From Spirochaetaceae bacterium (GTDB lineage Bacteria > Spirochaetota > Spirochaetia > B11-G9): a stretch of DNA of 64,000 bases. Position numbers and translations under genes: made by a program. The notes beneath the pieces are model-generated. The model ran no database searches and had not been told where the DNA came from. It saw only the letters and a list, made by a program, of their open reading frames with translations. Shown here piece after piece: positions 1-64,000 of the stretch; position 1 is the stretch's first letter, and each line of letters starts with the position of its first letter. The stretch is from assembly GCA_015493635.1 (NCBI GenBank), contig WGCU01000027.1, positions 1-64,000 on the forward strand. The letters run 5' to 3'.

Positions 1-211
1 TCAGGAGCCTAAAATCACAAAAAAAGTACTGATTTTACCTTTGAGAAGAGGAAATTCAATAAAATAGAGGTCATCTTGATACAACGGACATTCTATTATA
101 AATATTGTCATGTATTATTTCGCTAAAATGGGGTACTTCGCAAAAAGCTCATCTATAATATAATTGGAAAATATCCAAAAATAAGATATATTGCAATATT
201 GAGGTGATATA
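1..211. other. Left-edge intergenic stretch
   Basis: AT-rich DNA with no convincing gene. A 36-codon minus-strand frame (from an ATG near 111 to a TGA at 1-3) is open but has no ribosome binding site, so I do not call it. A TATAAT hexamer at 154-159 could be a -10 element for the following gene, but no good -35 element matches it. A clear GAGGTG Shine-Dalgarno sequence at 201-206 serves the gene starting at 212. Confidence 0.4.
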
Positions 212-451
212 ATGAATCCCACAGTTTTCAGGCAAATGGGTTATCGATTTTTCTTTTTCTCCAGAGAGGAAAGTAGAATGCATATACATGTACATTCTGA
301 AAATGGAGAAGCAAAATTCTGGATGGATCCTCAAATTGAACTGGCAAAAAATCATAACCTGTCACAACATCAGCTAAATGAAATAAAACTAATCCTGGAG
401 GAACATTATGATGAAATTAAAAGCTCATGGCAGAAACACTTTAAATACTGA
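212..451 (+). CDS. DUF4160 domain protein
   Basis: This 79-residue protein matches the DUF4160 pattern: it begins with a YRFFFFSREE segment and continues with the conserved HIHVHSENGEAKFW core, which carries three His residues. Members are about 80 residues long, so it is full length. The start is supported by GAGGTG six bases upstream. The next gene overlaps its 3' end and encodes DUF2442, and the two families commonly sit together. They are sometimes listed as a putative toxin-antitoxin-like pair, but no activity is established that I know of. The family call is firm and the function is unknown. Confidence 0.75.
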   Translation: MNPTVFRQMGYRFFFFSREESRMHIHVHSENGEAKFWMDPQIELAKNHNLSQHQLNEIKLILEEHYDEIKSSWQKHFKY

Positions 452-674
452 AGTCACTAATATTTCAAATCATGGTTTTTGGTTAATAAATGCAGAGACA
501 GAGTATTTCCTGGCTTATACTGACTTTCCATGGTTTAAAGATGCTCCTGTCAGTGGGATTCTTAATGTTGAAGAGTTAGGGGAAAATCATTTTTATTGGC
601 CTGACCTGGATGTAGATTTATCTTTAGAGATAATTAAACATCCTAAGGACTTCCCGTTACAATCAAAGATGTAA
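408..674 (+). CDS. DUF2442 domain protein
   Basis: This 88-residue protein shows the DUF2442 pattern: a short beta-rich protein with FWLINAETEYFLAYTDFPWF followed by a hydrophobic strand and a WPDLDVDLSLE C-terminus. It overlaps the DUF4160 gene by 44 bases. The second ATG at 411 (MKLKAHG) is an equally good start, since GGAGG lies just upstream inside the first gene. Overlap and pairing imply co-translation with the DUF4160 protein. The biochemical role is unknown; a DNA- or partner-binding antidote role is only a guess from the pairing. Confidence 0.72.
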   Translation: MMKLKAHGRNTLNTEVTNISNHGFWLINAETEYFLAYTDFPWFKDAPVSGILNVEELGENHFYWPDLDVDLSLEIIKHPKDFPLQSKM

Positions 675-787
675 AAAGATAATCTCCTGTCCCGGAAAAG
701 GGCTCTCAGGTTCCTAAATCAACATCCTGTTGATTTGCGCTCCCTGTTCACTCGCGCCGTCACTCCGTAGGTTCTCGTCTGATAACT
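675..787. other. Intergenic spacer with a short perfect dyad
   Basis: There is no gene here. The spacer holds a perfect 8-bp inverted repeat, AAATCAAC-atcct-GTTGATTT (715-735). On the minus strand a word resembling GAGTGA..GGAGCG lies just before it. A similar arrangement (GAGTGAGTGGAGCG followed by CAAC..GTTG) occurs near 50518-50545, so this may be a worn copy of a dispersed intergenic repeat. With only two poorly matching copies in view, that is tentative. Confidence 0.35.
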
Positions 788-827
788 AAAAAAGCTCCGG
801 AAGCCTTACAGCTGCCGGAGCTTTTTA
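788..827. terminator. Bidirectional rho-independent terminator
   Basis: AAAAAGCTCCGG pairs with CCGGAGCTTTTT across a 14-base loop. Reading on the minus strand, the hairpin starts a few bases after the tRNA-Leu 3' end and finishes in a run of T, so it should end the tRNA transcript. On the plus strand it would also stop read-through from the DUF4160/DUF2442 pair. Confidence 0.85.
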
Positions 828-828
828 T

Positions 829-911
829 GCCCGGAAGAGGACTCGAACCTCCACGGGGTTGCCCCCACTAGTCCCTGAAACTAGCGTGTCTACCAATTTC
901 ACCATCCGGGC
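829..911 (-). tRNA. tRNA-Leu (anticodon CAG)
   Basis: On the minus strand the sequence folds as a class II tRNA: acceptor GCCCGGA/TCCGGGC, a D-arm with GGTAGACAC, anticodon stem CTAGT/ACTAG around the loop TTCAGGG (anticodon CAG, reading CTG), a long variable arm GGGG-GCAA-CCCC, and a T-loop TTCGAGT. The long variable arm and the anticodon both fit leucine. The CCA end is not encoded: the bases after the discriminator are ATA. A consensus sigma-70 promoter and a terminator flank it, so it is a single-gene transcription unit. Confidence 0.95.
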
Positions 912-924
912 GACACTGGATAGC

Positions 925-953
925 ATATTACATAACTGCCATGGCGTTGTCAA
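925..953 (-). promoter_or_regulatory. Sigma-70 promoter of tRNA-Leu
   Basis: On the minus strand, a perfect -35 TTGACA (948-953) is separated by exactly 17 bp from TAATAT (925-930). The predicted start site lies near 918, a few bases before the tRNA 5' end at 911. This is one of the strongest promoters in the window by consensus. Confidence 0.85.
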
Positions 954-1146
954 GACAGTTATTTGGCAGTAAAATCAGTCCATACCGCCTGTTATTATGC
1001 TCTTCTTCCTTATAATGACCGTAGATCATGAAACTACCTATTGAAAATTCACCTCTAATATATTAATTTTAAGCAGGTAAGCATCAGTTCTTTACTTACT
1101 GTCGATCAATACATCTGCCTGTCAAAAATGAAATCAAAAGGATACT
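954..1146. other. Intergenic region upstream of the M23 peptidase gene
   Basis: AT-rich spacer of about 190 bp between the tRNA promoter and the M23 gene. I see no ORF, repeat or consensus promoter. The ribosome binding site before the ATG at 1147 is weak (AAAAGGATACT). Confidence 0.4.
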
Positions 1147-2622
1147 ATGAAAAATATAGCAACTATTTCAAGAATTTTCCTTGATTGGCTGGGAGACAAT
1201 GAATCATACCGAAGCAAACCTGTGCGGTGTTCTATCGACGGTGTTTCTCCCGGAGTGTATGTTATCAATATCATTAAACTTAACAGTTCAGTCCTTTACG
1301 TTCAGGAGATCGTCTCCTCTGAACTCAGGGGTCAGATTATATACCGTGCGTGGACCTTGGAAAAGGGAAAAACATGGAAAATTACCGAGCTTGAAAAATA
1401 TGAGACTCCTGTAGCCTACTACAAAATAGACAAAGAAGCGGATGATCTTCTTAATAGAATTGAAGTCATACTGGCAGCTCAAATCGACAAGGGAACCTAC
1501 TCAACAGAAACGCTGGAAAACGCGGACGATATACTCAGCATAAAACTTCCGCAGGACAGTGAACTTAACAGGAACGGTCCCTTCCATAAGCTTAATTTGT
1601 TATTTTACCGGTATTTTGCCGTTATTATAGCAGGAATTCTTGCTATAGGAATTCTGGGACTTGTCTTTGTCTATACAACCCACATCTATACCTTTAAACG
1701 CAAAGTTGAAATATCAATGGATACCTATTCTAAAAATGTTGATATCCGGACAAAGGAATTCTTTCATGATACTGAAAAACAGATTTCCTTACTTGTTGAT
1801 AAGCTGAAACAGAGTCAGGAGAGTTTTGACTTTGACCGGAAAAATGCCTATGTCAACATACTGAGAATGTCGGAAGAATTAACCAAGTACTTTCCCGCCA
1901 GAAAAAAAGCGTACCGTCTCATCGCCCGGAACATTCTTCAGGCAGCGAACTACAGCGAAATACTTTACGAAATATCCAGACTTCCCACAGAAGAGTATCA
2001 GGCCCGTATTTTTCTGGCAACTGACCGGAAAACAGTGACGCCCCTGGCAGACTGGTCTCCTGCATTTGCCTCCATGGTGTATCCGGTAAAGCTCAATACA
2101 GAAAAAAATGACGGAAGAGGATTTAGAATAACAGACGGTTACATGTCCATCCGTGAAAACCCGCTGGGATCAGGAGGCGCAAGCCCCCACTATGCAGTTG
2201 ATATTATAAATGTCAGCAATATTGCATACGTGGATAACGCGGGGCTTATTGTACGGGAGGGAAATCCCCCCGGCAATATTGTGGCAGCAGCTTCCGGAAT
2301 TGTAATGGATAAGGGGTGGGACAACCGGTACGGCAACTATATTCTGATCAAACACAAACTGACCAGGGAAGTGACACGAAAGTACCCCAAAGCAACAGCC
2401 TGGGGTACGTACTATGCCCACATGAAGTATCCTGCAAAGCTGAAACCCGGGGAACTTGTGCAGCAGAACGAAGTCATCGGACTTATCGGTAATACCGGTC
2501 ATTCAACAGGGCCTCACCTCCATTTCGAGGTGCACATTTATGAAAAAACCGGTATCTACACCGATGTCATCGGACGGTTTGACAAAATAAACCCATTCCC
2601 GGGGATCCACCCTAAAAATTAG
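1147..2622 (+). CDS. Membrane-anchored M23 (LytM-type) peptidase
   Basis: Predicted cell-wall peptidase or LytM-type regulator of 491 residues. The first 150 residues are soluble and match nothing I recognise. One membrane helix (about 155-178, FAVIIAGILAIGILGLVFVY) is followed by a helical segment with coiled-coil character. The C-terminal LytM domain (about 345-480) keeps the zinc ligands as PHYAVD, with Ala in place of the usual Gly of HxGxD, and HLHFEVH, plus the typical GNTGHSTGPHLHF block. The N-terminal half probably lies in the cytoplasm and the peptidase outside. The gene converges on gpmI and their 3' ends overlap by four bases. Whether the enzyme is active or only activates amidases cannot be told. 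Confidence 0.85.
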   Translation: MKNIATISRIFLDWLGDNESYRSKPVRCSIDGVSPGVYVINIIKLNSSVLYVQEIVSSELRGQIIYRAWTLEKGKTWKITELEKYETPVAYYKIDKEADDLLNRIEVILAAQIDKGTYSTETLENADDILSIKLPQDSELNRNGPFHKLNLLFYRYFAVIIAGILAIGILGLVFVYTTHIYTFKRKVEISMDTYSKNVDIRTKEFFHDTEKQISLLVDKLKQSQESFDFDRKNAYVNILRMSEELTKYFPARKKAYRLIARNILQAANYSEILYEISRLPTEEYQARIFLATDRKTVTPLADWSPAFASMVYPVKLNTEKNDGRGFRITDGYMSIRENPLGSGGASPHYAVDIINVSNIAYVDNAGLIVREGNPPGNIVAAASGIVMDKGWDNRYGNYILIKHKLTREVTRKYPKATAWGTYYAHMKYPAKLKPGELVQQNEVIGLIGNTGHSTGPHLHFEVHIYEKTGIYTDVIGRFDKINPFPGIHPKN

Positions 2623-4274
2623 GTAAAATTTAAAACACTCTTGTCGTAGTCCTTAGGGGGAACAAACCCCATAAGCTCGATACAGGTTGCGGCAAGGGAG
2701 CTTATCCCCAGACCTTCCTGAAGTTCTTTTGAATATTCTCCCTTACTTTCAGGATCATAAATAATACAGGGAACAGGGTTCAGGGAATGGGATGTTTTTG
2801 CTCTCGGCTTACCGTTTTCTTTTATAACGACGCTGCCGGTTTTTTTATCGTGTTCAAACATATCGTCGGAATTACCATGATCCGCCGTAATAATCATTAT
2901 TCCGCCGGCTTCTTTGACTGCCTCCTGAATTCTTCCAATGCTTAAATCCAGCCCCTCCAGAGAGCAGATAACCGCTTCCCAGTTTCCTGTATGGCCGACC
3001 ATGTCTCCGTTAGGGAAATTCATCTTTATAAACTCGTATTCTCCCTTCTTGATTTCATCAATAACCCTGTCCGCTATCTCCGCGCACTTCATCCATGGGC
3101 GCTGTTCAAAAGGGACATTGTCAGAAGGAATTTCAACGTACGTTTCAAGCTCCTCACTGAATTTTTCCGTTCTGTTGCCGTTAAAGAAATAGGTTATATG
3201 TCCGAATTTCTGCGTTTCACTTATGGAAAACTGTTTTACACCGGAAGCAACAAGGTATTCACTCATCGTTCTGTCTATCGCAGGCGGAGTAACAAGGTAC
3301 TGCTTAGGGATATGAAGATCACCGTCATACTCCATCATGCCGGCATACTGTACATCCGGACGCCTGATCCGGTCAAATTCCTTGAAATCATCACCGGCTT
3401 CAAACGCCTTTGTTATCTCCAGCGCTCTGTCGCCTCTGAAATTAAAGAGGATAAAACTGTCTCCGTCTTCAACAGTGCCGACAGGTTTGCCGTCTGCAGC
3501 AATAACAAAGGGGGGGAGATCCTGATCTATAGCTCCTGTCTCCTTACGTAATGTTTCAATAGCTTCATGGGAAGATAAAAACTGACGCCCTTTGCCGAGA
3601 ACATGTATTTCCCAGCCCTTTTTAACCATATCCCAGTTTGCATTGTAACGGTCCATGGTTATAACCATCCGCCCTCCTCCGGATGCAATTCTTGCGTCAA
3701 AAGAACCGTCACTCAAATTTTCAAGAAATTCTTCAAAAGGATCAAAGTAATCCAGTGCGGAGGTTTCTCCCACATCCCGTCCGTCAAGCAGGGCATGCAC
3801 CCGCACCTTGGCAACATGCTCCCGTTTTGCCTGTTCTATCATTGCACGCACATGAGCAACATTTGAATGCACATTGCCGTCTGACAGAAGTCCCAAAAAG
3901 TGCAGTGTTCCTCCCGACTGCTTCACCGTATCCACACATGTTCTCCAGGTCTCCCCTTTAAATAGCGAGCCGGTTTCTATCGACTTTTCCACAAGTTTAG
4001 CACCTTGATCAAAAACTCTGCCGCATCCAATAGCATTATGCCCCACTTCACTGTTACCCATATCCTTATCCGAAGGAAGACCTACCGCTGTTCCGTGAGC
4101 TTTCAATTTTACCCAGGGTTCACTCTTCATCAATGCGTCCAGGGTCTCTGTTTCAGCCGCTTTAAAACCATCCCCCTCTTTATACTTACCGAATCCTACT
4201 CCATCCATAATAATGAGGAGAACTGGCCCCCTCCGTTTGTTGAATTTACTGTTTTTCTGTAAAGCTTCTACCAT
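2619..4274 (-). CDS. gpmI: 2,3-bisphosphoglycerate-independent phosphoglycerate mutase
   Basis: Glycolytic enzyme interconverting 3- and 2-phosphoglycerate, using two Mn ions and a phosphoserine. The alkaline-phosphatase-fold signature is clear: MDGVGFG near the N-terminus, the nucleophile Ser in DMGNSEVGH (about residue 75), HALLDGRD, and the late metal motif ITADHGNSDDM. At 551 residues it is somewhat longer than the usual 510. The start is supported by AAGGAGAAAGGAT before ATG. It is the last gene of a minus-strand run below the CDF transporter, with a gap of about 25 bp. I see nothing defective in it. Confidence 0.95.
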   Translation of the reverse strand: MVEALQKNSKFNKRRGPVLLIIMDGVGFGKYKEGDGFKAAETETLDALMKSEPWVKLKAHGTAVGLPSDKDMGNSEVGHNAIGCGRVFDQGAKLVEKSIETGSLFKGETWRTCVDTVKQSGGTLHFLGLLSDGNVHSNVAHVRAMIEQAKREHVAKVRVHALLDGRDVGETSALDYFDPFEEFLENLSDGSFDARIASGGGRMVITMDRYNANWDMVKKGWEIHVLGKGRQFLSSHEAIETLRKETGAIDQDLPPFVIAADGKPVGTVEDGDSFILFNFRGDRALEITKAFEAGDDFKEFDRIRRPDVQYAGMMEYDGDLHIPKQYLVTPPAIDRTMSEYLVASGVKQFSISETQKFGHITYFFNGNRTEKFSEELETYVEIPSDNVPFEQRPWMKCAEIADRVIDEIKKGEYEFIKMNFPNGDMVGHTGNWEAVICSLEGLDLSIGRIQEAVKEAGGIMIITADHGNSDDMFEHDKKTGSVVIKENGKPRAKTSHSLNPVPCIIYDPESKGEYSKELQEGLGISSLAATCIELMGFVPPKDYDKSVLNFT

Positions 4275-4298
4275 ATCCTTTCTCCTTGAATACCTTGA

Positions 4299-5225
4299 TT
4301 ATTCATTAAAATTCTTCTTTGACAAACCATACGTCTCTGATGTTTCCTTGTTTCCAATCGGTTCAACATGAATGATAACATCGTATACATTGTCAATCTG
4401 ATTCTGAATGCATTTTTTTACTTCGGTGGCTTTTTCGTGTCCTTCCTTAACTGTCAGACTGCCGTCGACTTCTATTTCCATATCAACAACATACTTGGTA
4501 TTTATCTTCCGAATCCTTGTTTTATGGGGATTACGGACCCCTTTCACACTACACGCGGCATTAAAAACATCTCTATATATGGACGTGTCCTCAAGCCCGT
4601 CCATAAGCTCAACATTTGTTTCCATAAAAATCCCGAAGGCTGTTTTCATTATCCAGAGACTGATGAGAAAAGCGGTTATCGTGTCCAGTATCGGCATCTT
4701 TAAAATGAAGGTTACAATAAGCCCGGTTAAAACACTGACTGAGATAATAACATCATTTACCATATTCTTTGCATCCGCAATAAGCATGGAACTTTTGATC
4801 CTTTTCCCTACCCTGTACTTGTAAAAGGCAAGAAACAATTTCCCTCCTATGGAAAGAAGGACAAAATAGATAACAACAGGATCGGGAATACTGCGTTTTG
4901 TTCCCGACAAAAAATTACGAACCGCAGAAAATGCCAGCTGAGCACCTGCAAAAAAGATAACAAACGAAAGAACCTTGGTTGCAAGGGTTTCTGCACGGCC
5001 GTGGCCGTAAGGATGTTCCTCGTCCGGAGGACGGTCAATGATCCGGGAAGCAAACAGCGTTACCAGCGAAGTAATAATATCAGTTGCGGAATCTATTCCG
5101 TCACTTATAAGAGCATACGATCCCCCTATAATTCCAGCCCCTATTTTTGTTATTGAAAGAATACCGTTCCCTATAATTCCAACAATTGAAGCTGTTTGAA
5201 TTTCCTTTTGTCTGCTCTTTTTCAT
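4299..5225 (-). CDS. Cation diffusion facilitator (CDF) family transporter
   Basis: Inner-membrane divalent cation/proton antiporter, 308 residues, normal for the family. Six hydrophobic helices are followed by a C-terminal cytoplasmic ferredoxin-like domain (about 215-300, with EVDGSLTVKEGHEKATEVKK). The helix-2 metal site appears as SDGIDSATD, where the usual HxxxD is replaced by SDGID..D, and helix 5 as ADAKNMVNDV rather than HxxxD. His replaced by Asp at both sites suggests Mn or Fe rather than Zn, which is an inference from family patterns. Its ATG overlaps the stop codon of the aminopeptidase gene (ATGA), implying translational coupling. Confidence 0.88.
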   Translation of the reverse strand: MKKSRQKEIQTASIVGIIGNGILSITKIGAGIIGGSYALISDGIDSATDIITSLVTLFASRIIDRPPDEEHPYGHGRAETLATKVLSFVIFFAGAQLAFSAVRNFLSGTKRSIPDPVVIYFVLLSIGGKLFLAFYKYRVGKRIKSSMLIADAKNMVNDVIISVSVLTGLIVTFILKMPILDTITAFLISLWIMKTAFGIFMETNVELMDGLEDTSIYRDVFNAACSVKGVRNPHKTRIRKINTKYVVDMEIEVDGSLTVKEGHEKATEVKKCIQNQIDNVYDVIIHVEPIGNKETSETYGLSKKNFNE

Positions 5226-7000
5226 TTCAAAGCTTCAGTTTTACTTTTCAACCATTCCCTTTCATCTTTCGTAAGAAGGGGAGAGAGGAGCACATACACT
5301 TTTTCATGATACTCATTTACCCATTTCAGCTGAGCTTCGGTAAGCAGACTGGTATCAATAAGACTTCTTTCATAGGGAGCGAGGGTAAGCGTTTCAAAGG
5401 AATAAAACTGCCCGAATTCAGTTCTCTCAGCTTCTACAACCGTAAAAAGATTTTCAATTCTGATCCCGTACTTCCCTTCCCGGTACAGTCCCGGTTCATC
5501 AGATATAATCATACCCGGTTTCAGGGGCGTGGAAGGCTGGCGGGTACTTATACTTTCGGGACCTTCATGGACCGTAAGAAAATGCCCCACCCCATGGCCG
5601 GTCCCGTGGAGGTAATTCTTCCCTTCCATCCATAAACTGCGGCGTGCCACTGCATCGAGCTGAATACCTGTTGTCCCTTCAGGAAACTGTATCCGGGCAA
5701 GATCAATATGCCCTTTCAGAACAAGGGTGTAGTCTCTCTTGACATTACTGTCCCGCTTTCCTCCGACAGGAATAACACGGGTAATATCGGTGGTACCGTC
5801 CAGATACTGCCCTCCCGAATCAAGGAGCAGGAATCCGGGTCTGTCAAGCACATACGCGCTTTCAGGTTTTGCCGCATAGTGTACAATGGCACCATGATCA
5901 TTAAACCCGGCTATTGTCTCAAAACTGGGACCCATAAAACCATCCTGCATACTCCGCATCTTTGTCAGCTTTTCTGCAGCAAGGATCTCATCCAGACCGG
6001 GAACCGGCCATTGTTCTTCAAGCCATTTCATAAATTTGACTAATGCGGCTCCGTCTTTTTTCATTGCATTACGTACACCGGCAAGCTCCACCTGATTTTT
6101 AACAGCTTTCATCTCTACGGTACAGTCCGGTTTCTTCACCACCTGCCATTTGCCATGAAAGAGGGAAGCCATACCAACTGAAGTTGACTGGGGAGAAAAC
6201 AGAACACGGTCTGCATCGCACTCCTCAATATATTTCTGCACAGACTGATACGGCTGCACCTGAATACCATCTTCAAAAAGGATATCTTTCAATTCAGCGG
6301 AAACCTTTTCAATTCCGGTAAATAACACTGCATTTTCTTTTCCAATAAGAAGATAGGCAAGAAAAAGGGGATTATACGGGACATCACTCCCCCGGAGGTT
6401 CAGTACCCATGCAATGTCTGAAAGGGAGGAAACAAGGAATAATCCAGCCTTTTCGCCCTCCATAACGGCACGGATCTCATTCAGTTTTGTCTTCCGGTCT
6501 TTGCCGCAGTATTTAGTATCCAGCTGGAAAATCTCTTCCTGCGGGAGAGAAGGTCTGTCATCCCAGATACTGTCCAGTAGATCTTCACCGGGAACATACC
6601 GTATCCCTTTCCCGGAAAGTTCTCTTTCAAGTTTTTCATGTTCTTCGAGGGTTGTTGTAAAGGCATCGCTGCTGACTATCTGGGTATCATAAAGGGACTG
6701 CTTAAGCCATTCACCGTAGGGTGGAACCCCGGAGAGCCCCATCCTGAACAGTGTAATACCGGAACCCTGAAGCTCTTCTTCAGCCTGCAGAAAATACCGT
6801 GAATCCGTCCACAAGCCGGCTTTATCCCGAGTAACAACAACAGTACCTGCAGAGCCGGTAAAACCGGTCACCCAGCTCCTTGTTTTCCACCGCAGGGGGG
6901 GATATTCGCTGTTATGCGGATCACTGCCGTTAACAATATAGGCATCAACACCCTTCTCTTTCATTACACTGCGAAGTTTCTCCAATCGTTTCTTTATCAT
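5222..7000 (-). CDS. M24 family Xaa-Pro aminopeptidase (aminopeptidase P)
   Basis: Cytoplasmic dinuclear metallopeptidase removing N-terminal residues next to proline. At about 590 residues it is the long three-domain type: two creatinase-like N-terminal domains followed by the pita-bread catalytic domain from about residue 310. Metal ligands are visible in LLDSGGQYLDGTTDITR (two Asp), GTGHGVGHFLTVHEGP (His) and the Glu residues of ISDEPGLYREGKYGIRIEN. The ORF can be extended to 7012, but the second Met (7000) is preceded by GGTGG at five bases and is the better start. A terminator upstream separates it from the receiver gene. Confidence 0.92.
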   Translation of the reverse strand: MIKKRLEKLRSVMKEKGVDAYIVNGSDPHNSEYPPLRWKTRSWVTGFTGSAGTVVVTRDKAGLWTDSRYFLQAEEELQGSGITLFRMGLSGVPPYGEWLKQSLYDTQIVSSDAFTTTLEEHEKLERELSGKGIRYVPGEDLLDSIWDDRPSLPQEEIFQLDTKYCGKDRKTKLNEIRAVMEGEKAGLFLVSSLSDIAWVLNLRGSDVPYNPLFLAYLLIGKENAVLFTGIEKVSAELKDILFEDGIQVQPYQSVQKYIEECDADRVLFSPQSTSVGMASLFHGKWQVVKKPDCTVEMKAVKNQVELAGVRNAMKKDGAALVKFMKWLEEQWPVPGLDEILAAEKLTKMRSMQDGFMGPSFETIAGFNDHGAIVHYAAKPESAYVLDRPGFLLLDSGGQYLDGTTDITRVIPVGGKRDSNVKRDYTLVLKGHIDLARIQFPEGTTGIQLDAVARRSLWMEGKNYLHGTGHGVGHFLTVHEGPESISTRQPSTPLKPGMIISDEPGLYREGKYGIRIENLFTVVEAERTEFGQFYSFETLTLAPYERSLIDTSLLTEAQLKWVNEYHEKVYVLLSPLLTKDEREWLKSKTEALK

Positions 7001-7014
7001 ACATACCACCATAC

Positions 7015-7048
7015 AAAAAAACCATCCCGATTACAATTCCAGGATGGC
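7015..7048 (-). terminator. Rho-independent terminator after the receiver gene
   Basis: On the minus strand CCATCC pairs with GGATGG around a 14-base loop and is followed by seven T. It sits just below the stop codon of the receiver gene and should end the lgt-sigma-receiver transcript before the aminopeptidase gene. Confidence 0.75.
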
Positions 7049-7072
7049 TCAAAGTTCGTTTATAGTTGTACT

Positions 7073-7435
7073 TCACCATATTTTTTTTATGCAGCTAAGA
7101 AGTTTTTCATTGCTGAAAGGTACCGAGAGCCACTGAGTAACGCCAGCAGAACTTGCAAGCGTACTGTCCCTTTCCCCCTCCGGTGTTGTCAGGCCAAGGA
7201 CAGGAGGAGCAGAAGAGTCCTTTCTATTCTGTAAAAAATTCAGAATTTTCGAACCGTAGGAAGCAACATCCTTCAGATTAACAATAATAAGGTCGTATCC
7301 GTCAGAGGCAAGACTATGGAGAGCATTATCCTCATCCTTCACAGCATCAACGTGATAACCGTTTTGTGTAAGAACAAAAGATACACTCCTGCTGAGAGGT
7401 ACCGAATGATCAATAAGAAGTATCTGCCCTGTCAT
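7073..7435 (-). CDS. Stand-alone degenerate receiver domain protein
   Basis: A single CheY-like receiver domain of 120 residues with no output domain. The fold is recognisable (ILLIDHS start, GYDLII core, LTTPEG, LSVPFSNEKLL end), but key residues are changed. The phosphoacceptor Asp is Asn (IIVNLKD), the second acidic-pocket residue is His (IDH), and the conserved Lys of the KPF motif is Val (SVPF). The switch Thr is kept in LTT. It probably cannot be phosphorylated in the normal way and may act by protein contact. It lies seven bases below the sigma factor gene, so a role in controlling that sigma factor is possible but unproven. Confidence 0.8.
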   Translation of the reverse strand: MTGQILLIDHSVPLSRSVSFVLTQNGYHVDAVKDEDNALHSLASDGYDLIIVNLKDVASYGSKILNFLQNRKDSSAPPVLGLTTPEGERDSTLASSAGVTQWLSVPFSNEKLLSCIKKIW

Positions 7436-7442
7436 ACTGATA

Positions 7443-8381
7443 TTATACTACTCCTCTCAAGTCCATAATCATTGAAACGCTTTTAAGCTTTTCTATTGAC
7501 TTATTCTGAATTTGCCGTACTCTTTCCCGGGTTACCCCGATAAGATTTCCTATTTCCTCGAGGGTAAGCGGCCCTTCTCCTCCAATACCGAATCTCAGTT
7601 TAATAATTGTTTTCTCACGTTTGCTGAGAATATCCATGGATTCATCAAGGATCTTCTGCAGCGATCGGAAAAAGGCATTTTCAAAGGGAGCTGTATAGTT
7701 CTTACCCGCGATAAGTTCTGATAAACTTGTAGAATTCTCTTCATCGACGGTTATGTCCAGAGAAGCAACATCTCCTGAATAGGTCATGACTTTTTCAACT
7801 TTCCGCCCCGGGATGTTAAGAAGACTGCCGATTTCTTCTCCTGTCGGTTCCCGCCCGAGGTTCTGTTCCAGATAGGTACTGATTGAGTAGCACTTTTTCA
7901 TGGTGTTCACAACATGTATGGGAATCCTTATCGTTTTCCCCTTATCCGAAATGGCTTTTACAATTGCCTGCTGTATCCACCAGATTCCATAGGTTGAGAA
8001 TTTACATTTCCGTGTGGCATCATACCGCTCTACAGCTTCAATGAGACCGATATTCCCTTCGTTTATTAAATCAAGAAGACTCAGCCCCCGGTACTGAAAC
8101 TTTTTAGCTACCGAGACTACAAGGCGCAAGTTTCCATTTATCATTTTATCTCTGTAAAAATGATACTCGCCAAGAATCTTTTTTCTTTTTTTGATAAATA
8201 CTTCACGCGTTAGTTCATGATCGGCGTGCGCTTTATCCAGATATTCCAGTTCACCCTTGAGAGCTGCAATTTTATTTCCCAGCATTATCTCTTCTTTCTT
8301 GTTCAAGAGAGGATAAACCGAGATCTGCTTCAGATAGACAGTGAGAGGATCATTCTCTTTCTTTACCTTTTGTTTTATCAT
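7443..8381 (-). CDS. RNA polymerase sigma factor, RpoD/RpoS-like (group 2)
   Basis: Sigma-70 family factor of 312 residues that directs RNA polymerase to a promoter subset. Region 1.2 (DPLTVYLKQISVYPLL), region 2 with the core- and -10-binding block (LIAEAVERYD-type, here GLIEAVERYDATRKCKFSTYGIWWIQQAI), region 3 (RIPIHVVNTMKK) and region 4 with the helix-turn-helix TLEEIGNLIGVTRERVRQIQNKSIEKL are all present. The large region 1.1 and the non-conserved insert of a housekeeping RpoD are missing, so it is a group 2 (RpoS-like) factor. AAGGG precedes the ATG. Its promoter targets cannot be read from sequence. Confidence 0.9.
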   Translation of the reverse strand: MIKQKVKKENDPLTVYLKQISVYPLLNKKEEIMLGNKIAALKGELEYLDKAHADHELTREVFIKKRKKILGEYHFYRDKMINGNLRLVVSVAKKFQYRGLSLLDLINEGNIGLIEAVERYDATRKCKFSTYGIWWIQQAIVKAISDKGKTIRIPIHVVNTMKKCYSISTYLEQNLGREPTGEEIGSLLNIPGRKVEKVMTYSGDVASLDITVDEENSTSLSELIAGKNYTAPFENAFFRSLQKILDESMDILSKREKTIIKLRFGIGGEGPLTLEEIGNLIGVTRERVRQIQNKSIEKLKSVSMIMDLRGVV

Positions 8382-8452
8382 AGTTTCCCTTACCCTGGAA
8401 TTATTTTCACAGGAATGGGAATATTGAACAATAAGGATGTTTTGAGTCTTTT

Positions 8453-8471
8453 TATAGGGGAATCCCCTATA
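8453..8471. promoter_or_regulatory. Near-perfect palindrome between lgt and the sigma factor gene
   Basis: TATAGGGGA and TCCCCTATA form 9-bp arms around one central base, spanning the lgt stop codon. In RNA it would be a tight hairpin without a following U-run, so it is a poor terminator. As DNA it could be a dimeric protein-binding site controlling the sigma factor gene about 75 bp downstream. No family assignment can be made. Confidence 0.4.
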
Positions 8472-9417
8472 GAGAAACCTTTTTTACCCGGTTTTTTAAT
8501 ACTGCATACAGAACCGCTCCGGTAATAATCATGAGAACACAGAGAATCTGTCCTGTTGTAAAATTAAAGGGAGAAAGAAAAAGTGCCGTGGGATATATTT
8601 TTGCTCCAAAATGGATGGGAAATCCGATATCGATATCCGGCTCCCGGAAATATTCAAGAAAAAACCGGATAATTCCGTATCCGATAAGATACATGCACAG
8701 CAGGTATCCATCAAACTTTTTCCGTTTACGAAAGAAAAACCAGATGACAGACCAGAGAAAAAACCCCTCAAAAAATGACTCGTACAGCTGCGAAGGATGA
8801 CGGGGAAGATTTATCATATCTCCCGGATTGTAAGAGAGATGAACAGTATCCGCAATCTTCCTGACCCAGCTGTAATTGGTTGAAAAAAGCGGAGCATGAG
8901 GAAATATAATCCCCCATTTCATTGTTGTAACTCTTCCCCAGAGTTCACCGTTTATGAAATTTCCAAGTCTTCCAAAAGAATATCCCAGAGGGATCCCCGC
9001 AACAGTAAGATCAACAAGTTGAAAAAAATTCAGTTTTTTCTTAAGCGCGTAGAGTACGGCCCCTGTTACTGCTCCGATAAGACCTCCATGATAGCTCATC
9101 CCCTGCAGTCCCACAAGTCTCATATTGGCATCAAAAGGCCAGAAGATAAGCCAGGGTTTTCTCCAGTACACCCCGCTTGTATCGTACACAAGAGAAGAGA
9201 AAATTCGGGCACCTATAACCAATCCCAAAATGGTCCAGAAGAAAAAATTGGTTATCTCATCTTCATTCAGCTTGATTTTCTCTTTCTTTACCTGGTATTT
9301 GAATAAAAGATACGTTATTCCAAAAGCAATAAGATACATAAGGCCGTACCAGTGCAACGGCAGCCCCGGTATGATAACCGGTTTGATCCATGCAGGGAAA
9401 TTTATATAAAGCAGCAT
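8467..9417 (-). CDS. lgt: Prolipoprotein diacylglyceryl transferase
   Basis: Inner-membrane enzyme that attaches diacylglycerol from phosphatidylglycerol to the lipobox Cys of prolipoproteins. The hallmark block GYSFGRLGNFINGELWGR is intact, together with MSYHGGLIGA, and seven or so hydrophobic helices are visible. The length of 316 residues is slightly above the usual 260-300. It begins two bases below the fapA-like gene stop, so it is probably co-transcribed with it. Confidence 0.95.
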   Translation of the reverse strand: MLLYINFPAWIKPVIIPGLPLHWYGLMYLIAFGITYLLFKYQVKKEKIKLNEDEITNFFFWTILGLVIGARIFSSLVYDTSGVYWRKPWLIFWPFDANMRLVGLQGMSYHGGLIGAVTGAVLYALKKKLNFFQLVDLTVAGIPLGYSFGRLGNFINGELWGRVTTMKWGIIFPHAPLFSTNYSWVRKIADTVHLSYNPGDMINLPRHPSQLYESFFEGFFLWSVIWFFFRKRKKFDGYLLCMYLIGYGIIRFFLEYFREPDIDIGFPIHFGAKIYPTALFLSPFNFTTGQILCVLMIITGAVLYAVLKNRVKKVSL

Positions 9418-9418
9418 T

Positions 9419-12337
9419 TTATGTACCTTCCTGTTTCAGCGGTTCGATATCTATGGAACCTCTGTCTTGGTTAAAGAATATCCGTATACTTTTTTTCTCT
9501 TGCTTAACCTCTAAAAACCTGCCATGACTTTCAAAAACAACACCCGGATACAACGTTCCCCGGATACGAATCTCAGAGGGAAAATGTTCTTCAAACTTTT
9601 CTTTTAAGGTAAAAAGCCGCACTCCCTTTCTCTCTATGGATTTCATAAGCAGCACCTTCTGTTTTCGTGCTTTCATGACATGGGATTGCTTCTCTTCTTT
9701 TTCAAAGCGGTTCATTAGAAAATCAAGTTTGGCTATCTGCGCTTTCAATTTTTCGAGGTCTTTTTCTTCCTTTTCAATTTGATCCTGAACAAGATAATTC
9801 TGGCCGAACGAAATCTCTGTCTTTATAATTTTTTTATTTCCGACATTATGTGCATTGAGGCCCCCTGTTGTTTTTATCTGTCCTCCAACAAGGTCTCCTT
9901 TGTCACTTATCAATGACAGGGCACCATTACACTTTACTCTGCATCTGAGACAGGAATTTTTTATTCTGATATTTCCAACCGCAAGAATAATAGCCTGTTC
10001 CGCAAAAGCCATATCGATATCTTTCTTTGACCGCAAAACAGCTTTCCCGCCGCCTATAACACCCTGCCCGATAATAATGGAATCACCGGATGAGATTAAT
10101 GAAGCATTGACACTTCCCGCTATCTGAACTTCACCCCCTGCCATAACAAAAAAGCCGGAGGTAACACTGCCGCCCACTTTTACAGAACCCGGGAACTTTA
10201 CATTTCCCTCCTTAAGACCTACATCGCCCTTGATAACATGAAAATTCCGTATCGAAATTTTCTTTGTATCGTAAAATAATTCGCCTCCTGTTTCAGCAAC
10301 AAGCGTTATATTCCCTTCATCATCTTTTTCCTGTGCTATATTTTCTCCTATCTCCAAATCAAGAGGGGGTGCTTTCTCTGCTTTTATTACCTTACCCGTA
10401 ATATCCCACCCGTCTTCAGCTGAAATATCAGGAGACAGGATGGTTCCAAGTTTCATACCCTTCGTTATAACGGTAATGTTGTCCTGATTTTTATAATCAG
10501 CACTCCCGTCAGCACTTATGGAGACGTTTGAATTCTCTTTGATATCTATGAGCAGCTTAAACCGGCTCTTCCCTTCCTGAACCGGCTCCTTACCGGCAGC
10601 AACAGGGACATTTTCACAATCAGTTCCCGCGTTTATCCCTTCCAGGATCAGTGAAATACTTTCTTCATCAATTCCTTTTACAATACCACGTTCTTTAAGG
10701 GCTTTCCGGATAGCTTCACCGTTTATGCCTGCTTCTTTCCCGCCATGCACCGTAACATAGGCATGCATGTGGTCATCCGCAACATCAACCGTCAACGCAC
10801 TTTGACTGTTGTACACAACTTTCAAAGAAATAATGCCCGCTTCGTCCTCACTGTAAAGCAGAACCCCGTCTATTTCAGAAGTAATGGTTCCAGCTTCCTG
10901 CCTGAGATGTTCAAGAACATGAATCTCCGGAGGGTCTCCTTCTATTCCCGGGAGTACTTTCCCGTACACATCCCTGCCCGGAGGTCCTGCTTTCATGCCG
11001 GTAACTGATGCAACAATTGAATCTTTGTCCACCGAAGCACACTTCTGGACATTGGAAAGGGGGAAATCTTCATCGTTGTCATTTATTTGTTTAAGGAATG
11101 CTTTACATTCTCCGGGCTCCATAAAAGAACACTCAAACGCCAGCGATCCGGGTTCGCCTTTACCGGGAGCCTTTCCTTCCGAAAGAACATAGTCTTTCAA
11201 AACTTTCTCGGTACTCCGGTAAAAAGCAACAAGATCCTCTTTTATCTTTTTATAATTGAGCCCGATAAATCCGCTTTTCTTAATTGCCTCACCTATATTA
11301 CTCAATTTCAGCGGTTTTCCCTTCCCGCTGCCCTTTTCAATAGTAAGCAGTCCTTTCAGCCCATCTTCCGATACAAAAATAGTGTAGGAAGCATCCTTAT
11401 CCACAGAAAGCGGATAATTTTCCAGATATGCACCGGTATTGATCGTTTCATTAATTACTTTTGTAATTCTATCAGGAGATATAAGATCTGATTCTGAAAA
11501 TCCAAACTCAAGGGTTTTTTTTATGATACTCTGCGCGGGAGGGGGAGAGGCCAGTTCATCACCCGTTTTAAGATTCAAATAAGGTGTCGCATTATCTTTT
11601 GAGAGAACTACTTCCCAGAAATGATTTTTAAAAGGTATAATCTCGACCCAGTTCTCACCCCGCCGCACAAACCCCGAGACTTCGGCTGTCAGACGGTTCT
11701 TTTCCGCTTTAATTCCGTTGCCGCAGAATATTGTCTCATGAACCGGCTCACCGGGATCCAGGGTTTCCCCCGTAACAGAGAGACCTTCTTTCCCTTCCGT
11801 GGGATTTCCTTTTTCCGCAAGGATCATCCCTGCATCCGCCCACCCGGTTGCTATAACCGCGGGGTTTACCACCACCGGTACCTTTTTGATTCTTTTTTCC
11901 ACAACGGTAACAAGTTTTACTGATTCTTTTTTAAAGGGAAACTTTGCTTTCTCCCTTACTTTTTTCTTGACCTTAACCTTTTCGACCTTCTCTTCGAACA
12001 ACTCCGGGTCCAGCGCTGTTTTAAAGAGTCTTTCCGCGTCAGGGATCAGTTCATCCGGAATGGGCATTTCTTTCCAGGTATAGATACCGTCAGAAGGGGA
12101 AACAGGCGGCGTTCCCTCTGCTATAAGAAAAGAAACCTCTCCCGTATTCTGTTCAATCTGCGTTAAGAATGTTTCTATCTTTTTACTTCCCTCTTCCAAT
12201 GAAATCCCGGATTTTTTAAGCAGCAAATCAATACCCTGACGAGTGCAGATCTCTCCGCTGTCATCTGGAGAGAAAACGAGATGAGCCTGCAGTGCCGAGT
12301 CATCAACTTGTAAAGAAACAGTACCTTTTTTACCCAT
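9419..12337 (-). CDS. Large FapA/DUF342 family protein
   Basis: DUF342 (FapA, flagellar assembly protein A) family member of unusually large size: 972 residues against roughly 450-650 for most. The C-terminal part (about 650-860) is the family's repetitive beta-solenoid (GDVGLKEGNVKFPGSVKVGGSV, ISSGDSIIIGQGVIGGG) followed by a coiled coil (QIEKEEKDLEKLKAQIAKLDFL). Upstream, a module resembling the FapA N-terminal domain seems to occur about three times (near 7-75, 310-380 and 525-600). The gene lies three bases below a MinD/FlhG-like ATPase gene, which fits a role in placing or assembling flagella or another polar structure. The exact function is unproven. Confidence 0.82.
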   Translation of the reverse strand: MGKKGTVSLQVDDSALQAHLVFSPDDSGEICTRQGIDLLLKKSGISLEEGSKKIETFLTQIEQNTGEVSFLIAEGTPPVSPSDGIYTWKEMPIPDELIPDAERLFKTALDPELFEEKVEKVKVKKKVREKAKFPFKKESVKLVTVVEKRIKKVPVVVNPAVIATGWADAGMILAEKGNPTEGKEGLSVTGETLDPGEPVHETIFCGNGIKAEKNRLTAEVSGFVRRGENWVEIIPFKNHFWEVVLSKDNATPYLNLKTGDELASPPPAQSIIKKTLEFGFSESDLISPDRITKVINETINTGAYLENYPLSVDKDASYTIFVSEDGLKGLLTIEKGSGKGKPLKLSNIGEAIKKSGFIGLNYKKIKEDLVAFYRSTEKVLKDYVLSEGKAPGKGEPGSLAFECSFMEPGECKAFLKQINDNDEDFPLSNVQKCASVDKDSIVASVTGMKAGPPGRDVYGKVLPGIEGDPPEIHVLEHLRQEAGTITSEIDGVLLYSEDEAGIISLKVVYNSQSALTVDVADDHMHAYVTVHGGKEAGINGEAIRKALKERGIVKGIDEESISLILEGINAGTDCENVPVAAGKEPVQEGKSRFKLLIDIKENSNVSISADGSADYKNQDNITVITKGMKLGTILSPDISAEDGWDITGKVIKAEKAPPLDLEIGENIAQEKDDEGNITLVAETGGELFYDTKKISIRNFHVIKGDVGLKEGNVKFPGSVKVGGSVTSGFFVMAGGEVQIAGSVNASLISSGDSIIIGQGVIGGGKAVLRSKKDIDMAFAEQAIILAVGNIRIKNSCLRCRVKCNGALSLISDKGDLVGGQIKTTGGLNAHNVGNKKIIKTEISFGQNYLVQDQIEKEEKDLEKLKAQIAKLDFLMNRFEKEEKQSHVMKARKQKVLLMKSIERKGVRLFTLKEKFEEHFPSEIRIRGTLYPGVVFESHGRFLEVKQEKKSIRIFFNQDRGSIDIEPLKQEGT

Positions 12338-12340
12338 AAG

Positions 12341-13483
12341 CTACATTGTAAATCCTTCTTCGATTGCCTTTGATAATTGGGTTTTAATAAAGTGATTCTC
12401 CTTTTTTAAAGCCGTAATCTCATATTGCTGAGCTTTAATGGTATCAATAAGATCTCCCTCAGCAAGAGCGCCGCTGTGAAGCATCTCTTCCATCGTTTCA
12501 GCTTTAACGTTGAAATCTATCTCGGCTTCCATGTTTGCTGTTATATAGCTGTTCTTCAACCCTTCGATATCGGGAGTAAAGAATCTGTCATCATCCTTCT
12601 GAATCAATTTATCAGCTATCCGGTACAGCGCCTGGCTGAGCACACACTCCGGTTTGTATTTTATAACCGGAAGCCTTGAATTCAGGGCTATTTCCTGGTA
12701 GTGATCAAAATAAATAACACCAAGATGTTCCATATCAACACCGAGATATTCTTTGGTAGATCTCCGTATTTTATCAGCTTTGGCAGCATCCTTGGGGTTT
12801 TCCAGCATGTTAAGAATAAGCATGGGATGAAAGTTCTTCATCCGTTCCTGATACTTGAGATAACTTTCCGGATCATCATGCTTAATCCTTTCCAGAAGCT
12901 TTGGAATATACACTTTCTGCAGTGATGTCCCCTCTTTTCGAAGTTTCTCAAGATACATCCCGGCAGGAGATTTTTTACTGAAAATGCTGGTCATGAGTCT
13001 GAAAACAGTATTTTTCAGAAAAAGATAGGCATTCAAGGTAGACGTTAACGTAGGAGCAGTAACAATAACACCCATTGAAGAACTCAGGAAAAAATCTATG
13101 GTATTAAAACTTGTACCGGCTCCCAGATCAAGAATAAGAAAATCAGCATCAAGCGTAAATAATTTACGGATCAGTTTTGTTTTCTGTCCGGTTTTAAGAT
13201 TTGCCATTCCCGGTATCTCCGCGTCTCCCGGGATAAACCGCAGGTTTTTATAATCTGTATCAATAATAATATCTTCAAAACTCAGATTACTGCTTGTAAG
13301 AAACGTACCTATGCCCTGTTTTACCGCTCCAATACCCAATATAAGATGAAGATTAGATGCTCCAAGGTCCAGATCAGCAAGGATTACTTTTTTACCTGCT
13401 TCAGCCAGAGCAATTGCAATATTAGAAGCAAATAAAGATTTCCCAACACCGCCTTTACCGCTCGCTACCGGTAATACATGCAT
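12341..13483 (-). CDS. MinD/ParA-like P-loop ATPase (FlhG-like)
   Basis: Deviant-Walker-A ATPase of the MinD/FlhG class: ASGKGGVGKSLFASNIA near the N-terminus, the switch I motif ADLDLGASNLHLILG, and LILDLGAG as Walker B. Residues 1-260 are the ATPase; a C-terminal tail ends in a heptad-like helix. The ORF track starts at a GTG at 13489, but GGGAG lies seven bases before the ATG at 13483. Pairing with the FapA-like gene suggests a role in flagellar number or placement, or in chromosome or cell-pole organisation. The same promoter region fires the ctp gene in the other direction. Confidence 0.85.
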   Translation of the reverse strand: MHVLPVASGKGGVGKSLFASNIAIALAEAGKKVILADLDLGASNLHLILGIGAVKQGIGTFLTSSNLSFEDIIIDTDYKNLRFIPGDAEIPGMANLKTGQKTKLIRKLFTLDADFLILDLGAGTSFNTIDFFLSSSMGVIVTAPTLTSTLNAYLFLKNTVFRLMTSIFSKKSPAGMYLEKLRKEGTSLQKVYIPKLLERIKHDDPESYLKYQERMKNFHPMLILNMLENPKDAAKADKIRRSTKEYLGVDMEHLGVIYFDHYQEIALNSRLPVIKYKPECVLSQALYRIADKLIQKDDDRFFTPDIEGLKNSYITANMEAEIDFNVKAETMEEMLHSGALAEGDLIDTIKAQQYEITALKKENHFIKTQLSKAIEEGFTM

Positions 13484-13514
13484 CAACACACTCCCTGTCT
13501 TTTCTGATACGGCT

Positions 13515-13543
13515 AGTTTATGCTATGGTTATTCAGACGTCAA
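13515..13543 (-). promoter_or_regulatory. Sigma-70 promoter of the minD-fapA operon
   Basis: On the minus strand, TTGACG (13538-13543) and TAAACT (13515-13520) are spaced by 17 bp. The -35 element lies back to back with the ctp -35 element: GTCAAtacTTGAC on the plus strand. Confidence 0.6.
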
Positions 13544-13546
13544 TAC

Positions 13547-13575
13547 TTGACAAACAGCATAAAAAAAAGAATAAC
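13547..13575 (+). promoter_or_regulatory. Probable sigma-70 promoter of ctp
   Basis: A perfect -35 TTGACA (13547-13552) is followed 17 bp later by AATAAC (13570-13575), a weak -10. It is almost in contact with the divergent minD -35 element, so the two polymerases could compete or share a regulator. Confidence 0.5.
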
Positions 13576-13594
13576 AAAGAATACGGAGTTTACT

Positions 13595-15010
13595 ATGAAA
13601 AATAAAGAGCGCTTTTTATGGATTGCTGTTACGGTATTTCTTGCCGCAAGTTCAGTTTTTCTGCTTGTTGCGCCAAAAGCAATTGCTTCCCCGTCATCGA
13701 ATGAAACAAAAGAATATCTTGGCCGGTTTGAATATCTGTTTCAGTTTCTTCTACAGAATTATGTGGATAAAGTACCACCGAAACAGCTGTATGAAGGAGC
13801 TCTCAAAGGGATGTTTGACAGCTTGAATGATCCCTATTCCTACTATCTGACTGCCAATGATATGCAGAAAATGAATGATACTACCGTGGGAGAATTCGGA
13901 GGAGTGGGGTTATATATATCAAAACCCGCAAAAAACGATACCGAAGATGACCCGTACGCAAAGTACGTCCGGGTTGTTGCCCCGATTGAAGGTACTCCCG
14001 CCTACAAAGCAGGACTCCATGCAGGAGACTACATTACAAAAATAGAAAAAGAACCGGTAGATAAACTTTCTATCGATGATGTCGTACATAAACTCCGCGG
14101 AACTCCCGGAACTGAGGTTGAAGTTACTATTTTACGAAGTAAAGATATCGTTTTCAAGAAAAAGATCAGACGGGCAATTATAGAAATTCCAACTGTCAAA
14201 GAAGCAATGATTCCCGGAGGTATTGCGTATCTTCGGATAATCCAGTTTACACCCTATACCGATGACCGGGTAAAAGAAGCCATCCGGTACTTTGAAAAAA
14301 ACAACTATACATCCCTTATAATTGATGTAAGGGGAAATCCGGGCGGTCTTCTTGATACGGTGGCAAAGGTTGCTGACTTTTTTCTTTCCAGCGGTACCAT
14401 TGTCAGCACTAAATCCCGTATCAAAAGTGAAAATGAAGTATTTACCGCTCACAGATCCATTTTGGTTCCTAAAAATATCCCCATAGCTGTTCTTATTGAC
14501 AAAGGTTCTGCTTCCGCGGCTGAAATTCTGGCAGGAGCTCTCAAGGATACCAAAAGAGCAGTTCTGGTAGGAGAAACTTCATTTGGGAAGGGATCGGTTC
14601 AAAAAATAATGCCCTTCCATGACGGCGGTGTTAAACTGACTATTGCGAAGTACTATACACCTTCAGGAGTAAATATTGATAAAATCGGAATCAAACCTGA
14701 TGTGGAAGTAAAAGAGAAAAAACTTACTGATGCTGAAACGAAAGCTCTTGGTACCATTCTTAAAGAAAACCTTATTACTCAGTTTGTGGATAACAATCCT
14801 GAAATTACTCCTGCAATGGAAGCATCCTTCATCAAGGGCCTCCATAAAAAAGGCATAAAACTAGATGACAGAATCCTTAAAAAGCTTATCCGGAACGAAA
14901 TTGATCTCCATATGGATGTTCCTCCTGTCTATGACCTTGAATTTGATTTGACACTTCAGGAAGCTGTCAGACTTATTAAAACAGGCCAGATAAAGGGAAT
15001 GGAGAAATGA
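13595..15010 (+). CDS. S41 family C-terminal processing peptidase
   Basis: Exported serine protease of the CtpA/tail-specific protease class, about 470 residues. The start at 13595 is chosen over the longer ORF because ACGGAG precedes it and a signal peptide follows directly (KERFLWIAVTVFLAASSVFLLV). The order is an N-terminal helical part, a PDZ domain (about 80-180, PAYKAGLHAGDYITKIE), then the S41 core with catalytic Ser in DKGSASAAEI and catalytic Lys in GETSFGKGSVQ. Such enzymes act on periplasmic or membrane proteins with free C-termini. Its stop overlaps the yjbQ start (ATGA). Confidence 0.92.
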   Translation: MKNKERFLWIAVTVFLAASSVFLLVAPKAIASPSSNETKEYLGRFEYLFQFLLQNYVDKVPPKQLYEGALKGMFDSLNDPYSYYLTANDMQKMNDTTVGEFGGVGLYISKPAKNDTEDDPYAKYVRVVAPIEGTPAYKAGLHAGDYITKIEKEPVDKLSIDDVVHKLRGTPGTEVEVTILRSKDIVFKKKIRRAIIEIPTVKEAMIPGGIAYLRIIQFTPYTDDRVKEAIRYFEKNNYTSLIIDVRGNPGGLLDTVAKVADFFLSSGTIVSTKSRIKSENEVFTAHRSILVPKNIPIAVLIDKGSASAAEILAGALKDTKRAVLVGETSFGKGSVQKIMPFHDGGVKLTIAKYYTPSGVNIDKIGIKPDVEVKEKKLTDAETKALGTILKENLITQFVDNNPEITPAMEASFIKGLHKKGIKLDDRILKKLIRNEIDLHMDVPPVYDLEFDLTLQEAVRLIKTGQIKGMEK

Positions 15011-15408
15011 TTTCCCGGCACTTTTCGGTTCATACCGCCAGGAGCAGTGAGTTTGTAAATATTACTGCTTCTCTGCAGGATTTTCTTCAAAAGAACAATT
15101 CTGCAGACGGTATGTGTCTTGTATTTGTTCCGCACACAACCTGTGGAATTACCATAAATGAGAATGCGGACCCTGATGTACAAAGAGACATCCTGATGGA
15201 ACTTGGTAAAATTGTCCCTTTACGTGACGGATACAGGCATAGTGAAGGTAATTCGGCCGCTCATATCAAAGCCAGTGCCATGGGGTCCAGTGTTACCATT
15301 CCCGTAGTACAGGGGAAACTTGTTCTCGGTATATGGCAGGGAGTATACCTCTGTGAGTTTGACGGTCCGAGAACCAGAAATGTACATGTAAGTTTTATAT
15401 CAGGATAG
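15007..15408 (+). CDS. YjbQ/UPF0047 family protein
   Basis: A full-length 133-residue member of the UPF0047/YjbQ family, some of which have weak thiamine-phosphate synthase activity. The conserved HTTCGITINENADPDV stretch and the terminal GTWQGIYLCEFDGPR-type block (here GIWQGVYLCEFDGPRTRNV) are intact, as are His residues around RHSEGNSAAHIKAS. It is translationally coupled to ctp and lies one base before rsmE. The true physiological role of the family is unsettled. Confidence 0.9.
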   Translation: MISRHFSVHTARSSEFVNITASLQDFLQKNNSADGMCLVFVPHTTCGITINENADPDVQRDILMELGKIVPLRDGYRHSEGNSAAHIKASAMGSSVTIPVVQGKLVLGIWQGVYLCEFDGPRTRNVHVSFISG

Positions 15409-15409
15409 T

Positions 15410-16168
15410 ATGCGCTCTTTACTGCTCCCGGACTTTTTTTCAGGTGAAAAAACACTCTCCCTCACGGGAAAAGAATACCATTATCTTGTACACGTCCTGC
15501 GCCTGAAAGAAGATGATACCTTCCCCGGGCAGGACAAGGGTGGTAATCTTTTTTCTCTGCGCGTTCTTTCCATTACCAACCATTCCCTGGAATTGGAAGC
15601 TGTTCCCCTTACCGGACATTATATGGATAGTTTCTCTGAGATTACTCTGTATCAGTGTATCTGCAAGGGTAAAAAGATGGACAGGATTATCCGGCAGGCC
15701 ACAGAAGCAGGGGTAAAAACAATAGTACCTCTTCTCTCTGAATATACTGTTCCCCGCATTGATGGAAAAGAAGGGAAGCATAAAATTGACCGGTGGAACA
15801 GAATTATAAAAGAAGCTCTCCAGCAAAGCGGATCCCGGGTAATTACTGAAATAAAGAAACCCTGCTCTCTATTGAATCTTCCGGAAAAATCAAAAAAAAA
15901 GGAAATAAAGCTCTTTTTTCACCAGAGCCCCCTTGAAAACCATTCTTTACATGAGTATCTTTGCGAATATCCGGAAGCAGTTTCCCTCCTTGTAGGACCT
16001 GAAGGGGGGCTGTCACAAAATGAGACCGGATTTTTACTGAAAACCGGTTTTAAACCGGTTATGTTGAAAACAAATATTTTACGGGCGGAGACAGCAGCCC
16101 TCTATGCTATTGGTGCAGTTCAAAGTATCCTAACGGAGAGAGAAGATTGGCAGTTAATAACACACTAA
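15410..16168 (+). CDS. rsmE: 16S rRNA (uracil-1498-N3)-methyltransferase
   Basis: SPOUT-class methyltransferase modifying U1498 of 16S rRNA using S-adenosylmethionine, 252 residues. An N-terminal PUA-like part (1-70) precedes the trefoil-knot domain, with QATEAGVKTIVPLLSEYT, LVGPEGGLSQNE and the closing LKTNILRAETAALYAIGA motif. These knot motifs are diagnostic. The gene is packed between yjbQ and the glycosyltransferase gene, whose start overlaps its 3' end by 22 bases. Confidence 0.95.
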   Translation: MRSLLLPDFFSGEKTLSLTGKEYHYLVHVLRLKEDDTFPGQDKGGNLFSLRVLSITNHSLELEAVPLTGHYMDSFSEITLYQCICKGKKMDRIIRQATEAGVKTIVPLLSEYTVPRIDGKEGKHKIDRWNRIIKEALQQSGSRVITEIKKPCSLLNLPEKSKKKEIKLFFHQSPLENHSLHEYLCEYPEAVSLLVGPEGGLSQNETGFLLKTGFKPVMLKTNILRAETAALYAIGAVQSILTEREDWQLITH

Positions 16169-16893
16169 AAAGAATCCACATTTTTAATATTCCGATAGAT
16201 ATTCTTCCTGATGAAGCGTTTGATGATACCATACGGGACCTTCTTGCTGACAAGGGACAGCATCAGATTGTTTTTCTCTCTTTCGACGGTTTATTAAAGG
16301 CCCGGAGGAATAATGATTTTGCAAGGGCAGTTGCCCAGGCGAGCCTTGTTATTCCCACTTCCAAAAGGATCCTGAGCGCTGCACGGTTTCTGAAACTTCC
16401 GGTACCGGTACGGTATATGCCGTTTACCTTTGTTATAAAACTTCTTGGTACCTTGGAGAAATATAAAAAGACACTCTATCTTGCAGGCATGAAACCCGCT
16501 CCCATCCAGGTTGTTTCAGGAAATCTCAGAGCATCTTTTCCCGGACTCAGCATAGTGGGGAGATGTGCCGGATACTTCAAAAAAGACAGTGAAAAAGACA
16601 TCACTCTAGCCATAAAAAAAGCTGCTCCTTCGCTGCTTCTCTGTGGAAACGGAATACCGGGGAAAAACGTATGGCTCTATAAAAATATGAAAAACTTTAA
16701 CGCGGGACTGTTTCTGTGGTGCGGGGAATGTTTTGAAATTTTTGCCGGGAAAAAAGAGCGTATATCCACAGAACACTGGGACGGTAGAATGTACTGGTTT
16801 TTTAAAGCCTTAAAAAAACCGTGGAGGATATGGAAACTATTCCCCTTCCTGGAATATCTTGTTCTCTTACTTATTGAAAAAATCAAACATTAA
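16147..16893 (+). CDS. WecG/TagA/CpsF family glycosyltransferase
   Basis: Predicted N-acetylmannosaminuronosyl- or N-acetylmannosaminyltransferase-type enzyme (GT26), 248 residues, acting on a lipid-linked cell-surface glycan. The fold motifs NDFARAVAQASLVIPTSKRIL, YLAGMKPAP and LLCGNGIPGKNVWLYKN are recognisable, although the usual DGxG is changed to SDK-like PTSKR, so the acceptor or donor may differ. The start is a TTG, supported by GGAGAG eight bases upstream and by the absence of an alternative ATG. The C-terminus is hydrophobic, as in related membrane-attached enzymes. It converges with the FxsA-like gene. Confidence 0.8.
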   Translation: MAVNNTLKRIHIFNIPIDILPDEAFDDTIRDLLADKGQHQIVFLSFDGLLKARRNNDFARAVAQASLVIPTSKRILSAARFLKLPVPVRYMPFTFVIKLLGTLEKYKKTLYLAGMKPAPIQVVSGNLRASFPGLSIVGRCAGYFKKDSEKDITLAIKKAAPSLLLCGNGIPGKNVWLYKNMKNFNAGLFLWCGECFEIFAGKKERISTEHWDGRMYWFFKALKKPWRIWKLFPFLEYLVLLLIEKIKH

Positions 16894-17336
16894 AAGTCGT
16901 ACAATTTCAGGTATTCATAAAGAGCTTTGGTTTTGTTATCGGTGTTGTTGAATAAAATACCAATTCTTCGAGTAACTCCAGGTAACAGCATGACAACACC
17001 CAGTAAAAAGCTGATAAATCCCGGAAAAATCAGAAAGATACTTGCTGTAAAATTGCCTGCAAGCTGCATAAGAGACTTTTCAGGATAGATATCATTTTTA
17101 ATGTCCCGTTTAATCTTTTTTAAAACAAGAGCAACACGCCAGTACGCCAGTAAAAATCCCAAAAAACTGACAGCCATGACAGACCCCATCAGAACATATA
17201 TATTTACGTAACTGTCCGCATACATAAGAAAAAACATCTCGCCTACAGGTATCAATGACAGGAGAAGAAAGAGTATAAAAAGCTTCAGTACAAATCCTGT
17301 ATCAAAAAAACGTATAAGATCCCGAATTTCCAGCAT
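16890..17336 (-). CDS. FxsA family membrane protein
   Basis: A small integral membrane protein of about 148 residues with four hydrophobic segments. The signature FLIFPGFISFLLGVVMLLPGVTRR matches FxsA, a cytoplasmic membrane protein first known for modulating phage exclusion in E. coli. The ORF can be extended to a TTG at 17384, but the ATG at 17336 fits the family length better; neither has a good ribosome binding site. It lies below the aldehyde oxidoreductase gene on the same strand. Confidence 0.75.
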   Translation of the reverse strand: MLEIRDLIRFFDTGFVLKLFILFLLLSLIPVGEMFFLMYADSYVNIYVLMGSVMAVSFLGFLLAYWRVALVLKKIKRDIKNDIYPEKSLMQLAGNFTASIFLIFPGFISFLLGVVMLLPGVTRRIGILFNNTDNKTKALYEYLKLYDF

Positions 17337-17422
17337 AGAGGGAGGATACCATAACGACGTTTTAGGCGCAAGTAGAGCAAACAAAAACAGAAGAACGCTT
17401 TTAGGTTTCGACTCTGGACTTT

Positions 17423-19261
17423 CTAAGGATTTATACCAAGCAGAGAAAGGATCTTACGTGTGGGAACTCCGTTTTTATCATATTTCTTAATGCGGTAGTA
17501 ATCCTTCAGCATGGGCTCAAGGGGTACTGCTTGAAACTGCTCCGGCAGGGTATCATCTTTTCTCCCTATTCCCATTTTTGTATTCATATACCGTTCCAGA
17601 ATATGAATCCTTCTTCCCGCGGTGATAAAGTCCTTCTGCGACAGTTTTATCCCGGTTATTGATTCGTAAGTCCCGTTCAAAATACCGAAGTTTAGAAAAA
17701 AAACAGCAAGAGCAGGAAAATGCTGCATGGCAATTTTAAGTATGAGAAAAGGGAAAATATTCACCGGAAAAGGTTCCAGTATGTAGGCAAAGGAGGTAAA
17801 CTGACAGGTTTGCAGTGAATTGAGTGCGGCATTGAAGTTTTCAAAAAAATCAACCCAGAACGCTTTGCTCCGGGTGGTATAAGGTTCCAGAAACCCGAAT
17901 AACACCTCCAGCGCCAGGGGGTATGCACTTAAGTGGCAGGCGCCCCGGTTAGCTGTTGCGTAACTGAGCCCCTGCCCCCAGGCACCCCGAGGATCATAGG
18001 CAGCCATCTCCAGCCCCTTTACCTGTATGGCAAAATCTTTTCCCCCGTACTTTTTACTTAAGTTTCTCGATCCCAGAGAGAGCTCTTTCCCCTCACCCCG
18101 GCGGTAAGCAATATCCTCGATAATTTTCGCAATATTGTTAATCTTTCCAAAACGCAGTTCCGTCTCCCGTAGCCCCTTCTCTCCCGCTTCCATGGCCCAG
18201 CTTACCGTACCGCCGGCGGATATGGTATCCATGCCAAGATCGTTCATGAGAAGGTTCCACTCCCCGATTTTATCAGAGTCGTAGTTGTCTATATTGGGTC
18301 CCCAAAGGCCCACTGTTTCATACTCGGGGATCTGTTTTACGATTCCATCCGGAAAGGTCCCCTTATGACCGCACTGAATAGAACAGGGGATACAGGAACT
18401 ATTTGTGGTACTGTACTTTTCAGCCATGGCTTCCCCGGATAAAACCCTGAAACGCTCGTCAGTCCGGTACGTGAAGTTTGTTACCGGAACATACCCGGCT
18501 GCAATCCCCGGAATCACGTTGGAAGCTGTTCCGAATCTGTTATATTTTTGTGAGAAGTCATTCTTTGTGATATAGAGGGAAGCCTTCTTTCGAATCTTTT
18601 TGAACATCGCTTCCTTCACCGGCCGTACCCGGTAGGCTCTTCCCCTGACTGCTACCGCCTTGAGGTTCTTCCCTCCCATAACGGCACCCATGCCGCCGCG
18701 CCCTAAAAACCGGTGACCCGACAGTATGTTCGCGTAAAGGACCCCGTTTTCTCCGGCAGGACCTATAACAAGATCACCGTCTTTTCCCGAAAGGTTCAGC
18801 ATTCCCTGAGCATCCCGGGTTGTCGTTCCCCAGAGGGAAGATGCATCATGGAACAGTACAGTCTCATCAGTTATTTCCAGCCAGGTCTGTGCTTTGGATT
18901 TCCCCAAAATTATCAAACCGTCGTATCCGGCTGTTTTCAGGGCTCCTCCAAAAGGGCCGCCGCAGGAAGAGGTTACCATTATTCCCGTCAGGGGAGATTT
19001 CGTTATCCCTGCAAACCGCGCTGAACAGACTGCTCCTGTTCCGGTAAGTACCCCTGCCATAAAAACAAGGGGATTCTCCTCTCCCAGAGGTTCAATATCG
19101 TCCAGACGGTTCGAAAACATATCGTAGTAAATTTTAAGCCCCAGCCCCTTTCCTCCAAGGTACATTTTACGGTCGTTACGATCGATTTTTACTATTTTCC
19201 AGCTCTTTTGCGAAAGATCAATTGTAAGAAGCTTGTTGGTAACTCCGATAATTTCTTTCAT
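17423..19261 (-). CDS. Aldehyde:ferredoxin oxidoreductase family protein (tungsten/molybdenum pterin enzyme)
   Basis: Predicted oxygen-sensitive oxidoreductase that oxidises an aldehyde or similar substrate and reduces ferredoxin, using a tungsto- or molybdo-bispterin and one 4Fe-4S cluster. Length 612 is normal. Domain 1 holds the pterin-binding GGKGLGLKIYYD and RFLGRGGMGAVMGGKNLKAV; cluster ligands are CIPCSIQC (CxxCxxxC) with a fourth Cys probably in SLQTCQF. The start ATG overlaps the stop of the radical SAM gene (TAATG), so the two proteins are made together. The substrate cannot be inferred. Confidence 0.9.
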   Translation of the reverse strand: MKEIIGVTNKLLTIDLSQKSWKIVKIDRNDRKMYLGGKGLGLKIYYDMFSNRLDDIEPLGEENPLVFMAGVLTGTGAVCSARFAGITKSPLTGIMVTSSCGGPFGGALKTAGYDGLIILGKSKAQTWLEITDETVLFHDASSLWGTTTRDAQGMLNLSGKDGDLVIGPAGENGVLYANILSGHRFLGRGGMGAVMGGKNLKAVAVRGRAYRVRPVKEAMFKKIRKKASLYITKNDFSQKYNRFGTASNVIPGIAAGYVPVTNFTYRTDERFRVLSGEAMAEKYSTTNSSCIPCSIQCGHKGTFPDGIVKQIPEYETVGLWGPNIDNYDSDKIGEWNLLMNDLGMDTISAGGTVSWAMEAGEKGLRETELRFGKINNIAKIIEDIAYRRGEGKELSLGSRNLSKKYGGKDFAIQVKGLEMAAYDPRGAWGQGLSYATANRGACHLSAYPLALEVLFGFLEPYTTRSKAFWVDFFENFNAALNSLQTCQFTSFAYILEPFPVNIFPFLILKIAMQHFPALAVFFLNFGILNGTYESITGIKLSQKDFITAGRRIHILERYMNTKMGIGRKDDTLPEQFQAVPLEPMLKDYYRIKKYDKNGVPTRKILSLLGINP

Positions 19262-20334
19262 TATTTCAACTCCCTGGTCAGCTTCTCAAAGAAAGGAAGA
19301 GCATACTGATAGAATGCTTTGTATCCCTCACAGAGAACCGTTTTACGGCCGCCGATTCTTTCTTTCTGGCATCCCCCGTAACAGAAATCAAGGTACGGAC
19401 AGGTATGACATTCCACATCAAAATTCATCTTCTCTTCGCCGAAGGTATGGTATTTTTTACTCTCCAGAAGCGAATCCATTGAATCTTTATGGACAGAACC
19501 GAGTTTTAAAGAATCCCGCACAAAGAAATCGCAGGGATACACATCTCCATTATACTCAACAACAAAGTACTGGATGCAGCTTTTATCCATGGAGCACACC
19601 GTTGGGTTACCATGAACAAGCTTATGCAGTATGGAATCGAAAAAGCGGATGGAGACTCTTCGAACATCCTTCCTCTTCCATTGATTAAAGATACCGATAA
19701 GGAAGTCCCCCCACTCTTCTGCAGTTATGGTCCAGGGGAGCGGTTCTTCTCCCTTATACTCAACGCAGGGAATGTACTGATGATAATAAAAAGATTTACT
19801 TTTCAGGTATTTATACACAGCGGCAGGTTTACCCACATTACCACTGTGCACAAGCGTAAGAATATTAAACTCGGTATTATTCCGCCGTAAGGTATCTATA
19901 CCTTTCATTACCCATCGGTGGGACCCCTGCCCTGCAGAATTTCTCCGGTACATATCATGCACGGTTTCAGGACCGTCCAGGCTGATACCGGCAAGAAAGT
20001 TATGTTCCGTAAAAAAGCGGGCCATTTCTCCGGTGATAAGGGTTCCGTTCGTCTGTATACTGTTGGAGAATGAGCTTCCCCGGGGAAGGTACTTCCTTTG
20101 CAGGGCAACAGCCTCTTTAAAGAAATCCAGCCCCATAAGTGTCGGCTCGCCTCCCTGCCATGCAAAAGCATAATGATTAAGCGGGACACTCATATACGCC
20201 TGGACCATCGCTTCCAGCGTTGCGGCCGACATCCGGGTTTTTTCAGGCGAAAGATGATCAATATAAAAACAATAATCACACCGGAGATTACAGTCGGCAG
20301 AGGCTGGTTTTATCAGCAGGGAAAAGTTGTACAT
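19261..20334 (-). CDS. Radical SAM/SPASM protein, anaerobic sulfatase maturase-like
   Basis: Radical SAM enzyme with N-terminal cluster motif CNLRCDYC (CxxxCxxC), the AWQGGEPTLMG and ISLDGPETVHD core, and a C-terminal SPASM domain with auxiliary-cluster Cys (CSMDKSCIQYF, VYPCDFF, CHTCPYLDFCYGGC). The layout is that of the AslB/AtsB/ChuR sulfatase-maturase group, but no sulfatase gene is in the window. It is translationally coupled to the aldehyde oxidoreductase gene, so its partner may be that enzyme or an unseen peptide. The ATG at 20334 is preferred to a TTG at 20364 because homology begins there. Confidence 0.88.
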   Translation of the reverse strand: MYNFSLLIKPASADCNLRCDYCFYIDHLSPEKTRMSAATLEAMVQAYMSVPLNHYAFAWQGGEPTLMGLDFFKEAVALQRKYLPRGSSFSNSIQTNGTLITGEMARFFTEHNFLAGISLDGPETVHDMYRRNSAGQGSHRWVMKGIDTLRRNNTEFNILTLVHSGNVGKPAAVYKYLKSKSFYYHQYIPCVEYKGEEPLPWTITAEEWGDFLIGIFNQWKRKDVRRVSIRFFDSILHKLVHGNPTVCSMDKSCIQYFVVEYNGDVYPCDFFVRDSLKLGSVHKDSMDSLLESKKYHTFGEEKMNFDVECHTCPYLDFCYGGCQKERIGGRKTVLCEGYKAFYQYALPFFEKLTRELK

Positions 20335-20391
20335 AGGTACAAGTATAGCTGAAACCTGCTCCAAGTGGAAGGATGGGTACTGCTTTAGTTC

Positions 20392-21245
20392 AAGACTGAG
20401 AGATATCTTGGAAACAAAGATTTAATTCCCATGTCAGTGGCGGATATGGATTTCAAATCTCCTTCAGTTGTAATGAAGCAGTTGGAAAAAAGGGTTTCTC
20501 ATAGTATTTTCGGTTATGAGTACAAGCCCGGAAGCTTAACCGATGCACTTGTTCTCTGGCATCAGAACAGATATGGCTGGAAGATCAACCGGAAATATAT
20601 AAAGACAAGCCCGTCAGTTTTGAGCGCTATCTCAATTCTGATCAGTCAGCATTCGAATGAAGGAGACGGGATCATTATCCAACCTCCTGTCTTTTTTGAA
20701 TTCCGGATAGTTATAAAACGTACTTAGAGAAAAATCATCAAGAACCCTCTTAAACTTATAGAGGGGCGGTATCACATTGATTTTGAGGATCTGGAAAGAA
20801 AAGCATCTGATCAAAACAACAAGGTGTTGATACTGTGTTCCCCCCATAATCCAGTAGGCCGGGTTTGGACAAAAGCCGAATTGAAGCAGATAGCAGAGAT
20901 ATGCAGCCGTCATGATGTTTTTGTCATTGCAGACGAGATTCACGCCGATTTTGCCCTTCCTCCTCACAAATTCATTCCTTATCTGAGTATTTCAGAGGAT
21001 GCTTTACAGGATGGAGCTGCCTGTATCTCTCCGGCTAAAACATTTAATATTTCCGGGATCTTGGATTGGATATAAAAACATTGAAAAATTTTATAACAAA
21101 AGAAGATGGAATTGCCTTTGCGACTGGTTACTGGTTTGGACGGGAAGGAGCGGGATTTGCGCGCATGACAATAGGCTGTCCGAGAGAGACTGTTCAAAAG
21201 CCTCTCAGCAATCTGACCGCAGCGGTATTTGATATAAAGCGGTAA
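20392..21245 (+). pseudogene. Decayed PatB/MalY-type aminotransferase (cystathionine beta-lyase-like)
   Basis: A broken PLP-dependent C-S lyase/aminotransferase. Fragments in at least three frames line up in order. They are LGNKDLIPMSVADMDFKSP and GFGYEYKPG-type N-terminal sequence; after a frameshift near 20710, KNPLKLIEGRYHIDFEDLE through SPHNPVGRVW and the PLP Lys in SPAKTFNISG; then, after a deletion of roughly 100 codons near 21070, GIAFATGYWFGREGAGFAR to the natural stop. The missing block and the frame changes rule out a simple sequencing error. The gene is opposite the radical SAM gene and has no intact start region. Confidence 0.85.
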
Positions 21246-21440
21246 ACAACACGCAGGAAACTATTTTAGAATTGACCAAACAGAAGGGGGAGCGGAAAAC
21301 CCGGCTCCCGCGCCGGTGGAGGGTTACCGGAACCGGATTGAGCGGGAGCATACCCGGCGGATGTCTGGCCCGCCTTTACTACTTACCGCCGGGCGGGGTT
21401 GAAGCGGGGGGAAGGCTTTCCCCCCTGTACCATCTCCTTT
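21246..21440. other. GC-rich spacer with hairpins below ettA
   Basis: No gene is supported here. The stretch from about 21275 is far richer in G and C than its surroundings and contains several inverted repeats. The clearest is GGGGGGAA-ggct-TTCCCCCC (21406-21425), an 8-bp perfect stem just below the ettA stop codon. Without a T-run it is at best a weak terminator or an RNA-stabilising hairpin for the ettA transcript. Confidence 0.45.
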
Positions 21441-23123
21441 CTAATCACGGGTCAGCTTACGGTACTTTATCCGGTGAGGCTGAACAGCTGCATCGCCCAG
21501 ACGGCGCCTGCGGTCATCCTCGTACTCACTCCAGCTGCCTTCAAACCAGAAGGCTTCACTCTCCCCTTCAAAGGAGAGAATGTGGGTTGCGACGCGGTCG
21601 AGAAACCAGCGGTCATGGGATATTACAACAGCGCAGCCGGCAAAACTCTCCAGCCCCTCCTCCAGAGCCCGGATTGTATTAACGTCAAGATCGTTGGTCG
21701 GCTCATCAAGGAGAAGTACGTTCGCCTCCTCTTTCAGCATCATGGCAAGGTTCACCCGGTTACGCTCGCCTCCGGAGAGAACACCCACCTTCTTCTGCTG
21801 AGCGGTGCCGTTAAAGTTGAACTGGGAAACAAAGGCCCTGCTGTTCATCTCTTTCCTGCCGAGTTTTATGATGTCGTGTCCCCCGGAGATCATCTCCCAG
21901 ACGGTTTTGTCAGGATCCAGTTTTCCCCGTATCTGGTCCACGTAGGTAAGTTTGACCGTTTCGCCTACGGTAATCTTTCCGCTGTCGGGCTGTTCCTCTC
22001 CGGTAATCATTTTGAACAGTGTTGTTTTCCCTGCACCGTTGGGACCGGTAATACCGACTATCGCTCCCGGGGGAATATCAAACTCAAGATTTTCGTAGAG
22101 AACCTTGTCATCGAAACTCTTTTTTACCTTTTCTGCCCGTATGACAATATCGCCAAGCCGGGGACCCGAGGGGATGTACAGCTGAAGGTTCTTTGCTGTC
22201 TCCGCGGTATCACTGCTTAAAAGGCTTTCGTAGGATTTTACCCTGGCCCGGCTTTTCGCGTGCCGTCCTTTGGGGCTCATGTGGATCCACTCAAGCTCCC
22301 GCTGCAGGGTTTTCTGCCGTGCACTTTCCTGCTTCTCTTCGTTGGCAAGACGTTTTTGTTTCTGCTCAAGCCAGGAGGAGTAGTTGCCTTTCCAGGGGAT
22401 TCCCTCTCCTCTGTCCAGCTCCAGTATCCATCCTGCCACGTTGTCAAGAAAATATCTGTCATGAGTAACGGCTATAACCGTGCCCTCGTACTGATTAAGG
22501 TGATGCTCAAGCCAGGCAACAGATTCCGCGTCCAGATGGTTTGTCGGTTCATCCAGCAGAAGAATGTCCGGTTTCTGCAGCAGCAGACGGGAAAGAGCAA
22601 CCCGGCGCACCTCCCCGCCGGACAGGTATTTAATTTTCATATCCTCCGGCGGACAGCGCAGGGCATCCATGGCAAGTTCCAGGCGGGAATCAAGTTCCCA
22701 GCCGTCAAGGGCTTCCAGCCTGTCCTGGACAACCCCCTGCCTTTCCAGCAGCGCGTTCATCTCATCATCACTCATAGGTTCGGCGAACTTTTCGTTTATC
22801 TCATCGTACTCTTTCATGAGGGATACGATCTCTGCTACTCCCTCTTCCACGATCTGCCGTACCGTCTTTTCCGGATCAAGCTGCGGCTCCTGTTCGAGAT
22901 ATCCGATTGTGTAGCCTTCTGAAAGAACCGTCTCGCCTATGAAATCCTTGTCGGCACCGGCCAGGATCTTGAGCAGGGTACTCTTTCCGGCACCGTTCAG
23001 ACCCAGGACGCCTATCTTGGCTCCGTAAAAATAGGAGAGGTATATCTCTTTTAAAATTACTTTACTACCGTGTTTTTTGCTTACTCCTACCATGGAGTAG
23101 ATAATCTTGTTGTCTTCCGCCAT
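21441..23123 (-). CDS. ettA: Energy-dependent translational throttle protein EttA (ABC-F ATPase)
   Basis: Soluble ABC-F protein with two ATP-binding cassettes that binds the ribosomal E site and links translation to energy state. Walker A motifs GLNGAGKSTLLK and GPNGAGKTTLFK, signatures LSGGEVRRVALSR and LSGGERNRVNLAM, and Walker B LLLDEPTNHLDAES and LLLDEPTNDLDVNT are intact, as is the linker ARVKSYESLL. It is about 560 residues from the ATG at 23123. That ATG overlaps the glycosyltransferase stop (TAATG) and matches the usual MAEDNKIIYSM start, so the longer ORF start at 23186 is rejected. Confidence 0.95.
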   Translation of the reverse strand: MAEDNKIIYSMVGVSKKHGSKVILKEIYLSYFYGAKIGVLGLNGAGKSTLLKILAGADKDFIGETVLSEGYTIGYLEQEPQLDPEKTVRQIVEEGVAEIVSLMKEYDEINEKFAEPMSDDEMNALLERQGVVQDRLEALDGWELDSRLELAMDALRCPPEDMKIKYLSGGEVRRVALSRLLLQKPDILLLDEPTNHLDAESVAWLEHHLNQYEGTVIAVTHDRYFLDNVAGWILELDRGEGIPWKGNYSSWLEQKQKRLANEEKQESARQKTLQRELEWIHMSPKGRHAKSRARVKSYESLLSSDTAETAKNLQLYIPSGPRLGDIVIRAEKVKKSFDDKVLYENLEFDIPPGAIVGITGPNGAGKTTLFKMITGEEQPDSGKITVGETVKLTYVDQIRGKLDPDKTVWEMISGGHDIIKLGRKEMNSRAFVSQFNFNGTAQQKKVGVLSGGERNRVNLAMMLKEEANVLLLDEPTNDLDVNTIRALEEGLESFAGCAVVISHDRWFLDRVATHILSFEGESEAFWFEGSWSEYEDDRRRRLGDAAVQPHRIKYRKLTRD

Positions 23124-23953
23124 TAATACCGCCTTGCCAGTTTTTCGTATCGGGCTCCCTCTTCGTATCTGCCCCGTTTTCTGCATCCCGCAGCGTAAAT
23201 TCTGCTTTTCCGTGCAAGCTCCTGCCGTGCCTGTTTCAAGTGGGGGCCGGTGAAGTATTTTGCTTCCACCAGATCATAAAGTGCCCGTATTCTGAATATC
23301 TCGATCTGCCCGTATTTCTCGGAAAGCTGCTCTCCATGCCCCGCCCGTTTGGTTATAAGCGGCTCATCAATGTAGCCGGCTTCATTCTGGTCGGTAACTT
23401 TAAGCCAGAGCTCATAGTCTTCCGCAATTTCAAGATCCTCTCTGAATCCGCCTGTTTCCAGAAAAAGCTTTTTTTCAATAAGAACGGTGGAAGGGCCAAT
23501 AATACATTTTACAAGAGCGTCTGAAAAAATCATTCCGGACCGTTGATAATTTTGCCCCTTCTGGCTGATCTCTTTTCCATTGCGGATCCACCGTTCCCGG
23601 GTATGGACAAGCCGTATCCCCGGATTACTTTTGAGAAACTCTACCTGTTTTTCAAGCTTATTTTTCATCCACAGATCATCTGAATCAAGAAAGGCAAGAT
23701 AGGTGCCCTTTGCCTCTTTTACCCCGGCATTCCGTACAAATCCGGGCATACCGTTATGTTCAATCTTTTTATATATAAACCGGGGATCTTTTTTATAGTA
23801 GAGCTGAATAGTTGAGGTCATATCCATCGAACCGTCGTCCACAACGATAACTTCAAAATCTGTAAAACTCTGTCCCATAACCGTTGAGACAGCTTCTTTC
23901 AAAAGCTCAAAGCGGTTATAGACGGGTATAATAACTGAAATAAAAGGATCCAT
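23123..23953 (-). CDS. Family 2 glycosyltransferase
   Basis: GT-A fold glycosyltransferase of 276 residues, probably acting on a surface polysaccharide. It opens with FISVIIPVYNRFELLKEAV, carries the nucleotide-binding VVDDGSMD, the metal-binding FLDSDDLW and a conserved EDYELWLK near residue 185. There is no membrane anchor. It is translationally coupled to ettA, but there is no obvious functional link between the two. Donor and acceptor are unknown. Confidence 0.9.
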   Translation of the reverse strand: MDPFISVIIPVYNRFELLKEAVSTVMGQSFTDFEVIVVDDGSMDMTSTIQLYYKKDPRFIYKKIEHNGMPGFVRNAGVKEAKGTYLAFLDSDDLWMKNKLEKQVEFLKSNPGIRLVHTRERWIRNGKEISQKGQNYQRSGMIFSDALVKCIIGPSTVLIEKKLFLETGGFREDLEIAEDYELWLKVTDQNEAGYIDEPLITKRAGHGEQLSEKYGQIEIFRIRALYDLVEAKYFTGPHLKQARQELARKSRIYAAGCRKRGRYEEGARYEKLARRY

Positions 23954-24019
23954 ACGCGCAGTATATCACACATTTCAGCAGGAAGTAATATACTGCATAC
24001 GCATGATGCCCCCCTCAAT

Positions 24020-24799
24020 TTACAAAAATACTTTTACAACCATCCACACTGCTGCTATAACAAGTATCCATACAAATATCTTCTTTAGATGTTCAACCTT
24101 TACTCTGGAAGAAAAATGTGCGCCGATCAATGCCCCTGCCGCGATAAATCCCGCCAGTATCAGCGTAAACTTCCAGTCAATACTCGTATTGAGCCCATGC
24201 CCGAGAAACCCCAGAGCCGAGGAGAAAAGGACCATAAGGGAGTTTGTGGCAAAAGCGATTCGGAGGGGAAGTCCGCCGAGAATAATCAGAAGCGGGACAA
24301 TGAGTCCTCCGCCGGAGATGCCAACCATACCGGCAAGAAATCCAATAAAAAATATTACGGGCAGTACAATAAAAATAGGGAACGAATATTCTTCACCGCA
24401 GCACTTCCGTTTCCAGATGTACCCCTTCTGCAGAGCTAAATCTTTTTTTTCTTTTTTTGACATAAAATATGCTGAAACAAGAAGAAGCAGAGCAAAAACA
24501 ATTTTCAAATAGGCTGGATTCACACTGATGGAGAGATACCCTCCAATAAAAGACCCTGTGGCAGAGGCTGCAATAACGGCAAATCCCAGCTTCCAGTCAA
24601 CGAGAGCTTTCCGGTGATAGACAAGCATCATAATAGTCCCTGAAACCATAAGGATAAACAATGATGTTGTTGCCGCCTGATTAAAAGCTATTCCAACGGT
24701 GAGAAATATGGGGACATAAAACTCCCCGCCTCCCTTGCCGAACATTGAAAGAATGACAGCAATAAAAAACAGTATCCCGCCAAGAACATATGTGTTCAT
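24020..24799 (-). CDS. TauE/SafE family membrane transporter
   Basis: Predicted sulfite/organosulfonate exporter-type permease of 259 residues with about eight hydrophobic helices. Two related halves show the family motif: GKGGGEFYVPIFLTVGI in the first and GISGGGLIVPLLIILGGLPLRIAFATN in the second. A charged cytoplasmic loop (SKKEKKDLALQKGYIWKRKCCG) with a Cys pair separates them. Its start overlaps the stop of the upstream gene (ATGA), so the two are a unit. The substrate is not known; sulfur compounds are typical of the family. Confidence 0.88.
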   Translation of the reverse strand: MNTYVLGGILFFIAVILSMFGKGGGEFYVPIFLTVGIAFNQAATTSLFILMVSGTIMMLVYHRKALVDWKLGFAVIAASATGSFIGGYLSISVNPAYLKIVFALLLLVSAYFMSKKEKKDLALQKGYIWKRKCCGEEYSFPIFIVLPVIFFIGFLAGMVGISGGGLIVPLLIILGGLPLRIAFATNSLMVLFSSALGFLGHGLNTSIDWKFTLILAGFIAAGALIGAHFSSRVKVEHLKKIFVWILVIAAVWMVVKVFL

Positions 24800-25332
24800 T
24801 TAACAGCGCTCCGTATCTGATCAATAAGAGAACGGTCTATGTCTTTATAGTATAAAACGGGAGCTCTAAAGAGAGGAACTTTTCCATACGCGTTCATGGG
24901 AATAAGAAGCTCAAAATCATCCCGGTAATCTTTCCAGTCAATAAGGACAGGAGCCTCAAAACCATCTGTGATACATTCATCAAGGGAGCCCAAATATTCA
25001 ACAGAACCAAACAGCGGAATAAAATCAGAAATAAGATCTGCATCAAGGTATGTTTTTATGGTAATACCTTTTAACTGTTCTTCAGAAATTCCGCTTTTTA
25101 CTTTGTACACAAGAGTGTACCCTTCCCGGAATATTTCACGTTCCGTTCCGGCAGAAAGCTCCTGCGCTTTAGCATATCTTCCGATAAGAACTCCATCAAC
25201 AGTTCCGCTCCTCAAAGCACCGAGAACCTGCGCGGCACTCCCCATTTCAATCATTTTCACTTCTTTAACCGATTTACTGATATTGTCAGCAAAGGGTGTC
25301 ATGGTAGGACAAAAAGCAATTTTTTTACTCAT
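24796..25332 (-). CDS. Protein of unknown function coupled to the TauE-like transporter
   Basis: I do not recognise this 178-residue protein. It has no signal peptide or membrane segment. The order of strands and helices (IAFCPTMTPFADNIS, SGTVDGVLIGRY, VYKVKSGISEEQLKGITIKTYL) is reminiscent of a truncated type II periplasmic-binding fold, as in HisG- or LysR-like ligand domains, but that is an impression only. The C-terminus contains an invariant-looking LLIPMNAYGKVPLFRAPVLYY. The four-base overlap with the transporter gene suggests it serves the same substrate, perhaps as a cytoplasmic sensor. Confidence 0.6.
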   Translation of the reverse strand: MSKKIAFCPTMTPFADNISKSVKEVKMIEMGSAAQVLGALRSGTVDGVLIGRYAKAQELSAGTEREIFREGYTLVYKVKSGISEEQLKGITIKTYLDADLISDFIPLFGSVEYLGSLDECITDGFEAPVLIDWKDYRDDFELLIPMNAYGKVPLFRAPVLYYKDIDRSLIDQIRSAVK

Positions 25333-25440
25333 AGTTTCCTCTTTTGTCGTAAAGAATCATTTTTGATGAATATACGCATGTTTACATATATAATCAATAT
25401 GTCATGGCGTCTTTTTTCAATGCATGATACACTCGTGTTC

Positions 25441-26220
25441 ATGAATACAGTATTAAAAACACTCTTGAGCCGAAGATCACTACGGCTCTTTTCAGATAAG
25501 GATATATCCCCTGAAGACAGGGAAATACTCTTGAAAGCGGCATTGGCCGCCCCTACTGCCGGGAATCTGATGAGTTATACCATTATCAACGTAACCGGCC
25601 AGCAGATAAAAAACCGTCTGGTCAAAACATGCGACAACCAGCCCATGATTGCAAAAGCTCCGATGGTTCTTGTTTTCCTGGCGGATATGCAGCGTTTGTA
25701 TGATTACTTTGATTATTCTGACGTTCCCGGGCTCTGTAAAAAAATGGACACAGCCTATGCTGTTCCAAAAGGAGGAGACCTTCTTCTTGCAGCAAATGAC
25801 GCAATTATCGCCGCTCAGAATGTGGTCATTGCCGCAGAGTCCCTGGGTCTCGGTTCCTGCTACATAGGTGACATTATAGAAAACATTGAGGAGCACAGAA
25901 AGATCTTTTCACTTCCTCCCTGGACATTCCCCGTTTCCATGCTGATCCTGGGATACCCGAAACACAAAAAACCGGAAAAAGCGGTATCCAGATTTCCCAA
26001 AGATTTTATTGTCCATGAAAACTCCTATCACCGTTTCTCACACAGCGATTTTCAGCGGATGTTCAGGGAAACTGAAGAACAGTTCAGGGACAGACCCTAT
26101 AGAGAACCTGCAGAAAATCTTGGCCAGCATATCTATCTCCGCAAGTTTTCCTCTGATTTCATGAAAGAAATGAGAAGATCCTTCAGAAAAGGTCTTGAGA
26201 CCTGGAACAACGGCCGTTAA
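25441..26220 (+). CDS. Nitroreductase family protein
   Basis: FMN-dependent NAD(P)H oxidoreductase fold, about 260 residues. The N-terminal RRSLRLFSDKDISPEDREILLKAALAAPTAGN matches the FMN-binding start of the family, and AAESLGLGSCYIGDI with LGYPK is the late signature. A charged helical tail of about 60 residues follows the core. The ORF track begins at 25363, but homology starts at the ATG at 25441; no start has a convincing ribosome binding site. Substrate (nitro compounds, flavins or quinones) cannot be told. It is followed by MATE and aroA genes on the same strand. Confidence 0.88.
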   Translation: MNTVLKTLLSRRSLRLFSDKDISPEDREILLKAALAAPTAGNLMSYTIINVTGQQIKNRLVKTCDNQPMIAKAPMVLVFLADMQRLYDYFDYSDVPGLCKKMDTAYAVPKGGDLLLAANDAIIAAQNVVIAAESLGLGSCYIGDIIENIEEHRKIFSLPPWTFPVSMLILGYPKHKKPEKAVSRFPKDFIVHENSYHRFSHSDFQRMFRETEEQFRDRPYREPAENLGQHIYLRKFSSDFMKEMRRSFRKGLETWNNGR

Positions 26221-26238
26221 GGTGATTCCAGAGGTACT

Positions 26239-27597
26239 ATGAAACAAAATTCAAAAAGGGCAATCCTTACAGAGGGAAATATCCGTAAACAGATAATCAA
26301 TCTCTCCATCCCCATGATGTTTGGTATGCTGGGTATTTCCATCTTCAACATTGTTGACACAATCTATGTAGGGAGGCTGGGAACCGGCCCTCTGGCAGCT
26401 CTCTCCTTTACCTATCCCGTTGTTCTCGTTCTGAACAGCATTGCGCTGGGAATGGGAGTCGGGGCTTCTTCGGTTATATCCCGGGCGCTTGGCCGGGGAG
26501 ATCACCATAGAGTAATCCGCTACACCACAGATAGCTTGAGCCTTTCATTTATGTTTATAGTTTTTTTTGTTATTCTGGGAGAAATAACCATAGATCCTCT
26601 TTTCAGACTTCTTGGCGCCCGGGGAGACATCCTCCTGATGATAAAACAGTACATGCAGATATGGTACGCCGGCCTGCTTTTTGTCGTTTTTCCCATGGTC
26701 GGGAACAGCGCTATCCGCGCACTCGGCGATACTAAAACACCGGGAACAATAATGATGATTGCAGCTGTCGTTAACATGATTGTTGATCCGCTTCTTATTT
26801 TCGGGATCGGTCCTTTTCCCCGCTGGGGTATACAGGGAGCTGCCGTGGCAACGGTATTTTCCAGAAGCATAACCTTTCTTGTTGCTCTGTATGTTCTCGG
26901 CATACGGGAAAAAATACTTACCTTTAAACGACCCCGCTTCAGGGAGGTTACTGCATCATGGAAAAATATCCTCTTTGTAGGCGGCCCTGCAGCAGTAACA
27001 CGATTAATTATACCGGTTGCTGCAGGTGTTATAACGGCGCTTCTTGCTTCCATAGGGACTCAGGCTGTAGCAGGTTTCGGAATTGCAGTAAAGTTTGAGC
27101 GTTTTGCACTTCTCTTTACCATGGCTATGTCCGCTGTCATGGCGCCTTTTACCGGGCAGAACTTCGGGGCAAAAAAATACGAAAGGATTTATCATGGGAT
27201 CAGATTTTCGTCATTGCTGTCCATGGGTATCGGCGTTATCCTCCTTGTCATTTTGTTTCTTTTTGCAAAGCCCATAGCCTCCCTCTTCACAAAAGATCCG
27301 GCTGTTATTGCGGTTGCGGTACTGTACTTTCGTATTGTACCTTTTGTATACGGGCTCCAGGGAATCTTTAACATTTCATCCATGATCCTTAACGCCCTTA
27401 ACAAACCCCTCCACGCTGCATCCCTCACCATTTTCCAGATGTTTATCCTGTACATTCCCCTTGCGTATGCGGGGAAAGCACTTTTGGGAATAACGGGAAT
27501 CTTTCTATCTCTTGTTATTTCTTATACGGTATCCGGAACCCTTTCATGGTTCCTCGTACACAGGGTAGTACGAAAATCCTCACAGGATATCGTTTGA
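26239..27597 (+). CDS. MATE family efflux transporter
   Basis: Na+- or H+-coupled multidrug/toxin exporter of the inner membrane with twelve hydrophobic helices in two similar halves and normal length (452). The N-terminal motif LSIPMMFGMLGISIFNIVDTIYVGRLG and the second-half GPAAVTRLIIPVAAGVITALLASIG are typical of the DinF/NorM group. Residues on either side match the usual MATE domain boundaries. GAGGTACT lies just before the ATG. The gene begins 18 bases after the nitroreductase gene, so the two may form a detoxification unit. Confidence 0.92.
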   Translation: MKQNSKRAILTEGNIRKQIINLSIPMMFGMLGISIFNIVDTIYVGRLGTGPLAALSFTYPVVLVLNSIALGMGVGASSVISRALGRGDHHRVIRYTTDSLSLSFMFIVFFVILGEITIDPLFRLLGARGDILLMIKQYMQIWYAGLLFVVFPMVGNSAIRALGDTKTPGTIMMIAAVVNMIVDPLLIFGIGPFPRWGIQGAAVATVFSRSITFLVALYVLGIREKILTFKRPRFREVTASWKNILFVGGPAAVTRLIIPVAAGVITALLASIGTQAVAGFGIAVKFERFALLFTMAMSAVMAPFTGQNFGAKKYERIYHGIRFSSLLSMGIGVILLVILFLFAKPIASLFTKDPAVIAVAVLYFRIVPFVYGLQGIFNISSMILNALNKPLHAASLTIFQMFILYIPLAYAGKALLGITGIFLSLVISYTVSGTLSWFLVHRVVRKSSQDIV

Positions 27598-27630
27598 CAC
27601 ACCCGGACCATGACCGTACAATAAAGCACT

Positions 27631-28908
27631 ATGAAACGGACAATAACTGCAGATCATGTACTGCCGTCACGGGTAACCATTCCCGCGTCAAAATCCCATA
27701 CAGTCAGAGCACTTTTAATTGCGGCAATGGCAGACGGGTCAAGCACCATTGGAAATCCTCTTGAATCAGAAGATACCATTTCCTGTATAAGAACGGTAGA
27801 ATTGTTTGGAGCACAGGTTACAAGAGAAGAAAACTGCTGGATCGTCAGGGGTACTGGAGGAAAACTCTTCAGCAAAAATCCGCATGAAGGGATCACCATA
27901 GATGCCGGAAACTCAGGAACAACCCTGTACCTGGCCGCGGGGCTGGCTGCTCTTTCATCAATACCGGTAACCTTTACCGGAGATGATCAGATAAAATCCA
28001 GACCTGCTGAAAACTTGTTAACAAGTCTCCGGGATCTTGGTGCCGTTGTATCCTGCAAAGAGAAAGAAGGATACCCCCCTTTTTCTATCCAGGGACCGCT
28101 GAAGGGAGGGAAAACAACCATTGAATGCCCAACCAGTCAGTATCTTTCAAGTCTCCTGCTCTGTACACCCCTGGCAAACGGTAATACCGAAATTGAAGTC
28201 CCCCTTCTCAGGGAGCAGCCCTATGTCGAAATGACCCTCCGGTGGCTTGATGAACAGTTTGTCATATATGAAAATAACAATTTCAGCCGGTTCTTCATTC
28301 CCGGAGGTCAAAAGTTTCAGCCCTTTGACAAACAGGTTCCGGGAGATTTTTCATCCGCTGCATTCTTTTTGTGTGCCGCCGCCCTCACAGGACAGACAAT
28401 AACGCTTGACGGTCTTGATATGACAGACTCCCAGGGGGATAAGGCAGTTGTATCTATGCTTAAAGAGATGGGATGTGAAATTGAAACAGAGAAAACGTTT
28501 GTGCGTATTCACGGCCGTCCGTTATCCGGCGGTACGTTTGACCTTAATAATACCCCCGATGCCCTCCCCGCTCTGGCAGTAACCGCATGTTTCGCGGAAG
28601 GGGAAACACGGTTGATAAACGTTCCCCAGGCTCGGCTTAAAGAAACAGACCGTATTACTGTTATGAAAACAGAACTTTCAAAAATGGGTGCTGATATAGA
28701 AGAACTTTATGACGGGCTGGTTATCCGCGGCAGAAGGGATAACAGCGGTGCGGTTTTGAAAGGAGCTTCCGTTTCCGGACACGGTGACCACCGGGTAATT
28801 ATGGCCCTGGCTGTTGCTGCTCTCGGAGCTGAGGGAGAAACAGTTATTGATGATGACAGTGCTGTCAGCATTACCTTTCCGAACTTTTTTGAACTCCTGG
28901 GGTATTGA
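27631..28908 (+). CDS. aroA: 3-phosphoshikimate 1-carboxyvinyltransferase (EPSP synthase)
   Basis: Sixth enzyme of the shikimate pathway: it joins phosphoenolpyruvate and shikimate-3-phosphate. At 425 residues it has the normal length. Signature blocks are DAGNSGTTLYLAAGLAAL, the substrate-binding TSQYLSSLLLCTPLA, the catalytic GDFSSAAFFLCAAA and the C-terminal KETDRITVMKTEL and GHGDHRVIMALAVAAL. The residue after GNSGT is T where many have G/A (LCAGNAGTA-type), which may alter glyphosate sensitivity. No other aro genes lie nearby. Confidence 0.95.
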   Translation: MKRTITADHVLPSRVTIPASKSHTVRALLIAAMADGSSTIGNPLESEDTISCIRTVELFGAQVTREENCWIVRGTGGKLFSKNPHEGITIDAGNSGTTLYLAAGLAALSSIPVTFTGDDQIKSRPAENLLTSLRDLGAVVSCKEKEGYPPFSIQGPLKGGKTTIECPTSQYLSSLLLCTPLANGNTEIEVPLLREQPYVEMTLRWLDEQFVIYENNNFSRFFIPGGQKFQPFDKQVPGDFSSAAFFLCAAALTGQTITLDGLDMTDSQGDKAVVSMLKEMGCEIETEKTFVRIHGRPLSGGTFDLNNTPDALPALAVTACFAEGETRLINVPQARLKETDRITVMKTELSKMGADIEELYDGLVIRGRRDNSGAVLKGASVSGHGDHRVIMALAVAALGAEGETVIDDDSAVSITFPNFFELLGY

Positions 28909-28914
28909 TGCCTT

Positions 28915-30084
28915 TCATTCTAAATCAAATTTGAATTTCAGGATAAGAAGTATACAGATGATACCGGAAATAAAGAAAACAAGGAGAGGAAACGCTCCTG
29001 CTATTCCCAGGCGGTCAGCGGTAAATCCGATAACCCAGGGGCCCACAAGTCCGCCAAGACCGGCAAAAAAGAAAAGAAGGCTGAGCACTTTATGCTTTAT
29101 ACCGGGAAAGAATTTTGCAGCCAGTGCGGTAATTGTCGGGAATATCATTGCAAAAAATAATCCCGTTAAGGGGAGAAGAAAGGCAAAAAAGGGAACGGGA
29201 AGCAGACCAAGGCTAAAAACAAGGAGGGATAAAAAAGCAGCTATGCTCAAGCTTTTCAGATATCCGGCCTTTTCTACAATAAAACTTGCTATAAAACGGC
29301 CGCTCATCATAAAAGCCCAGAAAAGCGTCAGCATAAGTGACCCGGATTCAAGGGTAAACCCCCGTACCTTTAAAAGATAGTCCACAAGCCAGGATGAAAA
29401 ACCTATCTCGCTGGCAACATACAGAAAAATGAGCACTGCCAGCAGTATGAGATGTGCCTGGAAGAGAGAACCCTTATCATCATCCTTTATCTGATCTGTG
29501 TGTATCGTTAATTTTTGAGAACCCCATAAAGCTACGATAAAAACTACCGGGAAGAAGAGAATAATAAAGAACGATCCTTTGTAAAGAGACTGCCAGGGTA
29601 TATTCTTTCCAAGAACAATGCCTGCAACCGCCGGTGCTGCCATGGATCCTGCTCCGTGAAAAACTGCCAGATTATTCAGATATTTACCGCTTTTTTGGGG
29701 ATAAATATCCGTTATTATACCGTTTGCACCAACCTCAATGCTCCCCATGGCAATACCAATTAATAAAAAGAGGGGATACAATACTCCCTGTGTTTCTGCT
29801 TTACTCATCCCCGCTGCTGCAACAGCCATGATTATTCCTGCGTCCAGCAGTACCTTCACATTACCGTACTTACCGGCAAAAAAGCCTGAACCGAGTATGG
29901 AAAACATAAAACCAAGATAGAGCATAAGGAGAATCGTACTCCCTTTGGTATAGGAAAGGTTAAAATTGGAAAGAAGAACCGGTAAAACAGGTCCTTTTAA
30001 ATTATCCATAAACCCAAATACTGCAAAAGCAAAAAACGCTCCTGCAGTAATAAGGTACTTCTCCTGTTTCTGTTGAAAAACCAT
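28915..30084 (-). CDS. Major facilitator superfamily transporter
   Basis: A 389-residue secondary transporter with twelve hydrophobic helices. The first half carries FAVFGFMDNLKGPVLPVLL and GNVKVLLDAGIIMAVAAAG, similar to the FucP/sugar:proton symporter branch, with AVFHGAGSMAAPAVAG (helix 5) resembling the FHGLGS-type motif of that branch. A sugar or related metabolite is therefore the best guess. It converges on aroA and sits below the peroxiredoxin terminator, so it is a separate unit. Confidence 0.82.
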   Translation of the reverse strand: MVFQQKQEKYLITAGAFFAFAVFGFMDNLKGPVLPVLLSNFNLSYTKGSTILLMLYLGFMFSILGSGFFAGKYGNVKVLLDAGIIMAVAAAGMSKAETQGVLYPLFLLIGIAMGSIEVGANGIITDIYPQKSGKYLNNLAVFHGAGSMAAPAVAGIVLGKNIPWQSLYKGSFFIILFFPVVFIVALWGSQKLTIHTDQIKDDDKGSLFQAHLILLAVLIFLYVASEIGFSSWLVDYLLKVRGFTLESGSLMLTLFWAFMMSGRFIASFIVEKAGYLKSLSIAAFLSLLVFSLGLLPVPFFAFLLPLTGLFFAMIFPTITALAAKFFPGIKHKVLSLLFFFAGLGGLVGPWVIGFTADRLGIAGAFPLLVFFISGIICILLILKFKFDLE

Positions 30085-30106
30085 TTACCAAGTATAATCA
30101 ATAGAC

Positions 30107-30138
30107 AAAAAAAAGCCACTCAATAACGAGCAGCTTTT
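30107..30138 (-). terminator. Rho-independent terminator after the peroxiredoxin gene
   Basis: On the minus strand AAAAGCTGCTC pairs with GAGTGGCTTTT (two G-U pairs) around GTTATT and runs into eight T. It lies seven bases below the peroxiredoxin stop codon. Confidence 0.8.
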
Positions 30139-30144
30139 GTCAGT

Positions 30145-30795
30145 TTAATTCAAAGGCTTATAACAGAACCACCAATCATACCCCTCATACTTGTTCAGCC
30201 GTTCTGCTGCATCTTTCTGGTTGCTCGCCGGCGGAATAATGACTCTATCTTTAATCAGTTCATTCTCCGGCCAGTTAGCGGGAGTTGCTACGCCGTTCTC
30301 ATCGGAAACTTTCAAAGCCTTTACGGCTCTTACCACCTCATCCATATTCCTTCCGATTTCCTGGGGGTAGTAAAGAACAAGCCGGACTTTACCGTTCGGA
30401 TCAACAATAAATACCGCGCGTACTGTATTTGTTCCTTTCCCCGGATGGAGCATGCCGAGTTTATTGGCAATGGTATCGTTTGCTGCCACAACCGGAAATG
30501 TTATTTCAACATCCAGTTTCTCCTTTATCCATTCTATCCATTTGATATGACTGAAAACCTGATCTACAGACATACCGATCAGTTTTACTCCCAGAGCTTC
30601 AAACTCTTTCATTTTTCGCTGAAACCCTACAAACTCTGTTGTACATACCGGTGTAAAGTCCGCCGGATGGCTAAACAGAACAAACCAGCTCCCTTTCAGG
30701 TCTCCCGGAAGGCTCATAGGCCCCTGGGTTGTTACCACATCCATCTGAGGGAATTCATCACCAAGCAGCGGCATATTAATGTTTTTTTCGTCCAT
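30145..30795 (-). CDS. Peroxiredoxin, Prx6/archaeal AhpC type
   Basis: Thiol peroxidase reducing H2O2, organic hydroperoxides or peroxynitrite, 216 residues. The peroxidatic Cys lies in [16 protein letters not shown] (Px3TxxC) at about residue 51. The long C-terminal domain ends in [10 protein letters not shown], whose Cys near residue 212 could be a resolving Cys, as in archaeal Prx6-type enzymes. A strong TAAGGAG lies before the ATG. Unusually, transcription appears to start at a sigma-54 promoter at 30831-30848, and a sigma-54 activator gene is divergent from it. It is predicted to be induced by whatever signal that activator senses. Confidence 0.92.
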
Positions 30796-30830
30796 GTTTA
30801 TATCTCCTTATAAAATATCTATATAGTACT

Positions 30831-30848
30831 AAGCATATTTTGTGCCAA
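30831..30848 (-). promoter_or_regulatory. Sigma-54 promoter of the peroxiredoxin gene
   Basis: On the minus strand the sequence TTGGCACAAAATATGCTT has the -24 GG and -12 GC dinucleotides exactly ten bases apart, as the sigma-54 consensus (TGGCAC-N5-TTGC) demands. The predicted start near 30821 leaves a leader of about 25 bases with a good TAAGGAG site before the ATG at 30795. Confidence 0.85.
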
Positions 30849-30893
30849 CTTTTTAGAACGATTATAAAGCACTGTAAACGTGCAGCTCTTTAC

Positions 30894-30952
30894 ATAACAC
30901 CGAAATAAAGGTAGTATAACACCGATATTTAGATGATACCGCCATTTCGGTA
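30894..30952. promoter_or_regulatory. Candidate upstream activating sites for the sigma-54 activator
   Basis: Two direct copies of ATAACACCGA(A/T)AT (30894-30906 and 30916-30928) are spaced by exactly 22 bp, about two helical turns. An inverted copy, ATTTCGGTA (30944-30952), follows. They lie some 50-120 bp upstream of the sigma-54 promoter, the usual place for an enhancer-binding protein, and just before the activator gene, so autoregulation is also possible. Confidence 0.6.
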
Positions 30953-30963
30953 GGGGAGTATAG

Positions 30964-32445
30964 ATGCAAAACAGCAGCCTTACCATAGGCCCTGATAATA
31001 CGATGGATCTCATACTTAATGTACTAAAAAATATGGTGGACTATGAACTTGCTGTTGTTTTAAGTATTGAAGATGATGAAATACTCAAGGTACGGAAGGC
31101 AAAAGGCCCCCTGTACACCAGCAAACTTGACGATTTTGAAATATCTCTCCATTACCGAAAAGATCTGAAACGGATCATTGACAACAGGAAAACATACCTT
31201 TTTAAAGAGGATGAGAAACATATCGATACCTATAACGAAATTCTTGATCTTCCGGACGGTCATTCGTGTCTTGTTTCTCCCCTCTATCTTCAGGATACTC
31301 CTATCGGTATCCTGACGCTGGACCACCAGTCCTGCAACATGTTCAGCAGCGAAGTTGTTTCCTCTATCAGCACGTTATCCGGGCTGCTTTCAGTGAACCT
31401 CGCTCAATATCATACCAACAAGCTCCTGTTTGAACAGAATCAGCATCTTATCAACGAACGGAACAATCTCCTCAGCGATGTAACAACCACCCTGAAAGGG
31501 GTCATCGGGCATTCCCCCCGATGGCTGGAAGTTGTTGACAACATGAAACTTGTTGCGGGATCGAATATGCCTGTCCTGCTGGAGGGGGAAACGGGTACCG
31601 GCAAGGAGGTTGCGGCCCGGGCAATTCATCAGCTGTCATTACGTGCCAAAGGTCCCTTTATAGCTATCAACTGTTCTACACTGACCGATACCCTAACGGA
31701 AAGCGAGCTTTTCGGTCATGAAAAAGGTGCCTTCACCGGAGCAGTACAGAAAAAACCCGGCCGATTCGAACTTGCAAATTCCGGTACATTGTTCCTGGAT
31801 GAAATAGGAGAACTCCCACTGCATCTTCAGCCTAAATTACTCCGGGTTATTCAGGAAGGAGAATTTGAACGTGTCGGCGGGATAAAAACAATAAAAACCG
31901 ATGTCCGTATTATTGCAGCAACAAACAGGAATCTAACAAAAGCAGTTTCGGAGAGAACGTTCAGAGAAGATCTTTATTACCGGTTAAATGTATTCCCCAT
32001 CCATCTTCCGCCATTACGGGAACGTTCTGATGACGTTATTCTTCTTGCCCGCTATTTTCTAAGCACTGTTAAACAGCGGTACGGAATAGAGAACCTGGAT
32101 TTTTCCAGGGAAAGTATAGAATTTTTAATGAACCACCCATGGCCCGGAAATGTCAGGGAACTTCAAAATACTATCGAACGTGCTGTTATAATCTGTAAAG
32201 GCAGATGGATTGAACGTTCTCATTTTATTTCTTCAGAAAGGTATACAGACAGCAGGGAACAAAAATCCAGTTCTCCTGATCAGTTTGAATTTCTCCCGCT
32301 GGATTCAGTCATAAAGAATCATATTATCATGACCCTTACAGCGGTAAACGGAAAAATATACGGACAGAACGGTGCCGCGGAAATGCTGGGGTTAAAACCG
32401 TCAACACTTCAAAGTAAAATGAAAAAGCTTGGAATATCCCGGTGA
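30964..32445 (+). CDS. Sigma-54-dependent transcriptional activator with GAF domain (NorR-like)
   Basis: Enhancer-binding protein of 493 residues. A GAF-like sensor domain (about 10-150) precedes the AAA+ domain (about 180-410), with Walker A GETGTGKE (208-215), the sigma-54 contact loop GAFTGA (255-260), Walker B LFLDEIGE and the sensor ATNRNL. A Fis-type helix-turn-helix ends the protein ([22 protein letters not shown]). The architecture is that of NorR and FhlA, not of a response regulator, so the signal is probably a small molecule or redox species bound by the GAF domain. It is divergent from a sigma-54-driven peroxiredoxin gene, its likely target. Confidence 0.9.
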
Positions 32446-32505
32446 TGGATGGATTTTAAACGTTCAGCATGATACACTGTAAGAAAATATTTACGGATGT
32501 GAAAT

Positions 32506-33537
32506 ATGAAAAAATATGATTTACGAAGTGATACCTTAACGCTTCCTTCAAAAGAGATGAGGAAGGCGATGTATACGGCAGATGTCGGCGATGACGTCTA
32601 TGCCGAAGATCCCACCATAAATAAGCTCCAGGATCTAGCCGCAAAGTTAACCGGGAAAAGAGCTGCACTCTTTGTCTCTTCCGGTTCCATGGGAAACCTT
32701 ATCCCGTTATATATAAATGCTGGTAAGGGCGGAGAAATACTTACGCACAAAAACAGTCACATTATTCATTATGAACTCTCTTCCCTGAGCGCCCTTGCCG
32801 GAGCAATGCCGGTTGCAGTCGAAGGGAAGCGGGGAATCCTGATCCCGGAAGAACTGCAGAAACATCTTCGCCCGGATATCTACTACATGCCGCAGGTAAA
32901 AGTGATAGAAATAGAAAACTCCCACAACAAGGAAGGCGGAACCTGTTATAAGCTTGAAGAATTAAAAGCAGTAAACGATTTTGCAAGAAAGAATAACCTT
33001 AAAGTTCATATGGATGGAGCGCGTCTCTTTAATGCCGCCGAGGCAACAGGTATACCAGTCAAAAAAATCTGTTCCCATGCTGACACGGTCACATTCTGTC
33101 TTTCCAAAGGACTCGGGGCTCCTGTGGGCAGTATGCTCTGCGGAACGGAAAAGTTTATAGCCGAAGCCCGTAGGATACGTAAAATGCTTGGCGGAGGGAT
33201 GCGTCAGGCAGGAGTCCTTGCAGCTGCCGGTATTTATGCCCTTGAACACAACATTACACGCCTAAAAACAGATCATGAAAATGCACAGCTGCTTGCCCAT
33301 GTACTGGCAGAGGTTCCCTGGGCAGAAATAGAGCTTTCAACAGTAGAAACAAATATCCTCTATTTTTCAACAGGGAAGAGGAAAGCCGAAAATGTTGTAT
33401 CAGCTCTTGCAAAAAAAGGAATCCTTGCCGGAGCAGCCGGTCCCCATACAATCCGGTTTGTAACCCACATGGGGATCAGTTCAGAAGATACTAAAGAAAT
33501 ATGTAACCTTTTAAAACAAATTTCCATTACAAAATGA
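32506..33537 (+). CDS. ltaE: Low-specificity L-threonine aldolase
   Basis: PLP-dependent fold-type I enzyme splitting L-threonine or L-allo-threonine to glycine and acetaldehyde, 343 residues. The start DLRSDTLTLPSKEMRKAM and the DDVYAEDPT block are characteristic. The active site is seen in HMDGARLFNAAEATGI, and the PLP Lys lies in TVTFCLSKGLGAPVGSML. The weak GGATGTGAAAT leader precedes the ATG. No glycine-cleavage genes are nearby, although the flavoprotein at 35.0 kb resembles the lipoamide dehydrogenase family. Confidence 0.93.
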   Translation: MKKYDLRSDTLTLPSKEMRKAMYTADVGDDVYAEDPTINKLQDLAAKLTGKRAALFVSSGSMGNLIPLYINAGKGGEILTHKNSHIIHYELSSLSALAGAMPVAVEGKRGILIPEELQKHLRPDIYYMPQVKVIEIENSHNKEGGTCYKLEELKAVNDFARKNNLKVHMDGARLFNAAEATGIPVKKICSHADTVTFCLSKGLGAPVGSMLCGTEKFIAEARRIRKMLGGGMRQAGVLAAAGIYALEHNITRLKTDHENAQLLAHVLAEVPWAEIELSTVETNILYFSTGKRKAENVVSALAKKGILAGAAGPHTIRFVTHMGISSEDTKEICNLLKQISITK

Positions 33538-33552
33538 AAGTATTCTGGAATA

Positions 33553-34958
33553 TTACAGGAGAGCGGTATCTTTAAATTTCAGCTTACAGGAGACACCACC
33601 TTCCCCGTTCATCTCGATCGAACCATGAAGCTGGTGTTCTCCCAGGGCAAATATTGTTTCCAAACCCATAGAATCCTGTTTTCTAAAATCAAAGTTTTTT
33701 TCAACACCGACACCGTCATCAGAGAAGAAGAGTAGTATGTTTTCATCCGCAGTAAATGAAAGCCGTACCGTAATTGTTCCTTTTCCTGTTTCCCGGAAAG
33801 CATGTTTCAGAGAATTTATTATAAGCTCACTTATAATGAGACCGCAGGGTATGGCACTGTCAATCGAAATAAAAACATCTTCAAGTTTAAGGTCAAGGGA
33901 TACCATGGAGGAACTCGTATAGCTCTCAATCATTAAAGGAATCAAATTCTCCAGGTAATGCTTAAAATTAATCTTTGACAAATCTCCCGACTCATACAAA
34001 CCTTCATGAACCATCGCCATGGATTGTATTTTCAATTCGCTATTCTTAAATATTCTTTTTGCATCAGGATTATCCGTTTTTGAAGTTTCAAGAGATATCA
34101 ATGATGCTATTATCTGCATATTATTTTTTGTTCTGTGATACACTTCTTTCAGAAGGGTATCTTTTTCCTTCAGCAAACCTGAAAGTTTCTTTTGTGCTGC
34201 TTTTCTTGTATTTATTTCATTTCTCAACTGTGCTGTTCTCTCAAGAACCTTCTCTTCCAGCACATCATTTGCGTTCATAACCTTCTCTTTCTCTTTGTTA
34301 AGCAGATAGTTGAGAAAAAAGTTCCGTCTATCTGAACGTTCAATCCCGTAACTTGCTATCATTCCAATAATATTTGCTCCAATAAAAAAGAAATTATTAT
34401 TGATAAGAACAGTAAGCGGAGTACCCGTCGTTACTGCGGCTATCTCATAAAAAAGAACGATAATAATACCACCGAGGGAAACCATGATAAATCTCATTCG
34501 TGTAACAGTATAGGCCATCATAAAAACAAGAATCAGGCCAGCGTAGTATGAATAGTTTACCGGCGGCGGTGCAGAAATAATCATGACAATTATTATGGAA
34601 CCGGCCAAAACCTCCAGGACCATGAAAAGAATCTGTTGTATCTTTCGATACCATGAAGTAAAAGATAAAGCCAGTAAAAAGAGAGCAAGTGTATCATATA
34701 CAGCAAAGCGGAGAATCCAGAAAAACACTTCAGCCGGGGGACAAGAAAAGCATCAAGAATTCCAAACAAACTGTATGCGGCAATACTGGCGACAAGAGCC
34801 GCCCTGTTCGCTTTAAGAACCTGCTGAGCAGAAAAATTCCAGTACATTCTTTCAAAATGTGCTTGTTCACCGGTAAAACCAAGGGTCAGAGGATTCAAAA
34901 CCATAGATTCATGAGGATCACGAAACTGTTTATTTTCTAATTTTTTTTCAGGAAACAT
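33553..34958 (-). CDS. Membrane sensor histidine kinase (HisKA_2 type) with apparent frameshift
   Basis: Reads as two overlapping frames. The N-terminal frame starts at 34958 (AGGAGAAGGTG before ATG) and runs to the first membrane helix (AALVASIAAYSLFGILDAFLVP). The second frame carries the rest: further helices, a coiled coil (EKVLERTAQLRNEINTRKAAQKKL), the phosphoacceptor box EVYHRTKNNMQIIASLI and an HATPase domain with the DDGVGVE motif. The frames join at a run of five C on the coding strand (34736-34740); six would give a continuous LVPPAEVFFWILRF. It could be a sequencing error, a real mutation or a slippage site. It sits below the flavoprotein gene with no response regulator beside it. 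Confidence 0.8.
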
Positions 34959-35001
34959 CCACACCTTCTCCTGACCATCAAATTCTATGTATATTGTAGT
35001 A

Positions 35002-36327
35002 CTATAGAGCTGCCCCTTCAAGTATTCCTTCACCAAGTGTCGGGTGGATAAAGAGATTACGCAGAATATCATCTTTGGTAACCGCTTTACCAATAAGGAG
35101 ACCGGAAAAAGAAAGGATTTCCGAAGCATTTTCACCGCTCATCCATATTCCTGCAAGTGTATTACCAGGATAGAAAACAAGTCTTATAATTCCCGATTGA
35201 ACGTCCTTTGAGAATCCACGCCATGTATCCGCAAGCTGAAACGATACCGTTTTATAGGGGATATCTTCCTGCAGCAGTTCCCATTCCTGTTTTCCTGCAC
35301 CGGCAACTTCCGGAAGCGTAAACATTGCCCGGGGGAGATTTTCATAGTTCAGGGGGATTGTCCGCCCTTTTATACTTTCAACAATAAACATACCCTGCTG
35401 AATAGCAGTATGCGCCATGCCGTGGATCCCGTTCACATCACCCACAGCAAATATACCCGGTACATTTGTTTCGAGTTTTGCGTTTACAGGGATTGCTGTT
35501 TTGGTAAAAATGACTCCTGTATTATTCAACCCCTCTGGTAGATTGGGTTTCCTGCATCCCGTGATAAGGACTATGGAAGCGTAAAGCTTTTCTCCGTTTA
35601 CAAGTTCTACAAAGGCTCTTTCTCCAGTTGAACCGGCAGAGAGAACCCGTGTTTCTGACCGGAGTGTAACACCGTTTCGTTTCAGCGTATCAAATACCGG
35701 CTTTAGCAGATCTCTGTCATTTCCGGGAAGAATTTCATAACCCTGCTCCAGAACAGTTACCTTTACACCTAAAGCAGAGAAAAGTGAAGCAAACTCGATG
35801 CCTTCTACATTACCTCCAATTATTATCATTTCATTCGGAATTGTATTCAACCTGAGTACTTCTCTGTGGGTTATAATGGTGTCGGAATCCAGGATAATCC
35901 CTTCCGGAGCTGAAGGTTGTGTGCCCGTTGCTATGATAACTGTTTCAGTAGTAAGTATCTTTCCCGCAGTTTCATATACTTTTGCAGAGTGAAAAAATCC
36001 ATCTCCATGAAAGAGCTGTACCCCTGCCTCACGCAGCCGTTCTTTTAGTAAACCTTCAACCTTCTTCATCTTTTTTTCATTGTTTACGAAAAAATCCGAA
36101 AAAGAAAGACTGCGGAATTTTTCATCACTATGAAATAGGGTCTTACTTTTCTCATACAGCCTCATCCGGTCAAGAGCCGTCTTTACAGGAAGACATCCAT
36201 CCCTGAACCCAGTACCACCCCACGTACTTTTCTCAACAAGGGCAACTGAATATCCTTCTTTCGTACAGCTTAAAGCAGCGTAGAAACCGGCCGGGCCGCT
36301 GCCAAGGACAAGACAGTCAAAATGCAT
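35002..36327 (-). CDS. Dihydrolipoamide-dehydrogenase-like flavoprotein lacking one redox Cys
   Basis: Pyridine nucleotide-disulfide oxidoreductase of 441 residues. The FAD motif LVLGSGPAGFYAALSC, the NAD(P) motif IIGGNVEGIEFASLFSALG and the FAVGDVNG block are all present, with a C-terminal dimerisation domain whose active-site His is in the LFIHPTLGEG stretch. The redox motif, normally GGTCLNxGCIPSK, reads GGTGFRDGCLPVK: the first Cys is Gly. A disulfide/dithiol cycle is therefore impossible as drawn, and the substrate may not be lipoamide. It follows the unknown membrane protein gene after two bases and is probably co-transcribed. Confidence 0.85.
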   Translation of the reverse strand: MHFDCLVLGSGPAGFYAALSCTKEGYSVALVEKSTWGGTGFRDGCLPVKTALDRMRLYEKSKTLFHSDEKFRSLSFSDFFVNNEKKMKKVEGLLKERLREAGVQLFHGDGFFHSAKVYETAGKILTTETVIIATGTQPSAPEGIILDSDTIITHREVLRLNTIPNEMIIIGGNVEGIEFASLFSALGVKVTVLEQGYEILPGNDRDLLKPVFDTLKRNGVTLRSETRVLSAGSTGERAFVELVNGEKLYASIVLITGCRKPNLPEGLNNTGVIFTKTAIPVNAKLETNVPGIFAVGDVNGIHGMAHTAIQQGMFIVESIKGRTIPLNYENLPRAMFTLPEVAGAGKQEWELLQEDIPYKTVSFQLADTWRGFSKDVQSGIIRLVFYPGNTLAGIWMSGENASEILSFSGLLIGKAVTKDDILRNLFIHPTLGEGILEGAAL

Positions 36328-36329
36328 CG

Positions 36330-37295
36330 CTAACGTATCTTTCTAAAGTCAATTAAATACCTGTTTTTATAAAAAACCTTCAAAACTTCAGGTTTGATCT
36401 GGAGAACCTTTGTGATGCCCGTAACCGAACGAAAGAGTGTCTTGCGGCGGGTTTTGGAATAGATAAAAGAAGAAATAATTATTATAAAAAGAATAATCCA
36501 GATACTGGACACTACTATTACAAATTGCATCCAACCGGCAAAAGAAAGAGAAGGATACGTTTTTGCAAAATACACCCCGGCAACAATCGAAAATATACCA
36601 AGCAAAATCAGGATAAAGACTTTTATAATAAAGCCTGTTAAACTTGAAGTTGCTAATAAACGTCTCATATCTTTGGATGTCCTGATTTTATTTAGCACTA
36701 ATATTTCGGTTAAAATATCCAGCTTTTGGAAATTATTCATCTGTGCATTAACGTCCCGAGAGCTCTCCTTATCTTTGTCCAACTCACCTATAGTTTCTTT
36801 AAAAATTTCAAGAATTTTATCAGGATCAACATTGTTTAATGGCTTCTCCAGTGATGATATATACTCCCAGAGGTATTTTATAATGATTTTTCTTCCTACC
36901 CCATTTCTTTCAACTGTTTTATCAATAAGTCCCAAAAAAAGCCGTCTTTGAATTCTTGCCGGAATAAGATCTGAAATTGACTTCTCCGGTATCAAGGTAT
37001 CAACTAAAAGTTTGTAGTATCCATCCTGAGGAAAACCGCTGTAAATCTTTTTCTCTGTAAAATATCTATCAAACCTGTTGATATACGTTTTAATGTTAAA
37101 CTTTACAACGACAGATTCATTCCCGCTCATGGATCCTGATAAATCATGTTCATACGTAAGATGCTTTCTTATTTCCTGAGCTTGCTGCCGATAAAAACTT
37201 TCATAACTCTCTATGGTATCTTCGTTTATAATAAAAGATTCCTGCTCTGAAAATTTATGAAAAAAATCTATTACTTTGTTAATTCCCTGTCCCAT
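36330..37295 (-). CDS. Membrane protein of unknown function
   Basis: I do not recognise this 321-residue protein. The ORF is open to 37460, but AAGAGG lies five bases before the ATG at 37295, giving MGQGINKVIDFFHKFSEQES. The first 235 residues are soluble and mostly helical. Two membrane helices follow (FIIKVFILILLGIFSIVAGVYF and FVIVVSSIWIILFIIIISSFIY), and a short basic tail ends the protein, so both ends are probably cytoplasmic. It heads a three-gene unit with the flavoprotein and the histidine kinase and is divergent from the patatin gene. Confidence 0.65.
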   Translation of the reverse strand: MGQGINKVIDFFHKFSEQESFIINEDTIESYESFYRQQAQEIRKHLTYEHDLSGSMSGNESVVVKFNIKTYINRFDRYFTEKKIYSGFPQDGYYKLLVDTLIPEKSISDLIPARIQRRLFLGLIDKTVERNGVGRKIIIKYLWEYISSLEKPLNNVDPDKILEIFKETIGELDKDKESSRDVNAQMNNFQKLDILTEILVLNKIRTSKDMRRLLATSSLTGFIIKVFILILLGIFSIVAGVYFAKTYPSLSFAGWMQFVIVVSSIWIILFIIIISSFIYSKTRRKTLFRSVTGITKVLQIKPEVLKVFYKNRYLIDFRKIR

Positions 37296-37324
37296 CCGGT
37301 CCTCTTTTCTCGATATGTACTCCC

Positions 37325-37333
37325 AGTATAGCA
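37325..37333 (-). promoter_or_regulatory. Extended -10 promoter of the 36330 operon
   Basis: On the minus strand, TGC directly precedes TATACT (37325-37330), an extended -10 arrangement, about 30 bases upstream of the start codon. No consensus -35 is present. Confidence 0.4.
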
Positions 37334-37397
37334 TGATTATTACAAATAATTCCACTTTTCCTCTGATTATACAGGGAAAAATGAGTATATTATATGC

Positions 37398-38651
37398 ATG
37401 AAAGACAGGAAAGGATCCGCTCTCGTTCTGGCAGGCGGGGGTGCAAAGGGAGTATATCAAATCGGCGCATGGAAGGCTCTCCGTGAAATGGATATTGATA
37501 TTGAAGCGGCAGCCGGTGCTTCTGTCGGTGCACTGAATGCCGCTTTAATTGCACAGGGAGATTTCAAAAAAGCTGAAACTCTCTGGGACAATATTTCTCT
37601 TGATAAAATTGTCTGTATACCTTCTGAATTAGTCTACAAAGGGCAGCTCTACCTTGCAAAAGGAACCATAAAATATCTCAAGGATCTTAATAGATCCATT
37701 TTGAAACTCGGAGGCCTCGATTCAACACCGCTCCTTAATCTGATTAAAGATGCCCTTAATGAAACTGATATACGCAAAAAGGACTTTGATCTTGGCCTTG
37801 TTACGTTTAATGTGGATAAACTTAAACCGGTAGAACTCTTTCTGGAAGATATCCCCGACGGTGAACTGGCTGAATTCCTGCTGGCAAGTGCTTCTTTTCC
37901 AGCTTTCAAGCGCACAACAATAGATGGAAACAAATATACTGATGGTGGAATCTATGACAATATCCCCTTTCAAATGATAAAAAACAGGGGCTATAAAAAG
38001 ATTATAGTTATTGATATTTCCGGTGCAGGAAGAAACAGAAGGCCGGATATAACGGGAACAAATACCGTATATATTAAAAATTCCATTGATTTAGGCGGTA
38101 TTCTCAATTTCAACACAGATATATTGAAACAGCTCAAACTTCTTGGGTACCTTGATACCTTGAAAATATTCGGGAAAATAGAAGGCATCCGCTACTTCTA
38201 CCATGCTGAACCAAAAACCCAAAAAATACTGACAGATATGCTTGCACCTGAAAAGGAAGTCCTCCTGCCACTGCTTCCAGCAGAATTACGTACATACAAG
38301 GATAGTATTACTCCTCTTATAGAATGCGCGGCAATTGTACTTGGTATTCCTGTTATAAAAGAATACACTCTCCACGAGCTCATAACACTTATACTTTCTT
38401 CATATAAACAGATTCAGAATACCGTTTACAGTAAGACTGAAAAGTCATTTCTTACCTTTTATAAGGCCCTGTTAACCGGCAGAGTAAAGAAAGAAAATCT
38501 CCGTACACCTTTTGAATATTACCACGCAGTACATGATTTTGTTTCCGGAACACGATCACGTCTTGTATACAAAGCATTAAACAGCTTTTTCCCCGAACTG
38601 CCGGCAGCTATTCCCTTTCTTGATCTGCTTTCAAAGAATATACAGCTATAG
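37398..38651 (+). CDS. Patatin-like phospholipase
   Basis: Predicted lipid acyl hydrolase of the patatin/RssA class, 417 residues. The oxyanion hole GGGAKGVYQIGAW, the nucleophile Ser in GASVGALNA (about residue 42) and the dyad Asp in YTDGGIYDN (about 180) are intact. The first 260 residues form the catalytic domain. The last 150 residues are helical and unfamiliar; they may target the enzyme to a membrane or partner. There is no signal peptide, so it acts in the cytoplasm or is exported by an unseen route. Its 3' end overlaps the antiporter gene by six bases. Confidence 0.9.
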   Translation: MKDRKGSALVLAGGGAKGVYQIGAWKALREMDIDIEAAAGASVGALNAALIAQGDFKKAETLWDNISLDKIVCIPSELVYKGQLYLAKGTIKYLKDLNRSILKLGGLDSTPLLNLIKDALNETDIRKKDFDLGLVTFNVDKLKPVELFLEDIPDGELAEFLLASASFPAFKRTTIDGNKYTDGGIYDNIPFQMIKNRGYKKIIVIDISGAGRNRRPDITGTNTVYIKNSIDLGGILNFNTDILKQLKLLGYLDTLKIFGKIEGIRYFYHAEPKTQKILTDMLAPEKEVLLPLLPAELRTYKDSITPLIECAAIVLGIPVIKEYTLHELITLILSSYKQIQNTVYSKTEKSFLTFYKALLTGRVKKENLRTPFEYYHAVHDFVSGTRSRLVYKALNSFFPELPAAIPFLDLLSKNIQL

Positions 38652-39842
38652 GTTTAGTTTTTTAATACTCATACTGAGCAGTAAAGGCGTTGATACGGCC
38701 GTTATAATAGCCATAAAAACTATTGATGAATAGATCTCCCTTGAAATAATTCCTTCCATAAGGGCTATATTTGCTATAACAAGTTCAACAGCCGCCCGTC
38801 CGTTCATCCCTATTCCTACAATAAGAGTATGTTTCGGTCTTATTCCCCCCAGCAGGGCCCCGAAGGATCCTCCTATAATTTTCCCCATAAACGCGGCAAG
38901 AACAATATACAACAGAGACAATCCGAGGGACGATCCCGAAAGGGTAACAGAAAACCCTGTCCATGCAAAAAATAGCGGAGCGAAAAATCCCCAAATCCAA
39001 CGCTCAAGATTCTCTACTTCCGCACTATGAAGATACTCCCTGACTGTTAATCCCCCGAGAAACGCTCCAATCATCAGGTGTAAATTAACAAGGTGAGCAA
39101 TCATCGAAAAAACAAAAACCCATATAAGAACAAGAGACAACCTCTCATTGGAAGAAAGAGTACCCGTGTGTTTAAATATTTTCCGCCCGATAAAAGGTCC
39201 AAGGGTTATGGATAGCCCAATAAAGAAAAGAGCTTTTATAAATTTAATAATGATCAGGTTCAGCTGAAGATCACCGCCATTTTTTACACTTGTCAAAACA
39301 GAAAGAATTAAAATGCCGAGGATATCATCCACAACAGCTGCCCCGATTATGGTAATACCAGGCTTGGTATTTAACTTTCCAACTTGAAGCAGGGTTGCTA
39401 CAGAAAGAGCTACTGCGGTAATTGACAATGCCGTCGCTATATAGAGGGATGCCAGCAGCGAGAGTTCAAGCAGGATTCTTCCTACGTATAATCCAAGCGA
39501 AAAAGGAACAATAACCCCGAATACTGCGGTTAAAACTGAAGCTTTCCCCGCTTTAAGAAGGTCCTTACGATCAATTTCAAGACCCGCCCCAAGCATAATA
39601 AAGACAGCTGAGAAGTCAATAAGAGACTGAAGCAGAGAACTTGCTTCCTCATGGGAAAAATATCTGATCAGCTCAGGTTTTTCATGTACAAAAACAATTG
39701 AGAGGATAAAGAGAGCAACAGGGCCGACAAGAATTCCGCCAAGGATTTCTCCCAGAATTTCAGGCTGTTTCAATTTTACCATGAGATGTCCCATGTAAGT
39801 CGCAGCACCAAGCAGAAGGAATGTATAAACAAAAACGTCCAT
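38646..39842 (-). CDS. Cation:proton antiporter, CPA2 type
   Basis: Monovalent cation/proton antiporter of the KefB/NapA group, 398 residues with twelve or thirteen hydrophobic helices. The two-Asp ion-binding motif is visible in GAAVVDDILGILIL, and LGAGLEIDRKDLL is the typical early loop. There is no C-terminal TrkA-N domain. It begins three bases after a gene for a two-CBS protein in the bcp operon. Such CBS partners often sense nucleotides, so control of this antiporter by the CBS protein is plausible. Confidence 0.88.
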   Translation of the reverse strand: MDVFVYTFLLLGAATYMGHLMVKLKQPEILGEILGGILVGPVALFILSIVFVHEKPELIRYFSHEEASSLLQSLIDFSAVFIMLGAGLEIDRKDLLKAGKASVLTAVFGVIVPFSLGLYVGRILLELSLLASLYIATALSITAVALSVATLLQVGKLNTKPGITIIGAAVVDDILGILILSVLTSVKNGGDLQLNLIIIKFIKALFFIGLSITLGPFIGRKIFKHTGTLSSNERLSLVLIWVFVFSMIAHLVNLHLMIGAFLGGLTVREYLHSAEVENLERWIWGFFAPLFFAWTGFSVTLSGSSLGLSLLYIVLAAFMGKIIGGSFGALLGGIRPKHTLIVGIGMNGRAAVELVIANIALMEGIISREIYSSIVFMAIITAVSTPLLLSMSIKKLNL

Positions 39843-39845
39843 CTG

Positions 39846-40286
39846 TTAAAGCTGCCAGACTCTTTTTAAGACTTCAAGGCAATTCAAGTCTCCAATAACC
39901 TTTCCCTCCCCGTCAACAACAGGCAGTTCCTGAATATTTTCACGTGAAATCATCTCCAGAACATCCAGGATCTTTGTTTCTTCATACACAAACACAGGGG
40001 GGTGCATGATATCACCTACTTTTTCCGCTTTGGCACTTTTAATCGCATTAAAGACATCATCCTTCATTACGGACTTCTTACCATGCAGGTAATGAGAAAC
40101 TTTGAGAAATAGTAACGTTGAAACAATCCCTATAAGTTTGCCGGTATCATCAACAACATAAACACTTTTAAATCTGGGGTCCTTTAGTAAAATATGAACC
40201 ACAGCCTTCAACGGGTCATCAGCTTTGAGAACCGGCGGCTCTTTTGTAAGTGTTTTATAGACATCTTTAACCCGGACATTTTCCAT
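39846..40286 (-). CDS. Two-CBS-domain protein
   Basis: A 146-residue protein made of a tandem CBS pair (Bateman module) and nothing else. The first CBS lies at about 6-60 (VYVVDDTGKLIGIVST) and the second at about 92-146 (ELPVVDGEGKVIGDLNCLE). Bateman modules bind adenosyl nucleotides and change a partner's activity. The gene is wedged between bcp and the antiporter gene with gaps of one and three bases, so the antiporter is the most likely partner. Confidence 0.88.
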   Translation of the reverse strand: MENVRVKDVYKTLTKEPPVLKADDPLKAVVHILLKDPRFKSVYVVDDTGKLIGIVSTLLFLKVSHYLHGKKSVMKDDVFNAIKSAKAEKVGDIMHPPVFVYEETKILDVLEMISRENIQELPVVDGEGKVIGDLNCLEVLKRVWQL

Positions 40287-40287
40287 T

Positions 40288-40755
40288 TTATCTGTCTTCC
40301 AGTATTTTCATGGCATAAGGTACCGTATTTTTAGGACTTACCTTGTACCAGCGTTCTTCAATAACAGATTCTTCATTGACGAGAAATGATGACCTGATAA
40401 TTCCCTTGTACTTTTTCCCATACATCTTTTTTTCTCCCCATACTCCGTAAGCCTCTGCTACAGCATGGTCTTCATCACTGAGAAGAGGGAAATCAAGATT
40501 ATATTTATCCGCAAACTTTTTTTGTCTTTCTACTGAATCTGGACTTATTCCTATAACTGCTGTATGGAATCCTTTAAAATCCATCCTCGCTTTCTCTACC
40601 GCGCATGACTGTGTTGTGCACCCGGGGGTGTTGGCTTTTGGATAAAAATATATAAGAATTTTTTCCCCTTTATAACTGTCTAGAGATACTGTTTCACCAT
40701 TCTGATCATTAAGAGAAAAATAGGGGGCTTTATCACCCTTTTTAAGCTGCTTCAT
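40288..40755 (-). CDS. bcp: Thioredoxin-dependent peroxiredoxin, BCP/PrxQ type
   Basis: A 155-residue thiol peroxidase of the bacterioferritin comigratory protein group. The peroxidatic Cys is in YFYPKANTPGCTTQSCAVE, with the second Cys five residues later in the same helix, as in alpha-type PrxQ enzymes (CTTQSC). It begins with KKGDKAPYFSLNDQNGE, which is typical. It heads a bcp-CBS-antiporter unit and is divergent from the DUF1893 gene. It is the second peroxiredoxin of the window, of a different class from the one at 30.1 kb. Confidence 0.93.
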   Translation of the reverse strand: MKQLKKGDKAPYFSLNDQNGETVSLDSYKGEKILIYFYPKANTPGCTTQSCAVEKARMDFKGFHTAVIGISPDSVERQKKFADKYNLDFPLLSDEDHAVAEAYGVWGEKKMYGKKYKGIIRSSFLVNEESVIEERWYKVSPKNTVPYAMKILEDR

Positions 40756-40830
40756 AGAAATCCTCCCTCTTTTGTCTTTTATAATTATACTATATATTTA
40801 AACAAAAGACACTAAGAGGAAAAAATTACA

Positions 40831-41202
40831 GTGGAAAAATCATCAACGCTGGAAGTTTTATTTGAAAACCATATAATATTTTCAAGTACAGGGAAGTGGC
40901 TCTATCCGCTTTTTGACCTGGAAGAATTTCTTAAAAAGGAAAATTATCCCGCAGAATCTCTCGTTATAGAAGATAAGATTGTCGGAAAAGCCTCGGCACT
41001 TTTAATACACTACCTTGGCTGTAAAAAGGTTAAAGCCGGAATATTGAGTGACCCTGCAAAGGAGGTATTTGAACAGAATTCAATTGAATACTCATTTATC
41101 AAACGTGTTCCTCTTATTTCATGTAAAACTGAAGTACTTCTAAAAGATATTGATGATAAAGATACTGCTTATGCGATACTAAAAGAAAGGGCGGGACGAT
41201 GA
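40831..41202 (+). CDS. DUF1893 family protein
   Basis: A 123-residue protein with the DUF1893 pattern (LYPLFDLEEFLKKE, EDKIVGKASALLIHYLGCKKVKAGILSDPAKEVFEQNSI); residues such as VGKA and the Cys are conserved in the family, whose biochemical role is unknown. The fold resembles the cytidine-deaminase superfamily. The start is GTG, preceded by AGAGGA. The gene overlaps the ROK gene by four bases (ATGA), so the two products are co-translated and probably act on related compounds. Confidence 0.75.
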   Translation: MEKSSTLEVLFENHIIFSSTGKWLYPLFDLEEFLKKENYPAESLVIEDKIVGKASALLIHYLGCKKVKAGILSDPAKEVFEQNSIEYSFIKRVPLISCKTEVLLKDIDDKDTAYAILKERAGR

Positions 41203-42311
41203 AAGATACGAACTATTACCTTGCACTTGATCTGGGAACAGGGCTCGGAACAAAACTTGCACTGTTTGAAGGGACTCAGAAACAGATCGCGGAAGATATT
41301 CTGAAAGTTGATAAGTATGGAGAGGGGTTTCATTCCTATGCGGCGGCACTTGAACGTGCAATTCGTATATTCATAAAAAAATCTGATGTTACTCTTAAAA
41401 AAATACGTGCAGTGGGTATTGCAAGTGCAGGAATCCTGAAAGATGATGGGACGTTTCAACTTATTCAGAATTCACCTGAGTTTAACGGATATAATCTGAA
41501 AAAAACCCTGGAAGATATCTTTAACCTTCCAACAGCAATTGATAATGATGCAAATGCGGGGGGGCTTGCAGAATGGAGCATTCTCCGTATGGAAATACTC
41601 TACTGGGTATTTGGAGGAGGCTGGGGGGGAGTATGGATTTCCAGAGAGGGGGATGTACGTTTTCCTGCTACCAACTGGGACGGCAGGGATGAATCGCTGC
41701 ACCCGACCAACGAACCGGGATACATTATTCCCCTGAACAAGCTTGATTTAAAAAATTTGTTCTATGAGGTACATGCTTCCTATGAACGTTTTGAAAGGAT
41801 CCTGGCTGAAGAAAAAGGGGAAAATGCTCTTACCGGACCCTGCGGCAGTACAGACACCCTGCGGGCGGAAGTTATCCTTTCCGGTCCGGGACGCTGCCGT
41901 CTTTTCAGAGCCATTGTCGGTGATGATACTTTCTATGAGCGTTTTCTTGATATTAGAGAAACAGAGAAAATGACTGATCCTTCTGTTGCCGGAGAATACA
42001 TAAGCAAGCTTTCCAGCATGAGGGTGGAATCAGCAATAAATACCGACAGATTGTACGGCAAGGTCCTTGCGTATGCTACCCGGGAACTTCTTCGAAGAGC
42101 AAGAAAAGACGGTATGCCTGAAAATATTCCCATATGTCTGGGAGGAAAGCCCAGCTACGCGCTGCCCTATTTCGGACCGTCCACGCAGCGGGTTCTCGGA
42201 AAGATGGGCTTTATGAATTATTTAAGACCTTCTGTCATTGATGAAAGAGGAATCAATGCAAACCTGATGGGAGCAGCAGTGCTGGCATCCAAGACTATCG
42301 GGATGCTGTAG
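41199..42311 (+). CDS. ROK family protein (sugar-kinase-like)
   Basis: A protein of the actin-like ATPase fold, 370 residues, close to ROK glucokinases and repressors. The phosphate-1 loop is LALDLGTGLGTKLALFE, and the catalytic Asp lies in TAIDNDANAGGLAEW. There is no N-terminal helix-turn-helix, so it is not a repressor. The Cys-rich zinc motif CxCGxxGCxE of canonical ROK kinases is absent. It could be a sugar kinase with an unusual substrate or a sensor. It is translationally coupled to DUF1893, and its 3' end overlaps the VWA-FHA gene on the other strand by 17 bases. Confidence 0.8.
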   Translation: MKDTNYYLALDLGTGLGTKLALFEGTQKQIAEDILKVDKYGEGFHSYAAALERAIRIFIKKSDVTLKKIRAVGIASAGILKDDGTFQLIQNSPEFNGYNLKKTLEDIFNLPTAIDNDANAGGLAEWSILRMEILYWVFGGGWGGVWISREGDVRFPATNWDGRDESLHPTNEPGYIIPLNKLDLKNLFYEVHASYERFERILAEEKGENALTGPCGSTDTLRAEVILSGPGRCRLFRAIVGDDTFYERFLDIRETEKMTDPSVAGEYISKLSSMRVESAINTDRLYGKVLAYATRELLRRARKDGMPENIPICLGGKPSYALPYFGPSTQRVLGKMGFMNYLRPSVIDERGINANLMGAAVLASKTIGML

Positions 42312-43671
42312 ATTTCTCCGGTGCATCAAAAACTATCGTTGCACCTTCCACATTGATTACATCTCCCGGTTTTAATTCCCGCTTTTTTGTCAGATTGTTA
42401 TTGACGCTGATACTCTCATCCGAAAGTATTGTATATGTCCCTTTCTTTTCATCTCTCACTATTTCCGCATGGTTCTCTTTCATTTCTGAAATCCCCGCTA
42501 CGGTAAAATCTGCCTGAGGAGAACGGCCTATCACCGTCCGGTGCGAATCGATAACAATTGTCCGTTGCAGAGGTTTTCCTGTCCCTGTGGGAATCATGAA
42601 AATCTCAGCTGCTGATGCTGCCTTTTCAAAACGTATAAGCATTAAAAGAGCCCATAGTATCAGTGTCAGACCAAAAACAATGAGAGAAAACAAAACGGGT
42701 TTATCTGCTGGACTTCCCATCAGCGACCGGGCAGAATAGGTCCGGGTATCGGACACTCCCGCATAGCGGATGGTAACCGCCGGCGCTTCCAGAAATACAA
42801 GAGGAGCTGCCACGGTAAGCCTGTATTCTTTTTCTATCCGTTTTTTTATTTCACCATAAACACCGGAGAGTTCTCCGGCAGTTGAGGCACTGTACACTGT
42901 TCCCCCTGAGCCGGTACTTATGGAGGAAAGAGCCTTGTCCGTTCTCAGAGAAAAATTAATTCCATAAAGCGTAACACCGTCCTTCTGAAGAGGAATAAGG
43001 GCATCTTCCGGCTGATAAAGTTTTTCTCCGAAATCAGGATGAATCTTTCCCGATTTAGTAAAATAGGGATAGTTTTCTCCATCAGAAAGAAGAACAACAG
43101 CCTTTCTTCCAGAATACTTTGATAAATCTTCTGCTGCACGTCCAATAGAATAGTATAATTCAGTATACGCATCTTTATTATCCGGTTTTTTTATTTCGGA
43201 CAAAGCCGCTTCAACCGTATCCATATTATTTTCCGGTTCAGCCAGCAGATGATAGCGGGTATTAAACACTGCAAGACCAACCCTTACGTCATCATTATGA
43301 ATACTACCTAAAAAATCTTTCACAGCCCTGACAGCATGATCCATTCTGTGGGAGGTGTACATACTTCCGGAATTATCCAGGACCAGCAGAAAGGTAATCT
43401 TTGTATTCGATGATTCGTTTTTATCTATGCTTACAATTTCTGCCGGTGTCATTCCGTGTGCCGTTTCATGTTCCGCACGGAGAAGAGAAGAATTTACAGA
43501 GGAAAGAGGAACACCAGCCCTATCCGTTATACTCACATAGCAGTCTACCGTTGATGAAGTAAGCAGCTTTGCTGAATCTATCTGTGTAATTGTCAGGTTC
43601 TGTGCCGGAATGATTCCCGGCAGGAACAACACGCCTGCACATAAAAATATAATAATTCTATTTCTTTTCAT
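42295..43671 (-). CDS. VWA-FHA domain membrane protein
   Basis: A 458-residue exported protein. A perfect GGAGGAG before ATG at 43671 and a signal peptide (NRIIIFLCAGVLFLPGIIPAQ) fix the start. A von Willebrand A domain follows with an intact metal site: DNSGS, a Thr in AYTELY and SDGEN. A membrane helix (VLFSLIVFGLTLILWALLMLI) then leads to a cytoplasmic C-terminal FHA domain (VIGRSPQADFTV ... HAEIVRD ... SVNNN). So the VWA part is probably outside and the phosphothreonine-binding FHA part inside. It is the last gene of the kinase operon and could bind a target of that kinase. Confidence 0.88.
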   Translation of the reverse strand: MKRNRIIIFLCAGVLFLPGIIPAQNLTITQIDSAKLLTSSTVDCYVSITDRAGVPLSSVNSSLLRAEHETAHGMTPAEIVSIDKNESSNTKITFLLVLDNSGSMYTSHRMDHAVRAVKDFLGSIHNDDVRVGLAVFNTRYHLLAEPENNMDTVEAALSEIKKPDNKDAYTELYYSIGRAAEDLSKYSGRKAVVLLSDGENYPYFTKSGKIHPDFGEKLYQPEDALIPLQKDGVTLYGINFSLRTDKALSSISTGSGGTVYSASTAGELSGVYGEIKKRIEKEYRLTVAAPLVFLEAPAVTIRYAGVSDTRTYSARSLMGSPADKPVLFSLIVFGLTLILWALLMLIRFEKAASAAEIFMIPTGTGKPLQRTIVIDSHRTVIGRSPQADFTVAGISEMKENHAEIVRDEKKGTYTILSDESISVNNNLTKKRELKPGDVINVEGATIVFDAPEKSTASR

Positions 43672-43690
43672 CGTTCTCCTCCAGGGAAGA

Positions 43691-44575
43691 TTATTTCGGC
43701 AGGTACAAAAGTTTTGCATCTCCAAGCTGAATAACATCTTCATATTTCAGTTCATACTCCGCTGTTTTTTTGTCATTAACAATAACGGTTCCGTTTAACG
43801 GCTGAATGGATACTCCTCCCCGTCCTGCGGATAATACAGCATGATATTTTTCAACACCGCCATAGTTGCCAAGAGGAATATGAGCCCGCGGTGACGCTCC
43901 TATCCTTGTTTTCCGCATAACAAGTACATACTCTTTACCCCGGTACATACCGGTAAGAATTTTTATACGCCCGTACGAACGAAAATATTCAAAAAGAGAA
44001 AGGGCAAGTCCTGTACAGGCACCGAGGATCATTATCCCGGCGCCCCGTGCCGCAAGACTGTTTGCCCATTGTTTTACCAGGAATTCAAGTACCATCCCTC
44101 CTGTAATTCCTCCAATAAAACCACCAAGACTACCGATAGCGGTCCGCCTGAACGACATACTTCTTATTCCATCAATGGAACCGATAACAAGTCCAAGAAG
44201 AGCCCATCCAAACGTACGTGAAACAGGGACTATAACTGAATTTGTTGCGGAAGAAGAAAATATTTCAGTATTTCCAATCTGATACAGCAACCACTGAACG
44301 AGAAGAAGCGCCCCGGCTCCGCCGGCAAAACCCAGCAATGCTCCTGCAAATCCCCCCTTTACTGAACGGGAAGTGTCTGAAAACAGGATCCCTTCGGCAC
44401 TTCCGAAAAAAAATCCAAAAAGCAGCCCTATCGATCCGCCGGAAAGTATATTCCACACAAAATAGTTTCCAATCAGTTCACCGTAACTGAGAAGAATCTC
44501 AATGACTGCCCACGAGGCCGCGCCGGCAGTAAGACCAATGGCAACCATGAAAATTTTTTTAAAAAATGCTGTCAT
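43691..44575 (-). CDS. Multi-pass membrane protein with C-terminal FHA domain
   Basis: A 294-residue protein. Five or six hydrophobic, glycine-rich helices (GGFAGALLGFAGGAGALLLVQW; GSLGGFIGGITGGMVLEFLV) occupy the first 205 residues, followed by an FHA-like domain (about 210-294, TRIGASPRAHIPLGNYGGVEKYHAVLS ... VIVNDKKT). The FHA core residues R, S and H are kept, though N is in an unusual VNDK context. AAGGAG lies five bases before ATG. It is encoded nine bases below the Ser/Thr kinase gene, so phosphothreonine-dependent docking of the kinase or its substrates is likely. Confidence 0.82.
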   Translation of the reverse strand: MTAFFKKIFMVAIGLTAGAASWAVIEILLSYGELIGNYFVWNILSGGSIGLLFGFFFGSAEGILFSDTSRSVKGGFAGALLGFAGGAGALLLVQWLLYQIGNTEIFSSSATNSVIVPVSRTFGWALLGLVIGSIDGIRSMSFRRTAIGSLGGFIGGITGGMVLEFLVKQWANSLAARGAGIMILGACTGLALSLFEYFRSYGRIKILTGMYRGKEYVLVMRKTRIGASPRAHIPLGNYGGVEKYHAVLSAGRGGVSIQPLNGTVIVNDKKTAEYELKYEDVIQLGDAKLLYLPK

Positions 44576-44584
44576 ACAAACTCC

Positions 44585-46447
44585 TTACTTTATCTCATAC
44601 CCAAGTTTACCCGTATTCGGATCCACGGTAGCCAGAATGGTAACCCCTTCTCCTTTTCTGATGGCCAGAGGAAAAGAGACATGATCTTTCATATACCGAA
44701 GGTCAAGGGTGTAGTGGGCAGGAGATATGTTCCCTTTAAAATGGAGACTCTTATTAAAATAAAGCACTGCAGGAACCTTATCCGCTGACAGGATATGATC
44801 TAAACCATTAAGCGTACATTTAATACCCTTCCTGTTTCTGCTTAGCACAAGTGTTCCGGGAAGCGGTACAAGTCCGGCATTTATATTCAGTACATTCTGA
44901 CCGGTTTCAATCTTAAGAGAAAATATTTTTGGATAATATCCTTCATGTTTTATCATGAATTTATAGATATTCCCCCCTGTTAAAGATTCAGTATCCGTCA
45001 AAGGAACCCATCTTCTGTTTTGAGAAAGAAAAACAGTAACGCCACTGGAAATTTTTTGATTATTCTCTGTATCAATAGCTATAACATGCACTGAAGTAGC
45101 ATAATGTGCTGCCGGTACCCTGTTTACCAGAATCACAGTACCTGATTTTTTTCCGGAAGTTCCTTTCGGCTGCACAAGAAAGGAGTACCAGGTAACCGAA
45201 TCTTCTATCTTTAACTTGGCCCTGTATGCTCCTGCGGGAAGAAATACCGGTACTGATGAAAACCGGTATCGGTCTGATCTCTTAAATTTTGTGTACAGAA
45301 AAATAACTCTCCGGTCTGGCACAGAAGGGATCTGTTTGTTATCGTCTTTATAGAGCCCGGCATTGAGATAAATCTTGTCAGGAGGCTGTGTCCCTTGGGG
45401 TATAAAAACAGAAAAAGTAACTGAATTATACTCCGAAGGATGAAGCAACGTATTATGAAAGCCGGTAAAATAACTGAATAATCCGGCAATGGTAAGAGTA
45501 CAGATTACAAAGGCAGCACTAATTCCTTTAAGAAGCAGACGCTTCTTTTTCCTCTGATGCGGCTTTTCCGGATCATCCCCTTTAGCCAAGCCTGCAACTG
45601 CTTCAGTGAGCTCTCCCTTGTCCCAGTGCTTAAGGTATCGTTCCAGTTCCTTGATAGCAGGTTCTAAATTCATGTATCTCTTCCCCGGATCTGTTCTCAT
45701 TGCTTTCCGGATAAAGGTCTTAAGCACCGGCGCAATATGAGGATTATACTTACGCGGCGGTGGATACTTTCCCTTTTGAATGGTAAGGACGAGATCAGGA
45801 CTGAAAAATCCCGGGAAGGGTTTTTTACCTGTACATAATTCATAGGCAAGCACTCCCAGCGCATATATATCTGCCCTTAAATCGACATTCTTTGTATTTT
45901 GAAACTGTTCAGGTGCCATATAACCGGGCGTACCAAGGCTCATGCCCTCCCGGGTGAGATCTTTTTCCAGGTCTTCATCAGAAACAGCAATACCAAAATC
46001 AACAAGCTTTACTTCTCCTGTTTTTGACAGAATTATATTTGCCGGTTTTATATCCCGGTGGATTACCTTTTTCTCATGAGCGTAACTCAGCGCTAAAGCA
46101 GCCTTGTACAGGATATATGCGGCAGTTCCGTTATCAAGATAGCGTTGTTTCTTTATAACGCTGTCCAGTGCACAGCCGTCTATAAACTCAAGGACTATGT
46201 AGTACGATGTCCCCAGCTTAAAGTGGTCATACATATTAACCACCCCGTCATGGCGGAAATCCATAAGAATTCTCGCTTCCCGTTTAAACCGCTCGGTAAT
46301 GTCCTTACGCCCTCTCAGAGTCAGCTTTTTAATGATAACGGGCCGGCCGAGAGTTGGATGAATAGCTTTATATACAGCTCCCATCCCGCCTTTGGCAATA
46401 AGTGATTCAACCTTGTACTTTCCTATACTTTCAGGGATTCGCGCCAT
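44585..46447 (-). CDS. Transmembrane Ser/Thr protein kinase
   Basis: A PknB-like Hanks-type kinase of 620 residues. The kinase domain (about 10-275) has the glycine loop AKGGMGAVY, Lys in VIIKK, catalytic HRDIKPAN, DFG, an activation loop with several Thr/Ser (DLTREGMSLGTPGYMAPE) and the APE motif; all catalytic residues are present. One membrane helix (about 307-330) leads to an outside domain of about 290 residues, beta-rich and not PASTA-like. Its start overlaps the phosphatase gene by 17 bases. The extracellular part presumably senses something; the neighbours supply a phosphatase, two FHA readers and possible substrates. Confidence 0.93.
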   Translation of the reverse strand: MARIPESIGKYKVESLIAKGGMGAVYKAIHPTLGRPVIIKKLTLRGRKDITERFKREARILMDFRHDGVVNMYDHFKLGTSYYIVLEFIDGCALDSVIKKQRYLDNGTAAYILYKAALALSYAHEKKVIHRDIKPANIILSKTGEVKLVDFGIAVSDEDLEKDLTREGMSLGTPGYMAPEQFQNTKNVDLRADIYALGVLAYELCTGKKPFPGFFSPDLVLTIQKGKYPPPRKYNPHIAPVLKTFIRKAMRTDPGKRYMNLEPAIKELERYLKHWDKGELTEAVAGLAKGDDPEKPHQRKKKRLLLKGISAAFVICTLTIAGLFSYFTGFHNTLLHPSEYNSVTFSVFIPQGTQPPDKIYLNAGLYKDDNKQIPSVPDRRVIFLYTKFKRSDRYRFSSVPVFLPAGAYRAKLKIEDSVTWYSFLVQPKGTSGKKSGTVILVNRVPAAHYATSVHVIAIDTENNQKISSGVTVFLSQNRRWVPLTDTESLTGGNIYKFMIKHEGYYPKIFSLKIETGQNVLNINAGLVPLPGTLVLSRNRKGIKCTLNGLDHILSADKVPAVLYFNKSLHFKGNISPAHYTLDLRYMKDHVSFPLAIRKGEGVTILATVDPNTGKLGYEIK

Positions 46448-47453
46448 AGAGCTCCACTCCTTTACGAGGCAGAATAATAATATTTTTATCAGAAGAAAAC
46501 TTTGCCATATCAGTGATAAATACTACATTATATGTATCAGGATTATGGATCTGAATAAACTTTCCCTCAGCCCGGGTACGGTATCTGCCGGGTACGGCCC
46601 GGTGTCCGCCGAACATCCGGGCAGCAGGATTCCGGGGGAAATATTCTTCAAGATAAGCTGCAACACTTCCCTCTTCCGCTCCTCCGTTTGGAGTCCAGGT
46701 AAGGTCAAAAAGAATCTCCCTCTTAATGAGAGCATCTATCAGTTCCTTCCGGGAATGATATCTCCGTGGTTCGGCGTGTGTGACACAAAACCCGTTTCCT
46801 ACAGCAAATCCCGGTAATCTTTTTTCAAATTCATAGTACTTCCAGAATATATCCTCCGGTATGAACCGGTGAAACCATGAGGCAACCATGGCACCTTCAT
46901 ACACAAACTTACCAAAAGACCTGTTATCTTCAGAATTCTCATTGGCAATATTTTCATGGTTCCCCTTTAAGAAATGGAAACTGTCCGGAAAAGATGCTTT
47001 AAGTTCCATCACCATCATCATGACACCAAGGCTTTCCCTCATTTCATCATCCATCGCTTTGTGCTTTCTAAAGCCGCCTCTATATTCTTCAAAAGCTGTA
47101 CGCCACCGCTTAACAGCCCTTGTTTCAGCATGGAAGCCATCTCCAACACAAACAATCTGAATCTGGTTTTTCTCCAACGCCTCAAATACCGGCAGGGTAC
47201 TGAACGGAGGTTTCCAAGAAAGAAGTGATCCCAGAAATCCAGTCCGTGCATGAAGATCCGGAACAATAATTGTCGGAAGGGCTTTAAGTAGAATAAGCCC
47301 TCCTGGTTCACCGCTGCTCCCGGGAGGACGGATAGACGGAGATTCGTTTTTTAATGCATACAATACCTTCTCCAGAGAAATTCCGATCTCCCGTGGATCA
47401 GGAAAAGTCTTTCCCGCCATTCCGCGTATTCCTTCCAGTATCCTATTCATCAT
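46431..47453 (-). CDS. Metallophosphoesterase (calcineurin/PP2A-like)
   Basis: A dinuclear metal phosphoesterase of 340 residues with the motifs PDLHAR (variant of GDxHG), GDGFHAE (variant of GDxxDRG) and GNHEN, followed by FCVTHAEPR and FGGHRAVPG giving the later His ligands. The first motif has D-L-H in place of D-x-H-G. There is no signal peptide, so it acts in the cytoplasm. It is placed between the 169-residue protein and the Ser/Thr kinase in one operon, so it is probably the phosphatase opposing the kinase, but small-molecule substrates cannot be excluded. Confidence 0.88.
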   Translation of the reverse strand: MMNRILEGIRGMAGKTFPDPREIGISLEKVLYALKNESPSIRPPGSSGEPGGLILLKALPTIIVPDLHARTGFLGSLLSWKPPFSTLPVFEALEKNQIQIVCVGDGFHAETRAVKRWRTAFEEYRGGFRKHKAMDDEMRESLGVMMMVMELKASFPDSFHFLKGNHENIANENSEDNRSFGKFVYEGAMVASWFHRFIPEDIFWKYYEFEKRLPGFAVGNGFCVTHAEPRRYHSRKELIDALIKREILFDLTWTPNGGAEEGSVAAYLEEYFPRNPAARMFGGHRAVPGRYRTRAEGKFIQIHNPDTYNVVFITDMAKFSSDKNIIILPRKGVELYGANP

Positions 47454-47963
47454 TTATTCAAATATGAGGGTTTTGTTAACTTCAATAAAATCGTCTGCAA
47501 GCACCTGCGTAACATCCATGAGCAGATTTTCATCCTTAATAATAACAATCTTGTATACAGGAGAACTCTTGAGTATGGGACCAATCAAAAATTCTGCCGA
47601 TTCTCCGGGAACCACATCTCCTTTCAATGTTGATCCGCTCTTTTCGGCCCGTTCAGGAACATCGGTACGTAAACCGATACTTGCGTATTCCACCCTTCGC
47701 CCATCTTCTTCCAGCGGTCCAATGGTCAGCAACGATCCTGACTGTGTCATTATTAATCCGCCTCTTGTTTCATCGGCAGCATAAACATCCGATTCCTCAA
47801 GGTTCCTTTCGGATACCTGATTATTGAAGTGCTCTTCCTTTTCAAGCCATCCCCTGGCAAGAACTTCCAGCGCATCTGCACCTTCCGGTAAATTTATCGA
47901 ACCGGCAAGCTGCTTTAAATGATTTTGTACCTCTTCCGGTACTTTTGCAAAAAAATCACTCAT
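47454..47963 (-). CDS. Protein of an unrecognised family, homologue of the HU-fusion protein
   Basis: I know no named family for this 169-residue soluble protein. It is clearly homologous to the N-terminal two thirds of the divergently encoded HU-fusion protein. Both share an N-terminal helical part (PEEVQNHLKQL versus PANIRMHLESL) and a strongly conserved core, SGSLLTIGPLEED.RRVEYASIGLRTDVP. A later VYKIVII/VYKIAVC strand also matches. GGAGGTAAAAG precedes ATG. It heads the phosphatase-kinase-FHA-VWA operon, so it may be a kinase substrate or a regulator of the HU-fusion protein through pairing of the shared domain. Confidence 0.75.
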   Translation of the reverse strand: MSDFFAKVPEEVQNHLKQLAGSINLPEGADALEVLARGWLEKEEHFNNQVSERNLEESDVYAADETRGGLIMTQSGSLLTIGPLEEDGRRVEYASIGLRTDVPERAEKSGSTLKGDVVPGESAEFLIGPILKSSPVYKIVIIKDENLLMDVTQVLADDFIEVNKTLIFE

Positions 47964-48039
47964 CTTTTACCTCCACATGGTTTATCTACATCCATATATA
48001 CTACTATTTTCCATAAAAAACCATTTTTTTCGTAAATAT

Positions 48040-48068
48040 TTGAAAATAATTACTTTCCGTGCTATACT
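48040..48068 (+). promoter_or_regulatory. Sigma-70 promoter of the HU-fusion gene
   Basis: TTGAAA (48040-48045) and TATACT (48063-48068) are spaced by exactly 17 bp. Transcription should begin near 48075. That leaves almost no leader for the ATG at 48081 but a normal one for the GTG at 48096, and this supports the later start. Confidence 0.7.
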
Positions 48069-48095
48069 TCCACCATATACATGAAGGAGCGAATA

Positions 48096-48956
48096 GTGTC
48101 ATTTAATTCATTGCCAGCAAACATCAGAATGCATCTTGAATCTCTGATAAAGATATCAGAACTACCGGATACCAATGATTTCCGGGAAATCCTTGCGGAT
48201 ACATGGAACAAAAAATGTCTTTTATTTGAGCAGCAGACAGGAATGCTTGACTTGGAGATGATTGAAACCTTTCCGGAGACTGATCCCCGCGGTATTATTG
48301 TATTAACCTATTCAGGATCCATCCTCAGTATTGGACCTCTGGAAGAAGAAAAGACAAGGGAGGTAGAATACGCAAGTATCAGCCTCCGGAGTGATGTACC
48401 CAAAACAGTTTCCATAGTTAATACCGCATTAGGCGCACCTGTTAAAACCGGTTCATCAATTGTATTTTCCAGAGGAAAATTAAAAAAAACATCGGCAGTT
48501 TATAAAATAGCTGTATGTAATACTTCCATTCCCACAGAGACGCAGAAAGAGCGGATACATGAGGGTATGATTTTTCTTACCAACGGTTTCATGAAAATCA
48601 ACCGTAGTATCTACATAGACAAAACAAATATTCCGGATCAGTTTACCGCAAAATCCATGGCAAGATATATAGCAAAAAAATATAATATAACTGGTACTCT
48701 GGCCAAAAAGATTATTGATGACTACATCCTTCTTATTGAGACAGGAATGATGCTTGGAGAAAGTGTGCCATTAGGACGGATTGGACGATTTTCCCTAAAA
48801 CAAAAAGGCCCCCAGAAAGCAAGAATACTGCGGCATCCCGAAACAGGGGAAGAAATAACCGTTAAAGCAAAGCCTCCGGTATCCGTACCCAAAATATCCT
48901 TCAGCACCTATATAAAAGAGAAAGCGGCATCATTGAAGGACGATACTATCGTTTAA
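48096..48956 (+). CDS. HU/IHF-type DNA-binding domain fused to an unrecognised N-terminal domain
   Basis: A 286-residue protein. Residues 1-180 are homologous to the 169-residue protein encoded next door (YSGSILSIGPLEEE.REVEYASISLRSDVP). The C-terminus (about 185-280) is an HU/IHF fold: TAKSMARYIAKKYNITGTLAKKIIDDY, GESVPLGRIGRFSL and the DNA-intercalating Pro in HPETGEEITVKA. The ORF begins at 48081, but GGAG at 48086-48089 and alignment with the paralogue's MSDFF start favour the GTG at 48096. It probably bends or coats DNA under control of its N-terminal domain. The gene is divergent from the kinase operon. Confidence 0.85.
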   Translation: MSFNSLPANIRMHLESLIKISELPDTNDFREILADTWNKKCLLFEQQTGMLDLEMIETFPETDPRGIIVLTYSGSILSIGPLEEEKTREVEYASISLRSDVPKTVSIVNTALGAPVKTGSSIVFSRGKLKKTSAVYKIAVCNTSIPTETQKERIHEGMIFLTNGFMKINRSIYIDKTNIPDQFTAKSMARYIAKKYNITGTLAKKIIDDYILLIETGMMLGESVPLGRIGRFSLKQKGPQKARILRHPETGEEITVKAKPPVSVPKISFSTYIKEKAASLKDDTIV

Positions 48957-48960
48957 AAAC

Positions 48961-48995
48961 ACACCGGCCGGAAAGCAAATCTTTCCGGCCGGTGT
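48961..48995 (-). terminator. Rho-independent terminator of the Nox/CoADR-like gene
   Basis: A perfect 15-bp stem, ACACCGGCCGGAAAG with CTTTCCGGCCGGTGT, around a 5-base loop. On the minus strand it is followed by GTTTTT, so it ends the flavoprotein transcript. On the plus strand, where it follows the HU-fusion stop by four bases, it can also act as a terminator, although the T-run there is poor. Confidence 0.85.
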
Positions 48996-49019
48996 AAAAT
49001 CTTTGAACTTTGACTAATG

Positions 49020-50366
49020 CTATTTTAAGCAGATATTCCGGGCAACACTTTCTGCAGCAATAATAATAGGGTACATGGTCGGTGCAGCTGTCAGAAGAGG
49101 ATGAGTTCCAACCTGAAGGGTGGCCAGTTCAACAGCGGTCATCCCTTTCTGTATTGCAAGGCCGAGGATATTGATAAGTTCTCCTGTCGATTTACCTGTT
49201 ACAACCTGAGCACCAAGAAGAATACCGTTATGTTTGGAAAAAACCAGTTTTACAATCTGCTGAGATTTGTCTTCGATTGCACCGGGGTGGCGGTCAATAG
49301 CAGTAAATTTACCTACTTCAACTTCAAATCCTTCAACACGGGCTGTAGCTTCTGTTACCCCTGCTGCTCCCATGGCAAGTCCGTTGATTGCCGATGAAAA
49401 AATGGAAATATTCCCTTTATTCTCCCGGATTACTTTTAATCCGAATAGATTGCAGCCAGCTACCCGTGCATCAAAGGTCGCCGTAGAAGCAAGCATCAGC
49501 TTTGTTGCTTTCCGGGTAAAGAAATCCTTGTGCTCCGCACAGTCTCCCGCGGCAAAGATATCCTTTTCCGAAGTCCGGAGGTACTCATCTGTCCAGATAC
49601 TGCCGTTTTTCCCGATAAACAACCCTGCTTCTTTGGCAATTTTTGTATTGGGCCGGTACCCTATGGATACAATAACCGTATCGGCTTCAATTTTCTCACC
49701 ATCCTCCAGCTCCACTGCATTGACATGCCCGCCGGCAGCACTGAAACGTTTCACCCGGCTGTTTGTTTTTATCGTTACCCCGTTGGAACTCAGTTTATCA
49801 GCAACAACCGAAGCAATATCTTCATCAAACGCAAGAGGAAGTACCCTGTCCATGGCTTCCACAAGAGTCACATCCTTTCCCGATTTTCTTATTTCATCAC
49901 TGACTTCAACACCGATAAAACCGGCTCCAATAACGACCACCTTTCTGGCTTCCCTTATACTTTCAAGAACATTCTGCAGGTAGTTATAATCTTTGGAAAT
50001 AGTGAAGATCCCATCATTTTTTATTCCTTCAATGGGAGGAACAAACGGTGTCGATCCTAATGCAAAGACAAGCTTTTCATATTCCACAGATTCTTTCAGG
50101 GTAAAAACCTTCTTCGATGTGATATCTACCCGTATTACTTCATCAATAAGAAATTCGACCCCAAGCTTTTTTAATGGATCAATGCCCATAATATCATCAT
50201 CGATAGATTTTAACCGGGAAAAAATATAAGGGATCCCGCATGGAATAAGAGATATTTCCTCTTTTCTTATGATAAGGACCTTCTTACCCGGGAAAGAAAG
50301 CTTTGCACTCTTTGCCGCTATCAATCCTGCCGCTGACCCGCCTAAAACAACTACATCATATTTCAT
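49020..50366 (-). CDS. NAD(P)H-dependent flavoprotein, Nox/CoA-disulfide reductase-like
   Basis: A 448-residue FAD protein of the NADH oxidase/CoA-disulfide reductase/NADH peroxidase group. It has the FAD motif VVLGGSAAGLIAA, a single redox Cys in SLIPCGIPYIF (about residue 43), the NAD motif VVIGAGFIGVEVSDEI, the FAD-closing FAAGDCAE and the typical C-terminal dimerisation domain. The family reduces oxygen to water, peroxide, or CoA/persulfide disulfides; which one applies here is unclear. It is a single-gene unit: a strong terminator follows and a long AT-rich upstream region precedes it. Confidence 0.9.
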   Translation of the reverse strand: MKYDVVVLGGSAAGLIAAKSAKLSFPGKKVLIIRKEEISLIPCGIPYIFSRLKSIDDDIMGIDPLKKLGVEFLIDEVIRVDITSKKVFTLKESVEYEKLVFALGSTPFVPPIEGIKNDGIFTISKDYNYLQNVLESIREARKVVVIGAGFIGVEVSDEIRKSGKDVTLVEAMDRVLPLAFDEDIASVVADKLSSNGVTIKTNSRVKRFSAAGGHVNAVELEDGEKIEADTVIVSIGYRPNTKIAKEAGLFIGKNGSIWTDEYLRTSEKDIFAAGDCAEHKDFFTRKATKLMLASTATFDARVAGCNLFGLKVIRENKGNISIFSSAINGLAMGAAGVTEATARVEGFEVEVGKFTAIDRHPGAIEDKSQQIVKLVFSKHNGILLGAQVVTGKSTGELINILGLAIQKGMTAVELATLQVGTHPLLTAAPTMYPIIIAAESVARNICLK

Positions 50367-50571
50367 TACAGACCTCCAGTTACTACATAATATATTTTAT
50401 ATCTTGTATTATTAATATACAACTATATTAAATCATTGTAAACTAATATTTCATATTATTTCACAAAAAATATATTAAAATGGGCTCACGTAACCACAGA
50501 TAGATTATTCTCAAACGAGTGAGTGGAGCGGGGCAACTTGTTGGTTCCTGCCCTAAGCGAGTGCAGAGAAC
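50367..50571. other. AT-rich upstream region of the flavoprotein gene and start of an intergenic repeat
   Basis: The first 110 bp are extremely AT-rich and probably hold the promoter of the flavoprotein gene, but I cannot choose one hexamer pair. From about 50515 the composition changes sharply. A segment AACGAGTGAGTGGAGCG..CAACTTGTTG..GCGAGTGCAGAGAACG follows and leads into the cloverleaf-like element. Its first part resembles the sequence at 715-775 on the other strand. Confidence 0.4.
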
Positions 50572-50661
50572 GAAAGGTGTCTATACCCCGCGGCTCTGCC
50601 GCGGAATAGGCCGCGATAGCGGACTGGGTCCAGGGTTTACCCTGGGGTATCGATACCTTTC
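50572..50661. repeat. Cloverleaf-like intergenic structured element
   Basis: Two 18-bp arms, GAAAGGTGTCTATACCCC and GGGGTATCGATACCTTTC, pair at 16 of 18 positions. They enclose three small perfect hairpins: CCGCGG-ctctg-CCGCGG (50588-50604), CCGC-gata-GCGG (50611-50622) and CCAGGG-ttta-CCCTGG (50630-50645), which compete slightly with the arm ends. The second arm also holds the 12-bp palindrome GGTATCGATACC. There is no ORF. It looks like a dispersed palindromic element or a small structured RNA rather than a terminator. Confidence 0.6.
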
Positions 50662-50677
50662 ATTAAAATAATAATAT

Positions 50678-51415
50678 TTAGAGGATGCTGTGGGTATACC
50701 CGCCGTTAATGGTAATTGCTTGGCCGGTTATATATCCCGCCGAAGCTGAGGCAAGGAAAGCAGCAAGGGCCCCAAGTTCTGAAGGGCTGCCGATTCTTTG
50801 AGCCGGAATTGATTTCCCGACGGCATCAAGATCAATACCAAGATTTTCCAACCGCTCAGTTTTCATAAATCCCGGGAGTATCATATTAACGGTTATACCG
50901 AAGGGAGCATTCTCTGTACTGAGCGTCTTGGAAAGGCCAAGCAGCCCGGATCGTATTCCGTTGGAAAGGACAAGATCTTTTACCGGCTCTTTTGCCGCCA
51001 TGGAAGCAAGCATAATAATTCTTCCCCACTGTTTTTGCTTCATTTCCGGCAGAACATATTGTACAGAAGCTACAACACTCAGGTATAGATTTCGAAAAGC
51101 AGCTTCCCACATTTTTTCATCTGTTTCAGAAAAAGCAGCTTTCGGAGGGCCCCCTGTATTGGTAACAAGAATATCAATATCTCCCAGTTTATGTGAAACC
51201 GTATCAAGCATCTGCTGTACACTTTTTATATCCGAGATATCTCCCTGCACACCGAAGGCACCTGTTTCCCGGCATGCGGCCGCAAGTTTATCACTGTTTC
51301 TTCCGCAGATTGCCGTTTGGACTCCATTTTTCATAAGCTCCTCTGCAACAGCTCGTCCCAAACCGGAAGAAGCCCCCATAACAAAAGCAACTTTCTTTTC
51401 TATTCCAAGATCCAT
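50678..51415 (-). CDS. Short-chain dehydrogenase/reductase with altered active site
   Basis: A 245-residue Rossmann-fold SDR resembling FabG: nucleotide loop GASSGLGRAVAEEL, TNTGGPP in place of NNAG, and the late LPGFMKTERL and GQAITINGGYTHS. The catalytic Ser is present in MLASMAAKEP, but the YxxxK motif reads SNGIR: Tyr is Ser and Lys is Arg. This variant occurs in a recognised SDR subgroup, so it is probably not a mutation, but normal FabG catalysis is unlikely. It is the last gene of the run that begins with nqrB. Confidence 0.85.
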   Translation of the reverse strand: MDLGIEKKVAFVMGASSGLGRAVAEELMKNGVQTAICGRNSDKLAAACRETGAFGVQGDISDIKSVQQMLDTVSHKLGDIDILVTNTGGPPKAAFSETDEKMWEAAFRNLYLSVVASVQYVLPEMKQKQWGRIIMLASMAAKEPVKDLVLSNGIRSGLLGLSKTLSTENAPFGITVNMILPGFMKTERLENLGIDLDAVGKSIPAQRIGSPSELGALAAFLASASAGYITGQAITINGGYTHSIL

Positions 51416-51434
51416 ACAATACCCCCGTGAATAA

Positions 51435-52820
51435 CTACAGACAAACCTTATTTCTTCCTGTTTCCTTTGCCCTGTAGAGAAATGTGTCGGCTATCTTCAA
51501 TAACTCTGCGGAACAATTCAGTCTTTCAGGAGGAATACTGGCCACACCGATGCTTATTGTCACATTAAAAGATTTTCCTCCATACTCAAAATCTCTATGA
51601 GCAATTTCATTCCGTATCCGTTCCGCTACAATGACCGCGTTTTCTTTCTCTGTGGCCGGCATTAAAACAGCGAACTCTTCACCTCCAAGTCTTCCTGCAA
51701 TATCCACATCACGAATACTTTTCTCACATAATTCTGCAAAGAGTTTAAGAACAAGGTCACCGGCGTCATGTCCGTATGTATCATTTACTCTTTTAAAATG
51801 GTCTAGATCCATCATTAATAATGAAATAGAGTGACTGTACCGCTTGCTCAGCTGAAACTCCCTTTCAAGATGTTCCATAAACTTTCTACGGTTAAACAGA
51901 CTGGTAAGAGAATCATGCTCGGCAAGACTTGTAAGCCGCTGATAGATACGGTTGTTCTCTATAATAACAATATTAAGATAAGCACCAAGGTCCTGCAGTT
52001 CCTGATAGGTCAGCGCGTTCGTATCAATCTGGTTCCCCTCGACTGCAGCTTTTTTAAAAAATTCACTGACCTGACCAAGATCCCTCATAAACCGCTGTTT
52101 GACAATGTAGAGGAAAAAACCGAATACTCCCAGTCCTCCCAGCATTGCACCGAGAATGGCCATCGTATTCCAGAATATTGTCCGTTTAAGCTGCTGCTTA
52201 TATCCCTGAATTTCATCATTTATATCATTTAAATAGACCCCGGATGCAAGAATCCAGTCAAATTCCGGAACATAACGGGCGTATCCTATTTTTGGAACAA
52301 TCTTTCCTGTTGACGGTTGTAGCCAGGAATATCTAAAAAAAGCCATCCCTGTTGAAGCAATTGACTGATACATTTCCCTGCCGATATCTACTCCATCAGC
52401 ATCGCGAATATTCCTTACATCTCTTCCTACTGTATCCGGGCTGACAGGATGCATAATAACCTGTCCGGTACTTTTCCTTATTACATAGATATATCCATTC
52501 CCATTCTTTCCAAACCGTATTCCCGAAATAAAACGAAGAAGATTTTTCTGTGAAAACCAGGGGAGAGTCGATTGTTCTTTCTGGAAAAGGGCAAGATCTT
52601 CAATATCATCAATCTTCTGCTCTATAAGATTCTTTTGCTCGTTAAGCCGTACTTTGTAGGTGTTTTTAATTTTTATGCTATATTCATTATACCTGAGTAT
52701 TACAATAAGACTGCCAAGAACAAGAAAAATCGCTAAACTTAAAATAAGAAAAAAAGTAAAGATAGAATCAAGAAGTTTATGTGTTCTCCTTTCAGTTTTC
52801 AAACATGTTCCCTCTCCCAT
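51435..52820 (-). CDS. Cache-domain diguanylate cyclase
   Basis: A membrane-bound c-di-GMP synthase of 461 residues. A membrane helix (about 17-42) precedes an outside single Cache domain (about 45-195, FISGIRFGKNGNGYIYVIRKSTGQVIMHP), then a second helix (about 205-230), then a GGDEF domain (about 295-461). The active-site motif is GGEEF and the product-inhibition site RxxD (RDVD) lies five residues before it, so it should be active and feedback-inhibited. The Shine-Dalgarno-like GGAGAGG inside the ORF hints that a TTG at 52802 may be the real start. It is seven bases below the unknown gene 52828-53280. Confidence 0.9.
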   Translation of the reverse strand: MGEGTCLKTERRTHKLLDSIFTFFLILSLAIFLVLGSLIVILRYNEYSIKIKNTYKVRLNEQKNLIEQKIDDIEDLALFQKEQSTLPWFSQKNLLRFISGIRFGKNGNGYIYVIRKSTGQVIMHPVSPDTVGRDVRNIRDADGVDIGREMYQSIASTGMAFFRYSWLQPSTGKIVPKIGYARYVPEFDWILASGVYLNDINDEIQGYKQQLKRTIFWNTMAILGAMLGGLGVFGFFLYIVKQRFMRDLGQVSEFFKKAAVEGNQIDTNALTYQELQDLGAYLNIVIIENNRIYQRLTSLAEHDSLTSLFNRRKFMEHLEREFQLSKRYSHSISLLMMDLDHFKRVNDTYGHDAGDLVLKLFAELCEKSIRDVDIAGRLGGEEFAVLMPATEKENAVIVAERIRNEIAHRDFEYGGKSFNVTISIGVASIPPERLNCSAELLKIADTFLYRAKETGRNKVCL

Positions 52821-52827
52821 ACATAGT

Positions 52828-53280
52828 CTAGTCTTTCAAAACCTTTTTCATTTTTTCCGGATCAAGACGAAAAGAAGAACCTGTCCCCTCAAGGAAATGG
52901 TGCGTTTCCATAAGATGAATTGCAAGGTCAGTAACGATAATTTTGATGTTCTTTGATTTATTTTCTATTTCAGCAGTTATTTTCCTAAAAATACCGTCTT
53001 CAAAAGGACAGGCAAGATGTCCCCTCGCCTCCCAGGTTTGAACAAGCCATTTCCCGTCAACCGTTACCGGTTCTCCAAGACCCTTCCGCCCTTCTTCTAC
53101 AAGATGTTTCAGCAATACGGCTGTTTCATCAAATTCCAGTCCCAGTCTCTGCATCTCTCCCTCATCCCGGACTATTATGTCCCGAAGGCTATGCTCTTCA
53201 CTCCCTAGAAATCCTTCTGCTGTTATAACTCCCGGCTGCATATTTTCCTGAGCCTTCCTCATGGCTGGTGACATTTTCAT
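52828..53280 (-). CDS. Conserved-looking protein of unknown function in the nqr run
   Basis: A 150-residue soluble protein that I cannot assign. It has no signal or membrane segment. Clustered polar residues suggest a ligand or metal site: EARGHLACPFEDGIF in the middle and DLAIHLMETHHFLEG near the end, with four His and one Cys. GGGAGG lies upstream of the ATG, so it is well translated. It lies 16 bases after nqrF and seven bases before the diguanylate cyclase gene, so its role is likely to bridge respiration and signalling, but this is guesswork from position. Confidence 0.65.
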   Translation of the reverse strand: MKMSPAMRKAQENMQPGVITAEGFLGSEEHSLRDIIVRDEGEMQRLGLEFDETAVLLKHLVEEGRKGLGEPVTVDGKWLVQTWEARGHLACPFEDGIFRKITAEIENKSKNIKIIVTDLAIHLMETHHFLEGTGSSFRLDPEKMKKVLKD

Positions 53281-53296
53281 ATATGAACCTCCCTAC

Positions 53297-54406
53297 CTAC
53301 GCAAACTTATCATAGTAAATCTTTTCCAGCGGAATCCCATTACCTGTCATAACATTATTACAGGCAGCTATCATACCAGGACTTCCGCAGAGATACCCCT
53401 CTTTATCCTTATCAGCCCGCATTTTCGTTTTTATATACCTGTCCAGCACATCGGTAATAAGTCCGGTTTCACCGTTCCATCCACCATCCGGATCCGGTTC
53501 TGAAAGAGCGGGAACAAAATGGAAGTTCTCCCATTTGTTATCAAGAGTTTTAAGCTCTTCAAGATAAAAAAGATCCTTTACGGTACGTGCTCCAAAAAAG
53601 TACCATACCTCCCGATCAAAATCCCCTTTCTCATACATATCATACAGAATGGATTTAAAAGGAGCCATCCCGGAACCTCCAGCTACACAAACCATCGTCG
53701 CGTCTGTTTCCCTCTTTTCAAAATCACCAAAGGGACCGATAAGCTCAACTTCATCATTCTCCTTGAGAAAATTATGTACCCATGTGGTAGCAATACCTCC
53801 AGGAACGAGCCTGATAAGCAGTTCAACGACACCGTTATCAGATGGTTTTGATGACATCGAATAGGCACGTTGTGTACTAGTTTTCATTTTACCATACGGG
53901 GGAACAACAAGCTGAACATAACGTCCTGCCTTGAAATCAATTGTTTCTCCCTGAAGGTCAAAAACAACTTCTTTTATGTCATGGGTAACATTTCGTATAC
54001 TTTTTACTCTGGATTTTATTTTCTTTACATTGAAAAGTTCATCAGGTATTTCTATATCAATATCCGCTTTCAGCTTTATCTGACAGGCTAACCGGATATT
54101 TTTCTGAATCTCTTCTTTTGACATATAGGGAATCTCAGTCGGTAGATGAGGGCCGACATCACTTACAACCCTGCACTTACAAGCACCGCAGCTCCCCCTT
54201 CCTCCACATGCCGAAGGAATAAATATCTCCTGAGATGCCAGGGATGACAAAAGTTTGTCTCCCCCCTTTACCGTAAGAGATTTTTTACCGTTTATGTTTA
54301 TGGTAACATCTCCGTAATTATTAACAATTTTATCAACTACTGCAATAACAGCTCCGAGAACTGCAGCCAAAGCAGCAACAACGAGAGGCGCAACAATATA
54401 ACTCAT
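53297..54406 (-). CDS. nqrF: Na+-translocating NADH-quinone reductase subunit F-like
   Basis: NADH-oxidising input subunit: an N-terminal membrane helix (VAPLVVAALAAVLGAVIAVV), a 2Fe-2S ferredoxin domain with CGGRGSCGAC plus a later Cys in RLACQI, then a ferredoxin-reductase-type module with the FAD motif RAYSMSS and the NAD motifs GGSGMAPF and CGSPGM. The length of 369 is shorter than the 407 of Vibrio NqrF. A separate NqrF rather than RnfB and RnfC marks the complex as Nqr-type. It follows nqrE by 12 bases. Confidence 0.92.
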   Translation of the reverse strand: MSYIVAPLVVAALAAVLGAVIAVVDKIVNNYGDVTININGKKSLTVKGGDKLLSSLASQEIFIPSACGGRGSCGACKCRVVSDVGPHLPTEIPYMSKEEIQKNIRLACQIKLKADIDIEIPDELFNVKKIKSRVKSIRNVTHDIKEVVFDLQGETIDFKAGRYVQLVVPPYGKMKTSTQRAYSMSSKPSDNGVVELLIRLVPGGIATTWVHNFLKENDEVELIGPFGDFEKRETDATMVCVAGGSGMAPFKSILYDMYEKGDFDREVWYFFGARTVKDLFYLEELKTLDNKWENFHFVPALSEPDPDGGWNGETGLITDVLDRYIKTKMRADKDKEGYLCGSPGMIAACNNVMTGNGIPLEKIYYDKFA

Positions 54407-54418
54407 ATCAGCATCCTC

Positions 54419-55012
54419 CTACTGTACACTCAGCATACCGGAAAACCCGATAAATGCCATAGCCATAAAACCAATTGTTATAAGGGTAATTCCAGGCCCT
54501 TTTAAACCGGCAGGGACAGGAGCCTTCAGCAGCTTCTTCTGTATAGCAGCGAGAGCAAGAATTGCAAGCCACCACCCGAGACCGGATCCTGTAGCAAAGA
54601 GAACGGTCTGTATAAAATTGTAGTTCCTGATCTGCATAAAAAGAGCCACACCAAGAATAGCACAGTTAACCGTAATAAGCGGAAGAAATATCCCTAAAGC
54701 CATATAGAGCGCAGGAGAAACCCTGTCTATAACCATCTCAAGTACCTGAACCGTCGCAGCAATAACAATAATAAAGATAATATAACGCAGGTAAAGAAGA
54801 TTCAGGGGAACAAGGACATACTTCAACACAACCCAGTTCAGCATCGAAGTCAATGCAAGGACAACAGTTACAGCAAGGCCAAGACCATTGGCCGATTTCA
54901 TATCCTTGGAAATAGAAATAAAGGAACACATGCCGAGAAAATTTGCCAGAAGGATATTACTGGTAAAAATCGAGGCGAAAAATAAAACAAACGGGTTTAT
55001 ATCAGGAACCAT
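54419..55012 (-). CDS. nqrE: Nqr/Rnf complex subunit E (RnfA family)
   Basis: A 197-residue integral membrane subunit with six hydrophobic helices, of the NqrE/RnfA family. It has the family's Cys residues in a membrane helix (LANFLGMCSFISIS, and NCAILGVALFMQ), which in the Vibrio enzyme ligate an intramembrane Fe-S centre with NqrD. The ATG at 55012 overlaps the nqrD stop (TGATG), so the GTG at 55015 listed in the ORF track is the less likely start. Confidence 0.92.
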   Translation of the reverse strand: MVPDINPFVLFFASIFTSNILLANFLGMCSFISISKDMKSANGLGLAVTVVLALTSMLNWVVLKYVLVPLNLLYLRYIIFIIVIAATVQVLEMVIDRVSPALYMALGIFLPLITVNCAILGVALFMQIRNYNFIQTVLFATGSGLGWWLAILALAAIQKKLLKAPVPAGLKGPGITLITIGFMAMAFIGFSGMLSVQ

Positions 55013-55620
55013 CACTTACCTCCTTCAGCTTTCAGCATGATTGATTTTGCAACCCAGATAAAAGTACCGAGAAGGAAAAAAGCACTGGGAGCCATAACCA
55101 TAATTGTCCAATGTGTCATCCCGGCAGGAAGTACAGGAAAACCAAAAAGAGTTCCAAACCCCAGTAATTCCCGGATAAAAGCAATAATCATAAGCACCCA
55201 CATGTAACCGAGTCCGGATGTTATACCATCCCAGAAAGAAAGAAGCGGCCCGTTTGACTGGGCAAAGGCTTCTGCTCTTCCCATAATAATACAGTTCGTT
55301 ATTATTAACCCTACGTAGGGGCCTAAAGCCTTACTTACATCCGGCAGGTACGCACGAAGCAGAATATCAACAATAATAACGTAGAAAGCTATAATAAGGG
55401 TCTGAACAATCATCCGCACTTTCCGGGGTATCAGAGTTTTCAGGAGAGAAACGGTAACATTGGTGAACCCGGTAACAAACATGAGGCCGACTGTCATAAT
55501 AACCGTATTCATAAGATTATTAGTTACAGCCAATGTAGAGCATATCCCGAGAATTTGGATAAAGACAGGATTACTGTACCACACGTTTTCTTTAAGTATC
55601 TTTGCAGGAGTATCAACCAT
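55012..55620 (-). CDS. nqrD: Nqr/Rnf complex subunit D (RnfE family)
   Basis: A 202-residue integral membrane subunit, homologous to NqrE and forming the other half of the symmetric pair. Conserved Cys positions are in IQILGICSTLAVTN and ITNCIIMGRAEAFAQ; the latter stretch is diagnostic of NqrD/RnfE. Its start overlaps the nqrC stop (TAATG) and its stop overlaps nqrE. The usual length is near 210. Confidence 0.92.
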   Translation of the reverse strand: MVDTPAKILKENVWYSNPVFIQILGICSTLAVTNNLMNTVIMTVGLMFVTGFTNVTVSLLKTLIPRKVRMIVQTLIIAFYVIIVDILLRAYLPDVSKALGPYVGLIITNCIIMGRAEAFAQSNGPLLSFWDGITSGLGYMWVLMIIAFIRELLGFGTLFGFPVLPAGMTHWTIMVMAPSAFFLLGTFIWVAKSIMLKAEGGK

Positions 55621-56225
55621 TAATTTCCACCTCCAAGTTCCTTTCTTAACATTTTAATCTTGTTATTCAGCATAACTTCCATAGCACTGCTCGTTCTTGA
55701 AGCGCCTGTTATGCCATCGACTTCTCCATTATCAGGGTCTGTATCTCCGGTACCGCCGCCATGACTGACTTCAATACCGTTTTTAATATTTTCACCCCTG
55801 AACTGATCCTGAAACCACTTTTCATCAATTCTTCCTCCAAGTCCCGGTGTTTCATTCTGGGAAACAATGGAAAGGCCAATCATGGTGTTTACATCTTTCG
55901 TAACACCAATAACTCCCGTTATTGTTCCCCATAATCCGTTGCCCTGGAAAGGACTTACGATAATATCCCTGCCATTCACCATTGCTTCGTTGTACGGAGC
56001 GGATGCATTAAAATCAGGAAAAACTTTCTTAAAAATCTCTTCTGCTTTTGCAGGATCAGGAACAGGGATATCCGCCGCTGACAGATATGCGTTGGCCATG
56101 ATCAGGCGTTTATTTTCCGCAACTTTCCCCTTTGTTGCACCATAGGCAAGAGATAGAAAAAACACAAAAATAAACGCAACAAGAAAAGAAAATAAAACAG
56201 TATACACAACTCCATCTTTTTTCAT
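55620..56225 (-). CDS. nqrC: Nqr/Rnf complex subunit C (RnfG family), FMN-binding
   Basis: A membrane-anchored flavoprotein of 201 residues: one N-terminal helix (VVYTVLFSFLVAFIFVFFLSLAYGA) and an outside FMN-binding domain. The covalent-FMN site reads DGITGASRTSSAM, so the acceptor position of the D..SGAT motif is Ser rather than Thr. The start is set at 56225, where ATG overlaps the nqrB stop (ATGA) and AGGAGG lies upstream; the longer ORF to 56279 is rejected. No apbE (flavin transferase) gene is in the window. Confidence 0.9.
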   Translation of the reverse strand: MKKDGVVYTVLFSFLVAFIFVFFLSLAYGATKGKVAENKRLIMANAYLSAADIPVPDPAKAEEIFKKVFPDFNASAPYNEAMVNGRDIIVSPFQGNGLWGTITGVIGVTKDVNTMIGLSIVSQNETPGLGGRIDEKWFQDQFRGENIKNGIEVSHGGGTGDTDPDNGEVDGITGASRTSSAMEVMLNNKIKMLRKELGGGN

Positions 56226-57145
56226 GCGTTCAATCCTCCTACCCTGGAAGGTTTTTTCTTTTTCAGCTTTACTGCCCATTCATCAAGAAGGGGTGCAAAG
56301 GTATTTCCCATAAGAACGGCAAAACTTGCTCCTTCGGGGAAGAGTGAAAAATTACGGATAAGGGAGAAAACAGTACCAATCAGAATTCCGTAAAAAATCT
56401 GACCCGTTTTTTTCTTCGCCGAAGATACGGGATCGGTAGCCATAAAGACTGTTACGAACAGGAGACTGCCCGAAAGCAGGCTTTCCAGAGGCGGAGCTGC
56501 TGAAAGTCCAGTGAAATAAAACGTAGATTGAAGAACCAGAAATGCAACGAGAATGGAAACCATTATCCTCCAGCTGGCAGTTTTTGTATACACAAGATAT
56601 ACAGCTCCAAGGATAATAAGTATAACGGCACTTTCTCCAAAAGCACCGGGATGAATACCTGAAATAAGCTTCCCCAATGAAGGAAGTGTTCCCCCTTCAT
56701 GAATAAGGGCAAGAGGTGTTGCCGAACTTACCGCATCAGATCCAAGGGTACCAAATCTGCCCGGAGCCATCCATCCCCCGGTCATAACAGTAGGAAAGGT
56801 TATATAGATAAAGATCCTCCCTGTAATTGCCGGGTTAAAGATATTTCTACCGAAACCTCCATAGATGCTTTTCCCGAAAAGGACACCGAACACAATACCA
56901 ACCGCTGCAATCCAGAGCGGAACAAGAGGAGGCATTGAGAGGGTAAAAAGCATACTTGTAACAAGGACTGCTTCTGATACCTTCTGTTTTCGCTGCTTCA
57001 TAAAGAGAAACTCAGTGAGAATCCCGAAAAAGAAAACAACAGCCCCTACAGCAAGGGGACGCCAACCATACAGATAGATGGAAAAAAGATAAATGGGAAG
57101 GAGCGCGTAAAGGACTCTCCTCATCATAACCTGTTTCTGAAACAC
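56222..57145 (-). CDS. nqrB: Nqr/Rnf complex subunit B (RnfD family)
   Basis: A 307-residue polytopic membrane subunit with about ten helices. The covalent-FMN Thr lies in GSDAVSSATPLAL, and the conserved GGFGRNIFNPAITGRIF and FMATDPVSSAKKK blocks are present. The length is close to RnfD and clearly shorter than NqrB of Vibrio (about 410), so the Nqr name is chosen on the presence of NqrF. It is the first gene of an operon of at least five genes and has no nqrA before it. Confidence 0.88.
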   Translation of the reverse strand: MFQKQVMMRRVLYALLPIYLFSIYLYGWRPLAVGAVVFFFGILTEFLFMKQRKQKVSEAVLVTSMLFTLSMPPLVPLWIAAVGIVFGVLFGKSIYGGFGRNIFNPAITGRIFIYITFPTVMTGGWMAPGRFGTLGSDAVSSATPLALIHEGGTLPSLGKLISGIHPGAFGESAVILIILGAVYLVYTKTASWRIMVSILVAFLVLQSTFYFTGLSAAPPLESLLSGSLLFVTVFMATDPVSSAKKKTGQIFYGILIGTVFSLIRNFSLFPEGASFAVLMGNTFAPLLDEWAVKLKKKKPSRVGGLNA

Positions 57146-57187
57146 AAAATACCTCCAAAATACTCTAATACGCTTTCATTTCCTACA

Positions 57188-57203
57188 AATAATAATTATT
57201 ATT
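57188..57203. promoter_or_regulatory. 16-bp AT-only palindrome between nqrB and rseC
   Basis: AATAATAATTATTATT is a perfect palindrome in the 109-bp divergent spacer. It resembles the middle of a Fur-type operator and is followed by three copies of TATTG. A regulator could control both nqr and rseC from here, but low-complexity AT sequence also gives such palindromes by chance. Confidence 0.4.
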
Positions 57204-57254
57204 GTATTGTATTGTAGATTTATTAAAAAAGCAATTTATTTTGGAGTATAAGCA

Positions 57255-57671
57255 ATGGAAACAACAGGTATTATAAAAACTGTCAATGATGACATAATAG
57301 AAATAGAGGTTTATGGGGATGGATCAGGGTGTGCTTCATGCAGTTCAGGCAACTGTGCCTCCTGCGCCTCAGCTCAGAACAGCCGTACCTACCGTGCAGT
57401 AAACAGGAATCATCTTGCCCTTGAAAAAGGGAAGTTAGTAAAAGTTGATCTTCCCGCAGGTCAGGCTGTAAGCGCACTGTTACGGGTAATTGTATTTCCC
57501 ATCGTACTTTTCTTCACTTTCTATTCGATAACTGACATGTTGTGGAACACATCCGAAGGTTTAAGAATAGCAGGTGGATTTCTGGGACTCATCATGGGAT
57601 TCGGTTTGAATTTTCTTATTTCAGGGAAAATGAAAAAAAAAGAGATGCCGATAATAACAAAGATTCTATAA
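57255..57671 (+). CDS. RseC/SoxR-reducing-system family membrane protein
   Basis: A 138-residue protein of the RseC family, often linked to Rnf/Nqr-type complexes and electron transfer. The N-terminal domain holds a Cys cluster, GDGSGCASCSSGNCASC, suitable for an Fe-S or metal site. Two membrane helices follow (LLRVIVFPIVLFFTFYSI and LRIAGGFLGLIMGFGLNFLI). TTGGAG precedes the ATG. Divergent placement from nqrB fits the family's known association. The TAA stop is followed in the same frame by the histidine kinase. Confidence 0.88.
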   Translation: METTGIIKTVNDDIIEIEVYGDGSGCASCSSGNCASCASAQNSRTYRAVNRNHLALEKGKLVKVDLPAGQAVSALLRVIVFPIVLFFTFYSITDMLWNTSEGLRIAGGFLGLIMGFGLNFLISGKMKKKEMPIITKIL

Positions 57672-57740
57672 GAAGGGAGGCTCGCCGTCTTTTCACTTTC
57701 TGCTCTCATTATTTCCATTTCAGGCAGTGTACTTTCCGCG

Positions 57741-58919
57741 TTGGTTTTTTATCTGAAGTACCTGCATACGAATATTGGTGCACTGTTCAGTGAATATTTC
57801 TATATACTTCTTATGCTCTCAACCGTTATCTCTGTGGCTCTTTTCTTTATGAAAACCTCTATCTCTCTCTCGATTTTTCTGATATTGCGTTTCTTCCTCC
57901 TCTTTCTTCTCTGTTATCCCTTAGGGAGTTATCTTGCAATAAACCTGATCCTTATGATCGTGCTTATCATCGAAGTATCTTTCTACCTTGATCCTCCGGG
58001 CAGTAGTATCCTGCAGGTTATATTTATAACCGGTTTTCTCCTGACACAGAAGCAGGGCCAGGCCTGGTGGATCGAAATTATCCCAGCTCCTTTTACGACG
58101 CTTCTTACTTCCGCGTTTATTCTTCTTGTCATGGGAGGATTCAGCCAGTTTATTAAAATACAGAACAGAAAAAAAGAGTTTTACGTACAGAAAATACAAC
58201 ATCTTGATTCAGCAATCAGCCAATTAAGCACTGCAAATATCGGTTTCCAGAGTTACGTAAAAACCCTCGAGTTTCAGGTTCTCATGAACGAACGGAAACG
58301 GGTATCGAGAGAAATCCATGATACTGTCGGGTACGCGCTGACTAATATTATCATGATGATGGAAGCAGCAATGCGGCTTCCTGATAAGGACAATGAAAAG
58401 AAAAAAGAGCTTTTCGCCCTTACCCGCTCCCAGGCACAAAAAGGTCTTTCTGAAACGAGAGCTGCATTGCGGCAGCTCAGAAGTGAAAAGATAGTACAAG
58501 TTGAAGGGATCGGTATGATTGAAGAATTGATAGCGTCCTTTCGTAAAGCAACGGGAATAGAGATCCAGGTTGAATATGGTAATTTCACCGGTTTTACAAA
58601 TGACAGAATCTATGCTATCATTTTCAGGATAATTCAGGAAGGAATGACAAACGCATTCAGACACGGAATGGCAACAAAAATACGGATATCTTTCTGGAAT
58701 ACAGCCTCTTTACTTCATATTACCATTCATGATAACGGTATCGGAGCGGAAAAGGTTGTCGAAGGAATAGGTATCGCGGGTATGAAAGAACGGCTGGAAG
58801 GGATTGGAGGAACGTTGGCTGTTCAGAGCGCCGCAGATGGTTTTAAAATATTAGCTTCAATCCCTCATAAGGAACCCCATAAGGAGAATGATGCCGAACA
58901 TCAAAGTACTGCTCGTTGA
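57741..58919 (+). CDS. NarL-family sensor histidine kinase
   Basis: A membrane kinase of about 390 residues: several N-terminal helices, a coiled coil, the HisKA_3 phosphoacceptor box RKRVSREIHDTVGYALTN and an HATPase domain (TNAFRHGMATKIRI ... DNGIGAEKV ... GIGIAGMKERLEGIGG). The start is unclear. The listed TTG has no ribosome binding site, while a strong GGGAGG lies 60 bp upstream. The frame is open from there through another hydrophobic helix (LAVFSLSALIISISGSVLSALVFYL), but with no ATG, GTG or TTG. The true protein may begin at an unusual codon near 57687. Its partner regulator gene overlaps its 3' end. Confidence 0.88.
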   Translation: MVFYLKYLHTNIGALFSEYFYILLMLSTVISVALFFMKTSISLSIFLILRFFLLFLLCYPLGSYLAINLILMIVLIIEVSFYLDPPGSSILQVIFITGFLLTQKQGQAWWIEIIPAPFTTLLTSAFILLVMGGFSQFIKIQNRKKEFYVQKIQHLDSAISQLSTANIGFQSYVKTLEFQVLMNERKRVSREIHDTVGYALTNIIMMMEAAMRLPDKDNEKKKELFALTRSQAQKGLSETRAALRQLRSEKIVQVEGIGMIEELIASFRKATGIEIQVEYGNFTGFTNDRIYAIIFRIIQEGMTNAFRHGMATKIRISFWNTASLLHITIHDNGIGAEKVVEGIGIAGMKERLEGIGGTLAVQSAADGFKILASIPHKEPHKENDAEHQSTAR

Positions 58920-59568
58920 TGATCAAATACTCTTTATAGAAAGCTTAAAAAGTGTTCTCGAAACAATAGCAGCAGATATTACCATAACAGAGATTGCCCA
59001 CAACGGAAAAGAGGCTCTTGAAAGTATCCGGAGAGAACCGCCGGAAATAGTTTTGCTTGATGTCAGGATGCCTGTTATGGATGGTGTTGAAACCGTAAAA
59101 GTGATTCATAAACAGTATCCTGATATTAAAGTAATGATGCTTACAACCTTTGATGATGATGAGTATGTCCATGAAGCATTAAAATATGGTGCAGCCGGGT
59201 ATATGCTGAAGGATGTCCCTCCTGAAAACCTGGTCGATTCAATCAGAGCCATAAAGACAGGTACCGTCCAGATATCTCCCCGGATCATGGTGAAACTTAT
59301 GGAATTCTCGGACGGGGAATCATTTCCCTCCATTGCAAAAGACAGCATAAGAAGTATTGAAACACTCAGCAAAAGAGAGCAGGAAATACTGTATCTCCTC
59401 TCAAAAGGTCTGGATAATATTCAGATAGGTGAAAAACTGTATATTGCCGAACAGACTGTTAAAAATCATGTTCACAGTATCTATGCCAAATTGTCAGTAC
59501 ACGACCGGTCTGCCGCCATAAAAGTGGCCAAATCCGCACATCTTGCATCCTTCTTTGAAGAATCTTAG
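58888..59568 (+). CDS. NarL/FixJ-family response regulator
   Basis: A 226-residue DNA-binding response regulator. The receiver domain has the full acidic pocket (VLLVDDQ), phosphoacceptor in IVLLDVRMPVMDG, switch Thr in MLTTFDDDEYV and Lys in LKDVPPENL. A LuxR-type helix-turn-helix (LSKREQEILYLLSKGLDNIQIGEKLYIAEQTVKNHVHSIYAKL) is at the end. It overlaps the kinase gene by 32 bases and is probably translated from its ATG at 58888 or 58891. Immediately downstream lies an array of four GTACC boxes before the sugar importer operon, its most likely target. Confidence 0.93.
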   Translation: MMPNIKVLLVDDQILFIESLKSVLETIAADITITEIAHNGKEALESIRREPPEIVLLDVRMPVMDGVETVKVIHKQYPDIKVMMLTTFDDDEYVHEALKYGAAGYMLKDVPPENLVDSIRAIKTGTVQISPRIMVKLMEFSDGESFPSIAKDSIRSIETLSKREQEILYLLSKGLDNIQIGEKLYIAEQTVKNHVHSIYAKLSVHDRSAAIKVAKSAHLASFFEES

Positions 59569-59573
59569 TACTA

Positions 59574-59622
59574 GTACCAACCTGGTACCAAAGCAGTACC
59601 ATAATAATGTTGAGAAAGTACC
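59574..59622 (+). promoter_or_regulatory. Four GTACC boxes phased by 11 bp (candidate operator array)
   Basis: GTACC occurs at 59574, 59585, 59596 and 59618. The steps are 11, 11 and 22 bp, so all four face the same side of the helix. The first three, extended to GTACCA, lie just upstream of the probable -35 element and the last lies in the promoter spacer. This is a typical layout for a response-regulator or activator operator in tandem. Confidence 0.65.
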
Positions 59623-59638
59623 GGACCATCTGTAGAGT
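59610..59638 (+). promoter_or_regulatory. Probable promoter of the sugar importer operon
   Basis: TTGAGA (59610-59615) and TAGAGT (59633-59638) are spaced by 17 bp and lie just downstream of the GTACC boxes. The weak -10 suits an activated promoter. The predicted start near 59645 leaves a short leader with AAAGGAG before the ATG at 59674. Confidence 0.45.
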
Positions 59639-59673
59639 TATAGACGATCTAATATATTTTCAAAGGAGCTACC

Positions 59674-61056
59674 ATGAGAAAAATTGTATTTATTACATTC
59701 ATGTGTGTCCTGCTTTTACTTCCCTTAACAGGAGTATTTGCCAATGGACAGAAAGAAGCAGCTGCATCAGGTCCTGTTTCATTTGATTTCTGGACAACAG
59801 AAACACAATCAAACAGGATGGCTACCATTCAGGTTCTTATTGACACGTTTACCGCACTCAATCCTGATATCTCAATAAACCTTGTGGCTGTAGACGAGAA
59901 TGATATGGCTGCTAATGTTCAGACTGCAGCTGCAGCGGGAACATTACCAGGTATGTTTGAAGCGGGGGCTGAAACAGCAGTTGCTTTCGGCGCAGACAAT
60001 ATCCTTGATACTGATGCTGCTACAAAAATTATTAAGGGTATTGGTGTAGACAAATACTACGCGGGGACCTTGAAACTTCTTGAAACGAGCAGTAAGGGGA
60101 CATACTACGCGCTTCCTTACCACGGATGGATTCAGGGTATATGGTACCGCTCAGACTGGTTTAAAAAAGCGGGCTTAAAACCTCCTGCAACATGGGAAGA
60201 CACCTTAAAAGCAGCTAAATACTTTTATAAACCTGATGAGAATCAATATGGTATACTCGTTGGAACAAAAGCGGAAGGATATACTGAACAGTGTTTTACT
60301 CCTATTGCCATGTCCAACGACGCCGCACTTTTTAATAAAGACGGCAAGCTGATTTTTGATTCCCCGAATATGAAACAGGCAGTGGAATACTATGCAGAAC
60401 TTGCAAAATATACTCCTCCCGGACCACAGACATGGAGAGCACGTGACTACTACCTACAGGGTAAACTGGCCATGTTCTACTATTCCACCTATATAATGGA
60501 TGATCTTGCTCTGCAGGATGTAGCGGAAGGTTCTCTTACAGGAGAGAATTTTAAAAATCTTAAAGGAAGCAGTTTTGATCCCGATCTTGTCAAGAATACC
60601 GGTTTTGCTCCCATTATGACACATAAACAGCCTGCAGGATTCGGCGTTGTTGTTGCTCTTGGTTTGTTTAAACAGAAAAATCCTGCGGTAACCTCTGCGG
60701 TAGAAAAATTCATCAACTATCTGTATACACAGAACGCATACATTACATTCCTCCACATGGCTCCCGGCGGCATGAATCCGGTATTAAAATCCATTGCAAC
60801 CAATCCTCTCTTTCAGAATGATCCCAAAGGCATTTTTAAACATTACGGTCCACAGAAAATGGCTGAAATTATCCAGGGACTTAACAATATTGAAACATTT
60901 AGTATTGTAGACGGAAAAAGGATGGTAGCAGCAAGTCAGATAAGTGCTAAACAGATTATTCCTCAGATGATCTACAAAATTACACAGGAAGGAATGAATG
61001 TTGACAAGGCAATGACATGGGCTAATTCAGAAATGGAGAAAATAGCAAAACAATAG
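59674..61056 (+). CDS. Sugar ABC transporter substrate-binding protein
   Basis: An exported family 1 solute-binding protein of 460 residues. The signal peptide (KIVFITFMCVLLLLPLTGVFANG) is followed by a QKEAAASGP linker and the binding fold (ISINLVAVDENDMAANVQTAAAAGTLPGMF; YYALPYHGWIQGIWYRSDWFKKAGLKPPATWEDTLKAA), typical of oligosaccharide or sugar-alcohol binding proteins. No lipobox Cys is present, so it is released into the periplasm. CAAAGGAG precedes the ATG. It heads the importer operon under the candidate control of the adjacent two-component system. The exact sugar is unknown. Confidence 0.92.
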   Translation: MRKIVFITFMCVLLLLPLTGVFANGQKEAAASGPVSFDFWTTETQSNRMATIQVLIDTFTALNPDISINLVAVDENDMAANVQTAAAAGTLPGMFEAGAETAVAFGADNILDTDAATKIIKGIGVDKYYAGTLKLLETSSKGTYYALPYHGWIQGIWYRSDWFKKAGLKPPATWEDTLKAAKYFYKPDENQYGILVGTKAEGYTEQCFTPIAMSNDAALFNKDGKLIFDSPNMKQAVEYYAELAKYTPPGPQTWRARDYYLQGKLAMFYYSTYIMDDLALQDVAEGSLTGENFKNLKGSSFDPDLVKNTGFAPIMTHKQPAGFGVVVALGLFKQKNPAVTSAVEKFINYLYTQNAYITFLHMAPGGMNPVLKSIATNPLFQNDPKGIFKHYGPQKMAEIIQGLNNIETFSIVDGKRMVAASQISAKQIIPQMIYKITQEGMNVDKAMTWANSEMEKIAKQ

Positions 61057-61062
61057 TAATTC

Positions 61063-61087
61063 GGGGATGGAGTTAACCTCCATCCCC
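61063..61087 (+). terminator. Intercistronic hairpin between binding-protein and permease genes
   Basis: GGGGATGGAG pairs perfectly with CTCCATCCCC around TTAAC, followed by only a weak CTTTA tail. Such hairpins after binding-protein genes usually reduce, but do not stop, transcription into the permease genes or protect the upstream mRNA, giving excess binding protein. Confidence 0.7.
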
Positions 61088-61106
61088 CTTTATTTCGGAG
61101 ATATAC

Positions 61107-62000
61107 ATGGAAACAGTAAGGAGATTATACCCCGCCAGTCTTGACAGAAAGGCAAGAGAAGAAATATTCGGATGGATACTTATTCTTCCCGCTTTACTCA
61201 TTATTCTGTCCCTCATTTTATATCCGATTTTTTACAACATCTATCTCAGTTTCTTTAACGTAAATCTTGACGGCGGGAATACCTACATCGGGCTGGATAA
61301 TTACAAAGATGTTGTTCTGGATCCTTTTTTCTGGAATTCTGTTATAACAACGATCCTTTATGTTATCTTTACAACTATCGGGACAACATTTATGGGACTC
61401 ATTGTTGCTATGGCAATGAACAAAACGTTCCCCTTACGATGGCTTGTCCGAAGCCTTATTCTCCTGCCCTACGTTGCTCCGGTTATTTCGGTCGTTTTTG
61501 CCTGGCAGTTTATCTTTGATCCGGTAAACGGAATATTTATGGATGTTACCGTAAACAAACTTCATCTCTTTGCAGACCGTTTCAATCTTATTGGTTCGCC
61601 GAAAGCAGCGGTGTGGGTTGCTATCCTCTTCAGTATATGGAAGAATTTTCCCTTCTCTTATCTCATGATCCTTTCCCGGCTGCAGGCAATTGACAAGAAT
61701 CTTTTTGAAGCTGCTGAGATTGACGGCGCAGATTCATGGCAGAAGTTTAAAGCCATAACATTCCCTGAAATTTATTTTGTTATGGGAGCCATTGTCCTGC
61801 TTAGAATTATCTGGAACTTCAATAAATTTGAAGAAGTGTTCCTTTTAACACGGAATGTCAAGGTCCTGTCGATTTATACCTACTTCAAGGCATTTACCGG
61901 CACCATGGAAATGGGACAAGGTGCTGCTATTGCGGTTATTCAGTTCTCCCTCCTTATTAGTTTCATTTTTATCTACGTCAAGAAGGTGCTTAAATGGTAA
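61107..62000 (+). CDS. Sugar ABC transporter permease (MalF/UgpA type)
   Basis: A 297-residue inner-membrane permease with six helices. The ATPase-contact EAA loop reads EAAEIDGADSWQKFKAITFPEIYF, normal for the family. The N-terminus (LYPASLDRKAREEIFGWILILPALLIILSLILYPI) is typical of MalF/UgpA-like subunits. It follows the binding-protein gene after a stem-loop and overlaps the second permease by seven bases. Confidence 0.93.
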   Translation: METVRRLYPASLDRKAREEIFGWILILPALLIILSLILYPIFYNIYLSFFNVNLDGGNTYIGLDNYKDVVLDPFFWNSVITTILYVIFTTIGTTFMGLIVAMAMNKTFPLRWLVRSLILLPYVAPVISVVFAWQFIFDPVNGIFMDVTVNKLHLFADRFNLIGSPKAAVWVAILFSIWKNFPFSYLMILSRLQAIDKNLFEAAEIDGADSWQKFKAITFPEIYFVMGAIVLLRIIWNFNKFEEVFLLTRNVKVLSIYTYFKAFTGTMEMGQGAAIAVIQFSLLISFIFIYVKKVLKW

Positions 62001-62956
62001 AAAAGAAAAGCTTACTACGGTCAACGGGATTTGTACTATTCATTCTCTTTATTGTTTTTTTCGTGCTTTTCCCTTTTATACAGATGCTCTCCACGTCATT
62101 AAAATATCAGTGGGACTGGGGAAACCCCTCTCTCATTCCACGCAAAATTAATCTTGAAGCATACAAAGAACTGCTGAACATTGGGCAGGCAGAGAAAAGT
62201 CTTCCCGACTCTATTAAAAATCTTCTTAAAAATACACCGAACCTTACAAAGACCCAAAAAAACAGGATTATTGCCCGGTACAAAGATACCGGTAATGTTT
62301 TTCCTTTTTTTGAGTATTTTAAAAATTCGCTTATTCTTGCTTTTACGGCTGCCGCTCTTTCCGGTATCATCGCAATATTCGGTGCGTATTCTTTCAGCAG
62401 GATACAGTACCGCGGACGCTCAACCATACAGCGGTCAGTGCTGTTTGTGTATATGTTCGGCGGTATCGTTCTCCTCATTCCGCTGTACCGCATTTTCGTA
62501 AAATTAGGGTTTTTAAGTACTCCAACTGGTACATTTCTTACTCTCATCGTTATCTACATGGTTCAGACCCTTCCCGTTTCCCTGTACATGCTGGGAAACT
62601 ATTTCAGAACCATTCCCTATTCAATTGAAGAAGCAGCGATGATAGAAGGGTTGGGAAGATTTAACATAATTTTAAAAATAATTATTCCGCTGTCTTTATC
62701 TGCCATTATTACTGTTTTTATCTATTCATTCATGATCGCATGGAACGAATATCTTTTTGCATCAATTTTTCTAAAAGGTTTTAAAAATCTCTATACACTC
62801 CCCATGGGTCTTACGGCATTATTTACATCTAAAAACGCGATATGGGACCGTATCATGGCAGCATCCATGCTTACAGCAATTCCCGTTATTGCCCTCTTCA
62901 TGGTTGTACAAAAGAATCTGGCAGGAGGCCTTTCCGAAGGCGGTGTAAAAGAATAG
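61994..62956 (+). CDS. Sugar ABC transporter permease (MalG/UgpE type)
   Basis: The second permease of the importer, 320 residues with six helices. The EAA loop reads EEAAMIEGLGRFNIILKIIIPL. It has an extended periplasmic loop of about 70 residues after the first helix (INLEAYKELLNIGQAEKSLPDSIKNLL ... TKTQKNRIIARYKDTGNVFPFFEYF), longer than usual. No ATP-binding subunit follows, so the importer must borrow an ATPase encoded elsewhere, as MsiK-type systems do. Confidence 0.92.
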   Translation: MVKKKSLLRSTGFVLFILFIVFFVLFPFIQMLSTSLKYQWDWGNPSLIPRKINLEAYKELLNIGQAEKSLPDSIKNLLKNTPNLTKTQKNRIIARYKDTGNVFPFFEYFKNSLILAFTAAALSGIIAIFGAYSFSRIQYRGRSTIQRSVLFVYMFGGIVLLIPLYRIFVKLGFLSTPTGTFLTLIVIYMVQTLPVSLYMLGNYFRTIPYSIEEAAMIEGLGRFNIILKIIIPLSLSAIITVFIYSFMIAWNEYLFASIFLKGFKNLYTLPMGLTALFTSKNAIWDRIMAASMLTAIPVIALFMVVQKNLAGGLSEGGVKE

Positions 62957-63001
62957 CCGATTCTTATTGATTTTTGACTATTTTTATCATATTTTAAAGA
63001 G

Positions 63002-63943
63002 ATGAAAATTACCACATATCCGGAGACAGTCCCCCTGTCTCTGGATTTACAAAACTTGCTCCAGAAAGATTTTCACCGTCTTTCAACCGGGATCTCCGAA
63101 TTCACTTTTGCAGGACTCTATCTGTTCAAAGGAAAATACCACTACCGTGTCTCTCTTTCCCGTGACCGGAAATTATTGATCTTCGGAGAAGAGTACGGAT
63201 CTCCTTTCTGCATGTTTCCCTTTGGATTTCCCGATGATGAAACATTCACCGATATTCTGAAGAATTACCATTATTTCAAGGCTGTCTCAGAACGGGATAT
63301 CAATGAGAAAAGGATCCGTCTTGAACAGAGAGGACTCCATATTCTTGAAGACAGAGATAACTTTGACTATCTTTACAAAAGGGAAAATCTTGTTTCCCTT
63401 GCCGGGAAAAAACTCCATAAAAAACGAAATCTTGTCAACGCGTTCATTAATAACTACAACTATGAAGAACACTATATTACAGAGGAAAACAAACATGATG
63501 CCCTTACTATTCTTGAAGCATGGAAAGAGCACCGGCTTACGGAAACGACGGATAAAGGAGACTACAACGCCGCAAAAGAAGCTCTTATGTTGATGGAACC
63601 TCTGCAACTATGCGGCTGTATAACGTATGTAGACGGAGCCCCTGTTGCTTATTCCATGGGAGAAACAATAAACAAAGGCAAGTATTTTACTGTACATTTT
63701 GAAAAAGCGGGCACAAGACACAAAGGGATCTACCAGTTTATCAACAAGTCTCTTGCTGCCATGATCGGATCACATTTTACATATCTGAACCGGGAACAGG
63801 ATCTTGGAGATCCGGGGCTTCGGCAGGCCAAGATGAGTTACCGTCCTGACAGATTCGTTAAAAAATATAAAATATTTATTGACAGGGAACAGTGCCGCTG
63901 CGACAGATGCTACGGGGATTCTACGGCTCCTGACTCCAGGTAA
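63002..63943 (+). CDS. DUF2156 (phosphatidylglycerol lysyltransferase C-terminal-like) protein
   Basis: A 313-residue protein with the DUF2156/LPG synthase C-terminal pattern, a tandem GNAT-like fold: FTFAGLYLFKGKYHYRVSLSRDRKLLIFG, LYKRENLVSLAGKKLHKKRNLVNAF and FTYLNREQDLGDPGLRQAKMSYRPDRFVKKYKIFI. These are characteristic of the spirochaete/firmicute members that lack the membrane domain. The C-terminus adds CRCDRCYG, a four-residue-spaced Cys set that could bind metal. It may transfer an aminoacyl group to a lipid or sugar, but no substrate is known. It follows the permease genes after a gap of about 45 bp. Confidence 0.85.
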   Translation: MKITTYPETVPLSLDLQNLLQKDFHRLSTGISEFTFAGLYLFKGKYHYRVSLSRDRKLLIFGEEYGSPFCMFPFGFPDDETFTDILKNYHYFKAVSERDINEKRIRLEQRGLHILEDRDNFDYLYKRENLVSLAGKKLHKKRNLVNAFINNYNYEEHYITEENKHDALTILEAWKEHRLTETTDKGDYNAAKEALMLMEPLQLCGCITYVDGAPVAYSMGETINKGKYFTVHFEKAGTRHKGIYQFINKSLAAMIGSHFTYLNREQDLGDPGLRQAKMSYRPDRFVKKYKIFIDREQCRCDRCYGDSTAPDSR

Positions 63944-64000
63944 TATTAAAACCTACCGGATGTATGAGAGTAAGCGCATCAATGAGAGGTATTTTTATCT
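63921..64000 (-). CDS. Possible C-terminal fragment of a gene running off the window
   Basis: On the minus strand one frame is open from the window edge for about 26 codons to a TAG at 63921-63923, ending in LIHPVGFNITWSQEP. The composition is protein-like and it would overlap the DUF2156 3' end by 23 bases, as other convergent pairs here do. A short open stretch like this can arise by chance, so this is only a candidate. Confidence 0.25.
   Translation of the reverse strand, partial: IKIPLIDALTLIHPVGFNITWSQEP

Follow-up and report, generated by a model that had tools for sequence, protein, structure and literature searches.

A domain shared by a kinase operon and a divergent HU fusion protein in Spirochaetota

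HU proteins normally stand alone, at about 90 aa. Why, then, does a spirochaete encode an HU domain behind a second domain of 173 residues, and why does a paralogue of that second domain form the first gene of a divergently transcribed Ser/Thr kinase operon? The window in which this arrangement is found is a 64,000-nucleotide stretch of a contig from a Spirochaetaceae bacterium. We prefer the view, to which we give a probability of about one half, that the shared domain of about 170 residues is a signalling or docking domain that couples a membrane module of kinase, phosphatase and FHA proteins to DNA-binding outputs. The features of the locus are as follows.

42295..43743, minus strand: membrane protein with VWA and FHA domains, 482 aa; last gene of the kinase operon
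43691..44575, minus strand: membrane protein with a C-terminal FHA domain, 294 aa
44585..46447, minus strand: Hanks-type Ser/Thr kinase, 620 aa (PF00069, E 1.4e-48)
46431..47453, minus strand: metallophosphoesterase, 340 aa, with the PPP-like motifs PDLHAR, GDGFHAE and GNHE
47454..47963, minus strand: small protein of 169 aa made up of the shared domain alone; heads the kinase operon, with the Shine-Dalgarno sequence GGAGG upstream
47964..48095: divergent intergenic region, 132 bp
48096..48956, plus strand: HU-fusion protein of 286 aa with a GTG start, transcribed away from the kinase operon
48096..48614, plus strand: shared domain within the fusion (residues 1-173); helices, a seven-strand sheet or barrel and a long C-terminal helix
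48615..48641, plus strand: linker of the fusion (residues 174-182), pLDDT below 50
48642..48938, plus strand: HU/IHF domain of the fusion, with the beta-arm tip motif RHPETGEE

The two divergent proteins

The C-terminal 93 residues of the fusion form an HU/IHF domain (PF00216, E 4.7e-11; score 43.2 bits, cut-off 22.4). The Foldseek matches were to HU/IHF proteins (Anabaena HU, 1p71, E 3.6e-5), with the helix-helix-strand-arm-helix fold, and the RNPxTGE-like arm tip is present. The HU fold with a tip proline in HPETGEE, as given in the initial annotation, is thus borne out. What sets the protein apart from HU/IHF is its length and its N-terminal domain. HU-HIG (PF18291) and CCDC81-like (PF18175) proteins also carry an HU-type domain together with extra parts, but the fusion scores below both cut-offs (15.9 against 26.2 bits and 18.3 against 35, respectively) and the matches are confined to the generic HU part; we therefore assign it to neither family. 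An ordinary HU is encoded separately in the same genome (C26:111587-111853). The reading frame of the fusion is already open from an ATG at 48081. The GTG at 48096, the start chosen earlier, is the likelier one, since AAGGAG (48084-48089) lies 6 bases upstream of it and the homologues begin there.

The N-terminal part of the fusion is 39% identical to the small protein over 138 aa (BLASTP, E 9e-28), and in a MAFFT alignment it matches the small protein along its full length. The shared region and its core, IGPLEE..R.VEYASI.LR.DVP, are as first described. The source genome holds exactly two copies of the domain, these two. An AlphaFold2 model of the domain, built from 16 small proteins (pLDDT 89, pTM 0.84), begins with two helices and a long helix, continues with seven strands and closes with another long helix; a model of the fusion from a separate alignment has the same order, followed by the weak linker and HU. 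The positions that vary least between the small and HU copies are W, K and F of the long helix; S-G-S, R, Y, S, R, D and P; a further S beyond these; and F and N of the final helix. Small, HU and third-clade copies (see below) alike show hardly any variation in the polar set T, S, G, S, R, Y, S, R, D, part of which persists in the most distant copies.

The domain had been said to belong to no described family, and this stands in the libraries used: it matches nothing above cut-off in Pfam, NCBIfam, PHROGs or PADLOC, and has no trustworthy match in the PDB. Foldseek searches with the domain model gave nothing at E 0.001 among either PDB or viral structures, the best PDB match being BcsA (E 0.04, probability 0.08, TM below 0.25). 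The weak BcsA matches suggested a PilZ domain, which was rejected after no PilZ match appeared at E 5 in 16 members. A match to the 8adn proteasome profile (E 0.0058) and matches to RNase III or GeBP-like Pfam families, the latter in single members only, were judged to be chance. The N-terminal region is therefore not a known domain with some other role. A literature search for the domain family or the module also found no description. Thus neither the domain nor its dedicated fusion to HU has a description in the libraries and papers searched, and the same goes for the parallel pairing with an FHA-LuxR-type regulator; the operon enzymes and the HU domain each belong to known families.

As to these enzymes, the phosphatase falls just under the PF00149 cut-off and weakly matches the Ser/Thr phosphatase BSU1. 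It has PDLHAR instead of GDxHG and GDGFHAE instead of GDxxDRG, and the likely metal ligands are kept. The FHA domain of the 294-aa membrane protein, judged by eye, is without the canonical Arg. The kinase matches the PD-T4-6 defence-kinase profile at E 6.6e-77. Such models match Hanks kinases generally, and an anti-phage role was set aside because the kinase alone matches.

Conservation of the neighbourhood and origin of the fusion

The domain is present in 104 of 395 Spirochaetia genomes, and also in Spirochaetota outside the class. A scan of all genomes with two peptide patterns, a search that distant relatives elsewhere could escape, found 21 domain loci, all in Spirochaetota. Viral contigs and phage records yielded no relative. 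In about 50 distinct loci from many families (51 entries minus two duplicates, plus this locus), the small gene is followed by genes for a PPP-type phosphatase, a Hanks kinase, an FHA membrane protein and a VWA-FHA protein; a few of the contigs stop ahead of the last genes, and in two loci (L087, L103) the phosphatase is missing and the small gene directly adjoins the kinase gene.

In 34 loci the HU fusion and the small gene are divergently arranged; in two (L128, L129) the fusion lies convergently at the operon end, and in at least 15 loci from several families it is found elsewhere, away from the operon. The sample was partly chosen for pairs, and these figures are to be read as counts, not rates. 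Adjacency is therefore common and not required, and a universal pairing is ruled out. The link first drawn between the domain and the kinase genes survives: throughout Spirochaetia, homologues are found both next to each other and next to the kinase genes.

A tree built from 109 domain sequences places the 51 HU fusions in a single clade (support 100/99), and a quick enlarged tree does so for 55 of 55 fusions. As judged from these trees, a single origin is hence the most likely history: an ancient duplication and fusion took place once, and both lines have since been retained and inherited together.

Two further clades extend the picture. The third contains 14 stand-alone copies (support 0.998), of which 11 are divergent from a gene for an FHA-GerE (LuxR-type) regulator: L106 (7371-8569), L110 (6487-7647), L169-L173, L175, L176, L178 and L181. 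The FHA-GerE architecture was checked in four of the 11, and these regulators have canonical FHA motifs; the exceptions to the pairing are L174, L177 and L194. The third clade thus ties the domain independently to phospho-recognition and to the binding of DNA. In the fourth clade, of eight members (L125:6442-7311, L138:6213-7103, L186-L188, L190-L192), the domain is fused to a conserved C-terminal region, DLFNKW..WF.IGG...YKW.ESEKK.FDIGLMKALE, which is not HU and has no Pfam or PDB match. DNA is therefore not the only possible output. In one very distant relative (L121, 7104-9023), the stop of the domain gene overlaps the start (TAATG) of a gene for a 94-aa HU (PF00216, 5.8e-22), so that domain and HU follow each other in the order seen in the fusion. 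Such an overlap is absent from three other distant relatives. In L121 the HU gene is itself followed by one for a 374-aa protein with an N-terminal HU domain.

A possible route from a membrane module to DNA

What could such an arrangement be for? The settings have a theme in common, with kinase and FHA genes at one end and DNA-binding proteins at the other, and coupling of the two by the domain is the most economical reading. The single-domain protein would work with the kinase, the phosphatase and the FHA and VWA membrane proteins among which it is encoded. The HU fusion would be the dedicated DNA-binding output of the module, and the commonest one, whose HU part would bend or coat DNA. Its N-terminal domain would receive the signal, probably by pairing with the small paralogue or by binding a partner or ligand of that paralogue, under control of phosphorylation. 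The initial proposal, that the small protein titrates or recruits the HU fusion, may be correct; it is one of several options and one form that docking could take. A point against this reading is that the exposed tails offer no conserved Thr as an obvious phosphosite. More broadly, it is possible, though on balance doubtful, that the domain founds a spirochaete-wide adaptor family, in which one membrane module is plugged into interchangeable outputs (the HU nucleoid protein, the FHA-LuxR-type regulator and an effector) and a phospho-signal is turned directly into chromosome structure.

There are precedents for kinase control of HU. In Myxococcus xanthus, phosphorylation of HU-alpha by Pkn2 prevents its binding to DNA (review PMC6213207), and in Deinococcus the DNA binding of HU is altered by phosphorylation (PMC9900698). 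Pkn2 and SP-STK of S. pyogenes (PMC6213207) resemble the present case in that a Ser/Thr kinase is linked to a histone-like protein. The target there, however, is a plain HU and one of many substrates, not a fusion encoded with the kinase; in the present case phosphorylation is inferred. Another relative is the threonine phosphorylation pathway of type VI secretion (PpkA, PppA and Fha1; e.g., PMC5995506), which also brings kinase, phosphatase and FHA/VWA membrane proteins together in one operon. The phosphatase is of the PP2C type in that pathway but metallophosphoesterase-like here; the extra domain and the proposed HU output are further differences. No secretion genes were seen among the neighbours read, and none of the operon genes is a type VI core gene. 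Hanks kinases are known to act on HU in a few bacteria, but a kinase module with its own nucleoid protein encoded as a dedicated partner would be a novelty. The locus also offers concrete proteins and a few invariant residues with which to test the path of membrane phospho-signals to the chromosome. To our knowledge, signalling of this kind has been little studied in Spirochaetota.

The strongest alternative, which we consider rather unlikely, is that the domain is a sensor that binds a small molecule or peptide through T.SGS, R..Y.S and R.D. The paralogues would then be separate sensors with their own outputs, and the small protein and the fusion need not touch. The near-invariance of the polar set, its distribution across several strands, much like the lining of a pocket, and the barrel-like predicted fold all agree with this. 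The domain, however, has no structural match to a ligand-binding family, its best PDB match being the one to BcsA given above, and ligand sensing alone leaves the recurrent kinase and FHA partners unexplained.

Regulation confined to the locus is unlikely. Here the HU fusion would mainly bind the 132-bp promoter region and the small protein would be a co-regulator that modulates expression of the kinase operon, as the divergent arrangement in 34 loci would allow; in the third clade, too, the domain gene is transcribed away from one for a DNA-binding FHA-GerE protein. But at least 17 loci have the fusion either unlinked to the operon or convergent with it, and HU domains bind DNA with little sequence specificity. 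The intergenic region of this locus, moreover, yielded no promoter or motif above the chance level, the single promoter-like match (48040-48068, plus strand) included. That the HU fusion is simply a lineage-specific nucleoid protein, its neighbourhood left from an ancient tandem duplication and without joint function, is quite improbable: fusions do lie outside the operon in several families and an ordinary HU is also present, but the linkage has been kept over deeply diverged families, the two lines were inherited jointly as separate clades, and the third clade was independently paired with an FHA regulator.

Variation in the module and in the HU arm

The domain and the phosphatase occur together in 83 of the 395 genomes (Fisher p 8e-31, kinship not corrected for). 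The domain occurs without a close phosphatase homologue in 21 and the phosphatase without the domain in 49, 44 of which belong to one Treponema-like family (f24). These genomes, and the L087 and L103 operons, rule out that domain and phosphatase always go together. At the f24 loci read (L149-L155, L157, L164-L166), the phosphatase adjoins the kinase, and the genes for the domain, the HU fusion, the FHA membrane protein and the VWA-FHA protein are all missing. The core enzymes thus do not need the HU-fusion output. A small FHA gene lies upstream of the phosphatase and kinase in three of these loci (L149, L150, L152). Two genomes more than 90% complete (G002, G004), which share a genus with several carriers, have neither the domain nor any close homologue of the phosphatase; loss of the module is therefore possible.

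The HU part varies as well. The arm-tip proline is present in 39 of the 51 related fusions (two rows judged by eye), and DNA bending may be weaker in the 12 from which it is absent (L058, L061-L063, L069, L077, L078, L093, L098, L101, L134, L139). In the clade of the source sequence the fusion ends in [DE]DT[IML][VA], and not in a strongly acidic C-terminal tail of the kind carried by many HU fusions (e.g., L058, L061, L078, L067).
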